Shown piece after piece: positions 1 to 64,000 of a DNA stretch of 64,000 nucleotides. The stretch's first letter is position 1, and the number at the start of each line of letters is the position of its first letter. The stretch spans positions 1,308,001-1,372,000 of the forward strand of contig NZ_JANDBC010000001.1 of the NCBI RefSeq assembly GCF_024320785.1, written 5' to 3'. Source of the DNA: Gracilimonas sediminicola. GTDB taxonomy: Bacteria > Bacteroidota > Rhodothermia > Balneolales > Balneolaceae. The notes under the pieces were generated by a model. It ran no database searches and was not told the origin of the DNA. It saw only the letters and a list, made by a program, of their open reading frames with translations. Both the position numbers and the translations under genes were made by a program.

Positions 1-6
1 TCTGTC

Positions 7-37
7 TCCTCCTTCAAAAAGAGGAGGACTCTTTTTT
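7..37 (+). terminator. Intrinsic terminator of a gene left of the window
   Basis: A 6-bp inverted repeat (TCCTCC at 7-12, GGAGGA at 23-28) with a 10-nt loop is followed by a T-run at 32-37. It would end a plus-strand transcript entering from the left edge. Confidence 0.6.
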
Positions 38-72
38 AAAGCCTTCATCAGTAATCAGGTTCCCCCTCAAAA

Positions 73-116
73 CAAAGCCCGGTTCTCGGGAAGGTGAGGT
101 CGGTTACCGGGCTTTG
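73..116 (-). terminator. Hairpin terminator after the tricorn gene
   Basis: A perfect 11-bp inverted repeat (CAAAGCCCGGT at 73-83, ACCGGGCTTTG at 106-116) lies 28 bp beyond the stop codon of the minus-strand tricorn gene. On the minus strand it is followed by a short TTTT run, so it probably ends that transcript. Confidence 0.6.
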
Positions 117-143
117 ACATAAGGAATTGATCTGTTATTTGTA

Positions 144-3100
144 TTAGTTATCCCCCGAAGCCCTCTCAGGTCGCTTCCATCTTACAGGGTCTTCAGGTGT
201 TGGGATGATGGGGTTATCGTAATTCTGAAGAAGTCGCATCGCTTCGTTGATGGCTGCTTCCAGCTGTGGGTCGTGTCCGTTTATAACCTCTTTAGGTGTT
301 TGCATCACTTCTATATCCGGATCAATGCCTTCTCCTTCCACGGCCCATTCTCCGTCCATGTTATAGAAACCACCACGGGGAGCTACGAATCGGCCGCCAT
401 CTACAAACGGTGGAGTATCCCACGTTCCTACCAATCCGCCCCAGGTTTTAGCCCCAACTAAAGGACCGATTTCCATCTTACGGAATAAGTATGGAAGCAG
501 GTCTCCCCCCGAGCCGGCTCGCTCGTTGATCACCATTACTTTTGGTCCCCAGATACCGGCTCCCGGTGTAGTGAACGGCTTGCGATCGCCGGCCTTACTG
601 TTAAAAAAGCCATGCAGCTCACGCTCCATAACATTAACCATGTAATCAGCTGCTGAACCTCCTCCGTTATTTCGTTCGTCTATTACCGCACCCAGCTTAT
701 CCTGTTGGGCAAAATAGTATCTGTTAAAATATTCGTAGCCGCTACCACCGGTATTTGGCACCCATACATAGGCCAGCTTTCCAGCTGACATTTCATCTAC
801 CTTGCGTCTGTTACCTTCTATCCAGGCACGTGTTCTCAGGCCATATTCACCGGAAACCGGAACTACCGTTACCAGACGAGCTCCTTCCGTTCGAGGCCGA
901 TCATTGACTAACAACTGAACCTGACGATTAGCGGTTCCTTCAAAAGGTTTGTAGAAATTCTCTTCCGCTGAAATTTCTTTTCCATTTACGGCAAGTATAT
1001 AATCTCCTTCATTCACGTCTATACCCGGACCTGAAAGAGGTGCCCTCAGGTCGGGATTCCAGCTTTCGCCGGTATATATCTTATCGATGCGATAGGCACC
1101 ATTTTGATGAGATACATCCGCTCCTAATAACCCGGCTTGTACTTCTTCAAGATCGGGATAATCTCCTCCGGCTACATAGGAATGACCTACGGCGACTTCA
1201 CCGCTCATTATATCCAGCACATAATTGAGGTCAGAGCGATGTTTAGCATGTTCTACCCAGGGAGCATACCATTCATATATGTCTTTCCAGGGTGCTCCGT
1301 GCATATTATCAACGTATAGAAAATCTCGCATAAACCGCCAGCCATCCCGGAATATTTGAACAAACTCTTCCTGAGGATCTACTTTTATCTTAATATCTGA
1401 GATGCTCAAACTGCCTTCACCGGCTTTCTTTTCACTGCCATCGGTACCGACAATTCCCCAAGCTCCGCCACTTCTGTAAAGCAAACTCTTACGGTCCTGA
1501 GAAACTACACCTTCATTGAAGTTAGCCATGAACAAACTTCCTTTTCGATCATCCAGGCTGTATTTGTGAAGCCGGGTTCCTTCATTTTCCACCAACTCCA
1601 TATAAAATACATCTCCGCCCGGTCCCGGCATCAGTCCGGTATAATTTCGTTGGGGGATATCCACAGCCAAAGTACGTTCATCAATTCCTTCCAAATCGAT
1701 TACCACTTCTACCTCTCCGCTTTCATCGGAGGAACTCCCTTCTTCAGAAATTTCTTCGTCATCGCTTTTAGGAAGAAGTGGAGAAGGCTCGTTATCCGAT
1801 AACACAATCATATACAAGGCACGGGTTACCGGCATGTTGTAGGAACTCATATCCAGCCAGCCGGTATTTAATCCATAATCGGTGCTGGCGAGGAAATAGA
1901 GGTATTTTCCATCTTCACTCCATACCGGTGTGATTGTATCCGACATCCCGTCAGTCAGTTGATGTGTTTTCCCGGATTTCACATTGTGTACCTTCACTGC
2001 CTTAAATTGATTGTCCAAAATTTTGACGTAGGCAATCCACTTACTGTCGGGCGACCAAACCGGGTTCATGGTTCGGTTAGGATGTGCATATCCATCGGTA
2101 TCTACTTTTTTGGCTTCTCCGGATTCTACATTCACATACCAGAGATTATAATCGGTATCGGTATAGGCTACGTATTTACCATCGGGCGACCAGTCCGGCC
2201 GAAAATAGAATGTGGGGTTTGGGAGTGATATTGACTTCGGTTCTTCCAGGCCATATTGATCACCAATCATCAGCGTATACTCTCCACTTTGATCGGAGAA
2301 CCAGGCTACCCGACTACCATCAGGCGACCAAATTGGATAGCGCTCTGCACTTGCCGATGAGTTACTCAGGTTTCTCCACGTTCCGTTTTCTTTTGGAACC
2401 GTAATAATCTCTCCCCGAAACTGAAAAACCGCTCGTTTACCGGTTGGGGAAATAGCCGCATTATCCAGCGAATAGGCATTGGGTTCTTCCCAGCGCGGTC
2501 GACCCCAGTTCATGTCTCCGGCAACATGAATTTCGAGCTGTTCGGTTTCTCCGTTTTCGGGGTTCAGCAAATGCAGATACCCACCTTGTTCATACACAAT
2601 CATATCAAAACCGGCATCCAGGCTTTTGGCGTCAAAGTCAGAGTGAAACGTCCATTGTTTTTCTTCACCGGATTCCGGGTTGAAGGACCAGATGTTATTT
2701 GCGAAATCCCTTTCGGATAAATAAAACACAGAACCATCATACCAAACCGGGTCGGTATGACGTTCGTTATCGGTTCTTGGAGTTTGGATTAAGTCGTATT
2801 TATCCAGACTCACAATCCAGATAGGCTGCGCTTGTCCGCCCCGGTAATTTCTCCATTCAGGATCCCAAAACGTGATGGGATTATAGGCCAGGTATTTCCC
2901 ATCGGCCGACATTTCCCCGGTTGCGGCCCGCGGAACAGGCAGCACTTCCGGCATTTCACCTTCCGTACTCACTTTCCAAATGCGGTTTAGTTGTGTGGGA
3001 TGAGCCGTTCGGGTTGAACGAAACAGAATTTCCCCATCCGGCGTCCAGCCCGTTACCACATCATCAACAGGATGCCAGGTGAGTCGTTTAGGAGAACCAC

Positions 3101-3392
3101 CTTCGGCAGGAATTACAAATACATCGGAGTTGCCATCATACTCTCCGGTAAATGCAATCATGTTTCCGTCCGGTGAAAAATGCGGGTTCGACTCTCCCCC
3201 GATGTTGCTGGTAAGACGAACCGCATCGCCACCGGTTTTATTCACCTTCCAAAGATCATTGGCATGAACAAAAACGATACTGTTTTCTGAAATAGTAGGC
3301 TCACGCAAAAGTTGCGTTCCCTGAGCAAAGAGTTCAGCTGTAAAAGTCAGGGTTAATAAAAGTGTCAGTGTATATCCGAATAAACGTTTCAT
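144..3392 (-). CDS. Tricorn-like S41 protease, exported
   Basis: Large tricorn-type serine protease (about 1082 aa) that probably trims peptides in the periplasm. The N-terminus from the chosen start (MKRLFGYTL...) is a signal peptide ending LFAQ; an upstream in-frame ATG at 3437 would put 15 odd residues before it. After it come WD40/TolB-like propeller blades rich in WSPDG motifs (about residues 30-550), then a helical and PDZ region (GPGIDVNEGDYILAVNG), then the S41 core. Candidate catalytic residues are His in GHSYVAGGD and Ser in ERAGSGGD, as in archaeal tricorn. Archaeal tricorn is cytosolic; the exported form is common in Bacteroidota-like genomes. Last gene of a minus-strand run; hairpin downstream. 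Confidence 0.9.
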   Translation of the reverse strand: MKRLFGYTLTLLLTLTFTAELFAQGTQLLREPTISENSIVFVHANDLWKVNKTGGDAVRLTSNIGGESNPHFSPDGNMIAFTGEYDGNSDVFVIPAEGGSPKRLTWHPVDDVVTGWTPDGEILFRSTRTAHPTQLNRIWKVSTEGEMPEVLPVPRAATGEMSADGKYLAYNPITFWDPEWRNYRGGQAQPIWIVSLDKYDLIQTPRTDNERHTDPVWYDGSVFYLSERDFANNIWSFNPESGEEKQWTFHSDFDAKSLDAGFDMIVYEQGGYLHLLNPENGETEQLEIHVAGDMNWGRPRWEEPNAYSLDNAAISPTGKRAVFQFRGEIITVPKENGTWRNLSNSSASAERYPIWSPDGSRVAWFSDQSGEYTLMIGDQYGLEEPKSISLPNPTFYFRPDWSPDGKYVAYTDTDYNLWYVNVESGEAKKVDTDGYAHPNRTMNPVWSPDSKWIAYVKILDNQFKAVKVHNVKSGKTHQLTDGMSDTITPVWSEDGKYLYFLASTDYGLNTGWLDMSSYNMPVTRALYMIVLSDNEPSPLLPKSDDEEISEEGSSSDESGEVEVVIDLEGIDERTLAVDIPQRNYTGLMPGPGGDVFYMELVENEGTRLHKYSLDDRKGSLFMANFNEGVVSQDRKSLLYRSGGAWGIVGTDGSEKKAGEGSLSISDIKIKVDPQEEFVQIFRDGWRFMRDFLYVDNMHGAPWKDIYEWYAPWVEHAKHRSDLNYVLDIMSGEVAVGHSYVAGGDYPDLEEVQAGLLGADVSHQNGAYRIDKIYTGESWNPDLRAPLSGPGIDVNEGDYILAVNGKEISAEENFYKPFEGTANRQVQLLVNDRPRTEGARLVTVVPVSGEYGLRTRAWIEGNRRKVDEMSAGKLAYVWVPNTGGSGYEYFNRYYFAQQDKLGAVIDERNNGGGSAADYMVNVMERELHGFFNSKAGDRKPFTTPGAGIWGPKVMVINERAGSGGDLLPYLFRKMEIGPLVGAKTWGGLVGTWDTPPFVDGGRFVAPRGGFYNMDGEWAVEGEGIDPDIEVMQTPKEVINGHDPQLEAAINEAMRLLQNYDNPIIPTPEDPVRWKRPERASGDN

Positions 3393-3481
3393 AATATCCC
3401 GTGTTAATTGATGTGCTTGCGGAATATAATGAATCAAAGAGGAGAGTAAAGAAGAGGTGATAACTCTTTACAAGTAGTGGT

Positions 3482-4048
3482 TTAAAACAAACTCGTTTGC
3501 TCGCGGTCTTCTTTTTGGGCTTGCTCTATCTGGGGTTCTTCAGTTGGGGTGAAGGTTTTGAGCATTTCAGGCATGAACCGTTTTTCATAGATGCGGCGTG
3601 CAATTCCGTGCAGGGCTTTCTCACCACGGGGTGGGATTCGGAGAAAACCGCTGTCATCTTCATCCAGGAAACCAAACTGGCGCAAATCGTTGACAATCAG
3701 GTAAGCCAGTTTTTCAGTTACGCCGGAATTCTTTTCGACATATTCGCGATGGGGCGGCTCGTCTTCACTTACATATACCAGGCCGAGCACGTTAAGTTCA
3801 ACATCGGTGAGAGGGAATCCTTCGCTGCCTTTGGTCAGCAGATTGTCCCAGGTTTTTTGAGAGTAGTACAGCCCAAACCAGGACTTGGCTTCACGAAGCA
3901 AATGACCGCTCATTGCACAGGCAAAATGTTGACCGGGTCCGGCTTTGCGCGGCTCGCCCCGGGTACGAAACATATTCACCATAGTGGCGAGATCTAATTC
4001 TCCAATGTTAGGAGGATACCTGAAGTAAAAATCGCTTCGTTTTTGCAT
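3482..4048 (-). CDS. Conserved-looking protein of unknown function
   Basis: 188 aa, no signal peptide and no membrane helix. I do not recognise a named family. The C-terminal half (about residues 80-165) has a predicted helix-helix-helix-wing pattern with GVTEKLAYLIVNDLRQFGFL followed by a charged turn and FLRIPPRGEKAL, which resembles a winged-helix fold; this is an impression from the sequence, not a match. The N-terminus begins MQKRSDFYFRYPP and has a GPGQHFACAMSG segment. It lies between topA and the tricorn gene on the same strand, separated by 116 bp from topA, so it may have its own promoter. Confidence 0.7.
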   Translation of the reverse strand: MQKRSDFYFRYPPNIGELDLATMVNMFRTRGEPRKAGPGQHFACAMSGHLLREAKSWFGLYYSQKTWDNLLTKGSEGFPLTDVELNVLGLVYVSEDEPPHREYVEKNSGVTEKLAYLIVNDLRQFGFLDEDDSGFLRIPPRGEKALHGIARRIYEKRFMPEMLKTFTPTEEPQIEQAQKEDREQTSLF

Positions 4049-4122
4049 GTACCTGTTTCCTGTCTATTTGGTTTGACAGCATCGGTAAGAAATCTACAAA
4101 AAAAATTTCAAAGCCACTTCCA

Positions 4123-4152
4123 CATTGAATATTCATTATTGACTATTCAATG
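4123..4152. repeat. AT-rich stem-loop
   Basis: CATTGAATA (4123-4131) and TATTCAATG (4144-4152) form a perfect 9-bp stem with a 12-nt loop between topA and the unknown 188-aa gene. No T-run follows. It belongs to a set of GAATATT/ATTCAATG hairpins found in several gaps of this window. Confidence 0.6.
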
Positions 4153-4164
4153 TTCTTTCAGCTA

Positions 4165-6708
4165 CTACCCTTTTTCCTTAATCAGGTCAACCGCTTTGTC
4201 CATGGTGAAGTCTTCAGGAGTTTCCCCTTTGGGAAGGCTGATGTTCTTCTTTCCATGCTTAATATATGGACCATACCGCCCGGTCATCACCCGAACCTGC
4301 TTGTCGGTTTCCGGATGCTTGCCCAAGTCTTTAATCTCATTACTTCCGCGGCGGGATTTAGATTTTTGATTGAGGAGCTCCACCGCCCGATCCAACTCAA
4401 TATCCAGTACGCTGTCTGATTTTGGAATGGACTTAAATTTGCCGTCATGCACTACAAAAGGGCCGTAACGTCCCACACCAGCTTTCACTACTTTATCGTC
4501 TTCAGGGTGCTTACCGAGTGGCCGTGGTAATTCAAGCAGTTGCAATGCCAGATCAAGATCTACGTCTTTAGGTTCCATTCCCTTCAGCAGAGAAACACGC
4601 TTCGGCTTTTTGTTTTCCTCGGTTACTTCACCGCGCTGCACGTAAGGACCGTATCGGCCGGAAAGCAGGAATATGGGTTCCCCGGTTTCAGGATCTTCAC
4701 CAATGGGTTTGTCCTGTTCCTCAGAAATCTTAATCAGCTCTTCCAGCTTTTCTGATGAGATATCGCTTGGGTCCATATCGTTGGGGAGCGAAGTAGTTAC
4801 TTCTTCCCCGTTTTTCTCCATGCGGGCGTAAGGCCCAAATCGGCCCACCGCAACTTTGATGCCCTCTAAACCTTCCAGGGGCAAATCAAGTAGCTTAGCT
4901 TCCTGCGGATCAATCTTGTCTTCCTGCGTATCCACTTTGGCTTTGAGGCCATTCTCACCGCTATAAAAATCTTCGAGGTATTTCACCGGGTCCTGATTTC
5001 CTGTAGCTACCGCATCCAGCTTATCTTCCAGCTCGGAAGTAAAATCACTGTCAACCAAGTCCGGGAAATGTTTTTCTAAGAGGGATGAAACAGCAAAGGC
5101 GGTGAAAGTCGGAATCAGCGTTTTGCCTTCGCTCTTGGCATACCCACGATCCTGGATGGTACTGATAATAGAAGCGTAGGTACTCGGGCGACCTACTCCT
5201 CTTTTCTCCAATTCCTTAACCAGCGTTGCCTCCGTAAATCGTGCAGGAGGCTTGGTTTCGTGGCTCACAAAGTTCAGGTCATCCAGAGCAGTTGCATCAC
5301 CTTCAGTCATAGCCGGAAGGAATTTTTCCTGGTTTTCCAGTGCCGCTTCCGGATCATCACTTCCTTCTACATATGCCCGAAAATATCCCGGGAAAAGAAT
5401 TTTCTTTCCACCCGCACGGAAGTCCGCATCGGTTCCATTATTGGTTGCCCGAATGGTAACGTTTGTGAACTCAAGTTCAGCTTCAGCCATCTGTGTAGCA
5501 ATGGTTCGCTTCCAGATCAGGTCGTAAAGCTTAAACTCACGGTCCCGCAACCCGGCTTTATCCGGCTTCACAAAACGGGAGCCTGACGGGCGAATCGCTT
5601 CGTGAGCTTCCTGTGCCGACTTCCCTTTCTTGTTGTAATTCCGCACGCGCTCAAACAGGTAATCTTCGCCATATTCTTCGGTCACCGCATCACGGGCAGC
5701 ACCAATGGCCTGACCTGATAGCCGGGTAGAATCCGTACGCATGTAAGTGATAAATCCTTTTTCATACAGCTTCTGAGCAACACTCATGGTGTCTCGTGCA
5801 GAGAATCCAAACTTACGGTTGGCTTCCTGCTGCAGGGTTGACGTTATAAACGGAGGCGCCGGATTTCGCTTCTGTGTTTTCACATCCACATTAATCACCG
5901 ACCAGCTTGCAGACTTCAGGTCATCAACCAAAGCCGATGCCTTATCTTCATCCAGCAGAACTACCGAATCCGGCTTCTTCAGCTTGCCGGTGTTCTCATC
6001 AAAGTCTTTTCCGCTGGCGAGGCGCTTTTCGTTGAGGTGAGTCAGGTCTGCATCAAACTTGTCATTCTCTCCCTCTTTATGAAGCTGTGCTTTCAAATCA
6101 TAATAGGTAGCGCTTTTAAACTTCATGCGTTCGCGTTCGCGCTCAACCAAAAACTCAACAGACACCGATTGTACACGTCCGGCTGAAAGTCCGGGAGAAA
6201 TCTTTTTCCACAACAAAGGTGAAACGGTATAACCAGCCAGCCGGTCCAGGATTCTTCTGGTTTCCTGGGCATGCACCAGGTTCATGTCAATATCCCGTGT
6301 ATTTTCCAGTGCGTTCAGAACAGCCTCTTTGGTAATCTCCCGAAACGCCATTCGTTTTACCGGAATCTTAGGCTTCAGCACTTCCATCAGATGCCATGAA
6401 ATAGCCTCTCCTTCCCGGTCTTCATCCGTTGCGAGAATGAGCTCATCCGCATCTTTCAATAACTTTTTGAGCTTGGTAACCACTTTCTTTTTGGAAGAAG
6501 GAACCACATATAAAGGATCAAAACGATCATCTACATTAATTCCTAAATTCGACCAGCTCTCTTTTTTATATTTGGCGGGAATTTCTTTAGCTGAGGAAGG
6601 AAGATCACGGATGTGACCCATAGAGGAGTCCACTACGTACCCTTTGGGCAGGTATTTTTTAATCGTTTTCGTTTTTGTAGGGGACTCTACAATGACAAGG
6701 CTTTTCAT
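4165..6708 (-). CDS. topA: DNA topoisomerase I
   Basis: Type IA topoisomerase (847 aa) that relaxes negative supercoils. Toprim domain at residues 1-115 with the catalytic Glu9 (VIVESPTKTKTIKKYLP) and the DEDREGE motif near 96-102; active-site Tyr322 in GFITYMRTDSTR. From about residue 640 to the end there are four repeats with the core GRFGPY/GRYGPY/GRYGPF, spaced by 60-90 residues. These replace the Cys4 zinc ribbons of the E. coli enzyme; no zinc ribbon is present. The start is the only reasonable ATG. Thirteen bases separate it from the upstream peroxiredoxin gene, so the two are probably cotranscribed. Confidence 0.98.
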   Translation of the reverse strand: MKSLVIVESPTKTKTIKKYLPKGYVVDSSMGHIRDLPSSAKEIPAKYKKESWSNLGINVDDRFDPLYVVPSSKKKVVTKLKKLLKDADELILATDEDREGEAISWHLMEVLKPKIPVKRMAFREITKEAVLNALENTRDIDMNLVHAQETRRILDRLAGYTVSPLLWKKISPGLSAGRVQSVSVEFLVERERERMKFKSATYYDLKAQLHKEGENDKFDADLTHLNEKRLASGKDFDENTGKLKKPDSVVLLDEDKASALVDDLKSASWSVINVDVKTQKRNPAPPFITSTLQQEANRKFGFSARDTMSVAQKLYEKGFITYMRTDSTRLSGQAIGAARDAVTEEYGEDYLFERVRNYNKKGKSAQEAHEAIRPSGSRFVKPDKAGLRDREFKLYDLIWKRTIATQMAEAELEFTNVTIRATNNGTDADFRAGGKKILFPGYFRAYVEGSDDPEAALENQEKFLPAMTEGDATALDDLNFVSHETKPPARFTEATLVKELEKRGVGRPSTYASIISTIQDRGYAKSEGKTLIPTFTAFAVSSLLEKHFPDLVDSDFTSELEDKLDAVATGNQDPVKYLEDFYSGENGLKAKVDTQEDKIDPQEAKLLDLPLEGLEGIKVAVGRFGPYARMEKNGEEVTTSLPNDMDPSDISSEKLEELIKISEEQDKPIGEDPETGEPIFLLSGRYGPYVQRGEVTEENKKPKRVSLLKGMEPKDVDLDLALQLLELPRPLGKHPEDDKVVKAGVGRYGPFVVHDGKFKSIPKSDSVLDIELDRAVELLNQKSKSRRGSNEIKDLGKHPETDKQVRVMTGRYGPYIKHGKKNISLPKGETPEDFTMDKAVDLIKEKG

Positions 6709-6721
6709 GCAATAAGGATAA

Positions 6722-7198
6722 TTATTTCAAACTTTCGACCAGCTCTTTTAGCTCTCCAGCGTGGTCTTTGGTATTCACTTTTTCAACAGTGCCCAAAATA
6801 GTACCATCTGTATCAATAACAAAGGCCGAACGTGAAGGAGCCTCATACTCATTCCCAAACATCTTTTTCTCAACGATGGAATCTGTGGCTTCAGCAAACT
6901 TATAATCCGGGTCAGATACCAGTGTAAAGTCTATGCCCTGCTTCTTGGCATATCGCTTGTGAGAACCACAGGTATCTTTACTGATGGCCATCAGATTATA
7001 ACCATGTTTTTTAAACCAGGATGATTCGTCGGCTAAGTCTTTAGTCTGCCGGTCGCAACCACTGGTGTTGTTCTTCATATATACCGAAACGATAGTCGGC
7101 TTATCCAGTAATTCGTTGAAGTTAATTTCTTTTTCCTCTCCATTATGCACCGCTTTAACGGTGAAATCAAAATCTGCTTTTGCTCCTGCCTCAATCAT
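6722..7198 (-). CDS. Peroxiredoxin, BCP/AhpC-TSA family
   Basis: Thiol peroxidase of 158 aa, cytoplasmic, probably reducing hydroperoxides. It follows the BCP layout: peroxidatic Cys in KNNTSGCDRQT, a second Cys in SKDTCGSHKRYAKKQGI, then VSDPDYKFAEA and the conserved Arg in PSRSAFVIDTDG. The usual PxxxTxxC motif is altered: the Pro position is Met (VYMKNNTSGC), while the Thr and Cys remain. The second Cys is not at the usual BCP resolving position, so the resolution chemistry is uncertain. It is upstream of and probably cotranscribed with topA. Confidence 0.88.
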   Translation of the reverse strand: MIEAGAKADFDFTVKAVHNGEEKEINFNELLDKPTIVSVYMKNNTSGCDRQTKDLADESSWFKKHGYNLMAISKDTCGSHKRYAKKQGIDFTLVSDPDYKFAEATDSIVEKKMFGNEYEAPSRSAFVIDTDGTILGTVEKVNTKDHAGELKELVESLK

Positions 7199-7267
7199 GA
7201 ATGTGATATTTGGTTAGTTTTTCGGTTGGGTTGGGATAACTACATTTTGAGCGAGAATCGTTCAGTG

Positions 7268-7438
7268 GATCACAGATTTGGTGATTGAGGGATTCCGCAG
7301 ATTTTTCCGCCCTCTTTTGTTTTCTCCTTCAACAAGTAGAAAAACTCGTTGTTTAGAATTGTAGTTAAAGAAGATATCAAAGCTATTGTATGTCACGAAA
7401 AATCTGTGAAGATCCCTCAATCTGAGCAATCTGTGATC
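7268..7438. repeat. 171-bp element with three-block terminal inverted repeats
   Basis: Three separate blocks pair in order: GATCACAGATT (7268-7278) with AATCTGTGATC (7428-7438), GATTGAGGGAT (7283-7293) with ATCCCTCAATC (7412-7422), and CAGATTTTT (7298-7306) with AAAAATCTG (7398-7406). The right end overlaps the stop codon of the NUDIX gene. The layout resembles a small non-autonomous mobile element; no target-site duplication is obvious. It fills most of the gap between the NUDIX and peroxiredoxin genes. Confidence 0.6.
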
Positions 7439-8000
7439 ACCGACGCCACAACAAGAACTTAGCCACGGCCGCCACTACCAGCGAGTGATGCACTGCTCCC
7501 CGGCTCACAAGTTCTAAAAAATCATCCAGCGGCATTACATGTACATTAATGCGTTCATTACCATCCAGCTGTTGTTCCTGAACTTTTTTGCAGTTTTTGA
7601 TCAGGTAAGTATGGGTGTAATTGGTAAAAATTGCCGGGTTCGAACTCACCCGCCCTAAGTTAATACACTCATCACCTGCATAGCCGGTTTCTTCCAGCAG
7701 CTCTCTCTTTGATGTCTCCAAGGGTGACTCTCCGGGATCTACCATTCCACCGGGTAATTCCAGCGTAGGCTGTTCAATTCCATACCGGTATTGCTCCACC
7801 AACACGATTTCATCATCCGGGGTAAGCGGGATTACGTTGATCCAATCGGGAGCTTTCAGAATCGAAAATTCAGCCGAATGATCTTCAGACTCGATTTTCA
7901 TCGTACGACTCAAAAGTTTGAAGATATTCGTCGTATATTTGACCTCTTCATCTGTGGTAACCCACGGTTCAATTGTAAATGTAAAATCACCACTACTCAT
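7437..8000 (-). CDS. NUDIX hydrolase, ADP-ribose pyrophosphatase-like
   Basis: 187 aa. The Nudix box is perfect: GMVDPGE, seven residues, then RELLEETGY (GX5EX7REUXEEXGU). Upstream of it is DDEIVLVEQYRYGIEQPTLELPGG, the pattern of ADP-ribose and nucleoside-diphosphate-sugar pyrophosphatases, so hydrolysis of ADP-ribose-like substrates is the best guess. The assigned ATG (7998-8000) is directly next to the ATG of the divergent AMP nucleosidase gene, leaving no room for upstream signals; a later in-frame Met at residue 34 (MKIESEDHSAEF) is a possible alternative, though the residues before it look like normal family sequence. Confidence 0.92.
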   Translation of the reverse strand: MSSGDFTFTIEPWVTTDEEVKYTTNIFKLLSRTMKIESEDHSAEFSILKAPDWINVIPLTPDDEIVLVEQYRYGIEQPTLELPGGMVDPGESPLETSKRELLEETGYAGDECINLGRVSSNPAIFTNYTHTYLIKNCKKVQEQQLDGNERINVHVMPLDDFLELVSRGAVHHSLVVAAVAKFLLWRR

Positions 8001-9182
8001 ATGTCAGATACGCTCAAATTAGTTAAAGATCAGTTTTCCTCGGAGGCAGAACTTAAAAAAGCTATTGATAAAGCGTGTGACCTGATGGAAGAAATTTACG
8101 ATTCGGGCAAATATCCCCAGATGATTGTGGAGAGAATCTGGAGCAAACATAACCCGGTTATCGACGGAGAGCTTGCTCAACCCAAAGCTTACCGCTGGTA
8201 TCTGAAGCGCGAAATTGAACGCCTGGTAACTAATGGAGCCACCGTTTTTGTGAAACCTTCGCGGGAAGCACTGCCCATGAACAACCCGGATCTTTTTGAC
8301 AACCTGGATGAAAGTGACTGGGACATCACCCAAAAGAAATTGTTTTTGTTTCGGGCTGAGCGCATCGATATTTCACTCGACCGCCTTCGGCATTACACCG
8401 GAACTAAACCCGCCGATTTTCAACGATATATCCTGTTTACCAACTACGATATGCATGTGGAAGTATTCCTCGACAAGTTCCCCGATTGTGTTAAACCGGA
8501 ACGAGAGGGCGTACAAATGCCGGCCTATCATCACAAGATGGACAATAATTCAGGGCTTACGCTCATCAACATTGGCGTGGGGCCTTCCAATGCTAAAACC
8601 ATTACCGATCATGTGGGGGTGCTTCGACCTGATGCCATGGTGATGGTGGGTCACTGCGGCGGACTCCGGAACCACCAGGATATCGGCGACTTTGTGCTCG
8701 CAAATGGGTACTACCGTGCCGACCGTGTTTTGGATGACTTATTCCCCATCGGGATTCCGATTTCCCCGAATTATATCCTGAACCGTTATCTGAAAGAAGT
8801 GCTTGATCAGCATGATATGAACCACCGGATCGGGACCGTTTACACCACCGCCAACCGAAACTGGGAATTCTCGAAGGCTAAAACGGTGGAAGAAATTCAT
8901 ATGAGCCGCAGTGTGGCTATTGATATGGAGTCATCTACTGTAGCAACGAACGGATTCCGGTATCGCATTCCACACGCCACCCTTCTTTGTGTGAGTGATA
9001 AACCCTTGCACGGCAAACCTAAGCTCACGGACGCCGCTCAATCGTTCTACCAAAACTCCAAAGAGATGCACCTCGAAATGGTGATTGATGCCCTGCAAAT
9101 GGTGAAAGATTCCTACCCGGAAGGACTGCCCAACTCCAGCATCCGTGCCTTCAACGAGCCACTGATGGGTGGAAGCGGGTGA
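8001..9182 (+). CDS. amn: AMP nucleosidase
   Basis: 393 aa; splits AMP into adenine and ribose 5-phosphate, so it acts in purine balance. The phosphorylase-like C-terminal domain has INIGVGPSNAKTITDH, VMVGHCGGLRNHQDIGDFVLA and the substrate-binding segment VAIDMESSTVATNGFRYRIP, all typical of Amn. The N-terminal domain with RWYLKREIERL is the regulatory half. The open frame runs upstream to 7791 but that part is antisense to the NUDIX gene, and MSDTLKLVKD at 8001 is the natural start. It diverges from the NUDIX gene with zero intergenic bases. Both deal with adenine nucleotides, which may be why they sit together. Confidence 0.95.
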   Translation: MSDTLKLVKDQFSSEAELKKAIDKACDLMEEIYDSGKYPQMIVERIWSKHNPVIDGELAQPKAYRWYLKREIERLVTNGATVFVKPSREALPMNNPDLFDNLDESDWDITQKKLFLFRAERIDISLDRLRHYTGTKPADFQRYILFTNYDMHVEVFLDKFPDCVKPEREGVQMPAYHHKMDNNSGLTLINIGVGPSNAKTITDHVGVLRPDAMVMVGHCGGLRNHQDIGDFVLANGYYRADRVLDDLFPIGIPISPNYILNRYLKEVLDQHDMNHRIGTVYTTANRNWEFSKAKTVEEIHMSRSVAIDMESSTVATNGFRYRIPHATLLCVSDKPLHGKPKLTDAAQSFYQNSKEMHLEMVIDALQMVKDSYPEGLPNSSIRAFNEPLMGGSG

Positions 9183-9308
9183 TGAATATCGAACATTGAG
9201 CAAGGAACATACAACATTGAACTGTTGAGGGTTTGGTTCTTATATGGATCAGCCCTCTTCTTGGTCATTCCTGCGGAGGCAGGAATCTGGTTGTTGCTAC
9301 TTAAACCC
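9183..9308. repeat. Convergent gap with REP-like hairpin
   Basis: The gap holds GAACATTGAGCAAGGAACAT-type sequence (about 9189-9225) and a perfect 8-bp hairpin ATTCCTGC-GGAG-GCAGGAAT at 9267-9286. The latter matches the widespread CATTCCTGCGxAGGCAGGAAT intergenic repeat type. It may also act as a terminator between the convergent amn and PQQ-propeller genes. Confidence 0.6.
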
Positions 9309-10523
9309 TTAAGGCACCTTCAGGCAGTAGACCGCTTTGCTGCCCACATTCACCATGTAGCCTTCGCCCACCCCCAGCGAGGAGATATAAATGTCGTGGC
9401 TGTCAGTTTGATAGCCCGGGGGTAGCTTGTTGTAAATGACCTTTCCGGTGGAAGTATCCAGCACCCAGATATCTCCGCCCCCCGAGTTCGTAAAATATAA
9501 CCGGCCGTTTTGCACTGTTGGAATACTGGTGTTGGAATAGAAAATATCCTTTCGCCAGAGTTCCTCACCGGTTGTAAGATCCAGTTTATGGGCATTGGTA
9601 CCAACAGAGGCGGCATAAATAGCCTCGGCATCTACAGCCAGGCCCACATCAAACCCGCTGTCAAAAAAATTATTCACCCAGTTAATTGCTCCCTTTTCCC
9701 GGTCAACCGACACAATGGCTTTGCCCTGAAGTAACACAATGGCCGACTCCGTAACCTCAATATCATATATGGGCGGGCTAACCAACACCGAATCCCCCGG
9801 CTGTTCAGTTCTGATATCATCTATAGGAAACTCCACCGGAAGCTCCCAAATCAACTCCCCGGTTGCGGCCTCGAAGGCAAATAAGTTTCCCCGATATCGT
9901 TCTTCTCCGGGGATAGTACGGTCAAATGACGAACCGGGCACGTATAACATCCCATCTCCAAACGGGGAGTAAACGGGTTCAGTTGCTCCCTGGCTTACCC
10001 CCTCAGGAACCAGCCGGTCGATAGAGTAGCGGCGGGTAATCGCTCCGTCGCTCTTGCGCAGCTGCAGAACGTAACCCCGGCGACCGGCATACAGGTGCTC
10101 CTGGTCTTGGCTCATCACAGGGCCTCCCATACCGGAAAACTCAGTAGCATCCTGGGTTACCGGATTGCTCCATATAATCCTTCCGGTTGATTTGGATACG
10201 GCTTTGATATTGAATCCCTCATCAAGGTATAGCGTGTTTTCACTTGAAAGGATCGCCCGAGAGAAATTTCCGTTACTGGTGTTAACACTCCAGAGGCGCT
10301 TTCCTTTATTCAGACTGTAGGCTTTCAGCTGTGTATCCTGAATAAAATATACGGCCCCATCCTCTATTAGCGGCTGTGTACTCACCAACCGATCGGTTGA
10401 GTTTTTCAAGTTCCAGACCACCTCACCCCCTTCGGGACCGGTATCGCGACCGCCAAACAGCTCACAGGATGAAAGCAGGGCTGCACACATAAATAGATTG
10501 ATTATAAAATAGTGGTAGTTCAT
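9309..10523 (-). CDS. PQQ-type beta-propeller lipoprotein
   Basis: 404 aa lipoprotein: the N-terminus ends in the lipobox LSSC (Cys20), so it is probably anchored to the outer membrane. The rest is a run of PQQ-like propeller blades with recurring motifs such as LWSVNTSNGN, IIWSNPVT, LIWELPVE, INWVNNFF, ELWRKDIF. It resembles BamB-like scaffold propellers, but the blades contain no evident quinone-binding set, and no BAM gene lies nearby, so I call only the fold. It stands alone: it is convergent with amn, and the lipase gene upstream on the same strand ends 129 bp away. Confidence 0.85.
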   Translation of the reverse strand: MNYHYFIINLFMCAALLSSCELFGGRDTGPEGGEVVWNLKNSTDRLVSTQPLIEDGAVYFIQDTQLKAYSLNKGKRLWSVNTSNGNFSRAILSSENTLYLDEGFNIKAVSKSTGRIIWSNPVTQDATEFSGMGGPVMSQDQEHLYAGRRGYVLQLRKSDGAITRRYSIDRLVPEGVSQGATEPVYSPFGDGMLYVPGSSFDRTIPGEERYRGNLFAFEAATGELIWELPVEFPIDDIRTEQPGDSVLVSPPIYDIEVTESAIVLLQGKAIVSVDREKGAINWVNNFFDSGFDVGLAVDAEAIYAASVGTNAHKLDLTTGEELWRKDIFYSNTSIPTVQNGRLYFTNSGGGDIWVLDTSTGKVIYNKLPPGYQTDSHDIYISSLGVGEGYMVNVGSKAVYCLKVP

Positions 10524-10652
10524 CTTCGATTTCAGCTAGAAAAATTAGGTTCTCCAAACTTATTATGTATTACACATTCATAACGATTATGTAATAATGA
10601 TATTCAATTTAATACCGGCTGGCTGGCGAGGTTCCCAGCCGGTATCGGATAA

Positions 10653-12188
10653 TTATTGTAAACAGGGACTAACTTTAGAGTCGAAAGAGAATGACTCGGA
10701 TTCACACCCCGATACATCTACATAATGGATGTCGATTGCCGTTTCTCCGGCACTGCTAACTACTAGTTTTACAGCTGCACGTGCCGTTTCCCCATCTGGA
10801 GCAGCATAAAAGATTTGTTGCAATGTGGTACCATTACCTACACTCACCCAAGAACTACCCTGATCTCTGCGATAATGCCACTGATAGCTAACTGAACCCC
10901 CTGCATTGGAGACACTGCTGGAGAAATAGGCCGACTCGCCACCACTCACCAGTCTCGGACCACTGATATTTACATATAATGGCTTTTTAACTTCTGGGAT
11001 GCTAACATCATCATTTCTAAATATCTCAAAGAGCCGTTGTTTCACTGCCGGGTGTGCCGTTTCTTCGAGGTGATTGGCTCCTCTTGCTTCTAAACGCCTA
11101 ACAGTGTTATCTCCGAATCTTTCAAAAAAGGAAGGAGCCTGCGTTACAGCGGTTAATAGTCCATCATTTGTGTCTTTACAATTCTGACCTATGTTACCGC
11201 ATATAGTTCCTGAATAATAGTTAGCACCCACTACATATTTATCCCAATCTCGCTGTTGAAAATACACCAATGAAAGAAAGCCTTTGTACCACTGCTGGGC
11301 TATCGTGGCAAAATAAACAGCACTATTGTAATAGAAGAAGTGATTAGGGTCATATGTATTCGATGTAAGATATAGATAAAAATACTCTCCAGATAAATAT
11401 GTGTAGTAAGAAGCAGCTGCAAAGTAAAATGAATACAGATATCGATGCGCTTTTATAAAAGTACCATTTTCAATAGGAGACTCCGGACCTCTGTACGCTG
11501 ATTCAGAAATGCGTACATATTCGTACCTGGATCCTGATTCATTCCCAAAAATTGCATAGCGAGCAGTCGGCAGAGTATTGTTTGGGGAGGCATTCAGGGT
11601 ATTGAGGAAGGAGCTCCCAGGCCTCATATCGCTAACTGAAGCTTTTTGTCCATACGCAGTTTGTAAACGAGCATTAATATAAGGCCCGGTAAGCTGGTCT
11701 ATATAACCAATTTCACTTAGTACAGCCCTTCCAAAATCACGGCCATACACTGACCCAAATGAAGCTATCGGTCCGGCAGCAACATCTTCCACCCAACCAG
11801 CGATAACATTAGCCAGGTTCCCGTTTTGAACATTTACTGCAGCAGGAGCACCCAAATTGGGGGTTCCCACCGTAATGAGTGCATTCATTTTTCCTGTTCC
11901 TTTTTGTCGCAGGTGTTCTCGTGCTACAAGCCCTCCAAGGCTATGAGCCAAAGTAACAGTACCGGAAGGAATATAGACACTAGAAGCTGTACTACTTACA
12001 GCATTAGCAGAATTATAGGATACATTATCCCGATAAAAAACAAATTCAGATGACAGTTGCCCTGCCATGTTATTCCAAATCGTATAGTTGTCTCCCAGTC
12101 CATGTATGAATGACACTGTATTCGACTGGCTAAATCCGGCTACTGAAAAGCCTGCTAATAGGACCAACACTAACATAAAATTTTTCAT
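10653..12188 (-). CDS. Secreted alpha/beta-hydrolase lipase/esterase with Ig-like tail
   Basis: 511 aa from the chosen ATG at 12186-12188. That ATG has a strong AGGAGG site about 6 bases upstream, unusual in this window, and is followed by a signal peptide ending GFSQ; the frame extends further upstream but overlaps the lipoprotein gene. Oxyanion region SFIHGLGDN, nucleophile Ser83 in LAHSLGGL, then a GTPNLGAP motif as in bacterial triacylglycerol lipases; candidate Asp in KDTNDG and His in ARGANHLEE. About 190 residues in the middle are Tyr/Phe/Ser-rich. The last about 110 residues look like an Ig-like domain (YQWHYRRDQGSSWVSVG). No T9SS sorting domain is seen. Confidence 0.85.
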   Translation of the reverse strand: MKNFMLVLVLLAGFSVAGFSQSNTVSFIHGLGDNYTIWNNMAGQLSSEFVFYRDNVSYNSANAVSSTASSVYIPSGTVTLAHSLGGLVAREHLRQKGTGKMNALITVGTPNLGAPAAVNVQNGNLANVIAGWVEDVAAGPIASFGSVYGRDFGRAVLSEIGYIDQLTGPYINARLQTAYGQKASVSDMRPGSSFLNTLNASPNNTLPTARYAIFGNESGSRYEYVRISESAYRGPESPIENGTFIKAHRYLYSFYFAAASYYTYLSGEYFYLYLTSNTYDPNHFFYYNSAVYFATIAQQWYKGFLSLVYFQQRDWDKYVVGANYYSGTICGNIGQNCKDTNDGLLTAVTQAPSFFERFGDNTVRRLEARGANHLEETAHPAVKQRLFEIFRNDDVSIPEVKKPLYVNISGPRLVSGGESAYFSSSVSNAGGSVSYQWHYRRDQGSSWVSVGNGTTLQQIFYAAPDGETARAAVKLVVSSAGETAIDIHYVDVSGCESESFSFDSKVSPCLQ

Positions 12189-12198
12189 GATGTACCTC

Positions 12199-13104
12199 CT
12201 AATTATGTTGCTTTTTGGGGGTGGTCTGGAGCAATAAATAACCTTCATCACCCCGCTTCATTTTTACTGCCTTTGAGTTACCATCCTTTTTAGCAGCATT
12301 TCTGGCAATTTCTTTTCCATCTTTAGAAGCAGTAAAATTTGGTTCCATCCTACCGGTGTTGGCATCAAATATGCTCGCAATGCTCATCATTTTTGACGGA
12401 GTATCTTCCTTATACTTATATATGACTTCGAAACGGCGGTTGCCTAATTCTTTAACTTTGTATCCTTTGTCTTTCAGCCACTTTTTTATCTCTCCGTCGT
12501 CCATAGCCTCTAAAGGTTTTTCATTTTCAGGAGTATTAGAATTGTTTGAACTTTTAAGTAATTGTCCGGGTCTATCTTCTCCACTCCCATATGATTGTAC
12601 AATGTCTAATTCCTGCTGTATCTCAAACAGAATGTTTTTTTCGTCCGCAGATAATGCAGTCGAGTAATTAGAGCCATTCAGCGTATATTGCAGCGACGAA
12701 TATCCGTCATAACGAATACTACTGGGCATATTTTTGTAGGTCTGGATTACTGGATTTATTTTAAACGGATCGTCGATTGTACTTTCGGTTCCGGTAGTAA
12801 TAGAAAGGTTACCCGTTACACTCAGTTGATTTGATGAATACACATCAAAGAGCAAATGTTCGGAGGTATTAATATTATCTGCATTCAGATCAATATCTGA
12901 AGCGGAGTAACTTGCCTCTAAAGTAAATTCTGCTGAGCTTGGCTCTGTATTGGTTTCAAGCGCTGAAAGTTCTGGTACATTCATATCCCCACTGAACTCA
13001 TGATTGTTCGTCAAAGTGGAAGTGCTGTTAGTTTCGCAGGCTATAAGACCAATCATTAGTAGAAAGGCCACAATCGGTACTGGAATAAATGTTAATTTTT
13101 TCAT
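12199..13104 (-). CDS. Lipoprotein of unknown function, partner of the lipase
   Basis: 301 aa; signal peptide with lipobox LIAC (Cys23). The middle is Ser/Thr/Asn-rich and contains IDLNADNINTSEHLLFDVYSS; the C-terminal third has a compact charged domain (MDDGEIKKWLKDKGYKVKEL...VIYKYKED) and a basic tail KKQHN. I recognise no family. The stop codon TAG is part of the TAGGAGGT Shine-Dalgarno site of the lipase gene, so the two are tightly coupled in translation. That coupling suggests it assists or anchors the lipase (inference); it does not resemble the Lif foldase family. Confidence 0.75.
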   Translation of the reverse strand: MKKLTFIPVPIVAFLLMIGLIACETNSTSTLTNNHEFSGDMNVPELSALETNTEPSSAEFTLEASYSASDIDLNADNINTSEHLLFDVYSSNQLSVTGNLSITTGTESTIDDPFKINPVIQTYKNMPSSIRYDGYSSLQYTLNGSNYSTALSADEKNILFEIQQELDIVQSYGSGEDRPGQLLKSSNNSNTPENEKPLEAMDDGEIKKWLKDKGYKVKELGNRRFEVIYKYKEDTPSKMMSIASIFDANTGRMEPNFTASKDGKEIARNAAKKDGNSKAVKMKRGDEGYLLLQTTPKKQHN

Positions 13105-13309
13105 TATAGTAATATTTTTATTACAGTTACATGCAAATAATTATTTGTTTTTTTACTACAATTACGCACATTCTAAAAGAGTCAACAGATTGTTTTTTGT
13201 TACATTTATTTACAAATAAACAGTCAGCAACCTGTCCTAACCCGGGGAATCATGGATTGAACCCTCCAACCTGACTTCGACACCACCCATTTTCCTTTAT
13301 TCGGCAATT

Positions 13310-13330
13310 ATTTATTGCTTATCAATAAAT
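13310..13330. promoter_or_regulatory. Palindrome upstream of the DUF2975-XRE operon
   Basis: ATTTATTG-CTTAT-CAATAAAT is a perfect 8-bp palindrome 63 bp before the DUF2975 start codon, next to a second TTATTGCTT half-like copy at 13332-13341. It is a plausible operator for the XRE regulator encoded two genes downstream (inference). Confidence 0.45.
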
Positions 13331-13393
13331 AGTTATTGCTTTTCAAAAATTTATTTCTTTTGTTAAAAGCGGATTGAAATTAAATGATCTGTT

Positions 13394-14044
13394 ATGAAAC
13401 TCAGAAAAGACTGGTCGCTCGCTTATTTACTGCTTTATATATGCCAAATCGGATATTGGCTGATCATCATCAGTGTAGCTTTGGAGCTATTCATTTCATT
13501 CGCCCAACTTTCCGGCAACCATATTGTGATAAGGGATGTCTCCGTTAACCTTGAGCTCCGGCAATTTGAAGAATACAACGATATAGAATTAGACAATATC
13601 CGGCTGAATATTCCCGAAAGAATGACTTCAGATTTACAAATTTCCGGGCCTTATGAGGAAGTGAAAGGTGGTTTTTACTTTTTTAATGGACTGAAACTGT
13701 ATGAAAATGCCGTGTTCTTTCTCATGCTATTTCTGTTCTCAAAAGTATTGAGAAACGTCGCCGAAGGGGATCCCTTTCACGCCAAAAACCCCTCTTACTT
13801 ATATATGATTGGCTGGACGCTTATTATCTCTTCGCTCATCAATATTTCTTTTCAGTTTTTGAATATGGGGCATTTTATTTCCCTGCCTCTTTTAAGCAAT
13901 TTGTCACTTCCGGATGGTATTGACATCACTTCGCTGGATATGTTTGGTAAAGACTTCTTGCTCGCTGGTATTTTCAACATCGTCCTGGGATATGTGTTCA
14001 AAGAAGGCGCCCGCATTTATGAAGAACAAAAACTAACGGTGTAA
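13394..14044 (+). CDS. DUF2975 membrane protein
   Basis: 216 aa with four predicted membrane helices: about residues 9-35, 105-120, 137-157 and 180-205. A soluble loop of some 60 residues lies between the first two. DUF2975 proteins are regularly paired with a small XRE/Cro-type regulator, as here, where only 2 bases separate the two genes. The function of the family is not settled; membrane sensing coupled to the regulator is the usual guess. The ATG at 13394 follows an AT-rich leader with a palindrome. Confidence 0.9.
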   Translation: MKLRKDWSLAYLLLYICQIGYWLIIISVALELFISFAQLSGNHIVIRDVSVNLELRQFEEYNDIELDNIRLNIPERMTSDLQISGPYEEVKGGFYFFNGLKLYENAVFFLMLFLFSKVLRNVAEGDPFHAKNPSYLYMIGWTLIISSLINISFQFLNMGHFISLPLLSNLSLPDGIDITSLDMFGKDFLLAGIFNIVLGYVFKEGARIYEEQKLTV

Positions 14045-14046
14045 CC

Positions 14047-14256
14047 ATGGCCATAATCGTAAACCTTGATGTGATGCTGGCCAAGCGGAAGATGAGCCTT
14101 ACCGAGCTCTCAGAAGAAGTGGGCATCACCATGTCGAACCTTTCCATCCTTAAAACCGGCAAAGCCAAAGCCATTCGCTTTTCCACCCTTGAAGCTATTT
14201 GCGAAGCCCTCGATTGTCAGCCGGGAGATATTTTGGAGTATTCTGAGGGTGAGTAG
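14047..14256 (+). CDS. Small XRE-family (YozG/Cro-like) regulator
   Basis: 69 aa, essentially a single helix-turn-helix: MLAKRKMSLTELSEEVGI, TMSNLSILKTGKAKAIRFS and TLEAICEALDCQPGDILEY are the characteristic segments of this DUF2975-linked subgroup. It starts 2 bases after the membrane gene, so the two are translated together. It probably controls its own operon, perhaps through the palindrome at 13310-13330 (inference). Confidence 0.93.
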   Translation: MAIIVNLDVMLAKRKMSLTELSEEVGITMSNLSILKTGKAKAIRFSTLEAICEALDCQPGDILEYSEGE

Positions 14257-14261
14257 GTAAC

Positions 14262-14325
14262 GTGTTAGTGTGTTAAAGTGTTAACATGGACACTTTAACA
14301 CACTAAAACCTAAACACACTAACAC
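14262..14325. repeat. Nested inverted repeats after the XRE gene
   Basis: AGTGTGTTAAAGTGT (14267-14281) pairs perfectly over 15 bp with ACACTTTAACACACT (14290-14304), loop 8 nt. In addition GTGTTAGTGTG (14262-14272) pairs with CACACTAACAC (14315-14325), so the left arm can form two alternative stems. No T-run follows. It probably works as a transcript end between the XRE gene and radC, or is a repeat element. Confidence 0.7.
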
Positions 14326-14396
14326 TTAAAATTAATCTGTAAGGAATGGTCTTCAAATCGCTCTAACTGTAAAATGAATAAAACCAACAGAGCGAT

Positions 14397-15113
14397 ATGT
14401 CACATGAAGAATCCTTTTCGATCGAGCACTTCCACAGCCGGACGGTCAAAGATATGCAGCCGGATGAACAACCACGGGAAAAACTGATGCGCTACGGCGC
14501 CGACTCCCTTTCCGACTCCGAACTGTTAGCCATCCTGATCCGGACCGGAACCCGCAAGTTAAACGTAATAGAAACCGCCAAGGCTCTGCTCACCCAATTT
14601 GACGGACTTCATAATCTTTCCCGCAAAAACTGGCAGGCACTTAAAGTGATTCCTGGAATAGCGAAGGTCAAAGCCATCACGCTGGAAGCCGCCTTTGAGC
14701 TGGCGCGCAGAATTGAAGTAGCGGGACTGGGAGAAGAAGTTCAAATAACCTCCCCCGAAGACGCCAACGCCTATTTTGCCCCTAAACTCCGGCATCTCTC
14801 CAAAGAAACCTTTGTCGTAGGATTTCTGAATAATGCGAAAATTCTGACCGGCTATCAGAAAATCAGTACCGGAGGTAAAACAGCCACCATTGTGGACCCG
14901 GCTGAAGTAATGCGACAGGCTGTACTGAATGAAGCTGAATCCATTATCCTTGTCCACAATCACCCCTCCGGGCGGAATAAAGCATCGAGTGCGGATGTCC
15001 AGCTCACCAAGCGACTGGCAGAATGTGGCAAGTTGTTTTCCATCCCCGTTGAAGATCACCTGATTATTGCCGGATACAACTACACCAGCCTGAAAAGTGA
15101 GCAGCTGTTTTGA
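14397..15113 (+). CDS. radC: RadC-family JAB/MPN protein
   Basis: 238 aa. Helix-hairpin-helix region around residues 20-100 (LMRYGADSLSDSELLAILIRTGT, LKVIPGIAKVKAITLEAAFEL) followed by the MPN domain with the JAMM metal motif HNHPSGRNKASSAD and EDHLIIAGYNYTSL. RadC was named for a repair phenotype that has since been doubted; its biochemical role is unsettled, and many copies are tied to mobile DNA. Here it lies in an ordinary stretch just before a repeat-flanked four-helix-bundle gene. Confidence 0.95.
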   Translation: MSHEESFSIEHFHSRTVKDMQPDEQPREKLMRYGADSLSDSELLAILIRTGTRKLNVIETAKALLTQFDGLHNLSRKNWQALKVIPGIAKVKAITLEAAFELARRIEVAGLGEEVQITSPEDANAYFAPKLRHLSKETFVVGFLNNAKILTGYQKISTGGKTATIVDPAEVMRQAVLNEAESIILVHNHPSGRNKASSADVQLTKRLAECGKLFSIPVEDHLIIAGYNYTSLKSEQLF

Positions 15114-15186
15114 ATGTACATTTTTCAACGCCCAACACGGAATAATGAATCTCCAATATCCAACGGATTTCCATCTGAAAATTGAG

Positions 15187-15211
15187 TGTTGGATATTGAT
15201 CATTGAATATT
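15187..15211 (+). repeat. Left direct repeat flanking the four-helix-bundle gene
   Basis: TGTTGGATATTG, three bases, ATTGAATATT. The same pattern recurs at 15656-15680 (TGTTGGATATTG, three bases, ATTGGATATT). The left copy also forms a hairpin with CAATATCCAAC at 15154-15164. Confidence 0.65.
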
Positions 15212-15244
15212 TCCTTAACTATAATCACATAAAAGTTCACGATC

Positions 15245-15613
15245 ATGAAGAACCAAATATTTGACCTGCAAAGACGTCTAATAAACTTTGCAATTTCGAT
15301 AATGGAAATTGTAGAACTCCTTCCAAAAACATATACAGGAACCCATTTTAAGAAGCAATTAGTCCGTTCCGGCACAGCGCCAGCTTTACTTTACGGAGAA
15401 GCACAGGCAGCTGAATCAAGAAAGGACTTTGTTCACAAAATGAAAATCGGCCTGAAAGAGCTGAGAGAATCCTACATAACGCTGACGATTATCTTGGAAA
15501 AACCGTTGATTAAAAACCAGAAAGCTATTGGCACGCTTAATGAATGTGATGAACTAATCTCTATTTTTTTCACCAGCATTACTACGGCAAAACAAAATAT
15601 GAAAAAGAGGTGA
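15245..15613 (+). CDS. Four-helix-bundle protein (23S rRNA intervening-sequence protein family)
   Basis: 122 aa, entirely helical, with the family signature: FDLQRRLINFAISIMEIVELLP, KQLVRSGTAPALLYGEAQAAES, FVHKMKIGLKELRESYITLTII, and a final helix DELISIFFTSITTAKQN. The family is found in 23S rRNA intervening sequences and as free genes, and its fold is shared by the Avd accessory protein of diversity-generating retroelements; neither an rRNA nor a reverse transcriptase is present here. The gene sits between two 25-nt direct repeats and inverted repeats, which suggests an inserted unit. Its biochemical role is unknown. Confidence 0.92.
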   Translation: MKNQIFDLQRRLINFAISIMEIVELLPKTYTGTHFKKQLVRSGTAPALLYGEAQAAESRKDFVHKMKIGLKELRESYITLTIILEKPLIKNQKAIGTLNECDELISIFFTSITTAKQNMKKR

Positions 15614-15655
15614 GGTGACTGTCTAATATTCAGGCAACCTTAATTCATCATTCCT

Positions 15656-15680
15656 TGTTGGATATTGGCTATTGGATATT
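15656..15680 (+). repeat. Right direct repeat flanking the four-helix-bundle gene
   Basis: TGTTGGATATTG followed by three bases and ATTGGATATT, the counterpart of 15187-15211; the first 12 bases are identical in both copies. Confidence 0.65.
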
Positions 15681-15718
15681 CATACCTTTCTGAAAACACA
15701 AACCTCACCATATCTCCC

Positions 15719-16261
15719 ATGATTTACGAATTCCTGAAACGTTCTCCGAAATTTGATGATACGGCTTTTGTGGCCCCAAGCGCTGATATAATCGGTGATG
15801 TGACCCTGGGGAAAGAAAGCAGTGTTTGGTTCAACGTGACGATCCGCGGGGATGTCAATTTCATTCAGATTGGGGACCAGAGTAATGTTCAGGATAATGT
15901 ATGTATCCATGTGATGAATCAGACCGGCCCGACGATTATCGGCAATAAAGTGACTATCGGTCATGGAGCGGTTGTTCACGGATGTACCATCAAAGACCGC
16001 GTACTGATCGGCATCAACGCCACCATCCTTGATGAGGTTACCATTGAGCCCGACGTGATTGTGGCAGCCGGAACCCTCGTGCCTCCCGGCAAAACCCTCG
16101 AAAGCGGATATATGTATATGGGCTCACCGGCTAAAGCTGCACGTAAACTGACGGATGAGGAAATCGCATCCATCCCCAAATACGCAACCAACTATATTAA
16201 ATATTCCCGGGCCTATCAACAGAAAGACACATACGACAAAAACCCTTTTTATACCAAGTAA
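15719..16261 (+). CDS. Gamma-class carbonic anhydrase family protein
   Basis: 180 aa left-handed beta-helix of hexapeptide repeats (ADIIGDVTLGKESSVWFNVT...). The metal-binding His of the gamma class are present: CIHVMNQ, and IGHGAVVHGC with two more. Also the conserved Arg in IRGDVNFIQIG and the Asp in DQSNVQDN. The family (YrdA/PaaY-like) includes true carbonic anhydrases and inactive relatives; activity cannot be read from the sequence. The ATG at 15719 gives the usual start (MIYEFLKRSPKFDDTAFVAP); an extension to 15665 would run into the repeat sequence. The C-terminal helix (LTDEEIASIPKYATNYI) is typical. Confidence 0.9.
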   Translation: MIYEFLKRSPKFDDTAFVAPSADIIGDVTLGKESSVWFNVTIRGDVNFIQIGDQSNVQDNVCIHVMNQTGPTIIGNKVTIGHGAVVHGCTIKDRVLIGINATILDEVTIEPDVIVAAGTLVPPGKTLESGYMYMGSPAKAARKLTDEEIASIPKYATNYIKYSRAYQQKDTYDKNPFYTK

Positions 16262-16280
16262 TTGAAAATGTTGAATTATA

Positions 16281-16307
16281 GATTTTGAATGAAACCCATT
16301 CAAAATC
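16281..16307 (+). terminator. Hairpin after the carbonic anhydrase gene
   Basis: GATTTTGAATG (16281-16291) and CATTCAAAATC (16297-16307) form a perfect 11-bp stem with a 5-nt loop in the gap before hemW. There is no T-run, so termination is only likely; it also fits the GAAT/ATTC repeat class of this genome. Confidence 0.5.
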
Positions 16308-16333
16308 CATAACTTCTAATTCAGAATTTCAGA

Positions 16334-17473
16334 ATGAGCGGCCTTTATATCCACATTCCCTTTTGTAAACAGGCCTGCTCGTACTGCGATTTTTATTTCG
16401 TAACCCGGCAGCAGAATAAGCAGGATTTTGTGGATGAACTTATCCGGGAAATTCACGCTAAAAAGGATTCGGTGTTTACCGAAGAACCCGTCCGATCCAT
16501 CTACTTTGGTGGCGGTACTCCATCACTATTAACAGCTGAGCAGGTGAATGCTATTCTCGATGCCATCCGGGATGTTTTTGACACCGACCTTAAGGAAATT
16601 ACCCTGGAAATGAATCCCGATGACGTGAGCCGGGAGTATTTATCGGGATTGAAGTCTGCCGGTATAAATCGTGCAAGCATGGGTATTCAGTCCTTCAACC
16701 CGGAGCTGCTAAAGTTCATGAACCGGGCACATACTTCCGAAGAAGCGATGAAATGCCTGGAGATACTGGAAGCATCTGAGTTCAAGGTTTTTACGGTTGA
16801 TGTAATCTATGGCAATCCCGGACAATCTTTGGAAATACTGGAACAGGATCTGGATACCATTCTTGAGTTTAACCCTCCACATATTTCGGCTTATTCACTG
16901 ACTATAGAACCTCAAACCCGACTGGGAAAACAGGTTAAGTTGGGCCGCATCACTCCCCCTGAAGACGATACCGTTTCCGACCATTTTGATCTGGTTGTTG
17001 ATAAACTTGCAGCAGCCGGCATTCAACAATATGAAGTGAGCAACTATGCTAAACCGGGCAGCGAAGCGGTTCACAATTCCAACTACTGGAGCCATGAAAA
17101 TTACCTGGGGCTCGGACCCGGAGCCCATTCGTTTTGGTGGAATGAAGATCAAGCATCAGCAACCCGCTGGAAAAACCGCAGCAACCTGAATGCTTACCTT
17201 AACGGAGACTGGAAAGAACAATCGGAACGCGAAGAGTTAAACCTGGCAGACTTAGCCGAAGAGCGACTGATGCTGGGGCTCAGAACCAAAAAGGGGCTTG
17301 AAAAGAAGAAACTGAAAAGCACCTACCACTTTGAGTTCAATGACCGGCAGTTACGTTACCTTCAAAAGCTGGAAGAAAACGGAAGAGCGGAAACCGGAGA
17401 ACGAATTCACCTGACAAAAGAAGGACTCAAAATCGCTGACTCCATTTTACTTGATCTGATAACGATGACATAA
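16334..17473 (+). CDS. hemW: HemW-type radical SAM heme chaperone
   Basis: 379 aa. Radical SAM motif CKQACSYCDF (CxxxCxxC) at the N-terminus, GGGTPSLL (SAM contact), the LEMNPDDV strand, GIQSFN and the conserved YEVSNYAKPG and NYWSHENYLGLGPGAHSF of the HemW/HemN group; the C-terminal HemN domain follows (EERLMLGLRTKKGL). HemW proteins bind heme and deliver it, rather than oxidising coproporphyrinogen as HemN does. The cysteine that usually follows the motif in true HemN is not seen, which supports HemW. Start at the ATG right after an AT-rich hairpin. Confidence 0.93.
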   Translation: MSGLYIHIPFCKQACSYCDFYFVTRQQNKQDFVDELIREIHAKKDSVFTEEPVRSIYFGGGTPSLLTAEQVNAILDAIRDVFDTDLKEITLEMNPDDVSREYLSGLKSAGINRASMGIQSFNPELLKFMNRAHTSEEAMKCLEILEASEFKVFTVDVIYGNPGQSLEILEQDLDTILEFNPPHISAYSLTIEPQTRLGKQVKLGRITPPEDDTVSDHFDLVVDKLAAAGIQQYEVSNYAKPGSEAVHNSNYWSHENYLGLGPGAHSFWWNEDQASATRWKNRSNLNAYLNGDWKEQSEREELNLADLAEERLMLGLRTKKGLEKKKLKSTYHFEFNDRQLRYLQKLEENGRAETGERIHLTKEGLKIADSILLDLITMT

Positions 17474-17495
17474 ACCCGATTACCTTACCTGAAGA

Positions 17496-18779
17496 TCAGC
17501 TCCCCAGGCCTTGCCACTTTTTTGCGAAGCGCGCATACTCCCCGGCCTTCTCGTTCAAGCCGAACTTTTTATACGCATCCGATACCATTTGCGAAGCTTC
17601 CGCCAGACGGCGGTAATCGGCTTTGCTTGGGTTGGCTGCCGTTCCTTCCAGAGCTGGAACCTGTAAGGAGGTATTATCCTCCAGCGAATCAGGGTGAGTA
17701 TCCATTGTGAAATTCGCCTGATAAATAAGCGGCCAGAACTGTGACTTTCCATATACTTTCTTTCCGATCACCCAATACCATTCGTCTTTCTTTACCATAT
17801 AGGTAGAAGTACTTGTTTTACCTGTTGGAGCCGAAGACTTTTCTTTCACGGTCCCGGAAGAAGCAGCAGTTTGTGTTTCACTCTGCACGGGGTTATGCAG
17901 TTTTTCAGATTCGTTAGTTTCCTGAGCGGTCTCATTACTTTCTGCGCTTTCTGAAGACTGATTATTGGGTATCTGTTGTACTCGGGGCTGTTCAACCTTA
18001 GCCTGTTGTGCGGGCATATTGGTAGGCTCTGTGCGCAAAAAGAACCACCAAACCGATACAAGTGCTACCGCCAGCAATGCTGCCAATATCATAATCAAAG
18101 CTAAGTTATTACCCTCTTTCTTTCCTTCTCTTATGAAGGGTTTATCCGCAGGAGATTCTAATTCAGGTTCAGGTTCAGGCTCCGGATCCAGTTCAGCTTC
18201 TTCCGGTTCTTCTTCCGGTTCCTGCACATCAAAAGCAAAGGGATCCTCGTCGCGAGTATCTTCCTCAACCGGCTCTTGCTCAGAAGTTTCTTTTGCCTTC
18301 TCTTCTTCTAATTCGTCGTCTTCAGGTTCCGAATCATCTTCGGGCTCATCGTCAAACTGAAAAATCGTTTCTTTTACTTTCTCTTCCGGTTCCTGCTCCT
18401 TTTTTTCTTCGGAAGAAGTTTTCGGTTCATCGGATTCTTCGTCTTTTTCTTCCGGTTTCTCCCCAAGTAATTCGGTTTCCAAATGGGCAAAATTGGCATT
18501 CACATCTTCCTTAAGTGCTTTGTAAGGTGTGAACGAAACCCGTTTATGTGCCGGAATGGTAATCGGCTCTCCGGTTTGGGGGTTTTGCCCCTGCCTTTCA
18601 GCAACTTCCTTAACTTTAAAGCTTCCGAAATTGGTGATAGAGGCTTTGCCTGTTTCTTCCAGCTCCTGCTTTACCCTGGAGATCAGCGCTTTTGCAAAGG
18701 CCTCACTTTTCTGTTTGCTGAAGTCCGTTTTCCGCGATAAGGCTTCAATAATCTCGCCATATGTAACTTTGTTACTCAT
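17496..18779 (-). CDS. HU-domain membrane protein with acidic linker and LysM-like domain
   Basis: 427 aa from MSNKVTYGEIIEAL (the frame has four more residues upstream). Residues 1-91 are a complete HU/IHF-type DNA-binding domain (ASITNFGSFKVKEVAERQGQNPQTGEPITIPAHKRVSFTP). Residues about 107-212 are a very acidic E/D/P-rich linker. One strong membrane helix spans about 226-248 (LALIMILAALLAVALVSVWW). Then comes a Gln/Ser/Asn-rich spacer and, at about 326-379, a LysM-like module (YMVKKDEWYWVIGKKVYG...FWPLIYQAN...LQVPAL). Basic residues before the helix suggest the HU part is in the cytoplasm and LysM in the periplasm. Its gene overlaps the preceding HU gene by 8 bases. HU-SPOR proteins of similar plan are known in Bacteroidetes; a LysM version is less familiar. 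Confidence 0.9.
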   Translation of the reverse strand: MSNKVTYGEIIEALSRKTDFSKQKSEAFAKALISRVKQELEETGKASITNFGSFKVKEVAERQGQNPQTGEPITIPAHKRVSFTPYKALKEDVNANFAHLETELLGEKPEEKDEESDEPKTSSEEKKEQEPEEKVKETIFQFDDEPEDDSEPEDDELEEEKAKETSEQEPVEEDTRDEDPFAFDVQEPEEEPEEAELDPEPEPEPELESPADKPFIREGKKEGNNLALIMILAALLAVALVSVWWFFLRTEPTNMPAQQAKVEQPRVQQIPNNQSSESAESNETAQETNESEKLHNPVQSETQTAASSGTVKEKSSAPTGKTSTSTYMVKKDEWYWVIGKKVYGKSQFWPLIYQANFTMDTHPDSLEDNTSLQVPALEGTAANPSKADYRRLAEASQMVSDAYKKFGLNEKAGEYARFAKKWQGLGS

Positions 18780-19059
18780 CTTCACCCTCATTTATTTGAT
18801 CGCGCAGTGTGCTGCTTTGGCTGTAGTGCACCACTCGTTTTTTGGGGATAAGCATCATTTGCTCATAATGAGGGTTGTACGACTTATGCTCTTCCCTCAC
18901 TTCCGACTTAAAACTGCCTAAACCGGGAAGGGTAAACCCTTTGCCGTTGGAAAGAAGCATGGTCAGGCCTTCCACAAAAGAATCATACAGATCTTCCGTC
19001 TCAGTCTGCGTGAGCTCAAGCTCTTCCGCTAATTGTTTGAGTACCTCCGACTTTGTCAT
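18772..19059 (-). CDS. HU-family DNA-binding protein, small
   Basis: 95 aa: MTKSEVLKQLAEELELTQTE, then the beta-arm region GKGFTLPGLGSFKSEVREEHKSYNPHYEQMMLIPKKRVVHYSQS. The fold is HU/IHF, but the DNA-contacting arm lacks the usual NP(Q/T)TG sequence and carries SYNPHYEQ instead. It is the first gene of a two-gene unit; its stop codon lies inside the start of the membrane HU gene (ATGAGTAA overlap), so both are made together, probably as partners (inference). Confidence 0.9.
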   Translation of the reverse strand: MTKSEVLKQLAEELELTQTETEDLYDSFVEGLTMLLSNGKGFTLPGLGSFKSEVREEHKSYNPHYEQMMLIPKKRVVHYSQSSTLRDQINEGEDE

Positions 19060-19231
19060 AATGAGTATGTACTAAATTTGAAAACCAAGTATCCATGAAT
19101 AAATGCTAAAACAATGAAATAAGCAATTTTCAGCAGATTTTAGTAAATCAATGTGGGTTAACGATTTCACTGTTACCTGAGGATGCTTATCATCCGCTAT
19201 CATCAAAGTGCCTGAAAACCGGATAACCGTT

Positions 19232-20491
19232 ATGCTCAAATCTTTTATCGAAGTAGATGCCGATTCCCATTTTCCCATTCAAAACCTCCCTTATGGGGCG
19301 TACGAAACCGAACAGGGCGAAATCCATCTTTGTTCTGCAATTGGTGAGTATATCATTGATTTGTTTGCACTGGATGAAGAAGGCTTATTCGATGGACCCG
19401 TACTGAATAACCAGTACGCTTTTCAGGACTCTACCCTCAATTACTTTATGAGCCTTGGAAAATCAGCATGGACAGAAGCCAGGGAAACCCTCCAATCCCT
19501 GTTATATGCCAACAACGAAACCCTCAGGGATGATGCCCTTCTTCGCCAACGCGTATTCAAAAAAAGAGACGATGTTCGCCTGGTGATGCCGGTGCAGATT
19601 GGGGATTACACCGACTTTTACTCCTCCGAACAACACGCCCGTAACGTTGGGTCCATGTTTCGCGACCCGGATAACGCTCTATTACCAAACTGGAAACACC
19701 TTCCGGTTGGTTACCATGGGCGCGCAAGCTCTATTGTTCTTAGCGGAACGGACATCCATCGCCCCAAAGGACAAACAAAACCTGATAATACCGATCAGCC
19801 GATATTTGGCCCTTCCCAAAAGCTGGACTTTGAACTCGAAATGGGATTTTTAACCGGATCTGGAAATAAGCTGGGCCACAATATTCCGGTGCAGGAAGCG
19901 GAAGATCATATTTTCGGCTTGGTGTTGGTGAACGACTGGAGCGCCCGTGATATACAGAAATGGGAATATCAGCCATTGGGGCCCTTTCTTGCTAAAAGCT
20001 GGGCCACTTCCGTCTCACCTTGGATTATAACGATGGAAGCTCTGGAGCCCTTCCGCACTGTATGCCCGCAGCAAGATCATAAACCTCTTGATTACCTGAA
20101 TCAACCCGACCGTACCACTTTCGATATTCAGCTGGATGTGTTTCTGAAAACCGAAAACCAAAGTAAACCCCATCGAATCTGCTCCACTAACTTTAAGCAT
20201 TTATACTGGACTATGGCTCAGCAGCTGGCCCACCAAACCGTTTCAGGATGTAATGTGAAACCCGGAGATTTATACGCCTCCGGCACCATCAGCGGACCTG
20301 AAGCCGATTCTTACGGTAGCATGCTTGAATTGACCCGGAACGGCACTCATCCTCTTACATTACCTTCCGGTGAAGGGCGGTCTTTTCTGGAAGACGGGGA
20401 TGAAGTAATCATGAGCGGTTTTGCCCAGGGTGAAGGATTTAAAGTGGGTTTTGGGGAAGTAACCGGCAAGATTTTACCTGCTATCAAATAA
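19232..20491 (+). CDS. fahA: Fumarylacetoacetase
   Basis: 419 aa; cleaves fumarylacetoacetate to fumarate and acetoacetate, the last step of tyrosine breakdown. Clear family residues: SSEQHARNVGSMFRDPDNALLPNW, LPVGYHGRASSIV, DFELEMGFLTG with metal ligands, VLVNDWSARDIQKWEYQPLGPFLAKSWATSVSPWI, and LYASGTISGPE. I use the ATG at 19232 (MLKSFIEVDADSHFPIQNLP), the usual family start; a GTG at 19208 would add eight residues. No other tyrosine-catabolism gene is visible nearby. The gene ends 2 bases from the end of the convergent T9SS protease gene. Confidence 0.97.
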   Translation: MLKSFIEVDADSHFPIQNLPYGAYETEQGEIHLCSAIGEYIIDLFALDEEGLFDGPVLNNQYAFQDSTLNYFMSLGKSAWTEARETLQSLLYANNETLRDDALLRQRVFKKRDDVRLVMPVQIGDYTDFYSSEQHARNVGSMFRDPDNALLPNWKHLPVGYHGRASSIVLSGTDIHRPKGQTKPDNTDQPIFGPSQKLDFELEMGFLTGSGNKLGHNIPVQEAEDHIFGLVLVNDWSARDIQKWEYQPLGPFLAKSWATSVSPWIITMEALEPFRTVCPQQDHKPLDYLNQPDRTTFDIQLDVFLKTENQSKPHRICSTNFKHLYWTMAQQLAHQTVSGCNVKPGDLYASGTISGPEADSYGSMLELTRNGTHPLTLPSGEGRSFLEDGDEVIMSGFAQGEGFKVGFGEVTGKILPAIK

Positions 20492-20493
20492 GG

Positions 20494-22299
20494 CTATTTC
20501 AGCAAGGTCATCTTTTTGGTGAAAACTTCATCATTAATTTTCAGCCGGTAAAAGTACACTCCCGAACTCAGTCCTTGTGCGTTAAAGGGAATGGAATAAG
20601 AACCCAGCCGGTAATCCTGAGCCGTAAGCGTCTGCACTTTTCTTCCCGTGATGTCATACACCGTCAGTTCCACAAAAGCAGATCGGGGGAGATCAAAATT
20701 GATATTGGTTTCCGGGTTGAAGGGGTTGGGGTAGTTCTGATAAATTTTCACCGACTTGGGTAAATCCGCATATTCCGGATCACGAATCGTGATGGTATTG
20801 CCTTCTTTGCCAATCAGTAATTGAATTTCTCTTGTAGAGCCGCTGTTGCTGTAGTTCGCTATCACCACTCCGATTTTTTCCACTTCCTGCCAGGTTACTT
20901 CAGTGGGCACATATACCTGAGATTTATTTTCTCCGGTTGCGATCAGTTCATTCATCTCACCATTGTTCATATATAGCAAAACGCCTAATCCCACCTGGGT
21001 ACTGTCGAAGTCCACGGCTACTTCAATAAAGCCATCATCACCGGCTGATGGTTCAATTTCAAAATAACGGGCGGCAAGAGGTCTTATAAAGTTCACTTCT
21101 ACCGCTTCCTCAGGTACTGAATTAAACTTGGCTTCAAGATTAGCATTGGGATACTGCAACTTCTCCCCAAAACCGTAATTGTCCTGCCCCGCACGCGAAC
21201 CCGAAGCAAAATGCCAAAGATGATTTCTAACAAAAGAAGTCTCAAAATCCTCTCCGCGATCCGGCAGCAGGTCAACCAACACTTCATCAATGCTCAGATT
21301 ATTCTGCCCTTCTATCATTTGCCAGACATCACTCCACAATTCGTCCCCGAAATATTCACTGTAAAAAATCATCCAGCTTACATGCCAATACGCGCCGGGC
21401 GTGCCGTCTTCAGGAGCAAAAAAGATAGAGGCGGAATAAGGATCGGAAGAGTTCAGTCCATTTTTGATGTAGTTATAGTAATCGTTCACGTCGTCGTACA
21501 CCACTTCTTCAAAAAGAGTGGCATCCATTTCAGCCCAGTCAAACGCCCCGGATGGAGAAGCCCATTCATTCTGAGCATACTGAATGGCATGCTTCAGCTC
21601 ATGGGCAACAGTTGCATATACCGCCCCAACCTGATTTCCCAGCGGGTGAGTATTAGGTGGAAAATTCACGAAATCATTTTCCATCACTATATAGGTTTCC
21701 GGGCCTGAACCTCCCTGAAAAATGGTTTCCCCATAGTAAGAAAGGTCTTCCAGCTCTATGGTATAAGTGGTGCCGGTCGGGATGGGATCTTTAAAGCCAA
21801 GATTAATGACCTCGTGCCGGTACGAAGAATCTGCTGATTCGGCTACTAAATCCACATAATCGGGCACCCCATTTCCATCATTATCCTCAACTGAAACCGA
21901 GTCGTCGCCACTGGTTACATACACAATCTCAAATTTCCCGGATGGCGATATATAAGTTTCAAGCGCTTGTTTCTTTTTGGAAGGTGAATGACCTGACCGT
22001 ATGGATTCGATCTTTGCCAATGCATCGGGAGAAATACGATCACGGTGGGCATGAAGAAACATTTCGGCCGGGGTGGCACATTTGTGAAGGGAGTTTCCCG
22101 GAAATTCATATAGCACCCTAAACTGTTCCAAAGCAGCAGTTTCAACATCCATTTCCCCTTCCGCAAAAGACCGCTGGATTTCCAGAAGATGACGAGGCGA
22201 GTCAGTCCTCGCTTGTCCTAACAATGCAGAAGGCATACTCAACAAAGCCAGAATAGTGACAACTACTCCCTTTTTAATTTGATCCCGATACTTATGCAT
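20494..22299 (-). CDS. MXAN_6640-type putative metalloprotease with T9SS sorting domain
   Basis: 601 aa from MHKYRDQIKKG (an ATG at 22332 would add 11 residues). Signal peptide ends ALLGQ. Then a segment with SLHKCATPAEMF, a Ca-binding type loop DNDGNGVPDYVDLVA, and the zinc-site candidate HELKHAIQ (His233, His237) in AVYATVAHELKHAIQYAQNEW. The last about 85 residues are a type A T9SS sorting domain: VKIYQNYPNPFNPET, LTVYDITGRKVQTL, GVYFYRLKINDEVFTKKMTLLK. The protein therefore is probably secreted through T9SS, consistent with the PorX-like gene at 27.4 kb. Function other than likely proteolysis is unknown. Confidence 0.9.
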   Translation of the reverse strand: MHKYRDQIKKGVVVTILALLSMPSALLGQARTDSPRHLLEIQRSFAEGEMDVETAALEQFRVLYEFPGNSLHKCATPAEMFLHAHRDRISPDALAKIESIRSGHSPSKKKQALETYISPSGKFEIVYVTSGDDSVSVEDNDGNGVPDYVDLVAESADSSYRHEVINLGFKDPIPTGTTYTIELEDLSYYGETIFQGGSGPETYIVMENDFVNFPPNTHPLGNQVGAVYATVAHELKHAIQYAQNEWASPSGAFDWAEMDATLFEEVVYDDVNDYYNYIKNGLNSSDPYSASIFFAPEDGTPGAYWHVSWMIFYSEYFGDELWSDVWQMIEGQNNLSIDEVLVDLLPDRGEDFETSFVRNHLWHFASGSRAGQDNYGFGEKLQYPNANLEAKFNSVPEEAVEVNFIRPLAARYFEIEPSAGDDGFIEVAVDFDSTQVGLGVLLYMNNGEMNELIATGENKSQVYVPTEVTWQEVEKIGVVIANYSNSGSTREIQLLIGKEGNTITIRDPEYADLPKSVKIYQNYPNPFNPETNINFDLPRSAFVELTVYDITGRKVQTLTAQDYRLGSYSIPFNAQGLSSGVYFYRLKINDEVFTKKMTLLK

Positions 22300-22378
22300 T
22301 GTTTGGATTTTGCTTAACTTTAGGGTTCGCAAATGTTGAACGCTGTAAATCTACAGTTCTTACAATTTAAGAGAAAAA

Positions 22379-23338
22379 ATGTACCAAGTAATACTTTATT
22401 ATAATTTTGAGCCGATTGAAGATCCCGATCGTTTTTGTAAAGCCCACAAGAAGTTTTGCAAGGAAATTGAACTGAAAGGGCGGATTTATATTTCGGAAGA
22501 GGGAATAAACGGAACGGCAGCCGGCACCGAACAACAGATTGAAGAATACAAGAACTACCTGTGGTCGCTACCCGGTTTTGAAGACACTGAGTTTAAGCAG
22601 GAAGAAAGTGATTACATCCCCTTTGCCAAGCTTATCTGTAAAACAAGGGATGAAATTGTTGCCCTTCATGTAGATGATGTAAATCCTGAAAACGGAGGCA
22701 ACTATCTGGACCCGGCCGAATGGCGTAAAGTGATGGAGTCTCAGGAAGACTACGTAATGATCGACGTTCGTAATAATTACGAATCCAAAATCGGGCACTT
22801 TAAAGGCGCCCTTACACCTGACGTTGACAACTTCTACGATTTTCCAAAATGGCTGGAAGAAGCCAACATCCCTAAAGACAAAAAAGTATTGATGTACTGC
22901 ACCGGGGGTATTCGTTGTGAGAAGTTTTCCGTGCTGATGAAGGAAGAGGGATGGGATGATGTAAATCAGCTTCACGGCGGAATTCTCAAATATGCCAAGG
23001 AAGAAGAAGGCAAGCACTTTGAAGGCAAATGCTTTGTCTTTGACGACCGGCTGGTAGTTCCCGTAAACCCCAACGATCTGGAACCCATTGCCCGTTGTGA
23101 AATTACCGGCAAGCCTGCAGACACTTACATCAACTGTGCGAACATGGAGTGCAATAAGCTTTTTGTTTGCTCGGAAGAAGGGGCCCGGAAAATGGAAGGG
23201 TGCTGTAGTGAAGAATGTCGCCAAAGTGAATATAAGCGCCCTTTCGATCCCGAAAATGCGTTCAAGCCATTCAGAAAATGGTACAATTACTTTGGAGAAG
23301 ATTTCAAGGAACGAGAAGTAAGCGCTGCCGATAAATAA
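22379..23338 (+). CDS. trhO: TrhO-type tRNA uridine hydroxylase (rhodanese family)
   Basis: 319 aa. N-terminal UPF0176 domain (residues 1-95, FCKEIELKGRIYISEEGINGT) followed by a rhodanese domain (VMIDVRNNYESKIGHFKGA) with the active-site loop around Cys174 (MYCTGGIRCEKFS; second Cys180). The C-terminus has a cysteine cluster (CANMECNKLFVC...CCSEECRQ) that probably binds zinc. TrhO adds oxygen to uridine 34 of some tRNAs to form ho5U. Two bases separate it from the next gene, a pseudouridine synthase, so two RNA-modifying enzymes share an operon. Confidence 0.95.
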   Translation: MYQVILYYNFEPIEDPDRFCKAHKKFCKEIELKGRIYISEEGINGTAAGTEQQIEEYKNYLWSLPGFEDTEFKQEESDYIPFAKLICKTRDEIVALHVDDVNPENGGNYLDPAEWRKVMESQEDYVMIDVRNNYESKIGHFKGALTPDVDNFYDFPKWLEEANIPKDKKVLMYCTGGIRCEKFSVLMKEEGWDDVNQLHGGILKYAKEEEGKHFEGKCFVFDDRLVVPVNPNDLEPIARCEITGKPADTYINCANMECNKLFVCSEEGARKMEGCCSEECRQSEYKRPFDPENAFKPFRKWYNYFGEDFKEREVSAADK

Positions 23339-23340
23339 TT

Positions 23341-24240
23341 ATGGCTGCATCGTTTCGCCCGGTTCGTATCGTTCCGCCTTATCCTGTTACCTACCGTTTT
23401 AAGGTAAAGTCGGAATTTGAGGGAAAATCCTTGCTGGATTTAATGCTATCCCGCTTTCCCTTTCATGGGGTAAATGTCTGGAAGACAAAAATCAATAAAG
23501 GTCATGTGGGAGTGAATGGAGAGGCAGCTGAGGCAAAGTACATCCTTTCCCTGCACGATGAGGTTTATCATCATAACCCGCATGTGATTGAACCTTCTGT
23601 GCCGGATGAAGTACAAGTTCTGGAGCAGGCCGATGACTACCTCATCGTTTACAAACCGGCTCCATTGCCCATGCATCCCGGCGGGCGGTACAACAAAAAT
23701 TCGCTAACCACCATCCTTGAAGAGCAAGGCTTCAATAATCTACGCATTGTCCACCGACTGGATGCCGTCACCTCAGGACTCGTATTGTTCGCCCGCAACA
23801 AATCCTTCGCTCAACAAGCGATGATCTGCTTCAGTGAATCCAAAGTTCAAAAAACCTATTACGCGCTGGTCTCCGGAAACCCCGAAGAAAACACCGTGAC
23901 CGTAGACACTCCCGTGCGGCGAAAAACAGGATTCGTGTTTGAAAGTGAATTAGGATTGAAGCATGCCAAAGAAGCCATAACCCATTTCGAAGTTTTTAAG
24001 CGCAACCAGGATTCAGCCATCGTAAAATGTACGCCAAAAACCGGCCGGACTCACCAAATCAGGCTGCATTTAGAGCAATGGGGACATCCCATTATCGACG
24101 ATCCGATCTATGGACCTCACGGTGACAAAAGTAGTAAAAAAGCTCAGAAGGCCGGAATCAGTTTGCTAAACGCCGGATTGGAAATTGAGGAACTTGGGGT
24201 GAAGCGAGAGTTGGAATTTCCTGTGGGATGGTCAAAATAG
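23341..24240 (+). CDS. RluA-family pseudouridine synthase
   Basis: 299 aa. N-terminal S4-like domain (FEGKSLLDLMLSRFPFHGVNVWKTKINKGHVGVNG), then the catalytic domain with the HRLDAVTSGLVLFARNKS motif carrying the catalytic Asp, and KTGRTHQIRLHLEQWGHPIIDDPIYG. The family converts uridines to pseudouridine in rRNA or tRNA; the substrate cannot be told from sequence. Its ATG follows the trhO stop codon by 2 bases. Confidence 0.93.
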   Translation: MAASFRPVRIVPPYPVTYRFKVKSEFEGKSLLDLMLSRFPFHGVNVWKTKINKGHVGVNGEAAEAKYILSLHDEVYHHNPHVIEPSVPDEVQVLEQADDYLIVYKPAPLPMHPGGRYNKNSLTTILEEQGFNNLRIVHRLDAVTSGLVLFARNKSFAQQAMICFSESKVQKTYYALVSGNPEENTVTVDTPVRRKTGFVFESELGLKHAKEAITHFEVFKRNQDSAIVKCTPKTGRTHQIRLHLEQWGHPIIDDPIYGPHGDKSSKKAQKAGISLLNAGLEIEELGVKRELEFPVGWSK

Positions 24241-24299
24241 TAATTAAGATACTATTCAGATTTGAACACGGTTGTTCGCTATTGCTCAAATAGAACGTT

Positions 24300-25430
24300 T
24301 CAAAAATCAGGTAAAACAAATTCCCTAAAGTTATCCCGATTAATTCCTTTCACGTCTTCCGAATAATTTTTGGTGAACGTTTTTGGAAATCGAATACTTC
24401 TTTTTGGATTCCATTTGAATTCAAAACCCGAAATGGCCTTTCCCGATACTTCAACATAGTCAACTTCCTGATGCTGTTTTGTTCTCCAGAAATACATGTC
24501 CGACTTATTTTTGGCATATCGCAGTTGCTTGAGGCGTTCACTTATTAAAAAATTCTCCCAAAGTGCTCCTTTATCAGTTCGGGTGGCAAAAACTCCGTAA
24601 TCATGAATCACCGCATTTCGAACCCCATTATCGTAGAAATAGATTTTCTGATTTTTCTTGATCTCATTTCGAAGATTCCGGCTATATGCTGGTAACCTAA
24701 AGACGACATAGGCTTTTTCTAAAATATCAATATAGCTTGCTACCGTTTTGGGATCTAACCCTACTAAATCCCCTACTTCTTTATAAACCACTTCCTGCCC
24801 AACCTGATATGAAATTGCCTGCACTACCTTCTGTATCACTTCTGGCTTTCGGATGCCGGCATAGTTCAATATGTCTTTATACAGATAGCTTTCCACTAAT
24901 TCATCCAGCACCTCCGATTGATGGTCAGAATTATTCAATACATCTGGATAGAAACCGAAAACCAATCTGTTCTCTAAATCCTGCTCTGATTTCAAATACC
25001 CAACATGATCCTGCCATTCTTTCCAACTTATTGGAAACAAGTTGAATGACCATTTTCTACCTGTCAAAGGTTCCTGAATACTGCTATTTAATTCAAATGC
25101 TGATGAGCCACTCAAAATGAGCTGTTTTTCTGGGAACTGATCGGTAATTATTTTCGCCGTTATACCGATCGTTCCCATCCGCTGAGCTTCATCGATAAAT
25201 ACAATTTCTGCATCACCGATTAATTGTTTTATTTGTTCAGTGTTAGGCTCGTCCAGTAATCTCCGCACCGTTGGATCGTCTCCATCCAAAAAGCGGACAG
25301 TGTATTCTTTATCTTCCAGAATGGTGTGGATAAGTGTCGTTTTCCCCACTTGTCTTGGCCCAGTCAAAACAACAGCCTTATCGCTGAATAATCTTTCTTT
25401 TACCAACTGTTTTAACTGTCTTTCAATCAT
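24300..25430 (-). CDS. AAA-type ATPase with DUF4143 (COG1373)
   Basis: 376 aa. Walker A GPRQVGKTT (residues 24-32), Walker B EIVFIDEAQRMG, sensor-like LILSGSSAFELNS; the C-terminal part has the DUF4143 layout (YKEVGDLVGLDPKTVASYIDILEKAYVVFRLPAYSRN, KIYFYDNGVRNAVI, GALWENFLISERLKQL) ending with EVDYVEV and FEFKWNP, a nuclease-like strand pattern. Proteins of this family are widespread as solo genes and their role is unknown. The gene is preceded by three 32-bp tandem repeats at 25468-25563. It appears AT-richer than the neighbours, consistent with transfer (impression only). Confidence 0.92.
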   Translation of the reverse strand: MIERQLKQLVKERLFSDKAVVLTGPRQVGKTTLIHTILEDKEYTVRFLDGDDPTVRRLLDEPNTEQIKQLIGDAEIVFIDEAQRMGTIGITAKIITDQFPEKQLILSGSSAFELNSSIQEPLTGRKWSFNLFPISWKEWQDHVGYLKSEQDLENRLVFGFYPDVLNNSDHQSEVLDELVESYLYKDILNYAGIRKPEVIQKVVQAISYQVGQEVVYKEVGDLVGLDPKTVASYIDILEKAYVVFRLPAYSRNLRNEIKKNQKIYFYDNGVRNAVIHDYGVFATRTDKGALWENFLISERLKQLRYAKNKSDMYFWRTKQHQEVDYVEVSGKAISGFEFKWNPKRSIRFPKTFTKNYSEDVKGINRDNFREFVLPDF

Positions 25431-25467
25431 TGGCTTAAACCTTTTACGATATAATTTACACCAAATA

Positions 25468-25563
25468 TATAACTATTCAGGAACACAATCTATTTTTGTT
25501 ATAACTATACAGGATCATAATACGCTTTAGTTATAACTATTCGGGAATAGAAGATACTTTATT
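25468..25563. repeat. Three 32-bp tandem repeats upstream of the ATPase gene
   Basis: TATAACTATTCAGGAA (25468), TATAACTATACAGGAT (25500) and TATAACTATTCGGGAA (25532) start exactly 32 bp apart. The 16-bp stretches between them are also related (pattern xAxAAxxxxxTTTxxT). The array ends 38 bp before the ATPase start codon. Iteron-like operator or repeat substrate; three copies without cas genes do not make a CRISPR. Confidence 0.75.
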
Positions 25564-25586
25564 ATAATTGAATGCTTGAGCAGTCC

Positions 25587-25611
25587 GCCTCTTACACTCA
25601 GTATTAGAGGC
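25587..25611. repeat. GC-rich hairpin
   Basis: GCCTCT (25587-25592) and AGAGGC (25606-25611) pair across a 13-nt loop; TCC just before and GGA one base after can extend the stem. It lies in the divergent-looking gap between the ATPase start and the end of the hydrolase gene. Function unknown. Confidence 0.4.
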
Positions 25612-25697
25612 AGGAGGATTCAGTGCTATCCACTTTTACGTACCAATGCAGATCATCTGGCACGAGGTATATTTAAGACGGCAAAAGCCGGAATACC

Positions 25698-26489
25698 TTA
25701 GCCTTTAAAAAAGGCCTCTGCAATTCGGGCAAATTGTTTCGGTTTGTCCAGAAAGGCATAATGGCCGGCATCTTCGATAATTACCAGTGCTGCATTTTTA
25801 ATTCCTTTCTCGATTCGCTCTCCCTGGTAAACCGGAGTGGCATCATCATTTCTGCCCCATAGCAATAACACTTCATGCGGAATTTCTGGTAACGAAGATT
25901 CCAGGTATTCCGTCACCGATTTCACGAAAGTCTCCCTCATAACTCCGGAAAGCTTACTGTAATCGCTCGAACCCAGGCTTTTCCAAAGTGATGTAGACCG
26001 CAGCCAACCCAGAGCTTTTTCTCGAAGTGAACCGGGTAAAATCATAAACGGTGCTTTCAGAATTTTAGCCGTGTACTTTCTGATGTAAAATTTCACTGAG
26101 CGCTTGGGCTTCATTCCGGCACCGCCCGTAATCAGAACTTTATCGATGTGAGCTTTCCCAAAGTCTCGGGCACAAAGCTTTAGCATAATCCGCCCGCCAA
26201 AGGAGTGAACCAAAACATCTGTTTTTTCTTCACCAAGGGATACTATAAATGCCTGAACAGTGTCCGCGTAGTCATCAATATTCCAGGCCCGGGATGGTTC
26301 GGGAGAATCACCGAAGCCGGGTAAATCCAACACATAACTTGTTCGAAGGTGAGCCAGGTTTCGGGCAACCGGCATCATCACACGCTTGCTACTTCCCCAG
26401 CCGTGGAGAATCACCAGCGGCTTTCCCTCGCCTACTTTTTCGAAGGCAATTTTTTGGTCCTGATAGGTAAATACGTTTTGTTCGCTCAT
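25698..26489 (-). CDS. Alpha/beta hydrolase
   Basis: 263 aa from MSEQNVFTYQDQKIAFEK (the frame extends to 26534, but this is the natural start). Oxyanion motif VILHGWGSSKRVM, nucleophile Ser in LVHSFGGRIML, Asp in LLWGRNDDATPV and His in EDAGHYAFLDKP: a complete catalytic triad. No signal peptide, so cytoplasmic. Family members hydrolyse esters, C-C bonds or halides; the substrate is not identifiable. Stands alone between two repeat-rich gaps. Confidence 0.9.
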   Translation of the reverse strand: MSEQNVFTYQDQKIAFEKVGEGKPLVILHGWGSSKRVMMPVARNLAHLRTSYVLDLPGFGDSPEPSRAWNIDDYADTVQAFIVSLGEEKTDVLVHSFGGRIMLKLCARDFGKAHIDKVLITGGAGMKPKRSVKFYIRKYTAKILKAPFMILPGSLREKALGWLRSTSLWKSLGSSDYSKLSGVMRETFVKSVTEYLESSLPEIPHEVLLLWGRNDDATPVYQGERIEKGIKNAALVIIEDAGHYAFLDKPKQFARIAEAFFKG

Positions 26490-26587
26490 GAAATAAATTT
26501 TTCTAAACTTCCCACTTCTTGTCTTTGGAAACAAGGGAAGAATTAGATGTGCTAAACTTGTTCAGAATGAATTCCTGAATTATGAAT

Positions 26588-26716
26588 AGTTCAAGCGTCC
26601 GCTTGGACTTTTATAAACAGGTTTGGATTACCAACCGCACAAGCGAACGCTTGCGCTAATTTGTGAATTAGACCAATTTTGTTTTTAAATCCATAGAACG
26701 GACAGGCTGTCCGTTC
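26588..26716. repeat. Cluster of three REP-like palindromes
   Basis: Three hairpins in 129 bp: AGTTCAAGCG-TC-CGCTTGGACT at 26588-26609 (one G-T pair), CAAGCG-AA-CGCTTG at 26640-26653 with GC flanks, and a perfect 10-bp stem with one-base loop at 26696-26716 (GAACGGACAG, G, CTGTCCGTTC). The last shares its GGACAG/CTGTCC core with a hairpin inside the transposase gene at 54935-54951. Confidence 0.75.
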
Positions 26717-26775
26717 TGCGGGTTTGTTCTGAATATTTCTATTGAGTTTTTGTCCTGCCTCAGCCATATTAGTAC

Positions 26776-27315
26776 ATGAAATTCAACGACCTAAAACGTA
26801 AAGCATTCTTCTGGATAGAACGACTCCAGATTTCAAGAAGCGAGCGAATTTCCATTTCTGTTCTACTCGTGCTTTTGGCTGTGCTTTTTACGGTGAATTT
26901 TTTCCTTACCAAAACGTTCAACTACAGCCAGGAAAAATATGATACCCTCATCGCTGAGTTTGAGAAGCGAAGTGCGGAACTTCGACAGGAACAAAAAGAG
27001 CTGGATCAAAAATATAATCCACAGCTGACAGTTAGTGAAACCCCAACTTCAGAAGAGGTGGAGCAGACGAAAACAGAAATGGAAAAGGAACCCGAACACG
27101 ATGAACCGGCATCCCTTAAAATCATTAACCTGAATACTGCAACGAGCGCTGAACTTCAAACCCTCAACGGCATAGGAGAAGCATATGCCGGCCGAATTAT
27201 TGAATATAGAGAAGCCAATGGTGGTTTTGATTCCATAGAGGAACTGCTTAATGTAAAGGGCATCGGTGAAAAGCGGCTGGAAAATATCCGCCCATACATA
27301 AAACTTATAGATTGA
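26776..27315 (+). CDS. ComEA-like helix-hairpin-helix protein, membrane-anchored
   Basis: 179 aa. One membrane helix at about residues 27-46 (ISVLLVLLAVLFTVNFFL), a coiled coil (ISEFEKRSAELRQEQKEL region, about 55-80), an acidic spacer, and a C-terminal double helix-hairpin-helix (LNTATSAELQTLNGIGEAYAGRIIEYREANGGF, ELLNVKGIGEKRLENIRPYI). ComEA binds incoming DNA in natural transformation; this one is anchored and could do the same, but no ComEC lies in the window. The next gene, a PorX-like regulator, follows after 114 bp containing a hairpin. Confidence 0.9.
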   Translation: MKFNDLKRKAFFWIERLQISRSERISISVLLVLLAVLFTVNFFLTKTFNYSQEKYDTLIAEFEKRSAELRQEQKELDQKYNPQLTVSETPTSEEVEQTKTEMEKEPEHDEPASLKIINLNTATSAELQTLNGIGEAYAGRIIEYREANGGFDSIEELLNVKGIGEKRLENIRPYIKLID

Positions 27316-27326
27316 ATATTATTAAC

Positions 27327-27407
27327 GCCACTAAAACACGAACGTACAAAAGATAAAGAACGAAGTGCGCGGATTTAATGCATTTCGTGTTTTTGAGATT
27401 TCGTGGC
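27327..27407. repeat. Inverted-repeat element before porX
   Basis: GCCAC (27327-27331) pairs with GTGGC (27403-27407), and AAACACGAA (27334-27342) with TTCGTGTTT (27384-27392). It resembles the widespread CCACGAA/CACGAA intergenic repeat type. A similar hairpin is at 41653-41699 (AGCC..AAACACTAAA / TTTAGTGTTT..GGCT). Confidence 0.55.
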
Positions 27408-27429
27408 AAAACTAAAGGAAGACTATTTC

Positions 27430-28971
27430 ATGCCAAAAATACTTTGGGCAGATGATGAGATCGATCAGCTGCAATCACATATCATATTTTTAGAGAAAAA
27501 GGGATTCGAAATCACTCCGGTCGCCAACGGAGATGATGCAGTGAGCATGATTTCCTCAGAGCCGTTTGATATCGTTTACCTGGACGAGCAAATGCCGGGA
27601 ATGGGCGGCATCGAAACCCTCGAGAAAATCAAATCTATTCAGCCCTCTCTTCCCGTGGTGATGATTACTAAAAGTGAGGAAGAATCGATCATGGAAGATG
27701 CCATTGGCGGCAAGATCTCTGATTACCTCATCAAGCCGGTAAACCCAAACCAAATATTGCTGACCACAAAACGTTTGCTTGAACGGAGCCGCATTCAAAC
27801 TGAAAAGTCAGCTCAAACCTACCTGAAGCAGTTCAACGAGCTCTCATCTCGCATTCACCCCGGCACCCACTGGAAAGAATGGATTGACATCTACAAAGAA
27901 CTAACCAACTGGCAGATTGATTTAGGCTCCGGTGACGAAGGTCTCATTCAGGTTTTGGATGATCAGTTTCAGCAGGCCAACAAGGAGTTCGGGAGGTTTG
28001 TAAACCAAGAGTACAAAGACTGGGTTAAAAAAGATGAGGGGCGGCCGTTGCTTTCGCAGGAGATTTTTAAAAAGTATGTGAATCCGCACCTGGAGAAAGG
28101 TGAGAAAGTGATGTTTTTCCTGATCGACTGCATGCGGTACGACCAATGGCTGGTATTCGAGCCTTTCCTTTCCAACTATTTTTCCATTGATACCGATTTC
28201 TACTACTCCATTTTACCAACGGCCACCCCGTATTCCCGAAATGCCATTTTCTCTGGACTGTACCCTTCCGATATAGAACGCATGTATCCGGAATTATGGC
28301 AACAGGGGCAGGATGAGTCTTCCCTGAACAGGCATGAAGAAGAGTTGTTACGCAAACAACTGGAGCGTGATGGCATCGACATCAAATTTAAGTACGAGAA
28401 AATCTTGAATGCCGAGGCCGGACGGAAAGTAGCCGATAAAATTGGAAGCTACGCTCAGTCTAAGCTGGCTGCTTTTGTTTTTAATTTTGTGGATACGCTG
28501 GTTCACTCCCGGTCCGACTCCGACGTGATTAAGGAATTAGCCCCCGATGTATCGGCTTTTCGCTCGGTGACGGAAGCGTGGTTTCAGCATTCCTCATTGT
28601 TGCAGATGTTTAAAGGGTTGGCCAAAGAGAATGTCACCCTGATCATTACTACCGACCACGGTTCGGTTCGTGCATTGCGTGACACAAAAGTGTATGGCGA
28701 TAAAGACACCGCCACCAATCTTCGGTACAAATATGGCCGTAACCTTAAAGCCGATGAATCCGATGCTGTTGTTTTTATGGATGACCCGGAACAGTACCGC
28801 CTGCCAAAAGTAGGAGCTGTGAATAATTACATCATCGCCCGGGAGGATTATTACTTTGTTTATCCGACCAACTATCACAAATATCAAAACCGGTACCGGG
28901 ACACCTTCCAGCATGGAGGGGCTTCAATGGAAGAGATGATATTACCCGTAGCCACTTTAACTCCCAAGTAA
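27430..28971 (+). CDS. porX: PorX-like response regulator with PglZ (alkaline-phosphatase-fold) domain
   Basis: 513 aa. Receiver domain at residues 1-120 with the acid pocket Asp8-Asp9-Glu10, phosphorylated Asp52 ([11 protein letters not shown]) and Lys in LIKPVN. The remaining 390 residues match the PglZ-type domain: [64 protein letters not shown] and [16 protein letters not shown] with the metal ligands. In Porphyromonas and Flavobacterium, PorX (with PorY) controls T9SS genes; the T9SS substrate at 20.5 kb agrees. I use the ATG at 27430, preceded by AAAGGAAGA; a GTG at 27403 lies in the repeat. tsaE follows after one base. Confidence 0.93.
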
Positions 28972-28972
28972 C

Positions 28973-29395
28973 GTGCAGCAGTTCCAAAGTTCATCCGTTG
29001 ATGAAACCATTCAAATTGGTTTCGAGTTTGGTAAGCAATTAACACCCGGAGATGTAGTTTGCCTGGCCGGAGACTTAGGCGCCGGGAAAACCCATTTTGT
29101 AAAAGGAGTAGCTTCTTTTTTTGGAATTGAACCTGAAAAAGTCAGCTCTCCTACCTATACTTTAATTCATGAATATTCCGGTGATACTCCCGTTTATCAT
29201 TTCGACTGTTACCGGTTGAAGCACGAACAGGAAGCTCTGGAAATTGGAGCCGAAGAATACTTTTATGGCGATGGCGTTTGCCTGGTTGAATGGCCTGAAA
29301 AAATAGACGGACTGATTCCTGAAGACGCCATTTGGGTCGAGATGTCACATCTACCTGAAAATAAACGCAAAATCATTATTCATCAGAAGCAGTAA
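28973..29395 (+). CDS. tsaE: tRNA threonylcarbamoyladenosine synthesis ATPase TsaE
   Basis: 140 aa; with TsaB and TsaD makes t6A37 in tRNAs that read ANN codons. Walker A GDLGAGKTHFVKG, SSPTYTLIHEY, the DCYRL motif and ACLVEWPEKI-like segment VCLVEWPEKIDGLIP are diagnostic. The start is GTG at 28973, directly after the porX stop codon, so translation is coupled. The partners tsaB and tsaD are not in this window. Confidence 0.95.
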   Translation: MQQFQSSSVDETIQIGFEFGKQLTPGDVVCLAGDLGAGKTHFVKGVASFFGIEPEKVSSPTYTLIHEYSGDTPVYHFDCYRLKHEQEALEIGAEEYFYGDGVCLVEWPEKIDGLIPEDAIWVEMSHLPENKRKIIIHQKQ

Positions 29396-29399
29396 ACTG

Positions 29400-29687
29400 A
29401 TGGGAAGTTCAAAAAAACGAAGACTTTCTTACCGACTTGATCTACTCCCTGTGATCCTTCCCTATCACCGCCGGGCAAAGAACACGCTCCGCACGGGAGA
29501 TTTGGTGTACTACGGCCCCAGCCCGGAATATTACGGTATTGGTGAAGTGGTACAAACTGCAGAAAAAGTGTGTATGGTTGACTTCCGCGGAACCGGTGAA
29601 CTGGGCATCCATAAAGATGAAATGCTCTCCACTTATCTTATCCCCATCCACAAGCTGAACCTCTCCGGGGTTTTGAAAGGAAGGTAA
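29400..29687 (+). CDS. Small protein of unknown function, SH3-like
   Basis: 95 aa, basic N-terminus (GSSKKRRLSYRL). The centre, RTGDLVYYGPSPEYYGIGEVVQTAEKVCMVDFRG, has the beta-rich pattern of small SH3/KOW-like barrels, where a GDxVxxxxxxGxGxV turn is common; this is a resemblance only. It starts 4 bases after tsaE, so it is probably the third gene of porX-tsaE. No family recognised. Confidence 0.7.
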   Translation: MGSSKKRRLSYRLDLLPVILPYHRRAKNTLRTGDLVYYGPSPEYYGIGEVVQTAEKVCMVDFRGTGELGIHKDEMLSTYLIPIHKLNLSGVLKGR

Positions 29688-29720
29688 AGAACACCCAACA
29701 AGGAACACTGAAGGGTTAAC

Positions 29721-29851
29721 TCCTCATTCTGAGTGAAAACGCCGACCGGTAAAGGCAGGAAGAATCCTCACAGCTAAAATCCAAAGTAAATGCTTCTTCT
29801 GGCTTGTGAAGATCTTTCGGAAGTACCCTCAAGATGACTTCAATCATTCAG
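29721..29851. repeat. Imperfect palindromic repeat element
   Basis: The ends read CTCATTCTGAGTG and CCCTCAAGATGAC, and inner blocks GAAGAATCCTCACAGC and GCTTGTGAAGATCTTTC pair imperfectly. This is the CATTCTGAG...GAAGAATC / CTCAAGATGAC repeat type common in bacterial genomes; a short ACTCAAGATGAC copy also occurs at about 34675. Confidence 0.4.
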
Positions 29852-29897
29852 TTTTTAAGTAAGAGCACTGAAACCCATATTCCTTACAGAATTTTTC

Positions 29898-29905
29898 TAT
29901 TTTTG
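29898..29905 (+). promoter_or_regulatory. TAnnTTTG promoter box of the transporter gene
   Basis: TATTTTTG matches the Bacteroidetes -7 box TAnnTTTG, 22 bases before the ATG at 29928. No clear -33 TTTG lies at the right spacing, so support is partial. Confidence 0.4.
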
Positions 29906-29927
29906 CCGCTCATCAGAAAAGCACCCT

Positions 29928-30557
29928 ATGGAATACATCATCGACGGCATTATAAACGGGATCATTCAAACCACCGCACTTGAGTGGATCGCCGTAACTA
30001 CCGGACTTATGAGCGTCTGGTTTTCTATGAAAGAAAATATCTGGGTGTATCCCACTGGTATCATCAGCGTGTTGATTTATGTGTACCTCGCCTTTCAGTA
30101 CAAGCTGTATGCCGACATGGGGGTGAACTTCTATTATTTTGTGATGAGTGTGTACGGCTGGTACTATTGGATTCACCCCAAAGACAACAGCCGGGATCAG
30201 GTGCGGGTCACGATCAACAGCTCTAAAGAAAACCTGATTACTATTGGCATTCTATTGACCTCTTTTGGAATACTGTATTTCGTGCTCTCAAATTTTACCG
30301 ACAGCGACGTAGCCTTTTGGGATTCAACCACCACCTGTTTTGCTATTGCCGGCATGTGGTTGATGGCACGCAAAAAGCTTGAAAGCTGGATCGCCTGGAT
30401 TATAACGGACCTGATTTCCATCCCCCTCTATTTTTACAAGGAGTTGGTATTAACCAGCTTTCAGTTCCTTGTTTTCACCGGACTCGCCATTGCCGGATAC
30501 TTGGCCTGGAAGAAATCTCTGGAAGAGCAGAAAGAGAATAGCCTATCCAAAGTTTAG
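29928..30557 (+). CDS. PnuC-family vitamin transporter, possibly thiamine (PnuT)
   Basis: 209 aa, seven predicted membrane helices (for example 18-36, 45-62, 69-88, 105-125, 130-150, 158-175, 180-200). The family signature is present: SVWFSMKENIWVYPTGIISV, YADMGVNFYYFVMSVYGWYYW and AWIITDLISIPLYFYKEL. PnuC members carry nicotinamide riboside, thiamine (PnuT) or riboflavin (PnuX). The convergent neighbour is thiamine pyrophosphokinase, which argues for thiamine: import followed by trapping as thiamine diphosphate. I saw no TPP riboswitch. Promoter box at 29898. Confidence 0.9.
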   Translation: MEYIIDGIINGIIQTTALEWIAVTTGLMSVWFSMKENIWVYPTGIISVLIYVYLAFQYKLYADMGVNFYYFVMSVYGWYYWIHPKDNSRDQVRVTINSSKENLITIGILLTSFGILYFVLSNFTDSDVAFWDSTTTCFAIAGMWLMARKKLESWIAWIITDLISIPLYFYKELVLTSFQFLVFTGLAIAGYLAWKKSLEEQKENSLSKV

Positions 30558-30579
30558 GTTCCGACTGAATTAAAAATTC

Positions 30580-30619
30580 AAAATTTAAAATTGAGTTGGC
30601 TTGGCCAATTTTAAATTTT
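30580..30619. terminator. Bidirectional terminator between transporter and thiN
   Basis: AAAATTTAAAATTG (30580-30593) and CAATTTTAAATTTT (30606-30619) form a perfect 14-bp stem with a 12-nt loop; more A/T-rich arms extend it on both sides. On each strand the right arm ends in T-rich sequence, fitting termination of both convergent genes. Confidence 0.7.
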
Positions 30620-30632
30620 TAATTCTGAATTT

Positions 30633-31247
30633 TTAATTTTCAATAAAAACCACCAGGTCTCCGCTTTCAATCTCGATGGAGAATTCCGGTTCCACATTCT
30701 CATTAGAGGTTCCGTCCTGCTCTCCGTTTTCCAGAATCTCATCATTCAACGGGTACTTCAGTCCTTTTGTGGTGATGCCGGTTACTTTCCCGGAAAGAGG
30801 AAATAAAGAGATAATACTTCCAACAGGCAGTTCTGCCGAAAAGCTTGAATTGACCATTTGAGCAATTAATCGTTCATCCTTAAAAATCAGCCGGCCAAAC
30901 GCAGGGTCAAACCGTTTTAGAACAGACAGGTTTTTCAGGGAATGATCCATTCTTCTCCCGAAGGCTCCCAGCACTGTGCAGGTTTCCACGCCCCGATAAA
31001 GTGCGAGAGACAATGCCTTTTCCAGGTCATTGGTTTCCTGATCAGCATCATGAATAATTTCAAACTCAACCGAACCGGGCTTTTCAAAACTATCCATATC
31101 TCCGATAACCACATGGGGCGTTAGTCCATGGAAAAGCAGCGTATTTCCCCCGCCATCCGCACCGATGATCAAATCTGCAGATTTCAATTCTTCCTCAAGT
31201 AATTGTTTGGAAGGGGGGAAACCGTTACTGACTATAACTGCATGCAT
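30633..31247 (-). CDS. thiN: Thiamine pyrophosphokinase
   Basis: 204 aa; transfers pyrophosphate from ATP to thiamine. Family motifs: LIIGADGGGNTLLFHGLTPHVVIGDMDSF, then DADQETNDLEKALSLAL and VLGAFGRRMDHSLKNLSVL; the C-terminal beta domain has ISLFPLSGKVTGITTKGLKYPLNDE, typical of the thiamine-binding half. Cytoplasmic. It faces the PnuC-type gene, which is the probable thiamine importer. Confidence 0.95.
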   Translation of the reverse strand: MHAVIVSNGFPPSKQLLEEELKSADLIIGADGGGNTLLFHGLTPHVVIGDMDSFEKPGSVEFEIIHDADQETNDLEKALSLALYRGVETCTVLGAFGRRMDHSLKNLSVLKRFDPAFGRLIFKDERLIAQMVNSSFSAELPVGSIISLFPLSGKVTGITTKGLKYPLNDEILENGEQDGTSNENVEPEFSIEIESGDLVVFIEN

Positions 31248-31309
31248 ACCTGTTTTCTTTAATGGCAGAAATTCCCCCTAAAATAAATGGATTTGTGGCA
31301 ATGTTCGCC

Positions 31310-31317
31310 TATTTTTG
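31310..31317 (+). promoter_or_regulatory. TAnnTTTG promoter box of the phosphoesterase gene
   Basis: TATTTTTG lies 16 bases before the ATG at 31334; AAGGAG in between (31322-31327) is a good Shine-Dalgarno site. A TTTG is found upstream but at 14-base rather than the usual 19-21-base spacing. Confidence 0.4.
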
Positions 31318-31333
31318 ACGCCAAGGAGATTTT

Positions 31334-32296
31334 ATGTTTAAAAACTTTATTTCAAAAATATTACAACATCAAAAAGTAGCTGTTTTTTCTCATGTCCGCC
31401 CCGATGGTGACTGCCTCGGATCACAGGTGGCACTATGCTTATGGCTGCAAAAGAACGGGGTCGAAACATCGGCCTTCAATGAAGATTCGATACCGGAAAA
31501 TATGGGCTGGCTGCTCGACTTTTTCCCCATTTCAAAACCAATGGAGGCTGAGCTTTCCAACTTTGATGCCTTTGTAGTGGTTGACGGAAATGCCCTTCAT
31601 CGTTTTGGTGAAACCGCTGAGAAGATTTCCGAACTGGGTAAGCCGGTTTACATGATCGATCATCACCCGGACCCGGATGATATATTCGAGGAGTTTGTTT
31701 CTGAAGTGGAAGCTTCTTCAACCTGTGAACTGGTGTACAGGCTGTATGCCGAGCACGATCCTAAGCAAATTGATGAACATGCAGCAAAGGCGATGTACCT
31801 TGGTCTCGTAACCGATACCGGCTCGTTCCAGTTTGACAGCGTTAAACCCGGAACCCTACATGCTGCGGCCGACTTGCTGGATCGTGGCGGCTTCACCCCA
31901 AATCAGATCACAGAAAAGATTTACAGTTCACGTCCATTGCGACAGCTGAAACTGCTAAGCCTTGCCCTGGATACTATTGAGCTTCATGCCGGTGGTAAAA
32001 TTTCAACCATCACCATTACCCGCGATATGTTCGAGCAAACCGGCACTTCGAATGAAGACACCGAGGGCTTTGTGCAATATCCACTGAGCGTGGAAGGCGT
32101 GAAAGCGTGTGTATTATTCCGGGAAGACGGAGACCGTATAAAACTGAGCCTGCGTTCTCAAAGCGATATTGATGTGAACAAATGGGCCCGTAAATTTAAT
32201 GGTGGCGGACATAAAAAAGCAGCGGGTGCGTGGCACTCCGGCCCGTTACAGACGGCGGTTGATGAAGTCATAAACGCCGGCAAAGAACAATTATAG
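31334..32296 (+). CDS. DHH/DHHA1 phosphoesterase, NrnA-like
   Basis: 320 aa. Metal-binding motifs SHVRPDGDCLGSQVAL, FVVVDGNALHRFG, the DHH motif YMIDHHPDPDD, LVTDTGSFQFDS, and the C-terminal DHHA1 substrate motif FNGGGHKKAAGAWHSG. NrnA-type enzymes degrade short RNA (nano-RNA) and/or 3'-phosphoadenosine 5'-phosphate; some relatives cut cyclic-di-AMP products. Cytoplasmic. A Shine-Dalgarno AAGGAG precedes the ATG. A response-regulator gene follows after 60 bp. Confidence 0.93.
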   Translation: MFKNFISKILQHQKVAVFSHVRPDGDCLGSQVALCLWLQKNGVETSAFNEDSIPENMGWLLDFFPISKPMEAELSNFDAFVVVDGNALHRFGETAEKISELGKPVYMIDHHPDPDDIFEEFVSEVEASSTCELVYRLYAEHDPKQIDEHAAKAMYLGLVTDTGSFQFDSVKPGTLHAAADLLDRGGFTPNQITEKIYSSRPLRQLKLLSLALDTIELHAGGKISTITITRDMFEQTGTSNEDTEGFVQYPLSVEGVKACVLFREDGDRIKLSLRSQSDIDVNKWARKFNGGGHKKAAGAWHSGPLQTAVDEVINAGKEQL

Positions 32297-32356
32297 TTCC
32301 AGTTCTAAGTTTTTGCTATTATATGGCGACCTAAACGGTTAGTAATAGAGAGTAAC

Positions 32357-33292
32357 ATGGATAAGGATTATACCCTATTAATCATCGATGACGACACCCC
32401 CATTCATCTTATGCTTAATAAGATGCTGGGTGATGAGTATAACATCCTGATGGCAGGTACAGCCCAGGAAGGAATCGATATGCTTGCCGAAAAGAAAGTG
32501 CATTTCATCCTGACTGATATCCATATGCCGGGTATGTCGGGCCTCGATTTCCTGCAGGCACTGATGGAAGATGCAGACCGGAGGAACATCCCGGTTCTGA
32601 TCATGACCAGCCTGCCTACTGTAGAAAAAGAGCAGATGGCACTTGGGCTGGGAGCCGCTGATTTTATTGACAAATCCCTTTTTAATGAGAAGCCGGAAGA
32701 ACTGAAGAATCGGATCAGGGCCAAGATGGTGTCCAATGTTGATATTCCGGACTTACCCCCTGAATTAGATCTTGACCGGAAGGCCATCACCAAAAGTATT
32801 CTATTCGAAGTATCATCGGGTGATTTTGTTCATACCACCCAAAAGCTGTGCAAAATTCTGGGACAGAAACTACAAACCGATCATCTCTCCTTCTGGATGA
32901 TTAAGGATGATAAGGTTCAAATGCTGCTTGCTAACGGTGTTCAGCCCCCACCAAGATATGGCCCTCGTGAACTTAAACGAGAGGAGACCTTTCAACGACT
33001 GCTTAAGAAGAAAAGGCCATATATGGTTAACAATGTGTACACCACGGGGAGAGGAATCTTAATTGAAACTTCTCAGGATGAAGGGCTTCCTGCTGAAATT
33101 GGTATTCCCTTGTTTGCCATCACAGAAAAGCAGCTTATAAAGAATAAAATGAAAATTCCGCCTACTGTTCCGTTATTTGGCTATGTGGTGCTGAAGCGAA
33201 AAAGGGTTTTTACATCCAAAGAGTATAAAATGACTTCTGTACTTATGATGCATCTTGGCACCATTTTATTTCGCTTGTTCAGAAATATGTAA
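32357..33292 (+). CDS. Response regulator with GAF-like output domain
   Basis: 311 aa. Receiver domain, residues 1-125: acid pocket Asp11-Asp13, phosphorylated Asp54 (ILTDIHMPGMSG), Thr/Ser in IMTSLPT, and the position of the usual Lys in FIDKSLF. The second half (about 145-311) reads like a GAF domain (LCKILGQKLQTDHLSFWMIKDDKVQMLL...GIPLFAITE...GYVVLKRKRVFTSKEYKMTSVLMMHLG). No DNA-binding or enzymatic output is seen, and no histidine kinase gene is nearby, so it is an orphan regulator probably acting by protein contact. Confidence 0.88.
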   Translation: MDKDYTLLIIDDDTPIHLMLNKMLGDEYNILMAGTAQEGIDMLAEKKVHFILTDIHMPGMSGLDFLQALMEDADRRNIPVLIMTSLPTVEKEQMALGLGAADFIDKSLFNEKPEELKNRIRAKMVSNVDIPDLPPELDLDRKAITKSILFEVSSGDFVHTTQKLCKILGQKLQTDHLSFWMIKDDKVQMLLANGVQPPPRYGPRELKREETFQRLLKKKRPYMVNNVYTTGRGILIETSQDEGLPAEIGIPLFAITEKQLIKNKMKIPPTVPLFGYVVLKRKRVFTSKEYKMTSVLMMHLGTILFRLFRNM

Positions 33293-33323
33293 CCGAATTT
33301 TTAAACCGGATATACGGGCAATG

Positions 33324-33340
33324 GAAGCGACGGTCGCTTC
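33324..33340. repeat. 17-bp perfect palindrome with one-base loop
   Basis: GAAGCGAC (33324-33331), G, GTCGCTTC (33333-33340). The same architecture (perfect stem, one-base loop) as the REP-like palindromes at 26696 and 54935, in the gap before the HtrA-like gene. Confidence 0.6.
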
Positions 33341-33393
33341 GTTAGCTTAGTCCATTTGAACCTACTTATTTATTCTAATCGAAAACTCAGTCT

Positions 33394-34593
33394 ATGGTTA
33401 GACACGCTACTATTCTTTCTCTGCTGATCTTATTGTTTACAGGGTGTAATCCCGACCAAAAGGCAACGATTCCGGATAAAGCTCCATTAGCTTCTTTAAG
33501 CACTATTGCTCCGGCAAAAGCTCAGAAGCAATCAGACCCGGCTCAAAATCAAACCCAGCCAACCGTCGATGACTCCCGCAAAAATGCCATCACCAATGCT
33601 GTGGAAAAGGCAGGCCCGGCGGTTGTAAGCATCACAGTTACCGAACTTCAGCGGGGATATACCCGTGAATTTGACTCTTTCTTTTTCCGATACTTTGATG
33701 TGCCTGTTCAGCGTGAAGTTAAAAGCTCCGGCTCCGGTTTCATTATCAGTGAAGACGGACTGGTTGTTACCAACGAACATGTAGCCAGTAAAAACTCCAA
33801 AACCATTATGGTGGCTCTTTCGGATGGCAGCAAACATGAAGCTGAATTGCTGGGCTCTGATGAACTCGCTGATTTGTCCCTGCTGCAAATCAAAGGCGAC
33901 CGAACGTCTTTTCCTCATGTAGAATTTGCAGATTCCGATGATATCATGGTGGGTGAATGGTCCATAGCTATGGGCAACCCATTCGGGCTTTTTGCAGACG
34001 GTCAGCCCTCCGTTACTGTAGGAGTGGTAAGTGCCAAAGAACGTGACTTCCGCCCCGACCCCCAGGACCCTCGCGTTTATGTTGAAATGATTCAAACCGA
34101 TGCCGCTATTAATCGCGGTAATTCCGGCGGACCTCTGGTGAACAGCAACGGCGAGGTGATGGGCGTCAATACCTTTATTTTTACAGGAGGAACCAGTTCC
34201 GGTTTTGTGGGATTAGGCTTTGCCATCCCCAGCAACCGTGTTCAAAAAATTATATCTCAACTTCAGGAATCCGGCTCTGTTTCTTTGGAATATGATCCGG
34301 GAATGAAATTCGTGCCCGTTACCCGACAGCTGATCATGCAGTATCCAAGCATCCCGCGGGTTCTCGGCTTATTTGTGACTGAAGTGAACAAAAGCGGACC
34401 TGCCTATGAATGTGGCATTATGCCCGGTGATGTAATTGTCCAAATTGGGGAAGAGCGCGTAACCAGCGACATGCATGCCTGGGCCCTAATGCGGGAATAC
34501 GAAGAGGGCGAAGAAATGACGCTCCACCTAATCCGCGATAACAAGCAGTATAAAACCAGCATGAAGCTGAGAAAACGCGTTCAGGGTCGGTAA
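33394..34593 (+). CDS. HtrA/DegP-like serine protease lipoprotein
   Basis: 399 aa. N-terminal signal with lipobox LFTGC (Cys18), then a Pro/Gln/Ala-rich linker to about residue 65. Trypsin-like S1C domain with a full triad: His in VVTNEHVAS, Asp in ADLSLLQI, Ser in NRGNSGGPLV. One PDZ domain at about 300-395 (GLFVTEVNKSGPAYECGIMPGDVIVQIGEERV). It acts in the periplasm as an envelope quality-control protease, here membrane-anchored. The region between protease and PDZ carries an unusual EFVPVTRQLIMQYPSIPRVL-like segment. Single gene. Confidence 0.95.
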   Translation: MVRHATILSLLILLFTGCNPDQKATIPDKAPLASLSTIAPAKAQKQSDPAQNQTQPTVDDSRKNAITNAVEKAGPAVVSITVTELQRGYTREFDSFFFRYFDVPVQREVKSSGSGFIISEDGLVVTNEHVASKNSKTIMVALSDGSKHEAELLGSDELADLSLLQIKGDRTSFPHVEFADSDDIMVGEWSIAMGNPFGLFADGQPSVTVGVVSAKERDFRPDPQDPRVYVEMIQTDAAINRGNSGGPLVNSNGEVMGVNTFIFTGGTSSGFVGLGFAIPSNRVQKIISQLQESGSVSLEYDPGMKFVPVTRQLIMQYPSIPRVLGLFVTEVNKSGPAYECGIMPGDVIVQIGEERVTSDMHAWALMREYEEGEEMTLHLIRDNKQYKTSMKLRKRVQGR

Positions 34594-34724
34594 AAAATTA
34601 CAGCGCACGCAGGAACTCAGCATTTCACCAGTCTCGCTGCTATCTCAAGTGAAATTATACAAAACCTGTTTCTACTCAAGATGACAATTTGAAAAGTTGA
34701 TTACTCTACCGTTAGAGTTTAGAA

Positions 34725-36725
34725 TTACTTTGTATCACTCCATTTTTTAAAGAACACACCTACTGTCCGGCCATTTCCGGCATCGAATCCGATTATTTCA
34801 CCGGCATCGTTTCTTACAAATTTAACCTCAGAAATCGGAAACCCTCCGCTAAATGAATCGGCACTTCCGGGTAAAAGCTTGATATCATCTTCCAGCTGAT
34901 AATTCTGTAACGACAAGGAGCTGTCGGCCAAGGCAATATCATATACCGTTTCTATTTCGTCGCTGAAGTAGCGGCCGGTATATTCTTCCATTTCTTCCAG
35001 TGAAAGCTCAAATTCGATTCTCTTCGCAATGTGATTTCCATTTTGATGCAGCGTGAGTGAATCAACCGTACCGTCTTCATTATGGTGAAAAGTCACCGAC
35101 GCGTTCACACCTACCAGGCTAAAGGTAGAGTCAGATGTAGCTGTAATATTTATTTCCGGCTGCCCGGTCGCCTGCGTGTAAATACGATCTTCGTCTCTTG
35201 AGAATGTGAGGATAAAGCCGGGCATCACCTCCAGCTCGTAACGTCCTGTCAGTGGCTCAAAATCGGCCGGGTTGTACACAAAGGTTTCTGTTTCTTCAGC
35301 TGGCATTTCTTCTTCGCTGCCTTCTTCGTCAGAAACCGGCTCCATAAAATCTTCAAAAAAGGTTTCCGAGATTTGGTTTGCAATACTTCCGTCAAAAGAG
35401 GCAAAATTACTTTGGGTTACCACTGCCGCCCTGATAGCCGGAACAACTCTCAACATAGATCGGTGGGCCATATCTGCTCCTCCGTGTTGTATAAAATCCA
35501 GCCCCCTGTGTTTACCGATCATCAAGCCCAATCCATAGTTTGTTGGGTTTCCATTTTTTAAAGTGTCTGACGTGGACATTTCTTTTATCATAGCCTTAGT
35601 TCCCACTTTTGGATCCAGAAGGTGATCTATCCATTTGGCCAGGTCGCCCATTGTAGTGTGAATGCCTCCGGCCCCCATAGCTCCGCCTAAATCTGTTACT
35701 TCTTCCACTCCTCCGTCTTTCGAATTTTGATATCCAAGAGATCGATTTGGAACTACCTGATTTTGATTGGCTCGTACCACGGTATGATTCATCCCAATCG
35801 GTTTAAACACATTTTGCAGCATCCACTGCGGAAAGGTCATATCTGTTACCCGCTCTATTACTTCCGTCATAAGTGCATAGCCGGTGTTGTTATAATTCCA
35901 TTCCGTCCCCGGCTCATTTTGGAGCTCCGGCTGTCGCTGAACGATTTCTATAATTTTCTCCTGACTTAGACTGGTGCTTGGATTTCTTCCCGTCATCGCA
36001 ACCAGATTCAAAAATTCGCGGTAACCGTTGGTGTGATTGATCAGATGCCTGAGCGTAACGGTGTGTTCAAACTCCGGCAGCTCCGGGATGTAATCACGTA
36101 CATCATCATCCAGATTAAGCTTGCCTTCCTGTTCCAGCAAAAGGGATCCAAATGCCAAAAACTGTTTTGATGTAGAACCAATATTATGACGGGTGTTTTC
36201 AGACATCGGGATATCATGCGTCAGGTTTGCCATACCATATGATTTTTGAAATACGACTTCCCCATCTATTATCACCATAGCCGCTGCACCCGGAACATCA
36301 TTCCCGGTATACGGCCTCATCATTTGATCTACCTTGCCATCAGGTTCTGTGGCTATCGGCTCCACAGTTGATACCAAAATGGAGTATTCTCCTTCTTCGT
36401 CTTCAAATGGTGCGATTTCGAAACGGTATTCCCCGGCTTTTTTTGTATTGAACTGAAAATTTTCTTTCCCTCTTGCAGGATTATCATAGGTTCCAATTTG
36501 CTCACCTTCCGGTCCATGCACTGTAATAACCACATCTACCGTTTTTTGATTGGCAAATCCATATACAAACTGATCAGTGTCAACAGTAAGGGTAAACACA
36601 TCTGTTTCACCAGTTTTCAGCGCACCTTCAATTTGTTCACCTATTTTTAGAGGGGTTGAATTTTGAGCAACCGTTAAAGATGCCGTTAACAGAAAAGCAC
36701 ATAGTAGCGTAGTCAGTTTTTTCAT
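34725..36725 (-). CDS. Serine hydrolase of the beta-lactamase/class C fold, secreted
   Basis: 666 aa. Signal peptide ends LTVAQ. Residues about 25-115 form a bacterial pre-peptidase C-terminal (PPC)-like beta domain (FTLTVDTDQFVYGFANQKTVDV... EYSILVST). Then the beta-lactamase-related domain: SxxK motif with Ser in GSTSKQFLAFGSLL, Tyr-x-Asn in YNNTGYALM, and HGG-type motif QHGGADMAHRS. The C-terminal about 150 residues are a beta-rich lipocalin-like domain with Glu/Thr-rich linker. Such proteins are D-aminopeptidases or esterases; true beta-lactamase activity is not implied. It diverges from serA. Confidence 0.92.
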   Translation of the reverse strand: MKKLTTLLCAFLLTASLTVAQNSTPLKIGEQIEGALKTGETDVFTLTVDTDQFVYGFANQKTVDVVITVHGPEGEQIGTYDNPARGKENFQFNTKKAGEYRFEIAPFEDEEGEYSILVSTVEPIATEPDGKVDQMMRPYTGNDVPGAAAMVIIDGEVVFQKSYGMANLTHDIPMSENTRHNIGSTSKQFLAFGSLLLEQEGKLNLDDDVRDYIPELPEFEHTVTLRHLINHTNGYREFLNLVAMTGRNPSTSLSQEKIIEIVQRQPELQNEPGTEWNYNNTGYALMTEVIERVTDMTFPQWMLQNVFKPIGMNHTVVRANQNQVVPNRSLGYQNSKDGGVEEVTDLGGAMGAGGIHTTMGDLAKWIDHLLDPKVGTKAMIKEMSTSDTLKNGNPTNYGLGLMIGKHRGLDFIQHGGADMAHRSMLRVVPAIRAAVVTQSNFASFDGSIANQISETFFEDFMEPVSDEEGSEEEMPAEETETFVYNPADFEPLTGRYELEVMPGFILTFSRDEDRIYTQATGQPEINITATSDSTFSLVGVNASVTFHHNEDGTVDSLTLHQNGNHIAKRIEFELSLEEMEEYTGRYFSDEIETVYDIALADSSLSLQNYQLEDDIKLLPGSADSFSGGFPISEVKFVRNDAGEIIGFDAGNGRTVGVFFKKWSDTK

Positions 36726-37033
36726 TTTTTTTAGTTGATTAGCGTTCCCGATACAAATTTCCGAATTATTCGCTCAAGTTAACAGAAAGTTAACCTTCTG
36801 CAATCGAATCCAAGCCTGGGCTTATTCGCTACATCCTGACCTTTGTTACAGTGAATGAAAGTATTCACTTCCCGATAATACTCATATAAACTGCTCTCCC
36901 TGCATAGTTTATTCAGACATGTATCCTTTCCCGGTTATTAATGCACCACTATCACTTTGTGTGAAAGACTAACCCTAAAAAAACTGCAAATCTTTTTTAC
37001 CTTCCGACATTCACTCACACTCAAAATAAATGT
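36726..37033. other. Divergent promoter gap (308 bp)
   Basis: AT-rich region between the serine hydrolase and serA start codons. I see one small palindrome, AGTGAAT-6 nt-ATTCACT at 36850-36869, which could be an operator, and no convincing promoter boxes, RNA motif or small gene. Confidence 0.4.
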
Positions 37034-38275
37034 ATGCCTGCTGACAACGACGATCTTTCTTATCCCAAAGAGAATATTAAAGTCCTGCTACTGGAAGGAA
37101 TTCACCCCACTGCGGAGGAAAATTTCAGAAAGCATAATTTCCTGAATGTTGAAACGCAGGATGAAGCCTTAAGTGAAGAGGAGCTGTTAGAAAAAATTGA
37201 GGATGTCCACCTGATTGGGATTCGCTCCAAAACCCAGATCACGGAGAAAGTCATCAGTAAAGCAAACAAGCTGAAAGGCATCGGCTGCTTTTGCATCGGC
37301 ACCAATCAGGTAGATCTGCAAGCCGCGATGATGGCCGGGATTACCGTTTTCAATTCTCCGTATTCTAACACCCGCTCGGTAGCTGAGTTGGTTATTGCCG
37401 AATCCATTATGCTGAAACGCCGGATTCCCCTTCGCGACAAAAAAGCCCATGAAGGGACCTGGCTGAAGGATGCGAAAGACAGTTACGAGGTCCGCGGTAA
37501 AAACATTGGCATTATCGGGTATGGACATATTGGGTCGCAGGTTTCGGTTCTGGCCGAGAATATGGGCTTCAATGTGCTCTTTTATGATGTTGAGCCGAAG
37601 CTCCCCATGGGTAACGCCACCCGGGTGGAATCACTGGAAGCACTGCTTAACAAATCGGACATCGTAACGCTACACGTGCCGGCCACACCGGGCACCAACA
37701 AGATGATGGACGCCGAACGATTTACTCAAATGAAGAAAGGCAGCGTGTTGCTTAACCTGTCGCGGGGTTCAGTGGTTGATATTCAGGCACTGAAGGAGGC
37801 CATTGAATCCGGCCATATTTCCGGAGCCGGGATTGATGTATATCCTGAGGAGCCGGAGTCGTCGGGAGAGAATTTTACAACCGACCTGCAGAATTTACCT
37901 AATGTGATTTTAACGCCGCATATTGGCGGCTCCACCATAGAGGCGCAGTATAATATCGGGGAGGATGTATCTACTAAGCTCATCAACCTTATTGATAACG
38001 GAACTACAGTTGGTTCTCATTCGGTACCACCGCTGAACCTGCCCGTTCAAAAAAATGCGCATCGTATACTTCATATCCACGAAAACAAGCCGGGCGTTCT
38101 TTCCGAAATCAACAAATGCCTGTCCGATTCCGATATTAACATTCTGGGGCAGTACCTGAAAACCAACGAGCACATTGGCTATGTAGTACTGGATGTGGAC
38201 AAGGAATATGACGAGCAGGTGATTGAAGAAATCCGCAATGTGAAACACACCATTAAAACACGGATTTTGTATTAG
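37034..38275 (+). CDS. serA: D-3-phosphoglycerate dehydrogenase
   Basis: 413 aa; first committed step of serine synthesis. Substrate domain IGIRSKTQITEKVI, NAD-binding GYGHIGSQVSVLAENMGFNV, catalytic Arg in LLNLSRGSVVDIQAL, Glu in GAGIDVYPEEPES, and His in NVILTPHIGGSTIEAQ. The C-terminal ACT domain (about 340-413, HIHENKPGVLSEINKCLSDSDINI) fits feedback control by serine, as in the 410-aa E. coli type. It diverges from the serine hydrolase gene. The rest of the serine pathway is not in the window. Confidence 0.97.
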   Translation: MPADNDDLSYPKENIKVLLLEGIHPTAEENFRKHNFLNVETQDEALSEEELLEKIEDVHLIGIRSKTQITEKVISKANKLKGIGCFCIGTNQVDLQAAMMAGITVFNSPYSNTRSVAELVIAESIMLKRRIPLRDKKAHEGTWLKDAKDSYEVRGKNIGIIGYGHIGSQVSVLAENMGFNVLFYDVEPKLPMGNATRVESLEALLNKSDIVTLHVPATPGTNKMMDAERFTQMKKGSVLLNLSRGSVVDIQALKEAIESGHISGAGIDVYPEEPESSGENFTTDLQNLPNVILTPHIGGSTIEAQYNIGEDVSTKLINLIDNGTTVGSHSVPPLNLPVQKNAHRILHIHENKPGVLSEINKCLSDSDINILGQYLKTNEHIGYVVLDVDKEYDEQVIEEIRNVKHTIKTRILY

Positions 38276-38429
38276 CATAAGAACACCGGGGAAGGAATCT
38301 GGAACTAATTATTAAGTTAGCTATAATGTTGTTGATTTGAATATTGAGGGTGTTATTTTACAAGAGCGTTTTCTGAAAAATTTTACTTTTCGAATGCATC
38401 ATACATTTTGTTCAATTCGGATCATCTAA

Positions 38430-38933
38430 ATGAATCCTTTTTTCAAAATTAAGCACACAATTACTCTTACCCTTACTCTTTTAAGCTTAAACTTATCTGC
38501 ACAGGACTTTCAGGAAAAACCCATCGATTCTTTTAGAATGCTTGACGAGTTTGATTCGGTAAAAGCATTCGAAGATTACATAGAGGATTATGTACAGGAA
38601 TGTCTGGATAATAGCTTGGGGGGATCAAATAGCGTGAGATGTTTCATTAGTAGTCAACTTTGGGATAAAGAACTAAATAAGTATTACCAGCTTCTTCGTG
38701 GTGAACTTTCTGAAGAAAATAAAGTTGTTCTAAAAGATGCGCAGCTTTCCTGGATAGATACCAAAGACAAAACGATTCGAATGAATAGCAATATCCTGAA
38801 TTTAAAATATAATGAGCCAGGAACTATGTTCATTGCCATTAGAGCTAGTGAGGCTTCACAAAGTATCTCACCAATTGTTAAGCAACGAGCACTTTTACTT
38901 CGTAGCTGGTATCATAGTTTGTTGGAAGAATAG
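38430..38933 (+). CDS. LprI-family (DUF1311) secreted protein
   Basis: 167 aa. Signal peptide MNPFFKIKHT...NLSAQ. The domain has two paired cysteines and the family pattern: CLDNSLGGSNSVRCFISSQLWDKELNKYYQLLRGEL followed by LKDAQLSWIDTKD. Members of this family include an inhibitor of lysozyme (LprI of Mycobacterium); most are uncharacterised. Periplasmic. A single gene in an AT-rich stretch; AT-rich codon use differs from serA upstream. Confidence 0.85.
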   Translation: MNPFFKIKHTITLTLTLLSLNLSAQDFQEKPIDSFRMLDEFDSVKAFEDYIEDYVQECLDNSLGGSNSVRCFISSQLWDKELNKYYQLLRGELSEENKVVLKDAQLSWIDTKDKTIRMNSNILNLKYNEPGTMFIAIRASEASQSISPIVKQRALLLRSWYHSLLEE

Positions 38934-39025
38934 CATGAACGGTTCTAACCTAATTCGGGAATACCTCCTACAGAAATCCTCTACGAACCAAACCTCCCGG
39001 CCTGATCCAATGATTGGCTATGAAG

Positions 39026-39262
39026 TCAAAGCCTATCTTTTTCTTCCGGTTCCTTATCCGGTACTTTTGAAAGCACCCGGTTAAATTTCTTCCTGGAACC
39101 TAACTCGCCTTTTTCTTTCAGGTATTCCACCGTCATTAAAGCCGATAGTTTCTCGGAAACGGCTGAATTTATGAGCTGATTCATAGACACGCCTTCTTTT
39201 TCAGCCAGCTCTCGTATCTTCTCATGCATTGAGTCAGGCAGTCGAATGCTTAAAGTGCTCAT
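39026..39262 (-). CDS. Ribbon-helix-helix antitoxin
   Basis: 78 aa. RHH/CopG N-terminus STLSIRLPDSMHEKIRELAEKEGVSMNQLINSAVSEKLSAL, then a flexible charged tail (KKFNRVLSKVPDKEPEEKDRL) that would bind the toxin. It overlaps the PIN toxin gene by 4 bases (ATGA) and is downstream of it, so this is a toxin-first pair. RHH antitoxins usually repress their own operon by binding palindromes; one is present at 39677-39702, beside the toxin start. Confidence 0.9.
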   Translation of the reverse strand: MSTLSIRLPDSMHEKIRELAEKEGVSMNQLINSAVSEKLSALMTVEYLKEKGELGSRKKFNRVLSKVPDKEPEEKDRL

Positions 39263-39675
39263 AGTTCTCCAATTTTAATTAAAAATTCCTTTGGCGTGAG
39301 TGCCTTTAACCCAAAGTGGTCAATTCCTCTGAAGTCACCAAGGTTGTACGTAATTATATATTCACAGTCAGCTTCAACGGCCAATTCCAATATCATATCA
39401 TCTTTAGGGTCTTTCAAAAAAGGACGCCAAAGAAAAAAGATATCCCGCTTATCGGCTACCTTACACAGGTAGTTCAAAAAGTCATCAATATCCTGATCAA
39501 TTAAATGGCCGAACCTTTTTCTTTTACTGACCGACTCGTATTCCAGTAAAAGTGGAACAGAAAGACTAATATTAAACTTCCCTGTTCCAATTAAACTAAC
39601 CAGCCTGAATGAGGCTCCCTGATTAGATCTCAGAGCCGAAATAATCACATTGGTATCTATAACTACGCTCAACAT
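39259..39675 (-). CDS. PIN-domain putative toxin (COG1569)
   Basis: 138 aa. PIN nuclease fold: VVIDTNVIISALRSNQG (first Asp), LLEYESVSKRKR, KDPKDDMILELAVEADCEYIITYNLGDF with further acidic residues for Mg/Mn. PIN toxins cut RNA. The gene overlaps that of the RHH antitoxin. The last residues extend past the usual PIN end (KALTPKEFLIKIGEL), typical of this subgroup. Confidence 0.9.
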   Translation of the reverse strand: MLSVVIDTNVIISALRSNQGASFRLVSLIGTGKFNISLSVPLLLEYESVSKRKRFGHLIDQDIDDFLNYLCKVADKRDIFFLWRPFLKDPKDDMILELAVEADCEYIITYNLGDFRGIDHFGLKALTPKEFLIKIGEL

Positions 39676-39676
39676 A

Positions 39677-39702
39677 TAATGGTATTATATGTAATACCAT
39701 TA
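39677..39702. promoter_or_regulatory. Operator palindrome of the toxin-antitoxin operon
   Basis: TAATGGTATT, six bases, AATACCATTA: a perfect 10-bp palindrome one base upstream of the PIN start codon (39673-39675). On the minus strand it contains TATAAT, a possible -10 box. Well placed for autoregulation by the RHH antitoxin. Confidence 0.65.
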
Positions 39703-39817
39703 AAATATCAAAACGCACCCGATCTGTATCCCACCTCTAAACGAACCAGTGTTTCAAAATGGCGTTTCCATCCGGGTGGTTGGAAACGGGTAAGAGTGGT
39801 GACGACTATTTCACTAT

Positions 39818-40597
39818 TTAAACTTCTCTTGCAGCACTCACCAGCTGCTTAAAGATATTACGCTGGCGGGCAATCTGGATCAGGTATTCCGGGTGCCACT
39901 GCACACCAATCATAAACGGATATTCGGTGTGTTCTATGGCTTGAGTGATTCCGGTATTCAGTTCTTCGCAGGCGATCTCAATTCCTTCTCCGGATTCATC
40001 AATGGCTTGATTATGCAGGGCGTTTACATTGCAGATATCGGTCTGCAGCAGTTCGCACAGCTTGGTATGATCTTTAATGGTAATGCGTTTTTTCGGGAAG
40101 ATGGACGACACCTGCGCTTTCTCCGCATAGAACCCGCGGATGTCCTGATGCAGCGTGCCTTTAAAATGTACGTTCATCAGCTGCATGCCCCGACAGATGC
40201 CCAGCACGGGAAGTCCCCGCTCAATGGCCTGCTCCAGCAGCTTAAATTCAAGGGCATCCCGTTCTAAATCGATCGGTGATCGTTTGGTGTGCTGAAAATA
40301 CCGGGCCAGCCAGTATATCGGGAAAAAGAGAATCGACAGGATCCATTCGAATACCGTGCGCTTATCACGGGCCAGCTTTGCTTTTACGATTCGTTGCTGC
40401 CCATATTTCATGGGTTCCACATCCGCACCTCCACCCAGAATCAATCCGTCTATCTGATCGATGCTTCTCGGGGTATCCGGGTTGATACGTAGCGGTTTCC
40501 CACCCTGCAAAATTACTGATAAGGCCGTGAATATCCAGGCACCGGTTCCACCCTCGGTTGGACCTGTAATACCAATCACCGGTTCTCTATCGTACAT
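39818..40597 (-). CDS. Class I glutamine amidotransferase, C26/gamma-glutamyl-GABA hydrolase-like
   Basis: 259 aa. Nucleophile Cys135 in PVLGICRGMQLMNVHFKGTLHQDI, and the His-Glu pair in GVQWHPEYL near the C-terminus: a complete GATase-I triad of the PuuD/C26 group, enzymes that cut gamma-glutamyl bonds. Between GGADVEPMKYG and the conserved DALEFKLLEQAIE sits an insertion (about residues 68-112) with a 19-residue hydrophobic stretch (FEWILSILFFPIYWLARYF) flanked by Arg/Lys, which suggests membrane contact. It overlaps the amidoligase gene upstream by 11 bases, so the pair acts together. Confidence 0.88.
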   Translation of the reverse strand: MYDREPVIGITGPTEGGTGAWIFTALSVILQGGKPLRINPDTPRSIDQIDGLILGGGADVEPMKYGQQRIVKAKLARDKRTVFEWILSILFFPIYWLARYFQHTKRSPIDLERDALEFKLLEQAIERGLPVLGICRGMQLMNVHFKGTLHQDIRGFYAEKAQVSSIFPKKRITIKDHTKLCELLQTDICNVNALHNQAIDESGEGIEIACEELNTGITQAIEHTEYPFMIGVQWHPEYLIQIARQRNIFKQLVSAAREV

Positions 40598-41585
40598 TTT
40601 GCACCCAGCGGTCCATCAGCTTTATCCATTTCCTTTTTACACTAAATAAGGTCTTCTCATCCATTTGCAGAAATCTTCTTGCGTATTGATTTAGCGTTTG
40701 TTCATCATCTGCTAAACGTTCAACCAGCCACCAACGGTTCCATTCCTCCCCCAGCGACCAGCTTTCATCCTGAATGGAGCAGTTCGGAAGCCGATAATGA
40801 AAGGCGGGGCGGGCGGAAGTCAGTTTCTCATCCAAAAGTTCTTCGGTGAGTTCTTCTTCCAAAAACCGGAACACCGGGAGCATATCCAGCGGGCGGTTTC
40901 GTGAGTTATCGAACTCAAAGTAATCCCGGATCAGTGTTTCCAAATCCGGCCGGTAGCCCTCCTGCAAAATATGGCGGATATACTTCATCTCGTACCCGTT
41001 GATGTAAGGCGTCAGCTTCCGGCTGATATCAATATCCGCATCCTGACGAATCCAGGCGTCCAGCATCACATAGGCTTTCAGGTGACGCAACAAACTTTCC
41101 GCCGTCAACTCAGGCACCTCCGGGTTTAGATGCAGGCCAAAGGCATAGAAAAATGAACTCCCCGTTCCCTTTGCTTTCCACTCCCGGAGTTTATCTACCA
41201 ATTTATTAAGTGCATCCAGTTGAGAAAAAGGAATAGGCGGAGTGATGATTTCGAAGGGAACAACTGTTGATGCCATCTCCCGCAGCGTATCCTCCAGCTT
41301 GTCCTTGTTCTGAAGCTTTTCCACATCCAGCCCAACCGATTTCAACACCCCTTCATATTTTTTGTTGAGAAAGAGGCTGGCATCCAGCTCCAGGGAGAAG
41401 GTTCCGAAATCAGAGTCCTTCACTTTAAATTCGTATCCGCTAACCTGCTCTGTTTCTCCGCCATAAAGATCCACAACCATCTTAGCTGCATCGGCCATTT
41501 CCACGCCAGTGAATTCAAATTCGAATCCGACAGAGCGCTCCTCGCCTTTTTGGTTTTTCGGGACCGGTGGTGTTTTAAACTTCAA
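40587..41585 (-). CDS. Putative amidoligase (Amidoligase_2, glutamine-synthetase-like fold)
   Basis: 332 aa. N-terminal SVGFEFEFTGVEMADAA carries the Glu-x-Glu metal/ATP pattern of COOH-NH2 ligases (Glu22, Glu24); ELDASLFLNKKYEGV and the FGLHLNPEVPELTAESLLRHLKAY stretch also fit the family. It should join a carboxylate and an amine at the cost of ATP; the substrate is unknown. The downstream GATase overlaps by 11 bases, and amidoligases paired with a peptide-bond or gamma-glutamyl hydrolase are a recognised arrangement. No signal peptide. The last residues (KLMDRWVQNVR) encode the overlap. Confidence 0.85.
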   Translation of the reverse strand: MKFKTPPVPKNQKGEERSVGFEFEFTGVEMADAAKMVVDLYGGETEQVSGYEFKVKDSDFGTFSLELDASLFLNKKYEGVLKSVGLDVEKLQNKDKLEDTLREMASTVVPFEIITPPIPFSQLDALNKLVDKLREWKAKGTGSSFFYAFGLHLNPEVPELTAESLLRHLKAYVMLDAWIRQDADIDISRKLTPYINGYEMKYIRHILQEGYRPDLETLIRDYFEFDNSRNRPLDMLPVFRFLEEELTEELLDEKLTSARPAFHYRLPNCSIQDESWSLGEEWNRWWLVERLADDEQTLNQYARRFLQMDEKTLFSVKRKWIKLMDRWVQNVR

Positions 41586-41925
41586 CTATTACCTCTTTTG
41601 ATTTGTGAATTAGCTTAAACAGATGTCAGGTCAGTTTCAATCCTGAATTTTTAGCCACAAAAACACTAAATCTCAAAACGTTGGTTTAGTGTTTGGGCTC
41701 ATGCAATCACTTTTAGATTTCTTATTCCATTCATCATTAGCAACCTTTCAGCGTCCGCAGGTCCTGGAAGCGTTGCGGGAATATGCTCCTTTTTGTTATA
41801 CAGTGAACGCTCCAAGATCTTGAGCACGACTCAAGGTTCACAGGCTCAAACTCATAAATGGGTTCCCGCTATAAAATCCTTATTTTATTGCTTCATCAAT
41901 TGAGCTCTAACTTTTTATAGCGTAC
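41586..41925. other. Divergent gap (340 bp) with two hairpins
   Basis: Between the amidoligase and ABC-F start codons. Holds a hairpin at 41653-41699 (AAACACTAAA with TTTAGTGTTT, outer AGCC/GGCT), and a nested one at 41803-41841 (GTGAAC/GTTCAC outer, CTTGAG/CTCAAG inner). A weak CCGCA/TGCGG pair lies near 41756. No gene or known RNA motif seen; no TAnnTTTG box found. Confidence 0.5.
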
Positions 41926-43824
41926 ATGACCTACCTTTCCACCGAAAATCTTTCCAAAAACTTTGGGATTAAGCCTCTTTTTGAGGATCTGACCTTTGGC
42001 ATGTCCAAAGGAGATAAGACAGCCCTCATTGCTCCCAATGGTACGGGGAAGTCCACTTTGTTGAAAATTCTTGCAGGAGAAATGGAGCCTGATTCCGGAA
42101 AAGTGATGACACAAAAAGGCATTCAGGTTGGATTTCTTGCACAGGAGCCGGACATGGACGACAGCATGACCATCAGTGAGTTCATCGCTCATGGAAATTC
42201 TGAGAAAATCCGGGTGGTACAGCGTTATGAGAAAGCCGTTCGGGAGCAGGCTGAGGATTTCAACCCTCAAACCCAGCAGGCTTTTGAGAAGGCTTCTGCC
42301 GCCATGGATGCCGCCGAAGCCTGGGATGTAGAGCAGCAGATGGAACAGATACTGGGCGTGCTCAATATCTATGACCTGGATCAGTCCATTGCTTCACTTT
42401 CAGGCGGGGAGCGAAAACGGGTGGCTCTCGCCTTTGTGCTTCTGGATGAACCGGACCTGCTGATTCTGGATGAGCCGACTAATCACCTGGATGTGGAAAT
42501 GATAGAGTGGCTGGAATCATATCTCGCCAAAAGTACCATGACCTTGCTGATGGTAACGCATGATCGCTATTTCCTGGACCGGGTTTGTAATCATATCCTG
42601 GAGCTGGATTATGGCAAACTCTATCACCATAAAGGAAATTACGAATATTACCTGGAGAAGAAAGCCGAGCGGGAAGAGATTGAGGCTACCGAAATTGCCA
42701 AAGCCGGCAAGCTGATGAAGAAAGAGCTGGAGTGGATGCGGCGCGGACCCAAAGCCCGCACCACCAAATCCAAGTCCCGGATCAAGGATTTTTACAAGAC
42801 TCAAGAAAAGGCGCAATCAGGCCGGGAAGAAACCGAACTGCAGCTGGATGTGAATATGAGTCGGATGGGCGGAAAAGTGCTCGAGCTCAAGAACATATCC
42901 AAAGCCTATGATGACACCGTTATCCTGGACGATTTCAGTTACCAGTTTTTGCAGGGCGAGCGCATAGGTGTTTTGGGGAAAAATGGGGTCGGCAAAAGCA
43001 CCTTTCTGAAAATACTGCTGGGAGAAGAACCCGCTGATTCCGGCGAGATTGAAACCGGCGAGACCATTGTATTTGGTCACTATCAGCAGAAGGGAATAAA
43101 AATTGATGAGTCGAAGCGGGTGATTGAAGTCATTAAGGAAGTAGCGGAGGTGATCGAGCTCGCCAATGGAGACAGAATAACGGCGTCGCAGTTTCTGGAA
43201 CATTTTATGTTTCCTTCCAAAATGCAGTACACACCTGTTGAAAAGCTGAGTGGCGGTGAAAAGCGCCGGCTGGGCTTGATGATGGTGCTTATCAAAAACC
43301 CTAATTTTCTGATCCTTGATGAGCCTACCAACGACCTGGATCTGCTCACCTTAAACAAACTGGAAGATTTCCTTCAAAACTTTGGCGGCTGCCTGATCAT
43401 CGTTTCTCACGATCGCTTTTTTATGGACAAGCTGGTGGATCACTATTTTGTGTTTGAAGGACAAGGGGTGATTGATGATTTCCACGGAACCTATGAGGAA
43501 TACCGTGAGCAGATGCTGAACCGTATGGCTGCGGCTTCATCCCCGAAAAAAGAGAAACCAGCTCCAGAAACAAAACCTGAGCAAAAGCAAAAGAGCTCAT
43601 CGGATCAACCCAAAAAACTAAGTTATAACGAGCGAAGGGAATTCAACAAGCTGGAGAAGGAAATCGCCAAAATGGAAAAAGAGAAATCCCGCCTTGAAGA
43701 AAAAATGAGTGGCGGCGATTTGGGTTATGAGGAGCTGAATGAGCTGTCGAAGGAATTTGAAGAGCTGAAGGAATCATTGGAAGAGAAAGAACTGTACTGG
43801 CTGGAGCTGGCAGAGAGGGCGTAG
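41926..43824 (+). CDS. ABC-F family ATPase
   Basis: 632 aa, soluble, two ABC domains and no membrane part. First: Walker A IAPNGTGKSTLLK, signature LSGGERKRVALA, Walker B LLILDEPTNHLD. Linker helices with coiled coil (EEIEATEIAKAGKLMKKELEWMRRGPKARTTKSKSRIKDF) as in Uup/YheS types. Second: GKNGVGKSTFLK, LSGGEKRRLG, LILDEPTNDLD. The C-terminal about 90 residues are a charged coiled coil (Uup-like CTD). ABC-F proteins act on the ribosome in translation and antibiotic resistance. Walker A of the first domain has Ala for Gly in GPNG (APNG). Confidence 0.95.
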   Translation: MTYLSTENLSKNFGIKPLFEDLTFGMSKGDKTALIAPNGTGKSTLLKILAGEMEPDSGKVMTQKGIQVGFLAQEPDMDDSMTISEFIAHGNSEKIRVVQRYEKAVREQAEDFNPQTQQAFEKASAAMDAAEAWDVEQQMEQILGVLNIYDLDQSIASLSGGERKRVALAFVLLDEPDLLILDEPTNHLDVEMIEWLESYLAKSTMTLLMVTHDRYFLDRVCNHILELDYGKLYHHKGNYEYYLEKKAEREEIEATEIAKAGKLMKKELEWMRRGPKARTTKSKSRIKDFYKTQEKAQSGREETELQLDVNMSRMGGKVLELKNISKAYDDTVILDDFSYQFLQGERIGVLGKNGVGKSTFLKILLGEEPADSGEIETGETIVFGHYQQKGIKIDESKRVIEVIKEVAEVIELANGDRITASQFLEHFMFPSKMQYTPVEKLSGGEKRRLGLMMVLIKNPNFLILDEPTNDLDLLTLNKLEDFLQNFGGCLIIVSHDRFFMDKLVDHYFVFEGQGVIDDFHGTYEEYREQMLNRMAAASSPKKEKPAPETKPEQKQKSSSDQPKKLSYNERREFNKLEKEIAKMEKEKSRLEEKMSGGDLGYEELNELSKEFEELKESLEEKELYWLELAERA

Positions 43825-43921
43825 ATTTAAGCCTACAGCGGGTTCATGAAACATCTTTTCCAGAAGGGACTAAATCTGTAAACAGCATCGTTAGTTTTTT
43901 ACACTTTAAAATTGGCCATTT

Positions 43922-44641
43922 ATGGACACACAGAATAATCGCAACTTTGTAATTCTTGGAATTGGAATCATCATTGGATTGGCTTCGCTGGGCTTTTTGC
44001 TACGGAATGCCGCCATCACCTATAAAGAATACGAGCGGACGGTTACTGTAAAAGGACTGGCTGAGCAGGAGCACCTGGCCGATGTTGTAATCTGGCCTAT
44101 ACAATTCACCGAAGCCAACAATCAACTTGCAGATATTTATCTGGACCTTGAAAAAAGTGAGCAAAAGATTAAAGACTTTCTCATTGAGAACGGTGTGAGT
44201 GAAGATGAGATTTCGATCTCCACCCCTTTTGTAACGGATAAATCGGCCCAGCAATATGGCGGTGCTGATAACCCTGAGTACAGATATGTAGCCAATCAAA
44301 CTGTGACGGTATATTCTGAAGATGTGATACAGGTTCGGGAAATCATGAGTAAGCTGGCAGAGCTTGGGAAGCAGGGAGTTGCACTTACCGGAAATGAGTA
44401 TCAGGTGCGAACCGAGTATTTGTTTAACAGCCTGAATGACATCAAGCCAAAAATGATTGAAGAGTCGACTAAAGAAGCCAGGAAGGTGGCTCAGAAATTT
44501 GCTGAAGATTCGAACAGCAAGCTTGGTAAAATAAAGACGGCTTACCAGGGGCAGTTTAGCATTTCACCCCGTGATAATAACAATCCGCATATCAAGAACA
44601 TCCGGGTAGTTTCTACGGTTGTTTATTACCTGTCTGATTAA
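43922..44641 (+). CDS. SIMPL-domain protein, membrane-anchored
   Basis: 239 aa. One N-terminal helix at about 9-28 (FVILGIGIIIGLASLGFLL) then the SIMPL/BP26 domain: VTVKGLAEQEHLADVVIW, IENGVSEDEISISTPFVTDK, YRYVANQTVTVYSEDV and STVVYYLSD. The family forms channel-like oligomers (Brucella BP26) but its role is unclear. Periplasmic domain anchored to the inner membrane. Single gene. Confidence 0.88.
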   Translation: MDTQNNRNFVILGIGIIIGLASLGFLLRNAAITYKEYERTVTVKGLAEQEHLADVVIWPIQFTEANNQLADIYLDLEKSEQKIKDFLIENGVSEDEISISTPFVTDKSAQQYGGADNPEYRYVANQTVTVYSEDVIQVREIMSKLAELGKQGVALTGNEYQVRTEYLFNSLNDIKPKMIEESTKEARKVAQKFAEDSNSKLGKIKTAYQGQFSISPRDNNNPHIKNIRVVSTVVYYLSD

Positions 44642-44712
44642 TACAGAGTCAAAAGATTCTGCGTCTTTACATTAGCAGGCTACATCAATTGTGATGTAAA
44701 GGCAAATCAGGT

Positions 44713-44720
44713 TATCTTTG
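44713..44720 (+). promoter_or_regulatory. TAnnTTTG promoter box
   Basis: TATCTTTG lies 31 bases before the ATG at 44752 and matches the Bacteroidetes -7 box; the start would give a short leader of about 25 bases. Confidence 0.4.
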
Positions 44721-44751
44721 GCAAAAATTCAGCCCATAAATTTAATTCATC

Positions 44752-45096
44752 ATGCCTACTGTAAAATTGTTGAAAATTGCTCATGGCCGCAGCGGCGATA
44801 AAGGAAATGGAAGTAATGTAGGAATTATTGCCCGCCACCCGGATATTTACCCTTTTCTGAAAGAAACCCTAACGGCAGATCGTGTGAAAGATCACATGAA
44901 AAATGTGTGTAAAGGTGAGGTTGAGCGGTATGAGTTGCCTAACATTGGGGCACTTAATTTTATTCTGAATGAAAGTCTCGGCGGTGGAGGAACTGTTTCC
45001 CTCAAGCTGGATGCCCAGGGAAAAACACATGCCTCCCAAGTACTTCGGATGGATGTTGACGTGCCGGAAAATCTACTGAAGCTGGTTGAAAATTAG
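44752..45096 (+). CDS. Stand-alone AtuA C-terminal-like domain protein
   Basis: 114 aa. LLKIAHGRSGDKGNGSNVGIIARHPDIYPFLKETLT and LPNIGALNFILNESLGGGGTVSLKLDAQGKTHASQVLRMDVDVP match the C-terminal part of AtuA/DUF1446 proteins, which in acyclic-terpene and other catabolic gene sets are joined to a larger N-terminal half. Here it is a separate small gene and the large partner is not in the window. Function unknown. Confidence 0.82.
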   Translation: MPTVKLLKIAHGRSGDKGNGSNVGIIARHPDIYPFLKETLTADRVKDHMKNVCKGEVERYELPNIGALNFILNESLGGGGTVSLKLDAQGKTHASQVLRMDVDVPENLLKLVEN

Positions 45097-45130
45097 AAAG
45101 GCTTTAGTGGTCGCGATGCCTTAAACGACT

Positions 45131-45205
45131 CGCTTGTTTACCGGAATAGATTGATCCGCAGTAACCATCTTCCCACTGACAACTATCTTTTCCGGTACAC
45201 AAGCG
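45131..45205. terminator. Long inverted repeat in a convergent gap
   Basis: CGCTTGT (45131-45137) pairs with ACAAGCG (45199-45205) and ACCGGA (45140-45145) with TCCGGT (45191-45196). A second hairpin GAAGGG-GTTCAG-CCCTTC follows at about 45205-45222. Between the AtuA-like and DUF2911 genes; probably a bidirectional terminator. Confidence 0.5.
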
Positions 45206-45253
45206 AAGGGGTTCAGCCCTTCGGTAGCAAGTTAGGAAAGGACTTTGCCAAAA

Positions 45254-45832
45254 CTACTCCCCGTAAAACCGAATGGGGATGTCTACTCTTACCACATCCC
45301 ATTTCAGCGTCATGCTGGTCATGCTGTATTCAGGTTCAGAGAACTGAATGGTAAAAGCCTCAACCGGTGTTTCTAAATTCTGAACGGGAAATTTCATTCG
45401 TTTGTAGTCGCGCTCCGGCTTGTATTCAAACGCTCCCCACTGTCCTAATTCGTGGTTGAGGATAACAGTAAAAGAATCCGGCTGAGGAATGGTAAACAAA
45501 GCATAGGTTCCGGGAGTTATCGCCTGATCGCCCATTAGCACCGGTTCGGTAATAGTGATTTCAGTCGCTTCATTTGCACCGGTTCTCCACACTTTCCCCC
45601 AGGGCTCCCATTCCCCGAAAATTGTACGTCCGCGCCGGTAGGGCTGTCCGTAGACAACTTTAATATAGGTGCTGTTATGCTTGATAGAAGCGATGGCGAT
45701 CGGGCTTTTCCGGTTGCCGTTTTGTGCAGGCTGTGGATCGGCTGGCTTTTTGGATTCGCAACCAAAAGCGGTTAACAGAAAGGCCCCACAAAATGCCAGA
45801 ACAGAAACGCGAAGAACAAATGATTTAATCAA
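45254..45832 (-). CDS. DUF2911 lipoprotein
   Basis: 192 aa. Lipobox at AFGC (Cys25), Pro-rich linker, then the DUF2911 domain: VYGQPYRRGRTIFG, EPWGKVWRTGANEATEITI, QAITPGTYALFTIPQPDSFTVILN. The family is common in Bacteroidota and its function is not known. The gene overlaps the upstream 979-aa gene by 4 bases (ATGA), and that gene overlaps hlyIII by 4, so the three form one operon. Confidence 0.92.
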   Translation of the reverse strand: MIKSFVLRVSVLAFCGAFLLTAFGCESKKPADPQPAQNGNRKSPIAIASIKHNSTYIKVVYGQPYRRGRTIFGEWEPWGKVWRTGANEATEITITEPVLMGDQAITPGTYALFTIPQPDSFTVILNHELGQWGAFEYKPERDYKRMKFPVQNLETPVEAFTIQFSEPEYSMTSMTLKWDVVRVDIPIRFYGE

Positions 45833-48768
45833 AATTGGCCAAATATAAATTGAGTGTTATTTCGGGTTGGTTCGTACGCAAGCCCTACCCCTAAATCAAA
45901 CAATAAGTTAGACACTTTGAACTGAACATGGAAACCGGCTCCGAAAATACTTCGGCTTGAAGCCACTAAGTCGTTGGCGTCCATGTCGGTTAGGGTGTGT
46001 GTAAAAGTTGTTAAATAGATACTGCTCAGGTACAGAGGCAGGGTCAGCCCGCCGGTATCAGGATACCAAAGCGGAATGGTATAACGGGTGCTGAACCGGC
46101 TCAGGTTTTGAAAGCCTCCATCCTGCCCGGATCTGAAATTAGGGAAAGCACCGGATTTAAAACCCATAGGGATGATCGTATCGTTGGAGTAAATAGGTGA
46201 TGCACTTTGCTGAAGAAATTGAAGGTCGAGCCTCAACGATTGGTTCCACTTCCTCAACGGCGACACAAAACCGAACACTCCGTAATAAGCCGACCATTGA
46301 TTGGCAAAGCTTGAATTGAAGTTGCCGATCGGAGTTGGTATTGATATCTCCGGCTTGTTGAGGGTTTGCTCATAAAGCCCGAAAAAGGAAATTCCTGAAG
46401 AGGGCTGAATATCTCTCTTAAAATTCAACACCCCGATATTCAGCTGAGAAAAGAATCCGGCTTTATATCGCGTAGCAAAGTCGGTCAGGCCCGAAGGCTC
46501 CAGATCATAATACTTGAACTGCTCCGCGGAAATTTCCGGAGAGAATGAAATGGAGCTAAGCCTGGTATCTCCCCGGAATGTATAATCAAAAGGCATCGAC
46601 AAGCTGATCCCCCGATCCTGTCTCATCAACGAAAACCGCTCGCCGGTATCATTGTTCTGTATAGCAAAAAACTGCGGGTCGCTATATCCGTTCAGTTCAA
46701 AGCCCGGATAAAACATTTTGTTGGTGTAGCTAACATCGTACCAAAGCCTGTTTTGTATCCCTGTAATTTCGGCCGAATACGCCTGTCTGGAAAGCGCATC
46801 AATACTCGAAAACCCGGCTCCGTACTGATAGGTCCCTCCTTTTTCTTCCAATACCGGATAAACCGCCCGGGGCTTCAGCCAGGAAAATTCTGCCCCATAA
46901 GGTGTTGGCTCTATGGTGGAAATTGAGTCCATAGCAGACGCCCCTAACAATGGCCTTGTTAATTCTTCATTCAGCGCATCGCCAGCCAGTCTCATTGAAA
47001 CCGGAACCGGGGCATTCAAAAAATCATCCCGATTCAATACAGCCAACTTCCGTTCATTAACTTTCTGCACAACATATGCGATTTGACTACCATCCGGAGA
47101 ATAGGACGCTTCAAATGCATTATACAATGAGCTGGTTCGCTGGGTGACTTCATCGGACTGCAAGTTATATTCGTACACGTTCATGGCCGGACCGGCATCC
47201 AGGCTAAACAACAAATGCTCACCATCCGGGTGCCATTGAGGGTCAAATACAGAGGCATTCTCAAAGGCCAGATCTGGAGCTTCATCCAGGTCTTCGGACA
47301 GGGAATTCAATGATGTTATCCAAAGTGCCTGAACGCCTCTTCGTTTCAAAACCACAGCCAGTTGTTTAGGTTTTGTCGGGTTGAACCGAAGGGTAACCGG
47401 AATAGCCCCATCAAAAGTTTTGCGTACTTCAACCTCTCCGCCCTCGGCTATTTCTACAATCTTACCGCCGGAGCCATCAGCCTGAATAGCCAGCACCCGC
47501 TCTCCATTTGATGTGGGAGCATAAACCCGGGCATTCTCTGTAAGCCTTGTTGAAGCCCCTGTTTCCAAATTCAGCTTTTGTACATCGGCAATGTATTGAG
47601 AGGGGATGAGCGGGTCGCGGGAATAATTACTAAAGTAGAAGTCAGTAGCGTTTTCAATCTCATAGTTATAATCCTCTACGCTGAACACTTCCTTTAGCAG
47701 CTTCATTTTTCCTGATTCTAAATCGTATTCATAAAATCCAATCCGCCCATTGTAAAAAGAACCGTAAAAAAGCAGCTTTGTATCTGATATCCATTTGGGA
47801 CCGTGAATTTCTTCCCCTTTATACGGAGTGTCGATGATGCGGGACTTTTCCGTAGTGTTGACTTCAATTTCTGCCAACCGCTGTTCTTCTTTTTCCGCCA
47901 GGTCTTTCTCATACAACGCATACAACTGACCCGGCCACTTCCCTGTTTTAGCCCTCAACGCAACTCCATATCCCAAAAAGAAATTATGGTAGTGATAGCG
48001 AATCGCCTTTTTTGAAATGTCATCGCCGTAATTATCATGGAGCCAATCAATAAACGTATATCCCGAAATATAGTGGCGGTTATAGGGCTGGGTGTAATCT
48101 GAAGGAATGAGGGTTTGCCCCATATTCCATCGGCCGGAACTGGCAAAATTTGCATTGAAGCGATTGTTGAAGAAGCTGTAATTCCCCCGCCCTCCCTGTG
48201 GTGTCACCGATTCCGTTTCATAATACACTGCAAGTCCTTCATGTAAACCCACCGGGGCAAATCCATGAAATGTACGGGCGATATCCGGGGAGAATAAACT
48301 GATGAAATTGGGGATACTCACCTTTTTATCTTCAAAAGGCTGCTGAATATTGAAATGTGTGGCATGAATGAGCTCGTGAGGAAGCACCGTCTCCAGCCAG
48401 TCGCCCGACTGCGGGTTCATTCCCTTCCCTTTTATCGCGGCTAACTCTATTTCGGAACGGAAATTGAAGGAGGTTACAAATCCGTTTGAAAGATCATTGT
48501 AGTTATTCAAAATCACCGGGAAATTGGTCAGCGAACCTCCTGTCAGCTTCGAGGTTTTGGCATACTCACTTTCCAGTATTGCAGCCGATCTGTAAGCCAG
48601 AGAGTCTTCCCCTTGCGGAAAAATAATGCGAAAATGCGCTGTCTTAATTTGCTGCCAGTTCAATCCACCGGGGCGGTTTATAACCGAGGTGTTATACAGC
48701 TGTGCAAAAGTTGAAACAGGTGCAATCGTCAGACTAAATAGTACAGCAAATAAAATCCTTTTCATCAT
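45829..48768 (-). CDS. Large exported metallopeptidase-like protein with propeller and outer-membrane C-terminus
   Basis: 979 aa. Signal peptide ends TFAQ. Near the N-terminus lies a zinc-site candidate HELIHATH (His131, His135) in SGDWLETVLPHELIHATHF, so a gluzincin-like peptidase is possible. The middle (about 300-620) is a TolB-type propeller (WHPDGEHLLFSLDAG, YSPDGSQIAYVV). The last about 350 residues alternate short strands and aromatic turns and end in FIFGQF, typical of an outer-membrane barrel with a terminal Phe. I know no experimental role. Overlaps hlyIII upstream and the DUF2911 gene downstream by 4 bases each; a second Met follows the first. Confidence 0.85.
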   Translation of the reverse strand: MMKRILFAVLFSLTIAPVSTFAQLYNTSVINRPGGLNWQQIKTAHFRIIFPQGEDSLAYRSAAILESEYAKTSKLTGGSLTNFPVILNNYNDLSNGFVTSFNFRSEIELAAIKGKGMNPQSGDWLETVLPHELIHATHFNIQQPFEDKKVSIPNFISLFSPDIARTFHGFAPVGLHEGLAVYYETESVTPQGGRGNYSFFNNRFNANFASSGRWNMGQTLIPSDYTQPYNRHYISGYTFIDWLHDNYGDDISKKAIRYHYHNFFLGYGVALRAKTGKWPGQLYALYEKDLAEKEEQRLAEIEVNTTEKSRIIDTPYKGEEIHGPKWISDTKLLFYGSFYNGRIGFYEYDLESGKMKLLKEVFSVEDYNYEIENATDFYFSNYSRDPLIPSQYIADVQKLNLETGASTRLTENARVYAPTSNGERVLAIQADGSGGKIVEIAEGGEVEVRKTFDGAIPVTLRFNPTKPKQLAVVLKRRGVQALWITSLNSLSEDLDEAPDLAFENASVFDPQWHPDGEHLLFSLDAGPAMNVYEYNLQSDEVTQRTSSLYNAFEASYSPDGSQIAYVVQKVNERKLAVLNRDDFLNAPVPVSMRLAGDALNEELTRPLLGASAMDSISTIEPTPYGAEFSWLKPRAVYPVLEEKGGTYQYGAGFSSIDALSRQAYSAEITGIQNRLWYDVSYTNKMFYPGFELNGYSDPQFFAIQNNDTGERFSLMRQDRGISLSMPFDYTFRGDTRLSSISFSPEISAEQFKYYDLEPSGLTDFATRYKAGFFSQLNIGVLNFKRDIQPSSGISFFGLYEQTLNKPEISIPTPIGNFNSSFANQWSAYYGVFGFVSPLRKWNQSLRLDLQFLQQSASPIYSNDTIIPMGFKSGAFPNFRSGQDGGFQNLSRFSTRYTIPLWYPDTGGLTLPLYLSSIYLTTFTHTLTDMDANDLVASSRSIFGAGFHVQFKVSNLLFDLGVGLAYEPTRNNTQFIFGQF

Positions 48769-49430
48769 CCTGAAATACTAAACGGAGGTAAATAGTTGTA
48801 GATCGCCCAATAATGGGAAAAAGCACCGCCCATTACAAACAGGTGCCAAATTTCATGAAAGCCGAATGCCGTTGGAATCGGGTTTGGTTTCTTAATGCCG
48901 TAAATTACTGCCCCAATTGTATAAAACAACCCACCAATGGCAATCCAGTAAACAAATCCGTGTGGCAGCATCTTCCAAACCATCGGAAGAATTATTACTG
49001 AAGCCCAACCCATAAAAAGGTAAATAACCGTTGAAAACCAACGCGGAGCATTCATCCAGAAAGTCTTTTTCAAAATACCTGCAAGGGCAAACAGCCAGAT
49101 GCCCAGCAACATCCCCCACTGCCAGGCCCCTTCCAAAACAATGGCACACATGGGCGTATAAGAACCGGCAATGACTATATATATGAGGTAGTGATCTACC
49201 ATCCTGAAAAATTCTTCGATGTTATTTTGCACATTAATGGTGTGGTAGATGGCACTTGAGAGAAACATCAGAATCACGGAAATACCATAAACCAGATAGG
49301 CTGCCTTGTGTCCGGTCGGGCTTTCGGAAGCTGCCGACATCAAAAAGAAAAGCCAAACGGTGGCAATAATGGCGCCTAAATAGTGAGAGTAGGCATTAAA
49401 AGGCTCTCTTGGTGGAAAGAATGTTTTCAA
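48765..49430 (-). CDS. PAQR/hemolysin III family membrane protein
   Basis: 221 aa, seven predicted helices. Family motifs: PREPFNAYSHYLGAI near the start, AIYHTINV with the Ser-x3-Asp/His set (SSAIYHTI, DHYLIYIVIAGSYTP) and GFHEIWHLFVMGGAFSHY with two His. In eukaryotes PAQR proteins hydrolyse ceramide-like substrates; bacterial members, once called hemolysin III, are poorly known. First gene of the operon with the 979-aa protein. Confidence 0.93.
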   Translation of the reverse strand: MKTFFPPREPFNAYSHYLGAIIATVWLFFLMSAASESPTGHKAAYLVYGISVILMFLSSAIYHTINVQNNIEEFFRMVDHYLIYIVIAGSYTPMCAIVLEGAWQWGMLLGIWLFALAGILKKTFWMNAPRWFSTVIYLFMGWASVIILPMVWKMLPHGFVYWIAIGGLFYTIGAVIYGIKKPNPIPTAFGFHEIWHLFVMGGAFSHYWAIYNYLPPFSISG

Positions 49431-49517
49431 TGGAGATACTTGTCGTTTTATTACTTGGGGTATAATCCTTATTAATTTACCAAATCCGAATGAGCATTTA
49501 ATAAATTATTTCTCAGC

Positions 49518-50771
49518 CTATCCCACAAACCTCCAGTAGAAAAACAGCAGGGCAAATGCGGAAAGGAATATCATACCCAGCCAGCTTAATACTCTAAGCC
49601 ATGTTTTGGGGTGATGGTCTTCGGGCGTGAACCGCGACATGATGAGCCCGCAATTAATATAAGCCAGCGCCGGTGCTGTCAGAAAGGAAAGAGAGGTGGC
49701 CAGGTCTATAATATAGGTAAATTGACTGCCCGTTAGCCAAAGAATCAACATGGATATCGTTGAGATCAGAAACAGCAGTCCCTTATAAGAAAAAAGTCCC
49801 GACTCGTCAACCTCGCTCTTCATCACCCGGATAATTTCGCGGGTTACCCGGGGGTAAGAATCCGTCACCGTAAGCGTGGTGCTGAACATGGTTGTAAATG
49901 CACAAATGATGATAATCCAATGAGCCCAGCTACCCAATGTCTGTGTGTACAGATCGATGAGCTGTTGGGCAAAACCGGCACCTGAGGATGAAAAACTTAC
50001 ACCCGAACCAAACATCACCAATGCTCCGAGCGACAAAAAGATCAGCGCCAGAATAGACGCCCCCACATATCCAATATTGAAATCCAGCAGACTTTCTTTC
50101 AGGCTCGATTTATGTTGGGTCTGCTTTTGTCGCTCCAGGCTCCACAGCGAATGCCAGGCCGCTGCATCAATGGGAATGGGCATCCACCCCATCAGGGCAA
50201 TCAGGAAAGTGACCCCGGCTACGTCCCATACAGAAGGTGCGGCGGGCAATTCTGAGGGAGAGGCATCAAACAACGCGGCCAAAAAGGCGGCAATGGTTGA
50301 AAGCGAGAGAACTACCATCACTACTTTAATCAGGGAATCGAGAGCTGAATACTGACCACGAAACAGAACACCAATGCAAATCAGTAAAATGATGATGCTC
50401 CACACCAGCAGCGGCAGCTCGATTCCGGTTAATTCTACAGCCAGACTTGCAGTTACGATGGTGACTGCAGCCTGGATAGCGAACATTGTCCCAATGGTAA
50501 AGATGATATAGATCCAAAGCGCCCAGCTGCCCAGTTTTTTGTAGCCGGCGATCAGGCTTTCTCCGGTGGCGGTAGCATAGCGCGGACCGTATTCCAGGAA
50601 GGGATACTTCATCAGGCTGGCAATGATGACCGCCCAGACGAGGGTGAATCCATAATCAGCACCGGCACGTGTAGATTGCACCAAATGCGAAACCCCGATG
50701 GCAGCCGCGGCCAGAATCAGTCCCGGCCCGAATGCATATTTAAAGGTAGATGTAACTTTTCCCGAATCCAT
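49518..50771 (-). CDS. NRAMP-family transporter lacking the metal-site motifs
   Basis: 417 aa, eleven predicted helices, clearly NRAMP by layout (YAFGPGLILAAAAIGVSH..., LLWLTGSQFTYIIDLATSLSFLTAPALAYINCGLIM). But the helix-1 motif DPGN is replaced by GVSH (AIGVSHLVQSTRAGADYGF) and the helix-6 MPH by MPI (GWMPIPIDAAAWHSLW). These residues bind Mn/Fe in known members, so transport of these metals is doubtful; another substrate is possible. It diverges from an M14 peptidase gene, with a 467-bp gap that can form competing hairpins. Confidence 0.85.
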   Translation of the reverse strand: MDSGKVTSTFKYAFGPGLILAAAAIGVSHLVQSTRAGADYGFTLVWAVIIASLMKYPFLEYGPRYATATGESLIAGYKKLGSWALWIYIIFTIGTMFAIQAAVTIVTASLAVELTGIELPLLVWSIIILLICIGVLFRGQYSALDSLIKVVMVVLSLSTIAAFLAALFDASPSELPAAPSVWDVAGVTFLIALMGWMPIPIDAAAWHSLWSLERQKQTQHKSSLKESLLDFNIGYVGASILALIFLSLGALVMFGSGVSFSSSGAGFAQQLIDLYTQTLGSWAHWIIIICAFTTMFSTTLTVTDSYPRVTREIIRVMKSEVDESGLFSYKGLLFLISTISMLILWLTGSQFTYIIDLATSLSFLTAPALAYINCGLIMSRFTPEDHHPKTWLRVLSWLGMIFLSAFALLFFYWRFVG

Positions 50772-51238
50772 TTCCTGTTCTGTTGCTTTCCATTCGGGCG
50801 GATGATAATGAAAAAATAGTTTGTGCGTGAACTGAGAAAGCCTACAATCACAAATCGATCATTCGGTCGCTTGGTTCATCGCTATTCTTTTTGATAGACG
50901 AATTGCACGTTCATCATTCGGCTCTGCCTAAATAAGAAAGACTTGAGAAATAAAGCGAGAGCCGGGTGATGAAATAGATACGGAGCAGGCACCTTTAGGT
51001 CGAGCCTATCCATCACCCCGTTTATCTTCTCTCCGGCGGTAAAGCCTTTTCCCCACGAAATGGAATGATGGATTACCCTCTGTCTAAGTAAAAATTTGTG
51101 CTTTAGCGCTTTCGTGGCAAAACCTTATCGGCTCAGCGAACCGATTAAGGCCCCGGAACTTTTAAAAACTTTTTTCATTTTGAACTGGTACCATTCAACG
51201 CGTTATTGAAGTATCAACCAGTATAAATCAAACTAACT
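50772..51238. promoter_or_regulatory. 467-bp divergent gap with competing hairpins
   Basis: CATCATTCGGCTCT (50912-50925) can pair over 14 bp (two G-T pairs) with AGAGCCGGGTGATG (50958-50971); the GGGTGATG part (50964-50971) can instead pair with CATCACCC (51011-51018). A further hairpin CCTTATCGG/CCGATTAAGG lies at 51123-51150. Such either/or pairing is the mark of an attenuator, but it could also be a repeat. I see no small gene here and no known riboswitch. Confidence 0.4.
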
Positions 51239-53833
51239 ATGAAAGCTCTCTTTACTGCTCTTTTCTCTTTGCTATTCGGGATGATGACCCACGCCCAGGT
51301 TCTGAACCCTGAACCCGTCACCCTTGATTATTACCTGCCGGACGGCGTTTCCTATAATTCTGAAATTCCCACCCCTAAAGAAGTTCTGGGAGCTGAGCTG
51401 GGTGAGTGGCACGTGCGCCACGATCAGCTGGTGAAGTACATGTATGCGGTTGCCGAAGCCTCCAATCGAGTTACCATCACCGAGTATGCCCGGACTTACG
51501 AAAACCGGCCGCTATTGATGCTTACCATCACCTCACCCCAAAACCAGCGCAATATCGACCAAATTAAAGAAGAGCACTTAAAGCTGACCGATGCCTCTGT
51601 TTCTGAGGACCTGAATATTTCTGAAATGCCGGTTGTGGTAACCATGAGCTACAGCGTACACGGAAACGAGCCCAGTGGATCCAATGCTTCTCTGGCTGTT
51701 GTATATCATCTGGCCGCTGCTCAGGGTTCTGAGATTAATGAGATGCTTAATAACACTGTGATTCTGATTGACCCGAGCATCAACCCGGATGGATTAAGCC
51801 GATTTGCTCACTGGGCGAATATCCACAAGAGTAAAAATGTATTGGTAACCGACCCGCAAAGCCGGGAATTTGACGAAAACTGGCCGGGCGGACGTACCAA
51901 TCACTACTGGTTTGACCTGAATCGTGACTGGCTGCTGATGCAGCATCCCGAGAGTAAAGGACGGGTTGCCAAATTCCACGAATGGGTTCCACAAATTCTG
52001 ACCGACCACCACGAGATGGGAACCAATGCTACCTACTTTTTCCAGCCGGGAATTCCTTCGCGTACGCATCCTATCACCCCGCAGCGAAATCAGGACCTGA
52101 CCGGAGCTATCGCTGAATATCACGCTGATGCACTGGATGAAATCCAGTCACTCTATTATTCCAAGGAAAGCTTCGATGACTTTTATTACGGAAAAGGATC
52201 TACCTATCCCGATGTAAATGGCTCCATTGGAATTTTATTTGAACAAGCCAGTTCGCGTGGACATGCACAGGAAAGCATTCACGGAATTCTTGAGTTTCCG
52301 TTTACCATCCGCAATCAGTTTACAACGTCTCTTTCCACACTGGAAGCGGCGCAAAGCCTGAGAGAAGAACTGCTGGCCAACACCCGCGAGTTTTATCAGG
52401 AAGCTGCTGAAGAAGCGGATGATGCATCCATAAAAGCATACGTGTTTGGAGAAGAAGCCGACCAGGGCCGAACAAAGCACCTTGCGGAGATGCTGAAGCG
52501 AAACCAGGTTGAGGTGTACGAACTGGCAAGAGACTATAATGATTTCAAAGCCGGAAAAGCATACATCGTACCCACCAACCAAAAGCAGTATAAGCTGATT
52601 ACTGCGCTTTTTGAGCGACGAACCGAATTCACCGACAGCCTTTTTTATGATGTTTCTGCCTGGACCATGCCCTATGCATTCAACCTGCCGTTTACGGAGC
52701 TGAACCGGGGCTACAACAAGAATATGCTGGGCGACGCCTTTTCTCTGGACGACTTAAACCTGACCGGAACGTTGAATGGTGGCAAAGCTAATTATGCCTA
52801 TGCTTTTGAGTGGGATGAATATTATGCACCACGGGCACTGTACCGACTGCTGGCTAACGGAGTGAGAGCCAAGGTGGCCTCCCGTACCTTCAAATCCATA
52901 ACCGAAAACGAAGCTAAAGACTTTGATTACGGCACCATTTTAGTTCCTATGGGCGTTCAGGATGACCCTGAAAAAGTACATGAGCTTATTCAGACCATTA
53001 CCGAGGAAGATGGCATAACCGTGTACAACCTCGCCTCAGGTTTAACTCCGGCCGGCATGGACCTTGGAAGTAATAATTTCGAAAACCTTCAGGACCCTAA
53101 AGTGGCCGTTATTGGCGGATCGGGAACCAGCTCGTATGAAGTTGGTGAAGTATGGCACCTATTCGACCAGCGGTACCATATGCCGGTTACCATTCTTGAA
53201 TATGAAGAGCTTGATGGAGCCGATCTCGATCGATACAATGTGATTGTTTCCAGCGGCTACGGAATGAACGACCGCGCCGCAGAGAACCTGAAAGAATGGG
53301 TGCGTGAAGGCGGAACGTTAATCGCTTACAGAAATGCACTTGATTGGGCAGAATCTCAGGGCTTCGCCAACATCGAATTTATTGATGATGAAGACGAGGA
53401 AGATGAAGAAGGTGAGGAAGAAGAAGTTGAAGTACGGCCGTATGTAAAACAAGGTCCGGATTCAGGATCTGAGTATATCGGTGGCTCTATCTTTAACGCC
53501 AAACTCGATCTGACCCATCCTCTTGGTTACGGATATAATGATGACGAAATCACCGTGTTCCGAAGTACCACCACTTTTATGAAGAAAGGAGAAAATCCGT
53601 ATTCCACTCCGCTTTATTACACGGACAACCCGTTAGCCAGCGGTTACAGTAACGATGAGAATCTTGAAAATGCCAAAGGCTCTGCAGCTATTGTTGTGAG
53701 TCGGTTAGGCGGAGGGCGAGTGATTGCCATGGCTGACAACCCCAACTTCCGTGCTTTTTGGTATGGCACAAATAAGTTGTTTGCCAATGCCGTTTTCTTC
53801 GGTCATACCATCAGCGGCAGTACGGCTAATTAA
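51239..53833 (+). CDS. M14 zinc carboxypeptidase-like protein with GATase-like tail
   Basis: 864 aa. Signal peptide ends THAQ. Peptidase part (about 50-380): zinc ligands His141 and Glu144 in SYSVHGNEPSGSNAS, Arg in DLNRDWLLMQHPES, His in LTDHHEMGTNATYFF and catalytic Glu in GSIGILFEQASSRGHAQ. The C-terminal about 350 residues have a GATase1-like fold pattern (KVAVIGGSGTSSYEVGEVWHLFDQRYHMPVTILEYEELDG, YNVIVSSGYG, LKEWVREGGTLIAY) but no catalytic Cys in it. An acidic run (DDEDEEDEEGEEEEVEV) lies at about 720. Exported; degrades peptides. Confidence 0.92.
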   Translation: MKALFTALFSLLFGMMTHAQVLNPEPVTLDYYLPDGVSYNSEIPTPKEVLGAELGEWHVRHDQLVKYMYAVAEASNRVTITEYARTYENRPLLMLTITSPQNQRNIDQIKEEHLKLTDASVSEDLNISEMPVVVTMSYSVHGNEPSGSNASLAVVYHLAAAQGSEINEMLNNTVILIDPSINPDGLSRFAHWANIHKSKNVLVTDPQSREFDENWPGGRTNHYWFDLNRDWLLMQHPESKGRVAKFHEWVPQILTDHHEMGTNATYFFQPGIPSRTHPITPQRNQDLTGAIAEYHADALDEIQSLYYSKESFDDFYYGKGSTYPDVNGSIGILFEQASSRGHAQESIHGILEFPFTIRNQFTTSLSTLEAAQSLREELLANTREFYQEAAEEADDASIKAYVFGEEADQGRTKHLAEMLKRNQVEVYELARDYNDFKAGKAYIVPTNQKQYKLITALFERRTEFTDSLFYDVSAWTMPYAFNLPFTELNRGYNKNMLGDAFSLDDLNLTGTLNGGKANYAYAFEWDEYYAPRALYRLLANGVRAKVASRTFKSITENEAKDFDYGTILVPMGVQDDPEKVHELIQTITEEDGITVYNLASGLTPAGMDLGSNNFENLQDPKVAVIGGSGTSSYEVGEVWHLFDQRYHMPVTILEYEELDGADLDRYNVIVSSGYGMNDRAAENLKEWVREGGTLIAYRNALDWAESQGFANIEFIDDEDEEDEEGEEEEVEVRPYVKQGPDSGSEYIGGSIFNAKLDLTHPLGYGYNDDEITVFRSTTTFMKKGENPYSTPLYYTDNPLASGYSNDENLENAKGSAAIVVSRLGGGRVIAMADNPNFRAFWYGTNKLFANAVFFGHTISGSTAN

Positions 53834-53837
53834 TGTT

Positions 53838-53912
53838 TAACACCGAACAAGGAACAAACAACACCGAACTTTTAACATAAATACTTCAAAGTTCGGTGTT
53901 CCTTGTTCGATG
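53838..53912. terminator. Bidirectional inverted repeat between M14 and YdeI-like genes
   Basis: AACACCGAACAAGGAACA at 53838-53855 pairs with TGTTCCTTGTTCGATGTT at 53898-53915 (one mismatch); the inner AACACCGAACTT pairs with AAGTTCGGTGTT near 53890. It is the GAACAAGGAACA type seen also at 9189-9225 and 29689-29703. Confidence 0.6.
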
Positions 53913-53914
53913 TT

Positions 53915-54421
53915 CTATTCCCTGGGCGGAAGACCCAATAATTTTCGCATATCAAAGTCATCTTCGGGTAGAGCTTTCAGGTTGTTGATCAACATGATGG
54001 CACGGTCTATTTTCTTTTGGCTGCTTTTTACCTGAGATACATAGTGAATGATATAACGCTGTTTGCTGGGAGCCAGCATCTCAAATCGTCGCTCTCCTTC
54101 CCTGTCCTGTTCCAGCAGTGCCTCTAACTCTTCCGGCATTTCCATCCCATATTTGCTGTGATCAAGCTCTATGGTTACTTCAACTTCTTCTCCCTTATTC
54201 ACCCCAAACTTTTTCATCCGCTTTTTATTAACGGTGATGTAAGCATCTCCACCACCCAGAGCCACCATTCCACCATGAAAGGCTTTTTCTCCGTTAATGG
54301 AAACCATCAGCCGTGTTCCAATACCTCCGGCTTTATCCACGATTTCAGAAGGCACTGTAATATGCGTAAGCTTCAGCTTTGGCAGGTAATCGATGTGAGA
54401 TTTGAAGGTGATGGGGTTCAT
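53915..54421 (-). CDS. DUF1905/YdeI-type protein
   Basis: 168 aa. N-terminal DUF1905 beta domain (KLTHITVPSEIVDKAGGIGTRLMVSINGEKAFHGGMVALGGGDAYITVNKKRMKKFGV) and a C-terminal helical YdeI/OmpD-associated domain (LAPSKQRYIIHYVSQVKSSQKKIDRAIMLINNL). Members of the latter group are linked to stress and peptide resistance in enterics; the role here is unknown. Cytoplasmic. The gene lies between the M14 gene and the transposase. Confidence 0.9.
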   Translation of the reverse strand: MNPITFKSHIDYLPKLKLTHITVPSEIVDKAGGIGTRLMVSINGEKAFHGGMVALGGGDAYITVNKKRMKKFGVNKGEEVEVTIELDHSKYGMEMPEELEALLEQDREGERRFEMLAPSKQRYIIHYVSQVKSSQKKIDRAIMLINNLKALPEDDFDMRKLLGLPPRE

Positions 54422-54450
54422 TGAGTCGCTCTTTTTTTAACATCCGGTCT

Positions 54451-55110
54451 TCAGAATAGTTCTCTGAATTCCTTTTTGCAATATGAATGATGCCAGCTTT
54501 TCCAATTATCAACCAGCCCTGCATTTACAGGATTCTGTAGAGTGTAGTAAATTATCCGCTGTAACTCATCTGAATCCCGGATAACATGGTCATAACTCTC
54601 TGCTTGCCAAAAAGCAGACCCGGTTCTTTTTAGTACCTTATTTGCCTCTAAAGCAGTAAACCATTTCAGTGATTTCAAGATATTTGTTAATGGATAATCT
54701 TTCTTCCCGGAGGGTTTTAAGTGATTTGAGTCAGGTAACTTACAAATCAAGTGCACGTGATTTGGCATAATGCAGTAAGCATATAAGTCATATTTCTCCT
54801 GATCTCTGTGGTGAATTGCTTCTTTCACAATTTCTGTCACCTCATCATTTAAAAGCCAGGTTGGGCCTATCTCATTACAGTCCAGTAGTTGGTCGTATTT
54901 TTTAAAGATAGTTTTGTGAACTCGTTCCCGTAACGCGGACAGCCTGTCCGCACTACGGGAACTATCTTCCACCTTATTTATTAACAATCTCTGCTCTTGC
55001 TTGAGCCTTGAAACGGCTTGCTTTGGCAAAGAACCCGCTAAACGAAATGTGATAAAATATTCCGCACCCTCTGGCTGCCAGTGTGGAAGGTTTCTTCGAT
55101 AAAATGCCAT
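54451..55110 (-). CDS. REP-associated tyrosine transposase (RAYT), Y1 family
   Basis: 219 aa from MAFYRRNLPHWQPEGAEYFITFR (four codons shorter than the longest frame). Single-strand HUH-type nuclease: H-U-H at His118-Val-His120 (CIMPNHVHLICKLPD) and catalytic Tyr173 in FWQAESYDHVIRDSDE; the family tail YTLQNPVNAGLVDNWKSW follows. RAYTs act on short palindromic REP sequences and are usually single-copy housekeeping genes, not flanked by transposon ends. Residues about 50-63 (SSRSADRLSALRER) are encoded by a 39-bp hairpin of the REP kind, in frame. Confidence 0.93.
   Translation of the reverse strand: MAFYRRNLPHWQPEGAEYFITFRLAGSLPKQAVSRLKQEQRLLINKVEDSSRSADRLSALRERVHKTIFKKYDQLLDCNEIGPTWLLNDEVTEIVKEAIHHRDQEKYDLYAYCIMPNHVHLICKLPDSNHLKPSGKKDYPLTNILKSLKWFTALEANKVLKRTGSAFWQAESYDHVIRDSDELQRIIYYTLQNPVNAGLVDNWKSWHHSYCKKEFRELF
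54924..54962. repeat. REP-like hairpin inside the RAYT coding sequence
   Basis: Outer arms GTTCCCGTA (54924-54932) and TACGGGAAC (54954-54962) pair perfectly over 9 bp; inner arms GCGGACAG (54935-54942) and CTGTCCGC (54944-54951) over 8 bp with a single C loop; AC/AC internal loop between. It shares the GGACAG/CTGTCC core with 26696-26716. Length 39 bp keeps the frame. Confidence 0.85.
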
Positions 55111-55191
55111 TTGCACCCTCAATGTTTACTGACAATATCCCAAATATTTCAGGGAGATTCCGCCTCACGTGCGGAATGACTTCTTTATTTC

Positions 55192-55662
55192 TTATTTGCG
55201 GTAATTCACCGATTTAAACTTCCCCTCTTTGTCAATAATATTCGTTTCGGCGCCGGGGATAATATCCGTGTTGTGCGCCGATACACATTTCCAGTATCTA
55301 TCTACTTTCTGAACCACAAAACTAAAAATAGTATAGCGCAGCGAAGGAGTTTCCACATCTCCCTTTTGGGTTTGATTTTTGAGATGCATACGGGCGTAAA
55401 CTACGGCTATATCATCAGACAGGTATTTCACGGTTGTTTTCCGAAGCACCAATTCCGAGTCTCCGAATATCTTATCAAATCCATAAGCGTGTGCTTCCCG
55501 GATATCATCCCGGTTATGCCACCAGAGTCCGACAACATTTACGAATTCCGCATCCTCGGCAAATAATGAAGCCAGCATATCCGCATCCCGCTGCATCCAG
55601 GCTTCTGTAAAAAGAACTGGTATTTGCTCCGGGGTTGAGGCTTTTTTGTAAGTCTTTGACAT
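55192..55662 (-). CDS. SnoaL/NTF2-like protein (SgcJ/EcaC type)
   Basis: 156 aa, no signal peptide. The family pattern is FTEAWMQRDADMLASLFAEDAEFVNVVGLWWHNRDDIREAHAYGF, then the strand region KTTVKYLSDDIAVVYARMHL...LRYTIFSFVVQKVDRYWKCVSAHNTDI. Such NTF2-fold proteins bind small hydrophobic molecules or stabilise enzymes; ligand unknown. It is a single gene between the RAYT gene and a repeat-rich gap. Confidence 0.85.
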   Translation of the reverse strand: MSKTYKKASTPEQIPVLFTEAWMQRDADMLASLFAEDAEFVNVVGLWWHNRDDIREAHAYGFDKIFGDSELVLRKTTVKYLSDDIAVVYARMHLKNQTQKGDVETPSLRYTIFSFVVQKVDRYWKCVSAHNTDIIPGAETNIIDKEGKFKSVNYRK

Positions 55663-55712
55663 GTGATTAAGCTGAGGTTCTTATCTGTTCTCAAACCTAA
55701 AATCTTTTTCAG

Positions 55713-55855
55713 ATTCTGAATCCGGCCAGCCTCAGCCGGCAGGTTCAGAATAACAACTATATAAACGCTAAGCCATTCGCTACGACGCAGAGCGATCGTA
55801 GCGAGGCCGTTTTGTTATCCTCCAATCTCTGGTAATGACGCTCTGCGTCGTTACC
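55713..55855. repeat. Cluster of three hairpins
   Basis: ATTCTGAA..CCGGC / GCCGG..TTCAGAAT at 55713-55751; CGCTACGA / TCGTAGCG at 55778-55803; GGTAATGACGC / GCGTCGTTACC at 55831-55855 (one G-T pair). The loop of the second, GACGCAGAGCG (55784-55794), is the reverse complement of CGCTCTGCGTC (55839-55849) in the third, so the two hairpins could also pair with each other. Confidence 0.65.
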
Positions 55856-55875
55856 AACTGTCGATTTCAGCAGTT

Positions 55876-57075
55876 TTACTTCACTTTTACGCCATCAATA
55901 ATCACACCGGTTACATTGGTGATGTATTCCAGCGGATCACCATCAAACATCACAACATCGGCATCTTTGCCAGCTTCGAGTGAGCCCACCCGATTATCAA
56001 TGCCCAATAGTTCGGCTGCATCAATCGTCAGCACTTTGAGAGCATTTTCCATACCCAAACCGTTTGCTGCTGCAACACCGGCTTCGAACAGAACCACCCG
56101 GGTTTTGGGGACATAGCCTTCATACCCACTTTGAAAAGCAATCGGGATTCCGGCTTCATACAATTTAGCCGCTGTTTCAAAAGTAGCGTTTTTGCTGTCG
56201 CCGTAAGTGCGGATCATTGTTGGGTGAACGATTACTGGATGTCCGGCCTCTTTCAATTCGTCGATGATCAAATAAGCTTCGGCTGCACCGTCCAGCACCA
56301 TTGGGAATCCAAATTCTTCCTGTAACCGAACTGCCGTCATGATGTCATTGGCTTTATGAACCGTAACCAAAGCAGTAAGTTTGCCTTCCAGCAAATCAGC
56401 CAGCGCTTCCAAACCTAAGTCCATGGAATAATCTTCATCGCCATTTCTCTTTTCGAGGTAATCCTTTGCTTTGATGAATTCCTGCCGAAGCATGGCAATC
56501 CCCTTAGAACGGGTTCCCGGCTTACTGATTTCACGACTCATATTATTTCCGAGAGTGAACGCAAGCATTTTGGCCGGAACTATCGTCGATTCCTCCACGG
56601 TCTCACCCACTGTCTTTACGATCATCGTCTGTCCGCTGATTAATGCGCCGGGTCCGTGTCCGGTATGAACCGTCGTAATTCCAAGCTCCCGTAAATGGCC
56701 TACCAAAGCTTCCCGTGCATTATAAGCGTCAATAGCTCTGAGCTCGGGTTGAATGGCACTGGAGGTTTCCAGCTGATCCTGGTCGTGATCCTGATTCAGG
56801 TGTCCGGCTAAACCGACTACGGAGTGAGCATCAATCAGGCCCGGAGTCACCACTTTGGCTTCATGCACTTCGTAACTGGATGGAATATTTACGCTGGAAG
56901 CAGAACCCACGCGCTCAATCTTTCCATCTTTGATCAATACCACACCATTGGGAATCGGATCTCCGGCCATGGTATATACCGTTTCACCTTTAACGGCTAT
57001 TTGTGCCTCAGCCGTGTTAAAACTGAATACCAAAAGCAGTGCCGGTATCAATAATAGTTTTCTGAATAATCTCAT
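55876..57075 (-). CDS. Amidohydrolase homologue without metal ligands
   Basis: 399 aa, signal peptide ending TAEAQ. The overall fold is that of an imidazolonepropionase-like amidohydrolase (VVTPGLIDAHS, LEAGKDADVVMFDGDPLEYITNVTGVIIDG). Three ligand positions differ from the paralogue upstream: HSH is HSV (DAHSVVGLAG), QH is DG (VLDGAAEAY), and the Asp of TD is Ser-Gly (AFQSGYEGY). It is thus probably not a normal metallo-hydrolase; a partner or binding role is possible. It overlaps the intact paralogue by 4 bases. Confidence 0.88.
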   Translation of the reverse strand: MRLFRKLLLIPALLLVFSFNTAEAQIAVKGETVYTMAGDPIPNGVVLIKDGKIERVGSASSVNIPSSYEVHEAKVVTPGLIDAHSVVGLAGHLNQDHDQDQLETSSAIQPELRAIDAYNAREALVGHLRELGITTVHTGHGPGALISGQTMIVKTVGETVEESTIVPAKMLAFTLGNNMSREISKPGTRSKGIAMLRQEFIKAKDYLEKRNGDEDYSMDLGLEALADLLEGKLTALVTVHKANDIMTAVRLQEEFGFPMVLDGAAEAYLIIDELKEAGHPVIVHPTMIRTYGDSKNATFETAAKLYEAGIPIAFQSGYEGYVPKTRVVLFEAGVAAANGLGMENALKVLTIDAAELLGIDNRVGSLEAGKDADVVMFDGDPLEYITNVTGVIIDGVKVK

Positions 57076-58382
57076 TTTGAACCTCCCATTTCATGATGCG
57101 TGTGAACTTCGCCGCGGAAAATTTCATATCCGCCGGTCGCATATTTTCGGTCTTCTTCATCGGATCGATCCCAGACTTTGGAACCTTCAATCCAGGTTTG
57201 TTCTACATGTGTGTACACGCTGAACGGGTCTCCGGAGAGGATGATGAAGTCGGCATCTTTGCCCTTTTCAAGTGTTCCGGTTCTATCGTCAATGTCCATC
57301 ATAATGGCGTTGGCAATCGTTACAGATTCAAGCGCAGCTTTCCGACTCATGCCTTCGCGTACCGCCAGTGCGGCTGATCGCAGAAACAGACGGGAATCAG
57401 TAATACCATCATCGGTATGAAGTCCCACTAATACACCAGCATCTTCCAGGTATTTCCCGTTAGCATTCTTGATTTCAGCCGCTTCCAGTTTTCCGCCAAA
57501 AGAATCCAGCGTAATAATGGATGCAGGAACTCCGGCTTCGGCAATTTCATCGGCTACTTTCCAGGCTTCACTCACATGCTGAAGCACCAGATCATATCCA
57601 AACTCTTCAGATAAACGGATAGCCGTTAGAATATCATCGTGCCGGTGGGTATGGTTGTGTACCGTACGCTTTCCTTCAAGCACCTGCACCAGGGTTTCCA
57701 TCCCAATATCGCGGGGAGGCATCTTGCTTTCATCACCATCGGCGGCCTCTATTTTAGCCTGGTATTCCTGTGCCTTCACAAACAAAGCTCTTACCATAGC
57801 CGCAGACTTGGCGCGTGTTCCCGGAAATCCACTTCCTCCCAATGGGTTGGTTCCATTGGCCATTTTCAGTCCGCCATAAATGGTTTTATCCTCATCCAGG
57901 TAAATCAGCATATCCTCGATGGTGTTCGCTTCGCGGAGTTTCAGATACACGGTTTGGCCACTCATCAGGTGACCTGAACCCGGCATGATGTTTACCGAGG
58001 TGATTCCACCGGCTCGTGCTTTGCGGAACGTATCACTGCGCGGATCAATAGCATCCATAATGCGGACATCCGGATGCAGGGCTGACGACCGGTCGCCTCC
58101 ATCACCTTCACCGATATGGGAATGGGTGTCAACAAGTCCGGGCATAATTACCTTACCCGTCATATCATGGACATCAGCTCCGCGGGGAATCCGGGTGTTT
58201 GGACCACCAACGCCCGTTATTTTTCCATCTTCAACAACAAGAACTCCGTTATTAATTGGCTCGCCGGAGATAGGTATGATTTGAGCTCCCTTAAATGCCT
58301 GTGGCGTAGATTGAGAATATCCATTCACACCAAACAAAAGAGCACAAACCAAAGCGAGCAAAAGGCTTTGGATAGGCTTCAT
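57072..58382 (-). CDS. Amidohydrolase, imidazolonepropionase-like, exported
   Basis: 436 aa from MKPIQSLLLALVCALLF, signal peptide ending NGYSQ (an earlier Met at 58418 would precede it with odd residues). Ligands are intact: HxH in LVDTHSHIGEGDG, His in HNHTHRHDD and VLQHVSEAW, Asp in GLHTDDGIT. It probably acts on a cyclic amide or peptide derivative in the periplasm; substrate not known. The downstream gene starts inside its end (ATGA overlap), so the active and the degenerate copy are made together. Confidence 0.92.
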   Translation of the reverse strand: MKPIQSLLLALVCALLFGVNGYSQSTPQAFKGAQIIPISGEPINNGVLVVEDGKITGVGGPNTRIPRGADVHDMTGKVIMPGLVDTHSHIGEGDGGDRSSALHPDVRIMDAIDPRSDTFRKARAGGITSVNIMPGSGHLMSGQTVYLKLREANTIEDMLIYLDEDKTIYGGLKMANGTNPLGGSGFPGTRAKSAAMVRALFVKAQEYQAKIEAADGDESKMPPRDIGMETLVQVLEGKRTVHNHTHRHDDILTAIRLSEEFGYDLVLQHVSEAWKVADEIAEAGVPASIITLDSFGGKLEAAEIKNANGKYLEDAGVLVGLHTDDGITDSRLFLRSAALAVREGMSRKAALESVTIANAIMMDIDDRTGTLEKGKDADFIILSGDPFSVYTHVEQTWIEGSKVWDRSDEEDRKYATGGYEIFRGEVHTHHEMGGSK

Positions 58383-58738
58383 AGTAGAAAAGTAGTTAGT
58401 TAAAATTGAAGAGCTCAATTTATAAAAAAAGAGCTGGGAGTAAAGCGGGTGTTCGTAAAAAGAAATGAATATTCGGTATTTAACTTTTCCAGAGTTAAAC
58501 CGGATGCAGGCTTCAGGGCGAGGGTAACCTAAGGAATGTTGTAACCGACCAGTCGAAACTTAACTTTTCCATAGTTAAAGCAGAAATGAGGTAAACCATG
58601 TACCCTTAATAACTCTGGAAGAGTTCAGAGAAAGAAAAGGAATTGGAAATAAATATTCGGTATTTAACCTTTCCAGAGTTAAACCGGATGCAGGCTTCAG
58701 CTAACAGGCTTTAATAACTCTGGAAAGGTTATTTCTAA
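58383..58738. repeat. Repeat-rich gap with 49-bp direct repeats and hairpins
   Basis: A 49-bp sequence at 58468-58516 (AATATTCGGTATTTAACT...) recurs at 58652-58700 with one mismatch (T to C at position 18). Its core AACTTTTCCAGAGTT or AACCTTTCCAGAGTT pairs with AACTCTGGAAGAGTT or AACTCTGGAAAGGTT: 58562-58576 with 58611-58625, and 58666-58680 with 58716-58730 (perfect 15 bp). The first copy has no partner. It separates two amidohydrolase genes and may also end the upstream one. Confidence 0.8.
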
Positions 58739-60100
58739 TTAATTCGCATAATACTCTTCGATCTCAGCCAGCTTTTTATCGATCATCTCCCTGGAATACC
58801 ATTTGCCCTGAACCATCACACCGGAGTGATTTTTAATAGCCGATAAATCCTGCAGTGGATTTTCATTGAGTAAGATCAAGTCTGCTCTTTGACCTTCAGC
58901 TACGACTCCAAAATCATCCCATTCAGCGAAATACTCCCCCACATTTTTGGTTCCGGTTTCTATGATTTCATAGTTGGTCATATTGGCTTCTTGCATGAGC
59001 GGAAGTTCGCGATGGATAGAAAAGCCCGGCACGCTGAATAACTGCGGTGCGTCTGTACCCATCAGGATTTTTACGTCCGCTTCGTTCATTTCCTCCAGCA
59101 GCTTTCTGCGCAGTTCAGCTTGTGCCTCCGGGTTTCCGGTTGAATAGCTGCTTCCCGGATTCTCCGCAAAATTGAAGTAGTTCTGCTTCACGGCATCAGG
59201 GATATATTTCAGCTCATCATACTGCTTCATCGCATCGTAATCTGCTGCCCCGATGATGGTTTCCCAAAGCGCCTGTGTCGGCACCATCCAAACGCCGGCT
59301 TCTTTCGTCATCTGAATAATCTCTGCCATTCGCTGATCCCGCTCCTGCTCCTCAAAAGCATTCAGGTAGGCTACGTATCCGTCAATATGATCCATGGTAA
59401 GCTGCCCCATTTCTATGGCATGAACAATACCCACCTCTTGCGGCACATGTCCTCCAAAATGAATCCCGATTTCATTCGCAGTTTCAGCCATCGCATCATA
59501 TTCCGGGCGGGTTAATCCGGGGTGAACTTTCAACAAATCCCACCCTTCTTCTTTTTGCTGCTTTACTCTTTCTCTGGCTTGAGCCGGAGATGAAACAGTA
59601 TTGCCGTTAAAACTAGGTCCGGCCAGATATAAATTCGGGCCTATCAGCTCGCCGTTATTCACTTTGTCTTTGAGCTTAAGCTGATTGGGATAACCCAGCA
59701 TTCCGCGAACGGTTGTTATACCGGCCGACACATACAGGAAGAGCGTATGTTCTACATATTCATCATTAAAATAAGATGGAGCCGTTGGACCCGGATCGGT
59801 TGGCGGAACATGACCGTGCATTTCAGCCAAACCGGGCATCAGGTATTTCCCTTCAGAATCAATCACATGAGCATCCTCGGGAATTTTCACTTCATCGGCA
59901 GGACCAACCCTTACAATTCGGTCTTCTTCGGTAATAACGGTGTAGTTTTCCCACACTCCTTCAGATTCCATTGAAATAACATGAACATTGGTAAAAGCAT
60001 AAGGAGCGTGATGCGATTGCGGGCTAATGGACTGACCGGCATCAAAATAAACGGCAAAAACGAATAAAGGCAGGCACAGGAGAGGCAGTATTTTTTTCAT
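58739..60100 (-). CDS. Amidohydrolase, imidazolonepropionase-like, exported
   Basis: 453 aa with a signal peptide (MKKILPLLCLPLFVFAVYF). All ligands present: HxH in LAEMHGHVPPTDPG, His in GGHVPQEVG and TMDHIDGYV, Asp in ILMGTDAPQLFSVPG. Resembles the exported prolidase/imidazolonepropionase-like group that cuts cyclic or proline-containing substrates. Same strand as the two amidohydrolases downstream but separated from them by the 356-bp repeat region, so a separate transcript is likely. Confidence 0.92.
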   Translation of the reverse strand: MKKILPLLCLPLFVFAVYFDAGQSISPQSHHAPYAFTNVHVISMESEGVWENYTVITEEDRIVRVGPADEVKIPEDAHVIDSEGKYLMPGLAEMHGHVPPTDPGPTAPSYFNDEYVEHTLFLYVSAGITTVRGMLGYPNQLKLKDKVNNGELIGPNLYLAGPSFNGNTVSSPAQARERVKQQKEEGWDLLKVHPGLTRPEYDAMAETANEIGIHFGGHVPQEVGIVHAIEMGQLTMDHIDGYVAYLNAFEEQERDQRMAEIIQMTKEAGVWMVPTQALWETIIGAADYDAMKQYDELKYIPDAVKQNYFNFAENPGSSYSTGNPEAQAELRRKLLEEMNEADVKILMGTDAPQLFSVPGFSIHRELPLMQEANMTNYEIIETGTKNVGEYFAEWDDFGVVAEGQRADLILLNENPLQDLSAIKNHSGVMVQGKWYSREMIDKKLAEIEEYYAN

Positions 60101-60247
60101 AATCAGTTTATGAATTACAGGATGCCTTAATTAAATAGAATGTATGGATATAAACCAACTGATTTTATCTTTATTTAGATACTAAAACGTATTAGACATT
60201 ATTTGCTTATAATAGTCTTAAGGGTGCATTAGCTAAACCATAAAACC

Positions 60248-62656
60248 ATGGTTTTTAAACCACTTTTTTTAAAACTGGCTATACGTAATATTCGAAAATT
60301 TTGGGGTATTACCGTTATCAATGTTTTGGGGTTAATTATTGGCCTGACTTGTACAACATTGATTTTTATTTTTGTGTATGATGAGTATTCTTTTGACCGC
60401 TTCCACGAAAACAAAAACAAAATCTATCGCCTGGGTTGGAATATTAAAACTCCTTCCGAAACAACGTATCTGGCACCCACTCCGGGACCACTCGGACCTG
60501 CACTAATTAATGACTTTCCACAGATTGAAAAAATGGTCCGGTTCACTCCGGCCAGACTTAACATAACCTTTAGAAACAATAGCTTTGGCAATTTAAAGTC
60601 ATTCAGCACCGATCCCGATGTTTTTGAAATCTTCAGTTTTGACCTAATAATGGGGAGTCAGAGTCAGGTGCTAAGCAATCCTTCAAGTATTGTTTTATCA
60701 GAAGAGGTAGCCCAAAGAATTTTTGGGAATGAGAACCCCATTGGGAAACGGCTTGAGTTAGCTGATTTAACAAATGAACTAACGGTTACAGGAGTTTTCA
60801 AAAATCTGCCGCGCAATTCTCACATTCAGTTTGATGCACTTACTTCGATGGATGTTCATTATGAATTAAGCGGCTGGGATGACGGCACTGATTGGTACAC
60901 CAGCATATATTATACCTATCTCCAGTTAGCCGATCCAAGCTTTGCCGATGAACTCGAGCAACAACTCCCTTTCTTAATCAATCGATATATAGATAATGAA
61001 GTATCGGTAACTGGTATAGAATACTCCGGCTCCCTCGTTCCTTTATCTCAGTTGTATTTGAATTCAGACCGCAGATATGAAGTCGGCCCTACTTCTGATA
61101 AACGGCTGCTTTTCTTTTTTTCTGTGGCTGGCTTATTTGTCTTATTAATAGCTTGTTTAAATTATATTACTCTGTCAACAGCCCGCTCTATAAAACGATA
61201 TAAGGAAATAGGTATTCACAAAACCCTGGGAGCGGATAAGTCGCAGCTATTCGGACAATTTATTGGTGAGTCAGTGGGCATTATTTTTTTATCACTGTTA
61301 GCTGTTTATGTCTTAACTGTGCTACTGCTGCCTTTAACAAACAGCTTTTCAGGTAAAACAATAGCCCCCTCCTTTTTGTGGTCAGCCGAATTCTTACTCG
61401 CCTTTATTTCCGGGGGTCTGTTAATCGGAATACTTTCAGGTCTGTACCCTGCTTTTGTTCTTTCTAACTTTCAACCCGCCAATATACTTAAAGCGTCTCA
61501 ACCTAAAGGAATAAGCGGAAGCCTGGTCAGGAAAATACTTACGGGTTTTCAGCTCTTTATTTCCTTGTTTCTGATAATAAGTTCCCTTGTCATTTACCAG
61601 CAAACAAATTTCTTGTTATATGGTGAAACCGGCTTCACTAAAAGTGATATGATGGTTGTTGCCATTTCTGAAGATGTATTGGGCTCTCAGGTTGAAAGCT
61701 TTGAACAAGAACTTCTCAATCATCCGGATGTTGTAAAGGCCACCGTTTCTGACCGCTATCCCGGTGAGCAAACCAACCGCACACAAGCCACAATCAGGCT
61801 TGATAATGGAGAAGAGTTAATCTCTAACATGGGTACATATTTTGTTGGATATAATTTCTTTGATACCTACGGAATAGAACTTATTGCAGGAACGCCTTTT
61901 TCCCCGGACCTACGTTCGGATTCATTATTTAACATTATAATAAATAGAAGCAGCCTGCGCCTTCTACAGATTGAGTCCGACCGTCCTGATTTAGCCTTAG
62001 AAAGAATAATAACTGTTTTTGGTACTGATGGATTCGTGCAGGGAGTAACAGAAGATTTTCATTTTCGCCCTTTCACCGAACAGATTGAACCCATCGCTTT
62101 AATACTGCTGCCAGAGGCTTTCAGCTTTATATCTTTGAAATTAAACGCCCAATTTAATGCGGAGACTATAGATGGACTGGAAAAAATCTGGAATAAGTTT
62201 GCCCCGGGTCACGACTTTAATTATTTCTTTTTAGAGGACAAACTTAGCCAAAACTACACTTCTCAGTCTAAGCTCAGACAAGTAATTTTTGCTTTCTCTT
62301 TTTTAGCCATACTTATTTCTTGTTTGGGATTACTGGGACTTACCAGTTTTACCGCAAAGCAGAAATCAAGCGAAATTGCAGTACGAAAGGTGTTGGGAGC
62401 CCGTTATTTTGAAATTATCCAATTGATTTGGAAAGAATTACTCCTTCTCATTTTGTTGGCTTCTGTTTTCGCTATTCCCGTTTCCTGGATCTTTTTAACA
62501 GAGTGGTTAGGTAATTTTGCATACAAAGTGGAACCTGGAGTGGCCCCATATGTATTCGGTGTATTGGTGATTTTAATACTGTCTGTATTAGTAACCAGCT
62601 ATCATTCCCTTAAAGCAGCAATGGTTAACCCAACAGATTATTTAAGGTCGGAATGA
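60248..62656 (+). CDS. FtsX/MacB-type ABC transporter permease
   Basis: 802 aa with the two FtsX-like halves of large Bacteroidota permeases: an N-terminal helix (GITVINVLGLIIGLTCTTLIFIFV), MacB periplasmic core (YSFDRFHENKNKIYRL...IVLSEEVAQRIFGNENPIGKRL), three helices with SIKRYKEIGIHKTLGADKSQLFGQF, and a second set ending EIAVRKVLGARYFEIIQLIWKELL. Such permeases export or pull lipids/peptides with an ATPase, none of which is encoded here. Codons appear AT-rich compared with the neighbours. Its end overlaps the convergent gene by 19 bases. Confidence 0.92.
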   Translation: MVFKPLFLKLAIRNIRKFWGITVINVLGLIIGLTCTTLIFIFVYDEYSFDRFHENKNKIYRLGWNIKTPSETTYLAPTPGPLGPALINDFPQIEKMVRFTPARLNITFRNNSFGNLKSFSTDPDVFEIFSFDLIMGSQSQVLSNPSSIVLSEEVAQRIFGNENPIGKRLELADLTNELTVTGVFKNLPRNSHIQFDALTSMDVHYELSGWDDGTDWYTSIYYTYLQLADPSFADELEQQLPFLINRYIDNEVSVTGIEYSGSLVPLSQLYLNSDRRYEVGPTSDKRLLFFFSVAGLFVLLIACLNYITLSTARSIKRYKEIGIHKTLGADKSQLFGQFIGESVGIIFLSLLAVYVLTVLLLPLTNSFSGKTIAPSFLWSAEFLLAFISGGLLIGILSGLYPAFVLSNFQPANILKASQPKGISGSLVRKILTGFQLFISLFLIISSLVIYQQTNFLLYGETGFTKSDMMVVAISEDVLGSQVESFEQELLNHPDVVKATVSDRYPGEQTNRTQATIRLDNGEELISNMGTYFVGYNFFDTYGIELIAGTPFSPDLRSDSLFNIIINRSSLRLLQIESDRPDLALERIITVFGTDGFVQGVTEDFHFRPFTEQIEPIALILLPEAFSFISLKLNAQFNAETIDGLEKIWNKFAPGHDFNYFFLEDKLSQNYTSQSKLRQVIFAFSFLAILISCLGLLGLTSFTAKQKSSEIAVRKVLGARYFEIIQLIWKELLLLILLASVFAIPVSWIFLTEWLGNFAYKVEPGVAPYVFGVLVILILSVLVTSYHSLKAAMVNPTDYLRSE

Positions 62657-63408
62657 CCTTTCACTTTTTGGCTCCCTTTAAAACCATCTTTTAACGCGTC
62701 CCAAAAAGTGCCTTTATCTTCCTTGATGTCTTCCGGTTTGAGGATCTCCAACTTCAATGCACCGCGGTAGAAAAAATACATGCTGATCGCCATCACGGTA
62801 TGGGCTACATCCAAATGATTGAACCATTTATGAATACCGATTTCGCTGGTATAAAAGAAAGCGGCCAGCGTGGCAAAAATAACAGTGAGGAAGAATATGC
62901 GGCTGCCTTCATTGCGGGTACGCCAGTACACCAGAAAATGAAGTGGGAGCACCACCAGTCCCAAACCATAAGCCGAATGCACCTGTATGAAAAAGAAGTT
63001 TAAGGTGGTAAAAGTGATCACCGCAAATGTGAGCAACTCCACTAAGTTTGCAACCTCCAGAAACTTGCCGAATTTATCATTAATCACGGGCTGAGCATGC
63101 ATAATGGAGGCCCGCTCAATGGCCATCACCGCCAGCATACTGATCAGCCAGCCCGGAAGCTTCCACGACAATCCCACCGCATATTGAAAAGCATGTCCCA
63201 GAATTCCTCCAAGAAACGTAGCAATGGCCATAATCAGGAAGTACCAACGAATGTACTGATGAACTTTTCCTTTTTTATCCAGCTTCGCCAGTTTGTAGAA
63301 TGCATACACACAAACGGAAGTAATCCAAAGATCGGTGAAGGTAACCATCGGCTCCATGATGGTGATATCAAATACTTCAATCGATGGCTGTCCTGAGTCT
63401 GACTGCAT
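62638..63408 (-). CDS. Multi-pass membrane protein of unknown function
   Basis: 256 aa with about seven predicted helices (TFTDLWITSVCVYAFYKLA, WYFLIMAIATFLGGILGHAF, LISMLAVMAI, LVELLTFAVITFTTLNFFFI, LGLVVLPLHFLVYW, IFFLTVIFATLAAFFY, HTVMAISMYFFY). Conserved-looking His in GGILGHAFQY, QVHSAYG, IHKWFNHLD and VAHTVM recall a membrane-bound metal or heme site and may match the DUF6962 group, but I am not sure. The C-terminal tail is charged and cytoplasmic-looking. Starts near the phosphonate gene but on the opposite strand. Confidence 0.75.
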   Translation of the reverse strand: MQSDSGQPSIEVFDITIMEPMVTFTDLWITSVCVYAFYKLAKLDKKGKVHQYIRWYFLIMAIATFLGGILGHAFQYAVGLSWKLPGWLISMLAVMAIERASIMHAQPVINDKFGKFLEVANLVELLTFAVITFTTLNFFFIQVHSAYGLGLVVLPLHFLVYWRTRNEGSRIFFLTVIFATLAAFFYTSEIGIHKWFNHLDVAHTVMAISMYFFYRGALKLEILKPEDIKEDKGTFWDALKDGFKGSQKVKGHSDLK

Positions 63409-63599
63409 GTCTCCCTGTTTTGAATTCGGTTAATCAATCCACTAAAAATAACAGAAATGGAATAATTCCCGAATCTTTAAAAAACTGAAGTCATTTCTGC
63501 CTTTAAATTATCCCGATATTATTCCAAAAGGGACTGCGATTTGATTCATTCTTGCCTTATTTTGGCTTGATCGAATTTTAAATACCAAATCAGCTGTAA

Positions 63600-64000
63600 A
63601 TGAAGCAAGTATATGTAGGGATGGGTACAGATATTATCCATCACGGCCACATAAACATTATTGAAAAGGCAAGAGAGTTAGGGGAAGTGACCGTAGGATT
63701 ATTGTCGGACGAAGCCGTTACCAAATTCAGCCGCATTCCTTTCCTGGAGTATGAAGAACGAAAGCGTATTCTGGAAAATATCAAAGGCGTCAGCAAGGTT
63801 GTTCTCCAAAAAACACTGGACTATGAAGAAAACCTACGAAAGTTAAAGCCTGATTATGTGGTTCATGGAACTGATTGGAAAGTGGGCCCCCAGAAGCACG
63901 TCCGCCAGAAAGTTATCAGCATATTGGACGAGTGGGGAGGCAGGCTGGTGGAGCCGGATTATACCGAGGGGATATCATCATCCGGGCTTCGGGAGGCCTT
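63600..64000 (+). CDS. aepX: PEP mutase with N-terminal cytidylyltransferase domain, truncated by the window
   Basis: 133 codons visible; the frame runs off the right edge. The visible part is a nucleotidyltransferase domain: HxGH motif HHGH in MGTDIIHHGHINIIEKARELGEVTVGLLSD, then YEERKRILENIKGVSKVV, LKPDYVVHGTDWKVGPQ and the ISSS motif (EGISSSGLREA). This exact arrangement is the N-terminal part of phosphoenolpyruvate mutase (AepX/Ppm) proteins, which make phosphonopyruvate, the first step of all phosphonate pathways. The mutase domain (EDKxxxxxS) lies beyond the window, so a lone cytidylyltransferase is not excluded. Start ATG at 63600. Confidence 0.85.
   Translation, partial: MKQVYVGMGTDIIHHGHINIIEKARELGEVTVGLLSDEAVTKFSRIPFLEYEERKRILENIKGVSKVVLQKTLDYEENLRKLKPDYVVHGTDWKVGPQKHVRQKVISILDEWGGRLVEPDYTEGISSSGLREA

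Follow-up and report, generated by a model that had tools for sequence, protein, structure and literature searches.

The window analysed here, a 64,000-nt stretch of the Gracilimonas sediminicola genome, carries on its minus strand two overlapping genes of the HU family. The first of the pair (18772..19059) encodes a small HU protein of 95 aa, which matches PF00216 at 1.8e-19 and belongs to a subfamily marked by the motif SYNPHY..MM.IP.K.VVHF. The second (17496..18779, with its ATG at 18779) encodes a protein of 427 aa in which an HU domain is joined through one transmembrane (TM) helix to a LysM domain, and its start is overlapped by 8 nt by the end of the small HU gene. A sequence-only reading of this DNA had proposed both the 427-aa HU/TM/LysM-like frame and the overlapping small gene, and both were confirmed at these positions. 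An alternative in-frame ATG at 18791 would yield a 431-aa version of the large protein; the 427-aa start is favoured because the 8-nt overlap is the commonest spacing among the pairs of relatives.

The large protein opens with its HU domain (residues 1-96; 18492..18779), in which the beta-arm and its NPQTG tip are intact. In a Pfam search this domain matched PF00216 at 6e-26 over residues 8-94, and the two HU proteins of the window scored 91 and 70.2 bits against a cut-off of 22.4. Both also match solved IHF/HU structures (in the case of the tethered HU domain, down to 5.8e-16), and an AlphaFold model built with seven relatives recovered the N-terminal HU fold with moderate confidence. Fifty-seven orthologs retain the whole architecture, 33 from Balneolaceae and 24 from a second order of Bacteroidota. 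Relative to the closest relative (G007), dN/dS is 0.09 for the HU domain and 0.12 for LysM, 0.36 for the acidic linker and 0.29 for the periplasmic linker, with zero amino-acid changes in the TM helix and the C-terminal tail; in more distant comparisons, where dS is saturated, dN is still lowest in HU. Judged by these substitution rates, the HU and LysM domains are under purifying selection and the linkers under weaker selection, and a chance fusion or frameshift artefact is ruled out by this selection together with the 57 intact orthologs.

Between the two folded ends lie two disordered stretches and the membrane helix. The cytoplasmic linker (residues 97-223; 18111..18491) contains 57 D/E and 14 K/R, for a net charge of -43; the initial description of an acidic linker of about 100 residues was thus right in its acidity and too short in its length, which is 127 residues. 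Among orthologs the length of this linker ranges from 42 to 367 residues. The single TM helix (residues 224-248; 18036..18110) has a hydropathy of 2.82, with the maximum at 226-244, and is modelled by AlphaFold as a helix over 225-248. It is followed by a periplasmic linker (residues 249-322; 17814..18035) with pLDDT <50 over 250-322, and the AlphaFold model with seven relatives shows disorder over both 97-223 and 250-322. Basic residues are concentrated before the helix: in the 33 Balneolaceae orthologs, K+R average 3.36 in the 15 residues before it versus 0.79 in the 15 after it (Wilcoxon p 5e-7), with 31 orthologs biased in this direction and 1 in the opposite one, and in the 24 second-order orthologs the values are 3.33 versus 2.25 (p 0.006). 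These p values are optimistic, as orthologs are not independent, and the direction is the same in both orders. Because basic residues precede the helix in both orders, the protein is predicted to lie N-in/C-out, with HU inside and LysM outside. The charge bias thus supports the earlier proposal that the two domains lie on opposite sides of the membrane and disfavours an arrangement with both on one side.

The LysM domain itself occupies residues 323-376 (17652..17813). In the AlphaFold model with seven relatives, residues 325-374 form a confident LysM-type beta-alpha-alpha-beta unit, and the C-terminal part folded alone gives the same succession with a core pLDDT >90. The leading Foldseek matches to this domain are mostly chains that contain LysM, and VIA-align placed at the top the E. 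coli protein Kbp (7vcm; Z 6.7, 1.5 Å over 54 residues) and 7pvc (Z 6.8, 2.3 Å over 63 residues); all VIA Z scores are at most 8, as expected with a domain of 50 residues. By sequence the window protein falls below the Pfam cut-off for PF01476 and has a weak match to NCBIfam PRK11198/Kbp (1.1e-5), and one ortholog (L074) passes the Pfam cut-off with 22.6 versus 20.9 bits. It is because the structure matches are consistent, and because this sequence support accompanies them, that we assign the domain to LysM. Confusion with an HU-SPOR protein is ruled out, as the window protein has no match to PF05036 (SPOR) in Pfam and the fold is that of LysM. It is clear from the models that the C-terminal domain is predicted to fold as LysM, as had been suggested from the sequence, and glycan binding is a prediction that follows the fold. 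The protein ends in a two-helix hairpin (residues 377-427; 17499..17651; helices 386-405 and 409-426), confidently predicted at 386-426, which in the alignment is present in Balneolaceae orthologs and absent from those of the second order, and for which Foldseek returned only weak TPR-like matches.

First scans suggested that the HU-TM-LysM architecture was limited to Balneolaceae, where it occurs in 49 of 60 sampled genomes; none of 86 sampled genomes from the rest of the class carries it. This restriction was overturned by finds in the second order, where 24 of 149 sampled genomes, representing 21 genera, carry the pair; a phylum sample of 395 genomes yielded no third group. The second order is probably Bacteroidales, given its size and the gene order ftsY, rimO, pair, MoxR, DUF58 in which the pair stands there. 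The conservation of the two-HU gene pair, which the sequence-only reading had suggested surveying in Balneolota, holds in Balneolaceae and beyond. Among the long-frame HU-CCDC81 loci of the second order, suspected at one point of encoding divergent HU-LysM proteins, 14 of the 15 retrieved encode long TM proteins with no LysM match, several with a SPOR-like C-terminus; the fifteenth (L145) is not counted.

The association between the two genes is tight. At 56 of the 57 loci the large gene is immediately preceded, on its own strand, by a small HU gene, which overlaps it at 49 and lies within 14 nt of it at 7, and in 54 Balneolaceae genomes scored for co-occurrence both genes were present in 42, neither in 12 and one alone in 0. 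At the remaining locus (G537), both HU units, the TM helix and LysM are fused into one protein of 458 aa (L153:989-2362), which stands between rimO and MoxR as in its relatives, with no separate small gene. Both of its HU units are divergent and fall below the PF00216 cut-off; in hhalign comparisons the first aligns with the profile of small HUs (E 7.8e-6) and the second with that of large HUs (E 1.1e-6). Given this divergence, the fusion speaks well, if not overwhelmingly, for pairing of the two HU units. A tree computed from 70 HU domains puts the small proteins in one clade (support 100/98) and the large ones in another (99/91), and the free HUs fall outside these two; the one apparently free row inside the small-HU clade (L104) in fact belongs to a pair, as the small member beside a divergent large protein. 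Because small and large HUs form separate clades apart from the free HUs, the tree indicates a single origin of the pair that predates its presence in two orders, which it may have reached by vertical inheritance or by joint transfer of both genes; with so few columns, the tree does not discriminate between these routes.

From these observations we infer a candidate mechanism. The small HU protein and the tethered HU domain would dimerise in the manner of IHF-alpha and IHF-beta, and the heterodimer would grip and bend chromosomal DNA. The larger subunit would carry the dimer at the end of its long and flexible acidic linker in the cytoplasm, cross the inner membrane and hold peptidoglycan with its LysM end. 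Such a link between nucleoid and wall could retain DNA close to the membrane or contribute to nucleoid placement as the cell grows and divides, the flexible linker allowing the chromosome to move and yet stay bounded. We consider it fairly probable that an HU heterodimer on DNA and a LysM domain on peptidoglycan link the nucleoid to the wall in this way.

The same anatomy would also suit a one-component membrane regulator, in which LysM acts as a sensor of wall condition and the cytoplasmic HU dimer changes local DNA structure or transcription, with no load-bearing tether; the tolerance for linkers of such different lengths suggests that a fixed mechanical geometry is not needed, as this reading would have it. 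We regard such a regulator as unlikely, since known HUs show little sequence specificity and no target operon beside the pair is conserved in both orders. In Gracilimonas and Balneola the pair is flanked by a convergent hemW downstream and fumarylacetoacetase upstream, and no division or partition gene is conserved beside it in both orders, which counts against the proposed link between nucleoid and wall. A role in DNA uptake, also raised at the outset, found no support, there being no competence or transport gene conserved beside the pair.

For a link between nucleoid and wall, the evidence at the DNA-binding end is divided. In Balneolaceae the HU arm is kept in both subunits, and the proline at its tip is present in 33/33 large and 32/33 small proteins. 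In the second order it is retained in 20 of 23 small HUs and in 2 of 23 large ones (lost in 21/23). Counted over all 56 pairs, 53 carry the proline on one or both subunits. The arms of the tethered pair are also poorer in basic residues, with 3.0-3.8 K/R in Balneolaceae versus 5.8 in free HUs; the tethered HU domains have a near-neutral charge, and those of a few orthologs (L097, L099, L104) are degenerate. The lower basic charge would be compatible with DNA binding that is weak or structure-selective, or with some members having lost it; the pair may have a low affinity for DNA or a ligand other than DNA. The scarcity of basic arm residues, the loss of the arm proline and the degenerate domains all count against a nucleoid-wall link.

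These features bear also on a second alternative, namely that the HU pair is a protein-binding module, as has been proposed for eukaryotic CCDC81, and that the whole serves as a division or envelope scaffold with no DNA bound. Low basic charge, the proline lost in part of the family and the degenerate orthologs would all fit such a scaffold, as would a sister HU-SPOR protein that lacks the HU arm and adjoins ExbB/ExbD. It is nevertheless quite unlikely in our estimation, given that the Balneolaceae subunits keep both the arm and its tip proline and that dN in HU is very low.

The sister system was found elsewhere in the same genome by an HU-CCDC81 search, in agreement with the initial remark that HU-SPOR proteins of like design exist. 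It consists of a 563-aa HU-acidic-TM-SPOR protein (G000:C1:1555229-1557127; L068:4227-6119, minus strand), a mini-HU gene (65 aa) that lies 4 nt upstream of it, and ExbB, ExbD and TonB-like genes downstream, the last three assigned by eye from sequence. All 20 relatives inspected have a mini-HU gene of 65-70 aa directly upstream of HU-SPOR, and so do two Rhodothermus-like genomes, where ExbB/ExbD-type genes (again assigned by eye) follow; the Rhodothermus-like matches of the scan for the HU-TM-LysM architecture turned out to be HU-SPOR. The SPOR pair, split over two adjacent genes in Rhodothermia, is fused in one polypeptide in the second order, where PF18174 and PF18175 precede the TM helix and SPOR (L151, L152). 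The HU-CCDC81-TM-SPOR proteins of Bacteroidetes (PF18174 + PF18175 + PF05036) resemble the HU-LysM protein in having cytoplasmic HU units, one TM helix and a C-terminal module of peptidoglycan-binding type. They differ from it in having SPOR for LysM, degenerate HUs, a tethered HU without its arm and an operon with ExbB/ExbD; the window protein, in turn, has no HU-CCDC81 units by Pfam (PF18175 at 12.2 bits versus 35, PF18174 absent). Judged by domain content, the LysM and SPOR systems share one plan, in which an HU pair, split or fused, is joined to a TM helix and a wall module, and they do not replace each other, since both occur in one genome. Because the SPOR-tethered HU has lost its arm, we see in the LysM system the stronger candidate for DNA binding. 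The association of HU-SPOR with ExbB/ExbD suggests a second, motor-linked tether, and the presence of a parallel system of HU pair, TM helix and SPOR in this very genome counts in favour of a link between nucleoid and wall. HU-SPOR tethers are already recognised, with Pfam families of their own, and a role in chromosome partition was reportedly predicted for the bacterial CCDC81-like HU proteins by Burroughs and colleagues in 2017.

In other families of Rhodothermia, a PF00216-like HU gene is directly followed by a gene for a protein of 353-382 aa that carries one TM helix and a pair of zinc-ribbon-like CxxC motifs (L070:2096-3538, L071:2311-3688, L072:2590-3696), which is possibly another HU-linked membrane protein.

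At the wall end of the protein, the question is what the LysM domain binds. The closest LysM by sequence and by fold is that of Kbp (YgaU), which is a soluble, cytoplasmic BON-LysM protein that binds potassium, and several further top structure matches are LysM domains of injection systems and phage baseplates. In addition, the canonical GDTL loop of LysM has become EWYW in Gracilimonas. This loop and the cytoplasmic location of Kbp count against a hold on the wall, and one may imagine, on the strength of all these points, a LysM fold with another ligand (an ion, a protein or an outer-membrane partner) that ties DNA to an envelope complex and not to peptidoglycan. However, orthologs of other lineages (L014, L015, L074) retain the canonical (A/K)G(Q/E)TL loop, and the positive-inside pattern places it on the periplasmic side, where the wall is, which makes another ligand very improbable in our view. 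A Kbp-like cytoplasmic protein is disfavoured by the TM helix and by the missing match to BON, which Pfam did not find in the window protein.

In Vibrio cholerae, HubP, a LysM-TM-acidic protein, positions the origin of chromosome 1 through ParA1 and needs its LysM for localization, and by likeness to it a positioning or segregation role for the HU-LysM pair may reasonably be proposed (PMC8789113). The likeness lies in a periplasmic LysM, one TM helix and a long acidic cytoplasmic part; the order, though, is reversed in HubP (LysM N-terminal, acidic part C-terminal), which depends on ParA1, has TPR and lacks an HU domain. Relatives of HubP are called FimV in other bacteria. IHF offers the other half of the comparison, having two different HU-family subunits that pair as is expected here, but both IHF subunits lack membrane and wall-binding parts, and the window proteins (65.4 and 45.5 bits) fall below the NCBIfam IHF equivalog cut-off of 111 bits.

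Most known chromosome anchors act via proteins of the ParA, Noc or SlmA type, which touch only the membrane or the divisome, and to our knowledge direct links between DNA and wall are rare. More tentatively, one may speculate that two distant Bacteroidota lineages tether the chromosome to peptidoglycan by two parallel and direct HU systems, the HU-LysM heterodimer and the HU-SPOR pair with its ExbB/ExbD motor, and that in each the membrane-spanning HU needs the soluble partner encoded by the adjacent gene for its grip on DNA. According to this speculation, the nucleoid would be anchored with no ParA, Noc or transertion intermediate. The module is a conserved two-gene candidate that predicts a soluble HU as the obligate partner of a tethered one, and this logic can be extended to a specific hypothesis on the HU-SPOR proteins, which are more widespread. 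A limited search of the open-licence literature yielded no description of the HU-LysM pair, an absence that is weak evidence of novelty. The second order, if it is Bacteroidales as is probable, includes common gut bacteria with genetic tools.

Two minor observations concern neighbouring genes. In one genome (G335), a transposase-like gene, IS256-like by eye (L075:3869-5107), lies between HU-LysM and MoxR and is absent from the related G329 (L074). Elsewhere in the window, at 15245-15610, a PF05635 gene for a four-helix protein of the type encoded in 23S rRNA intervening sequences is found between RadC and a hexapeptide-repeat protein.
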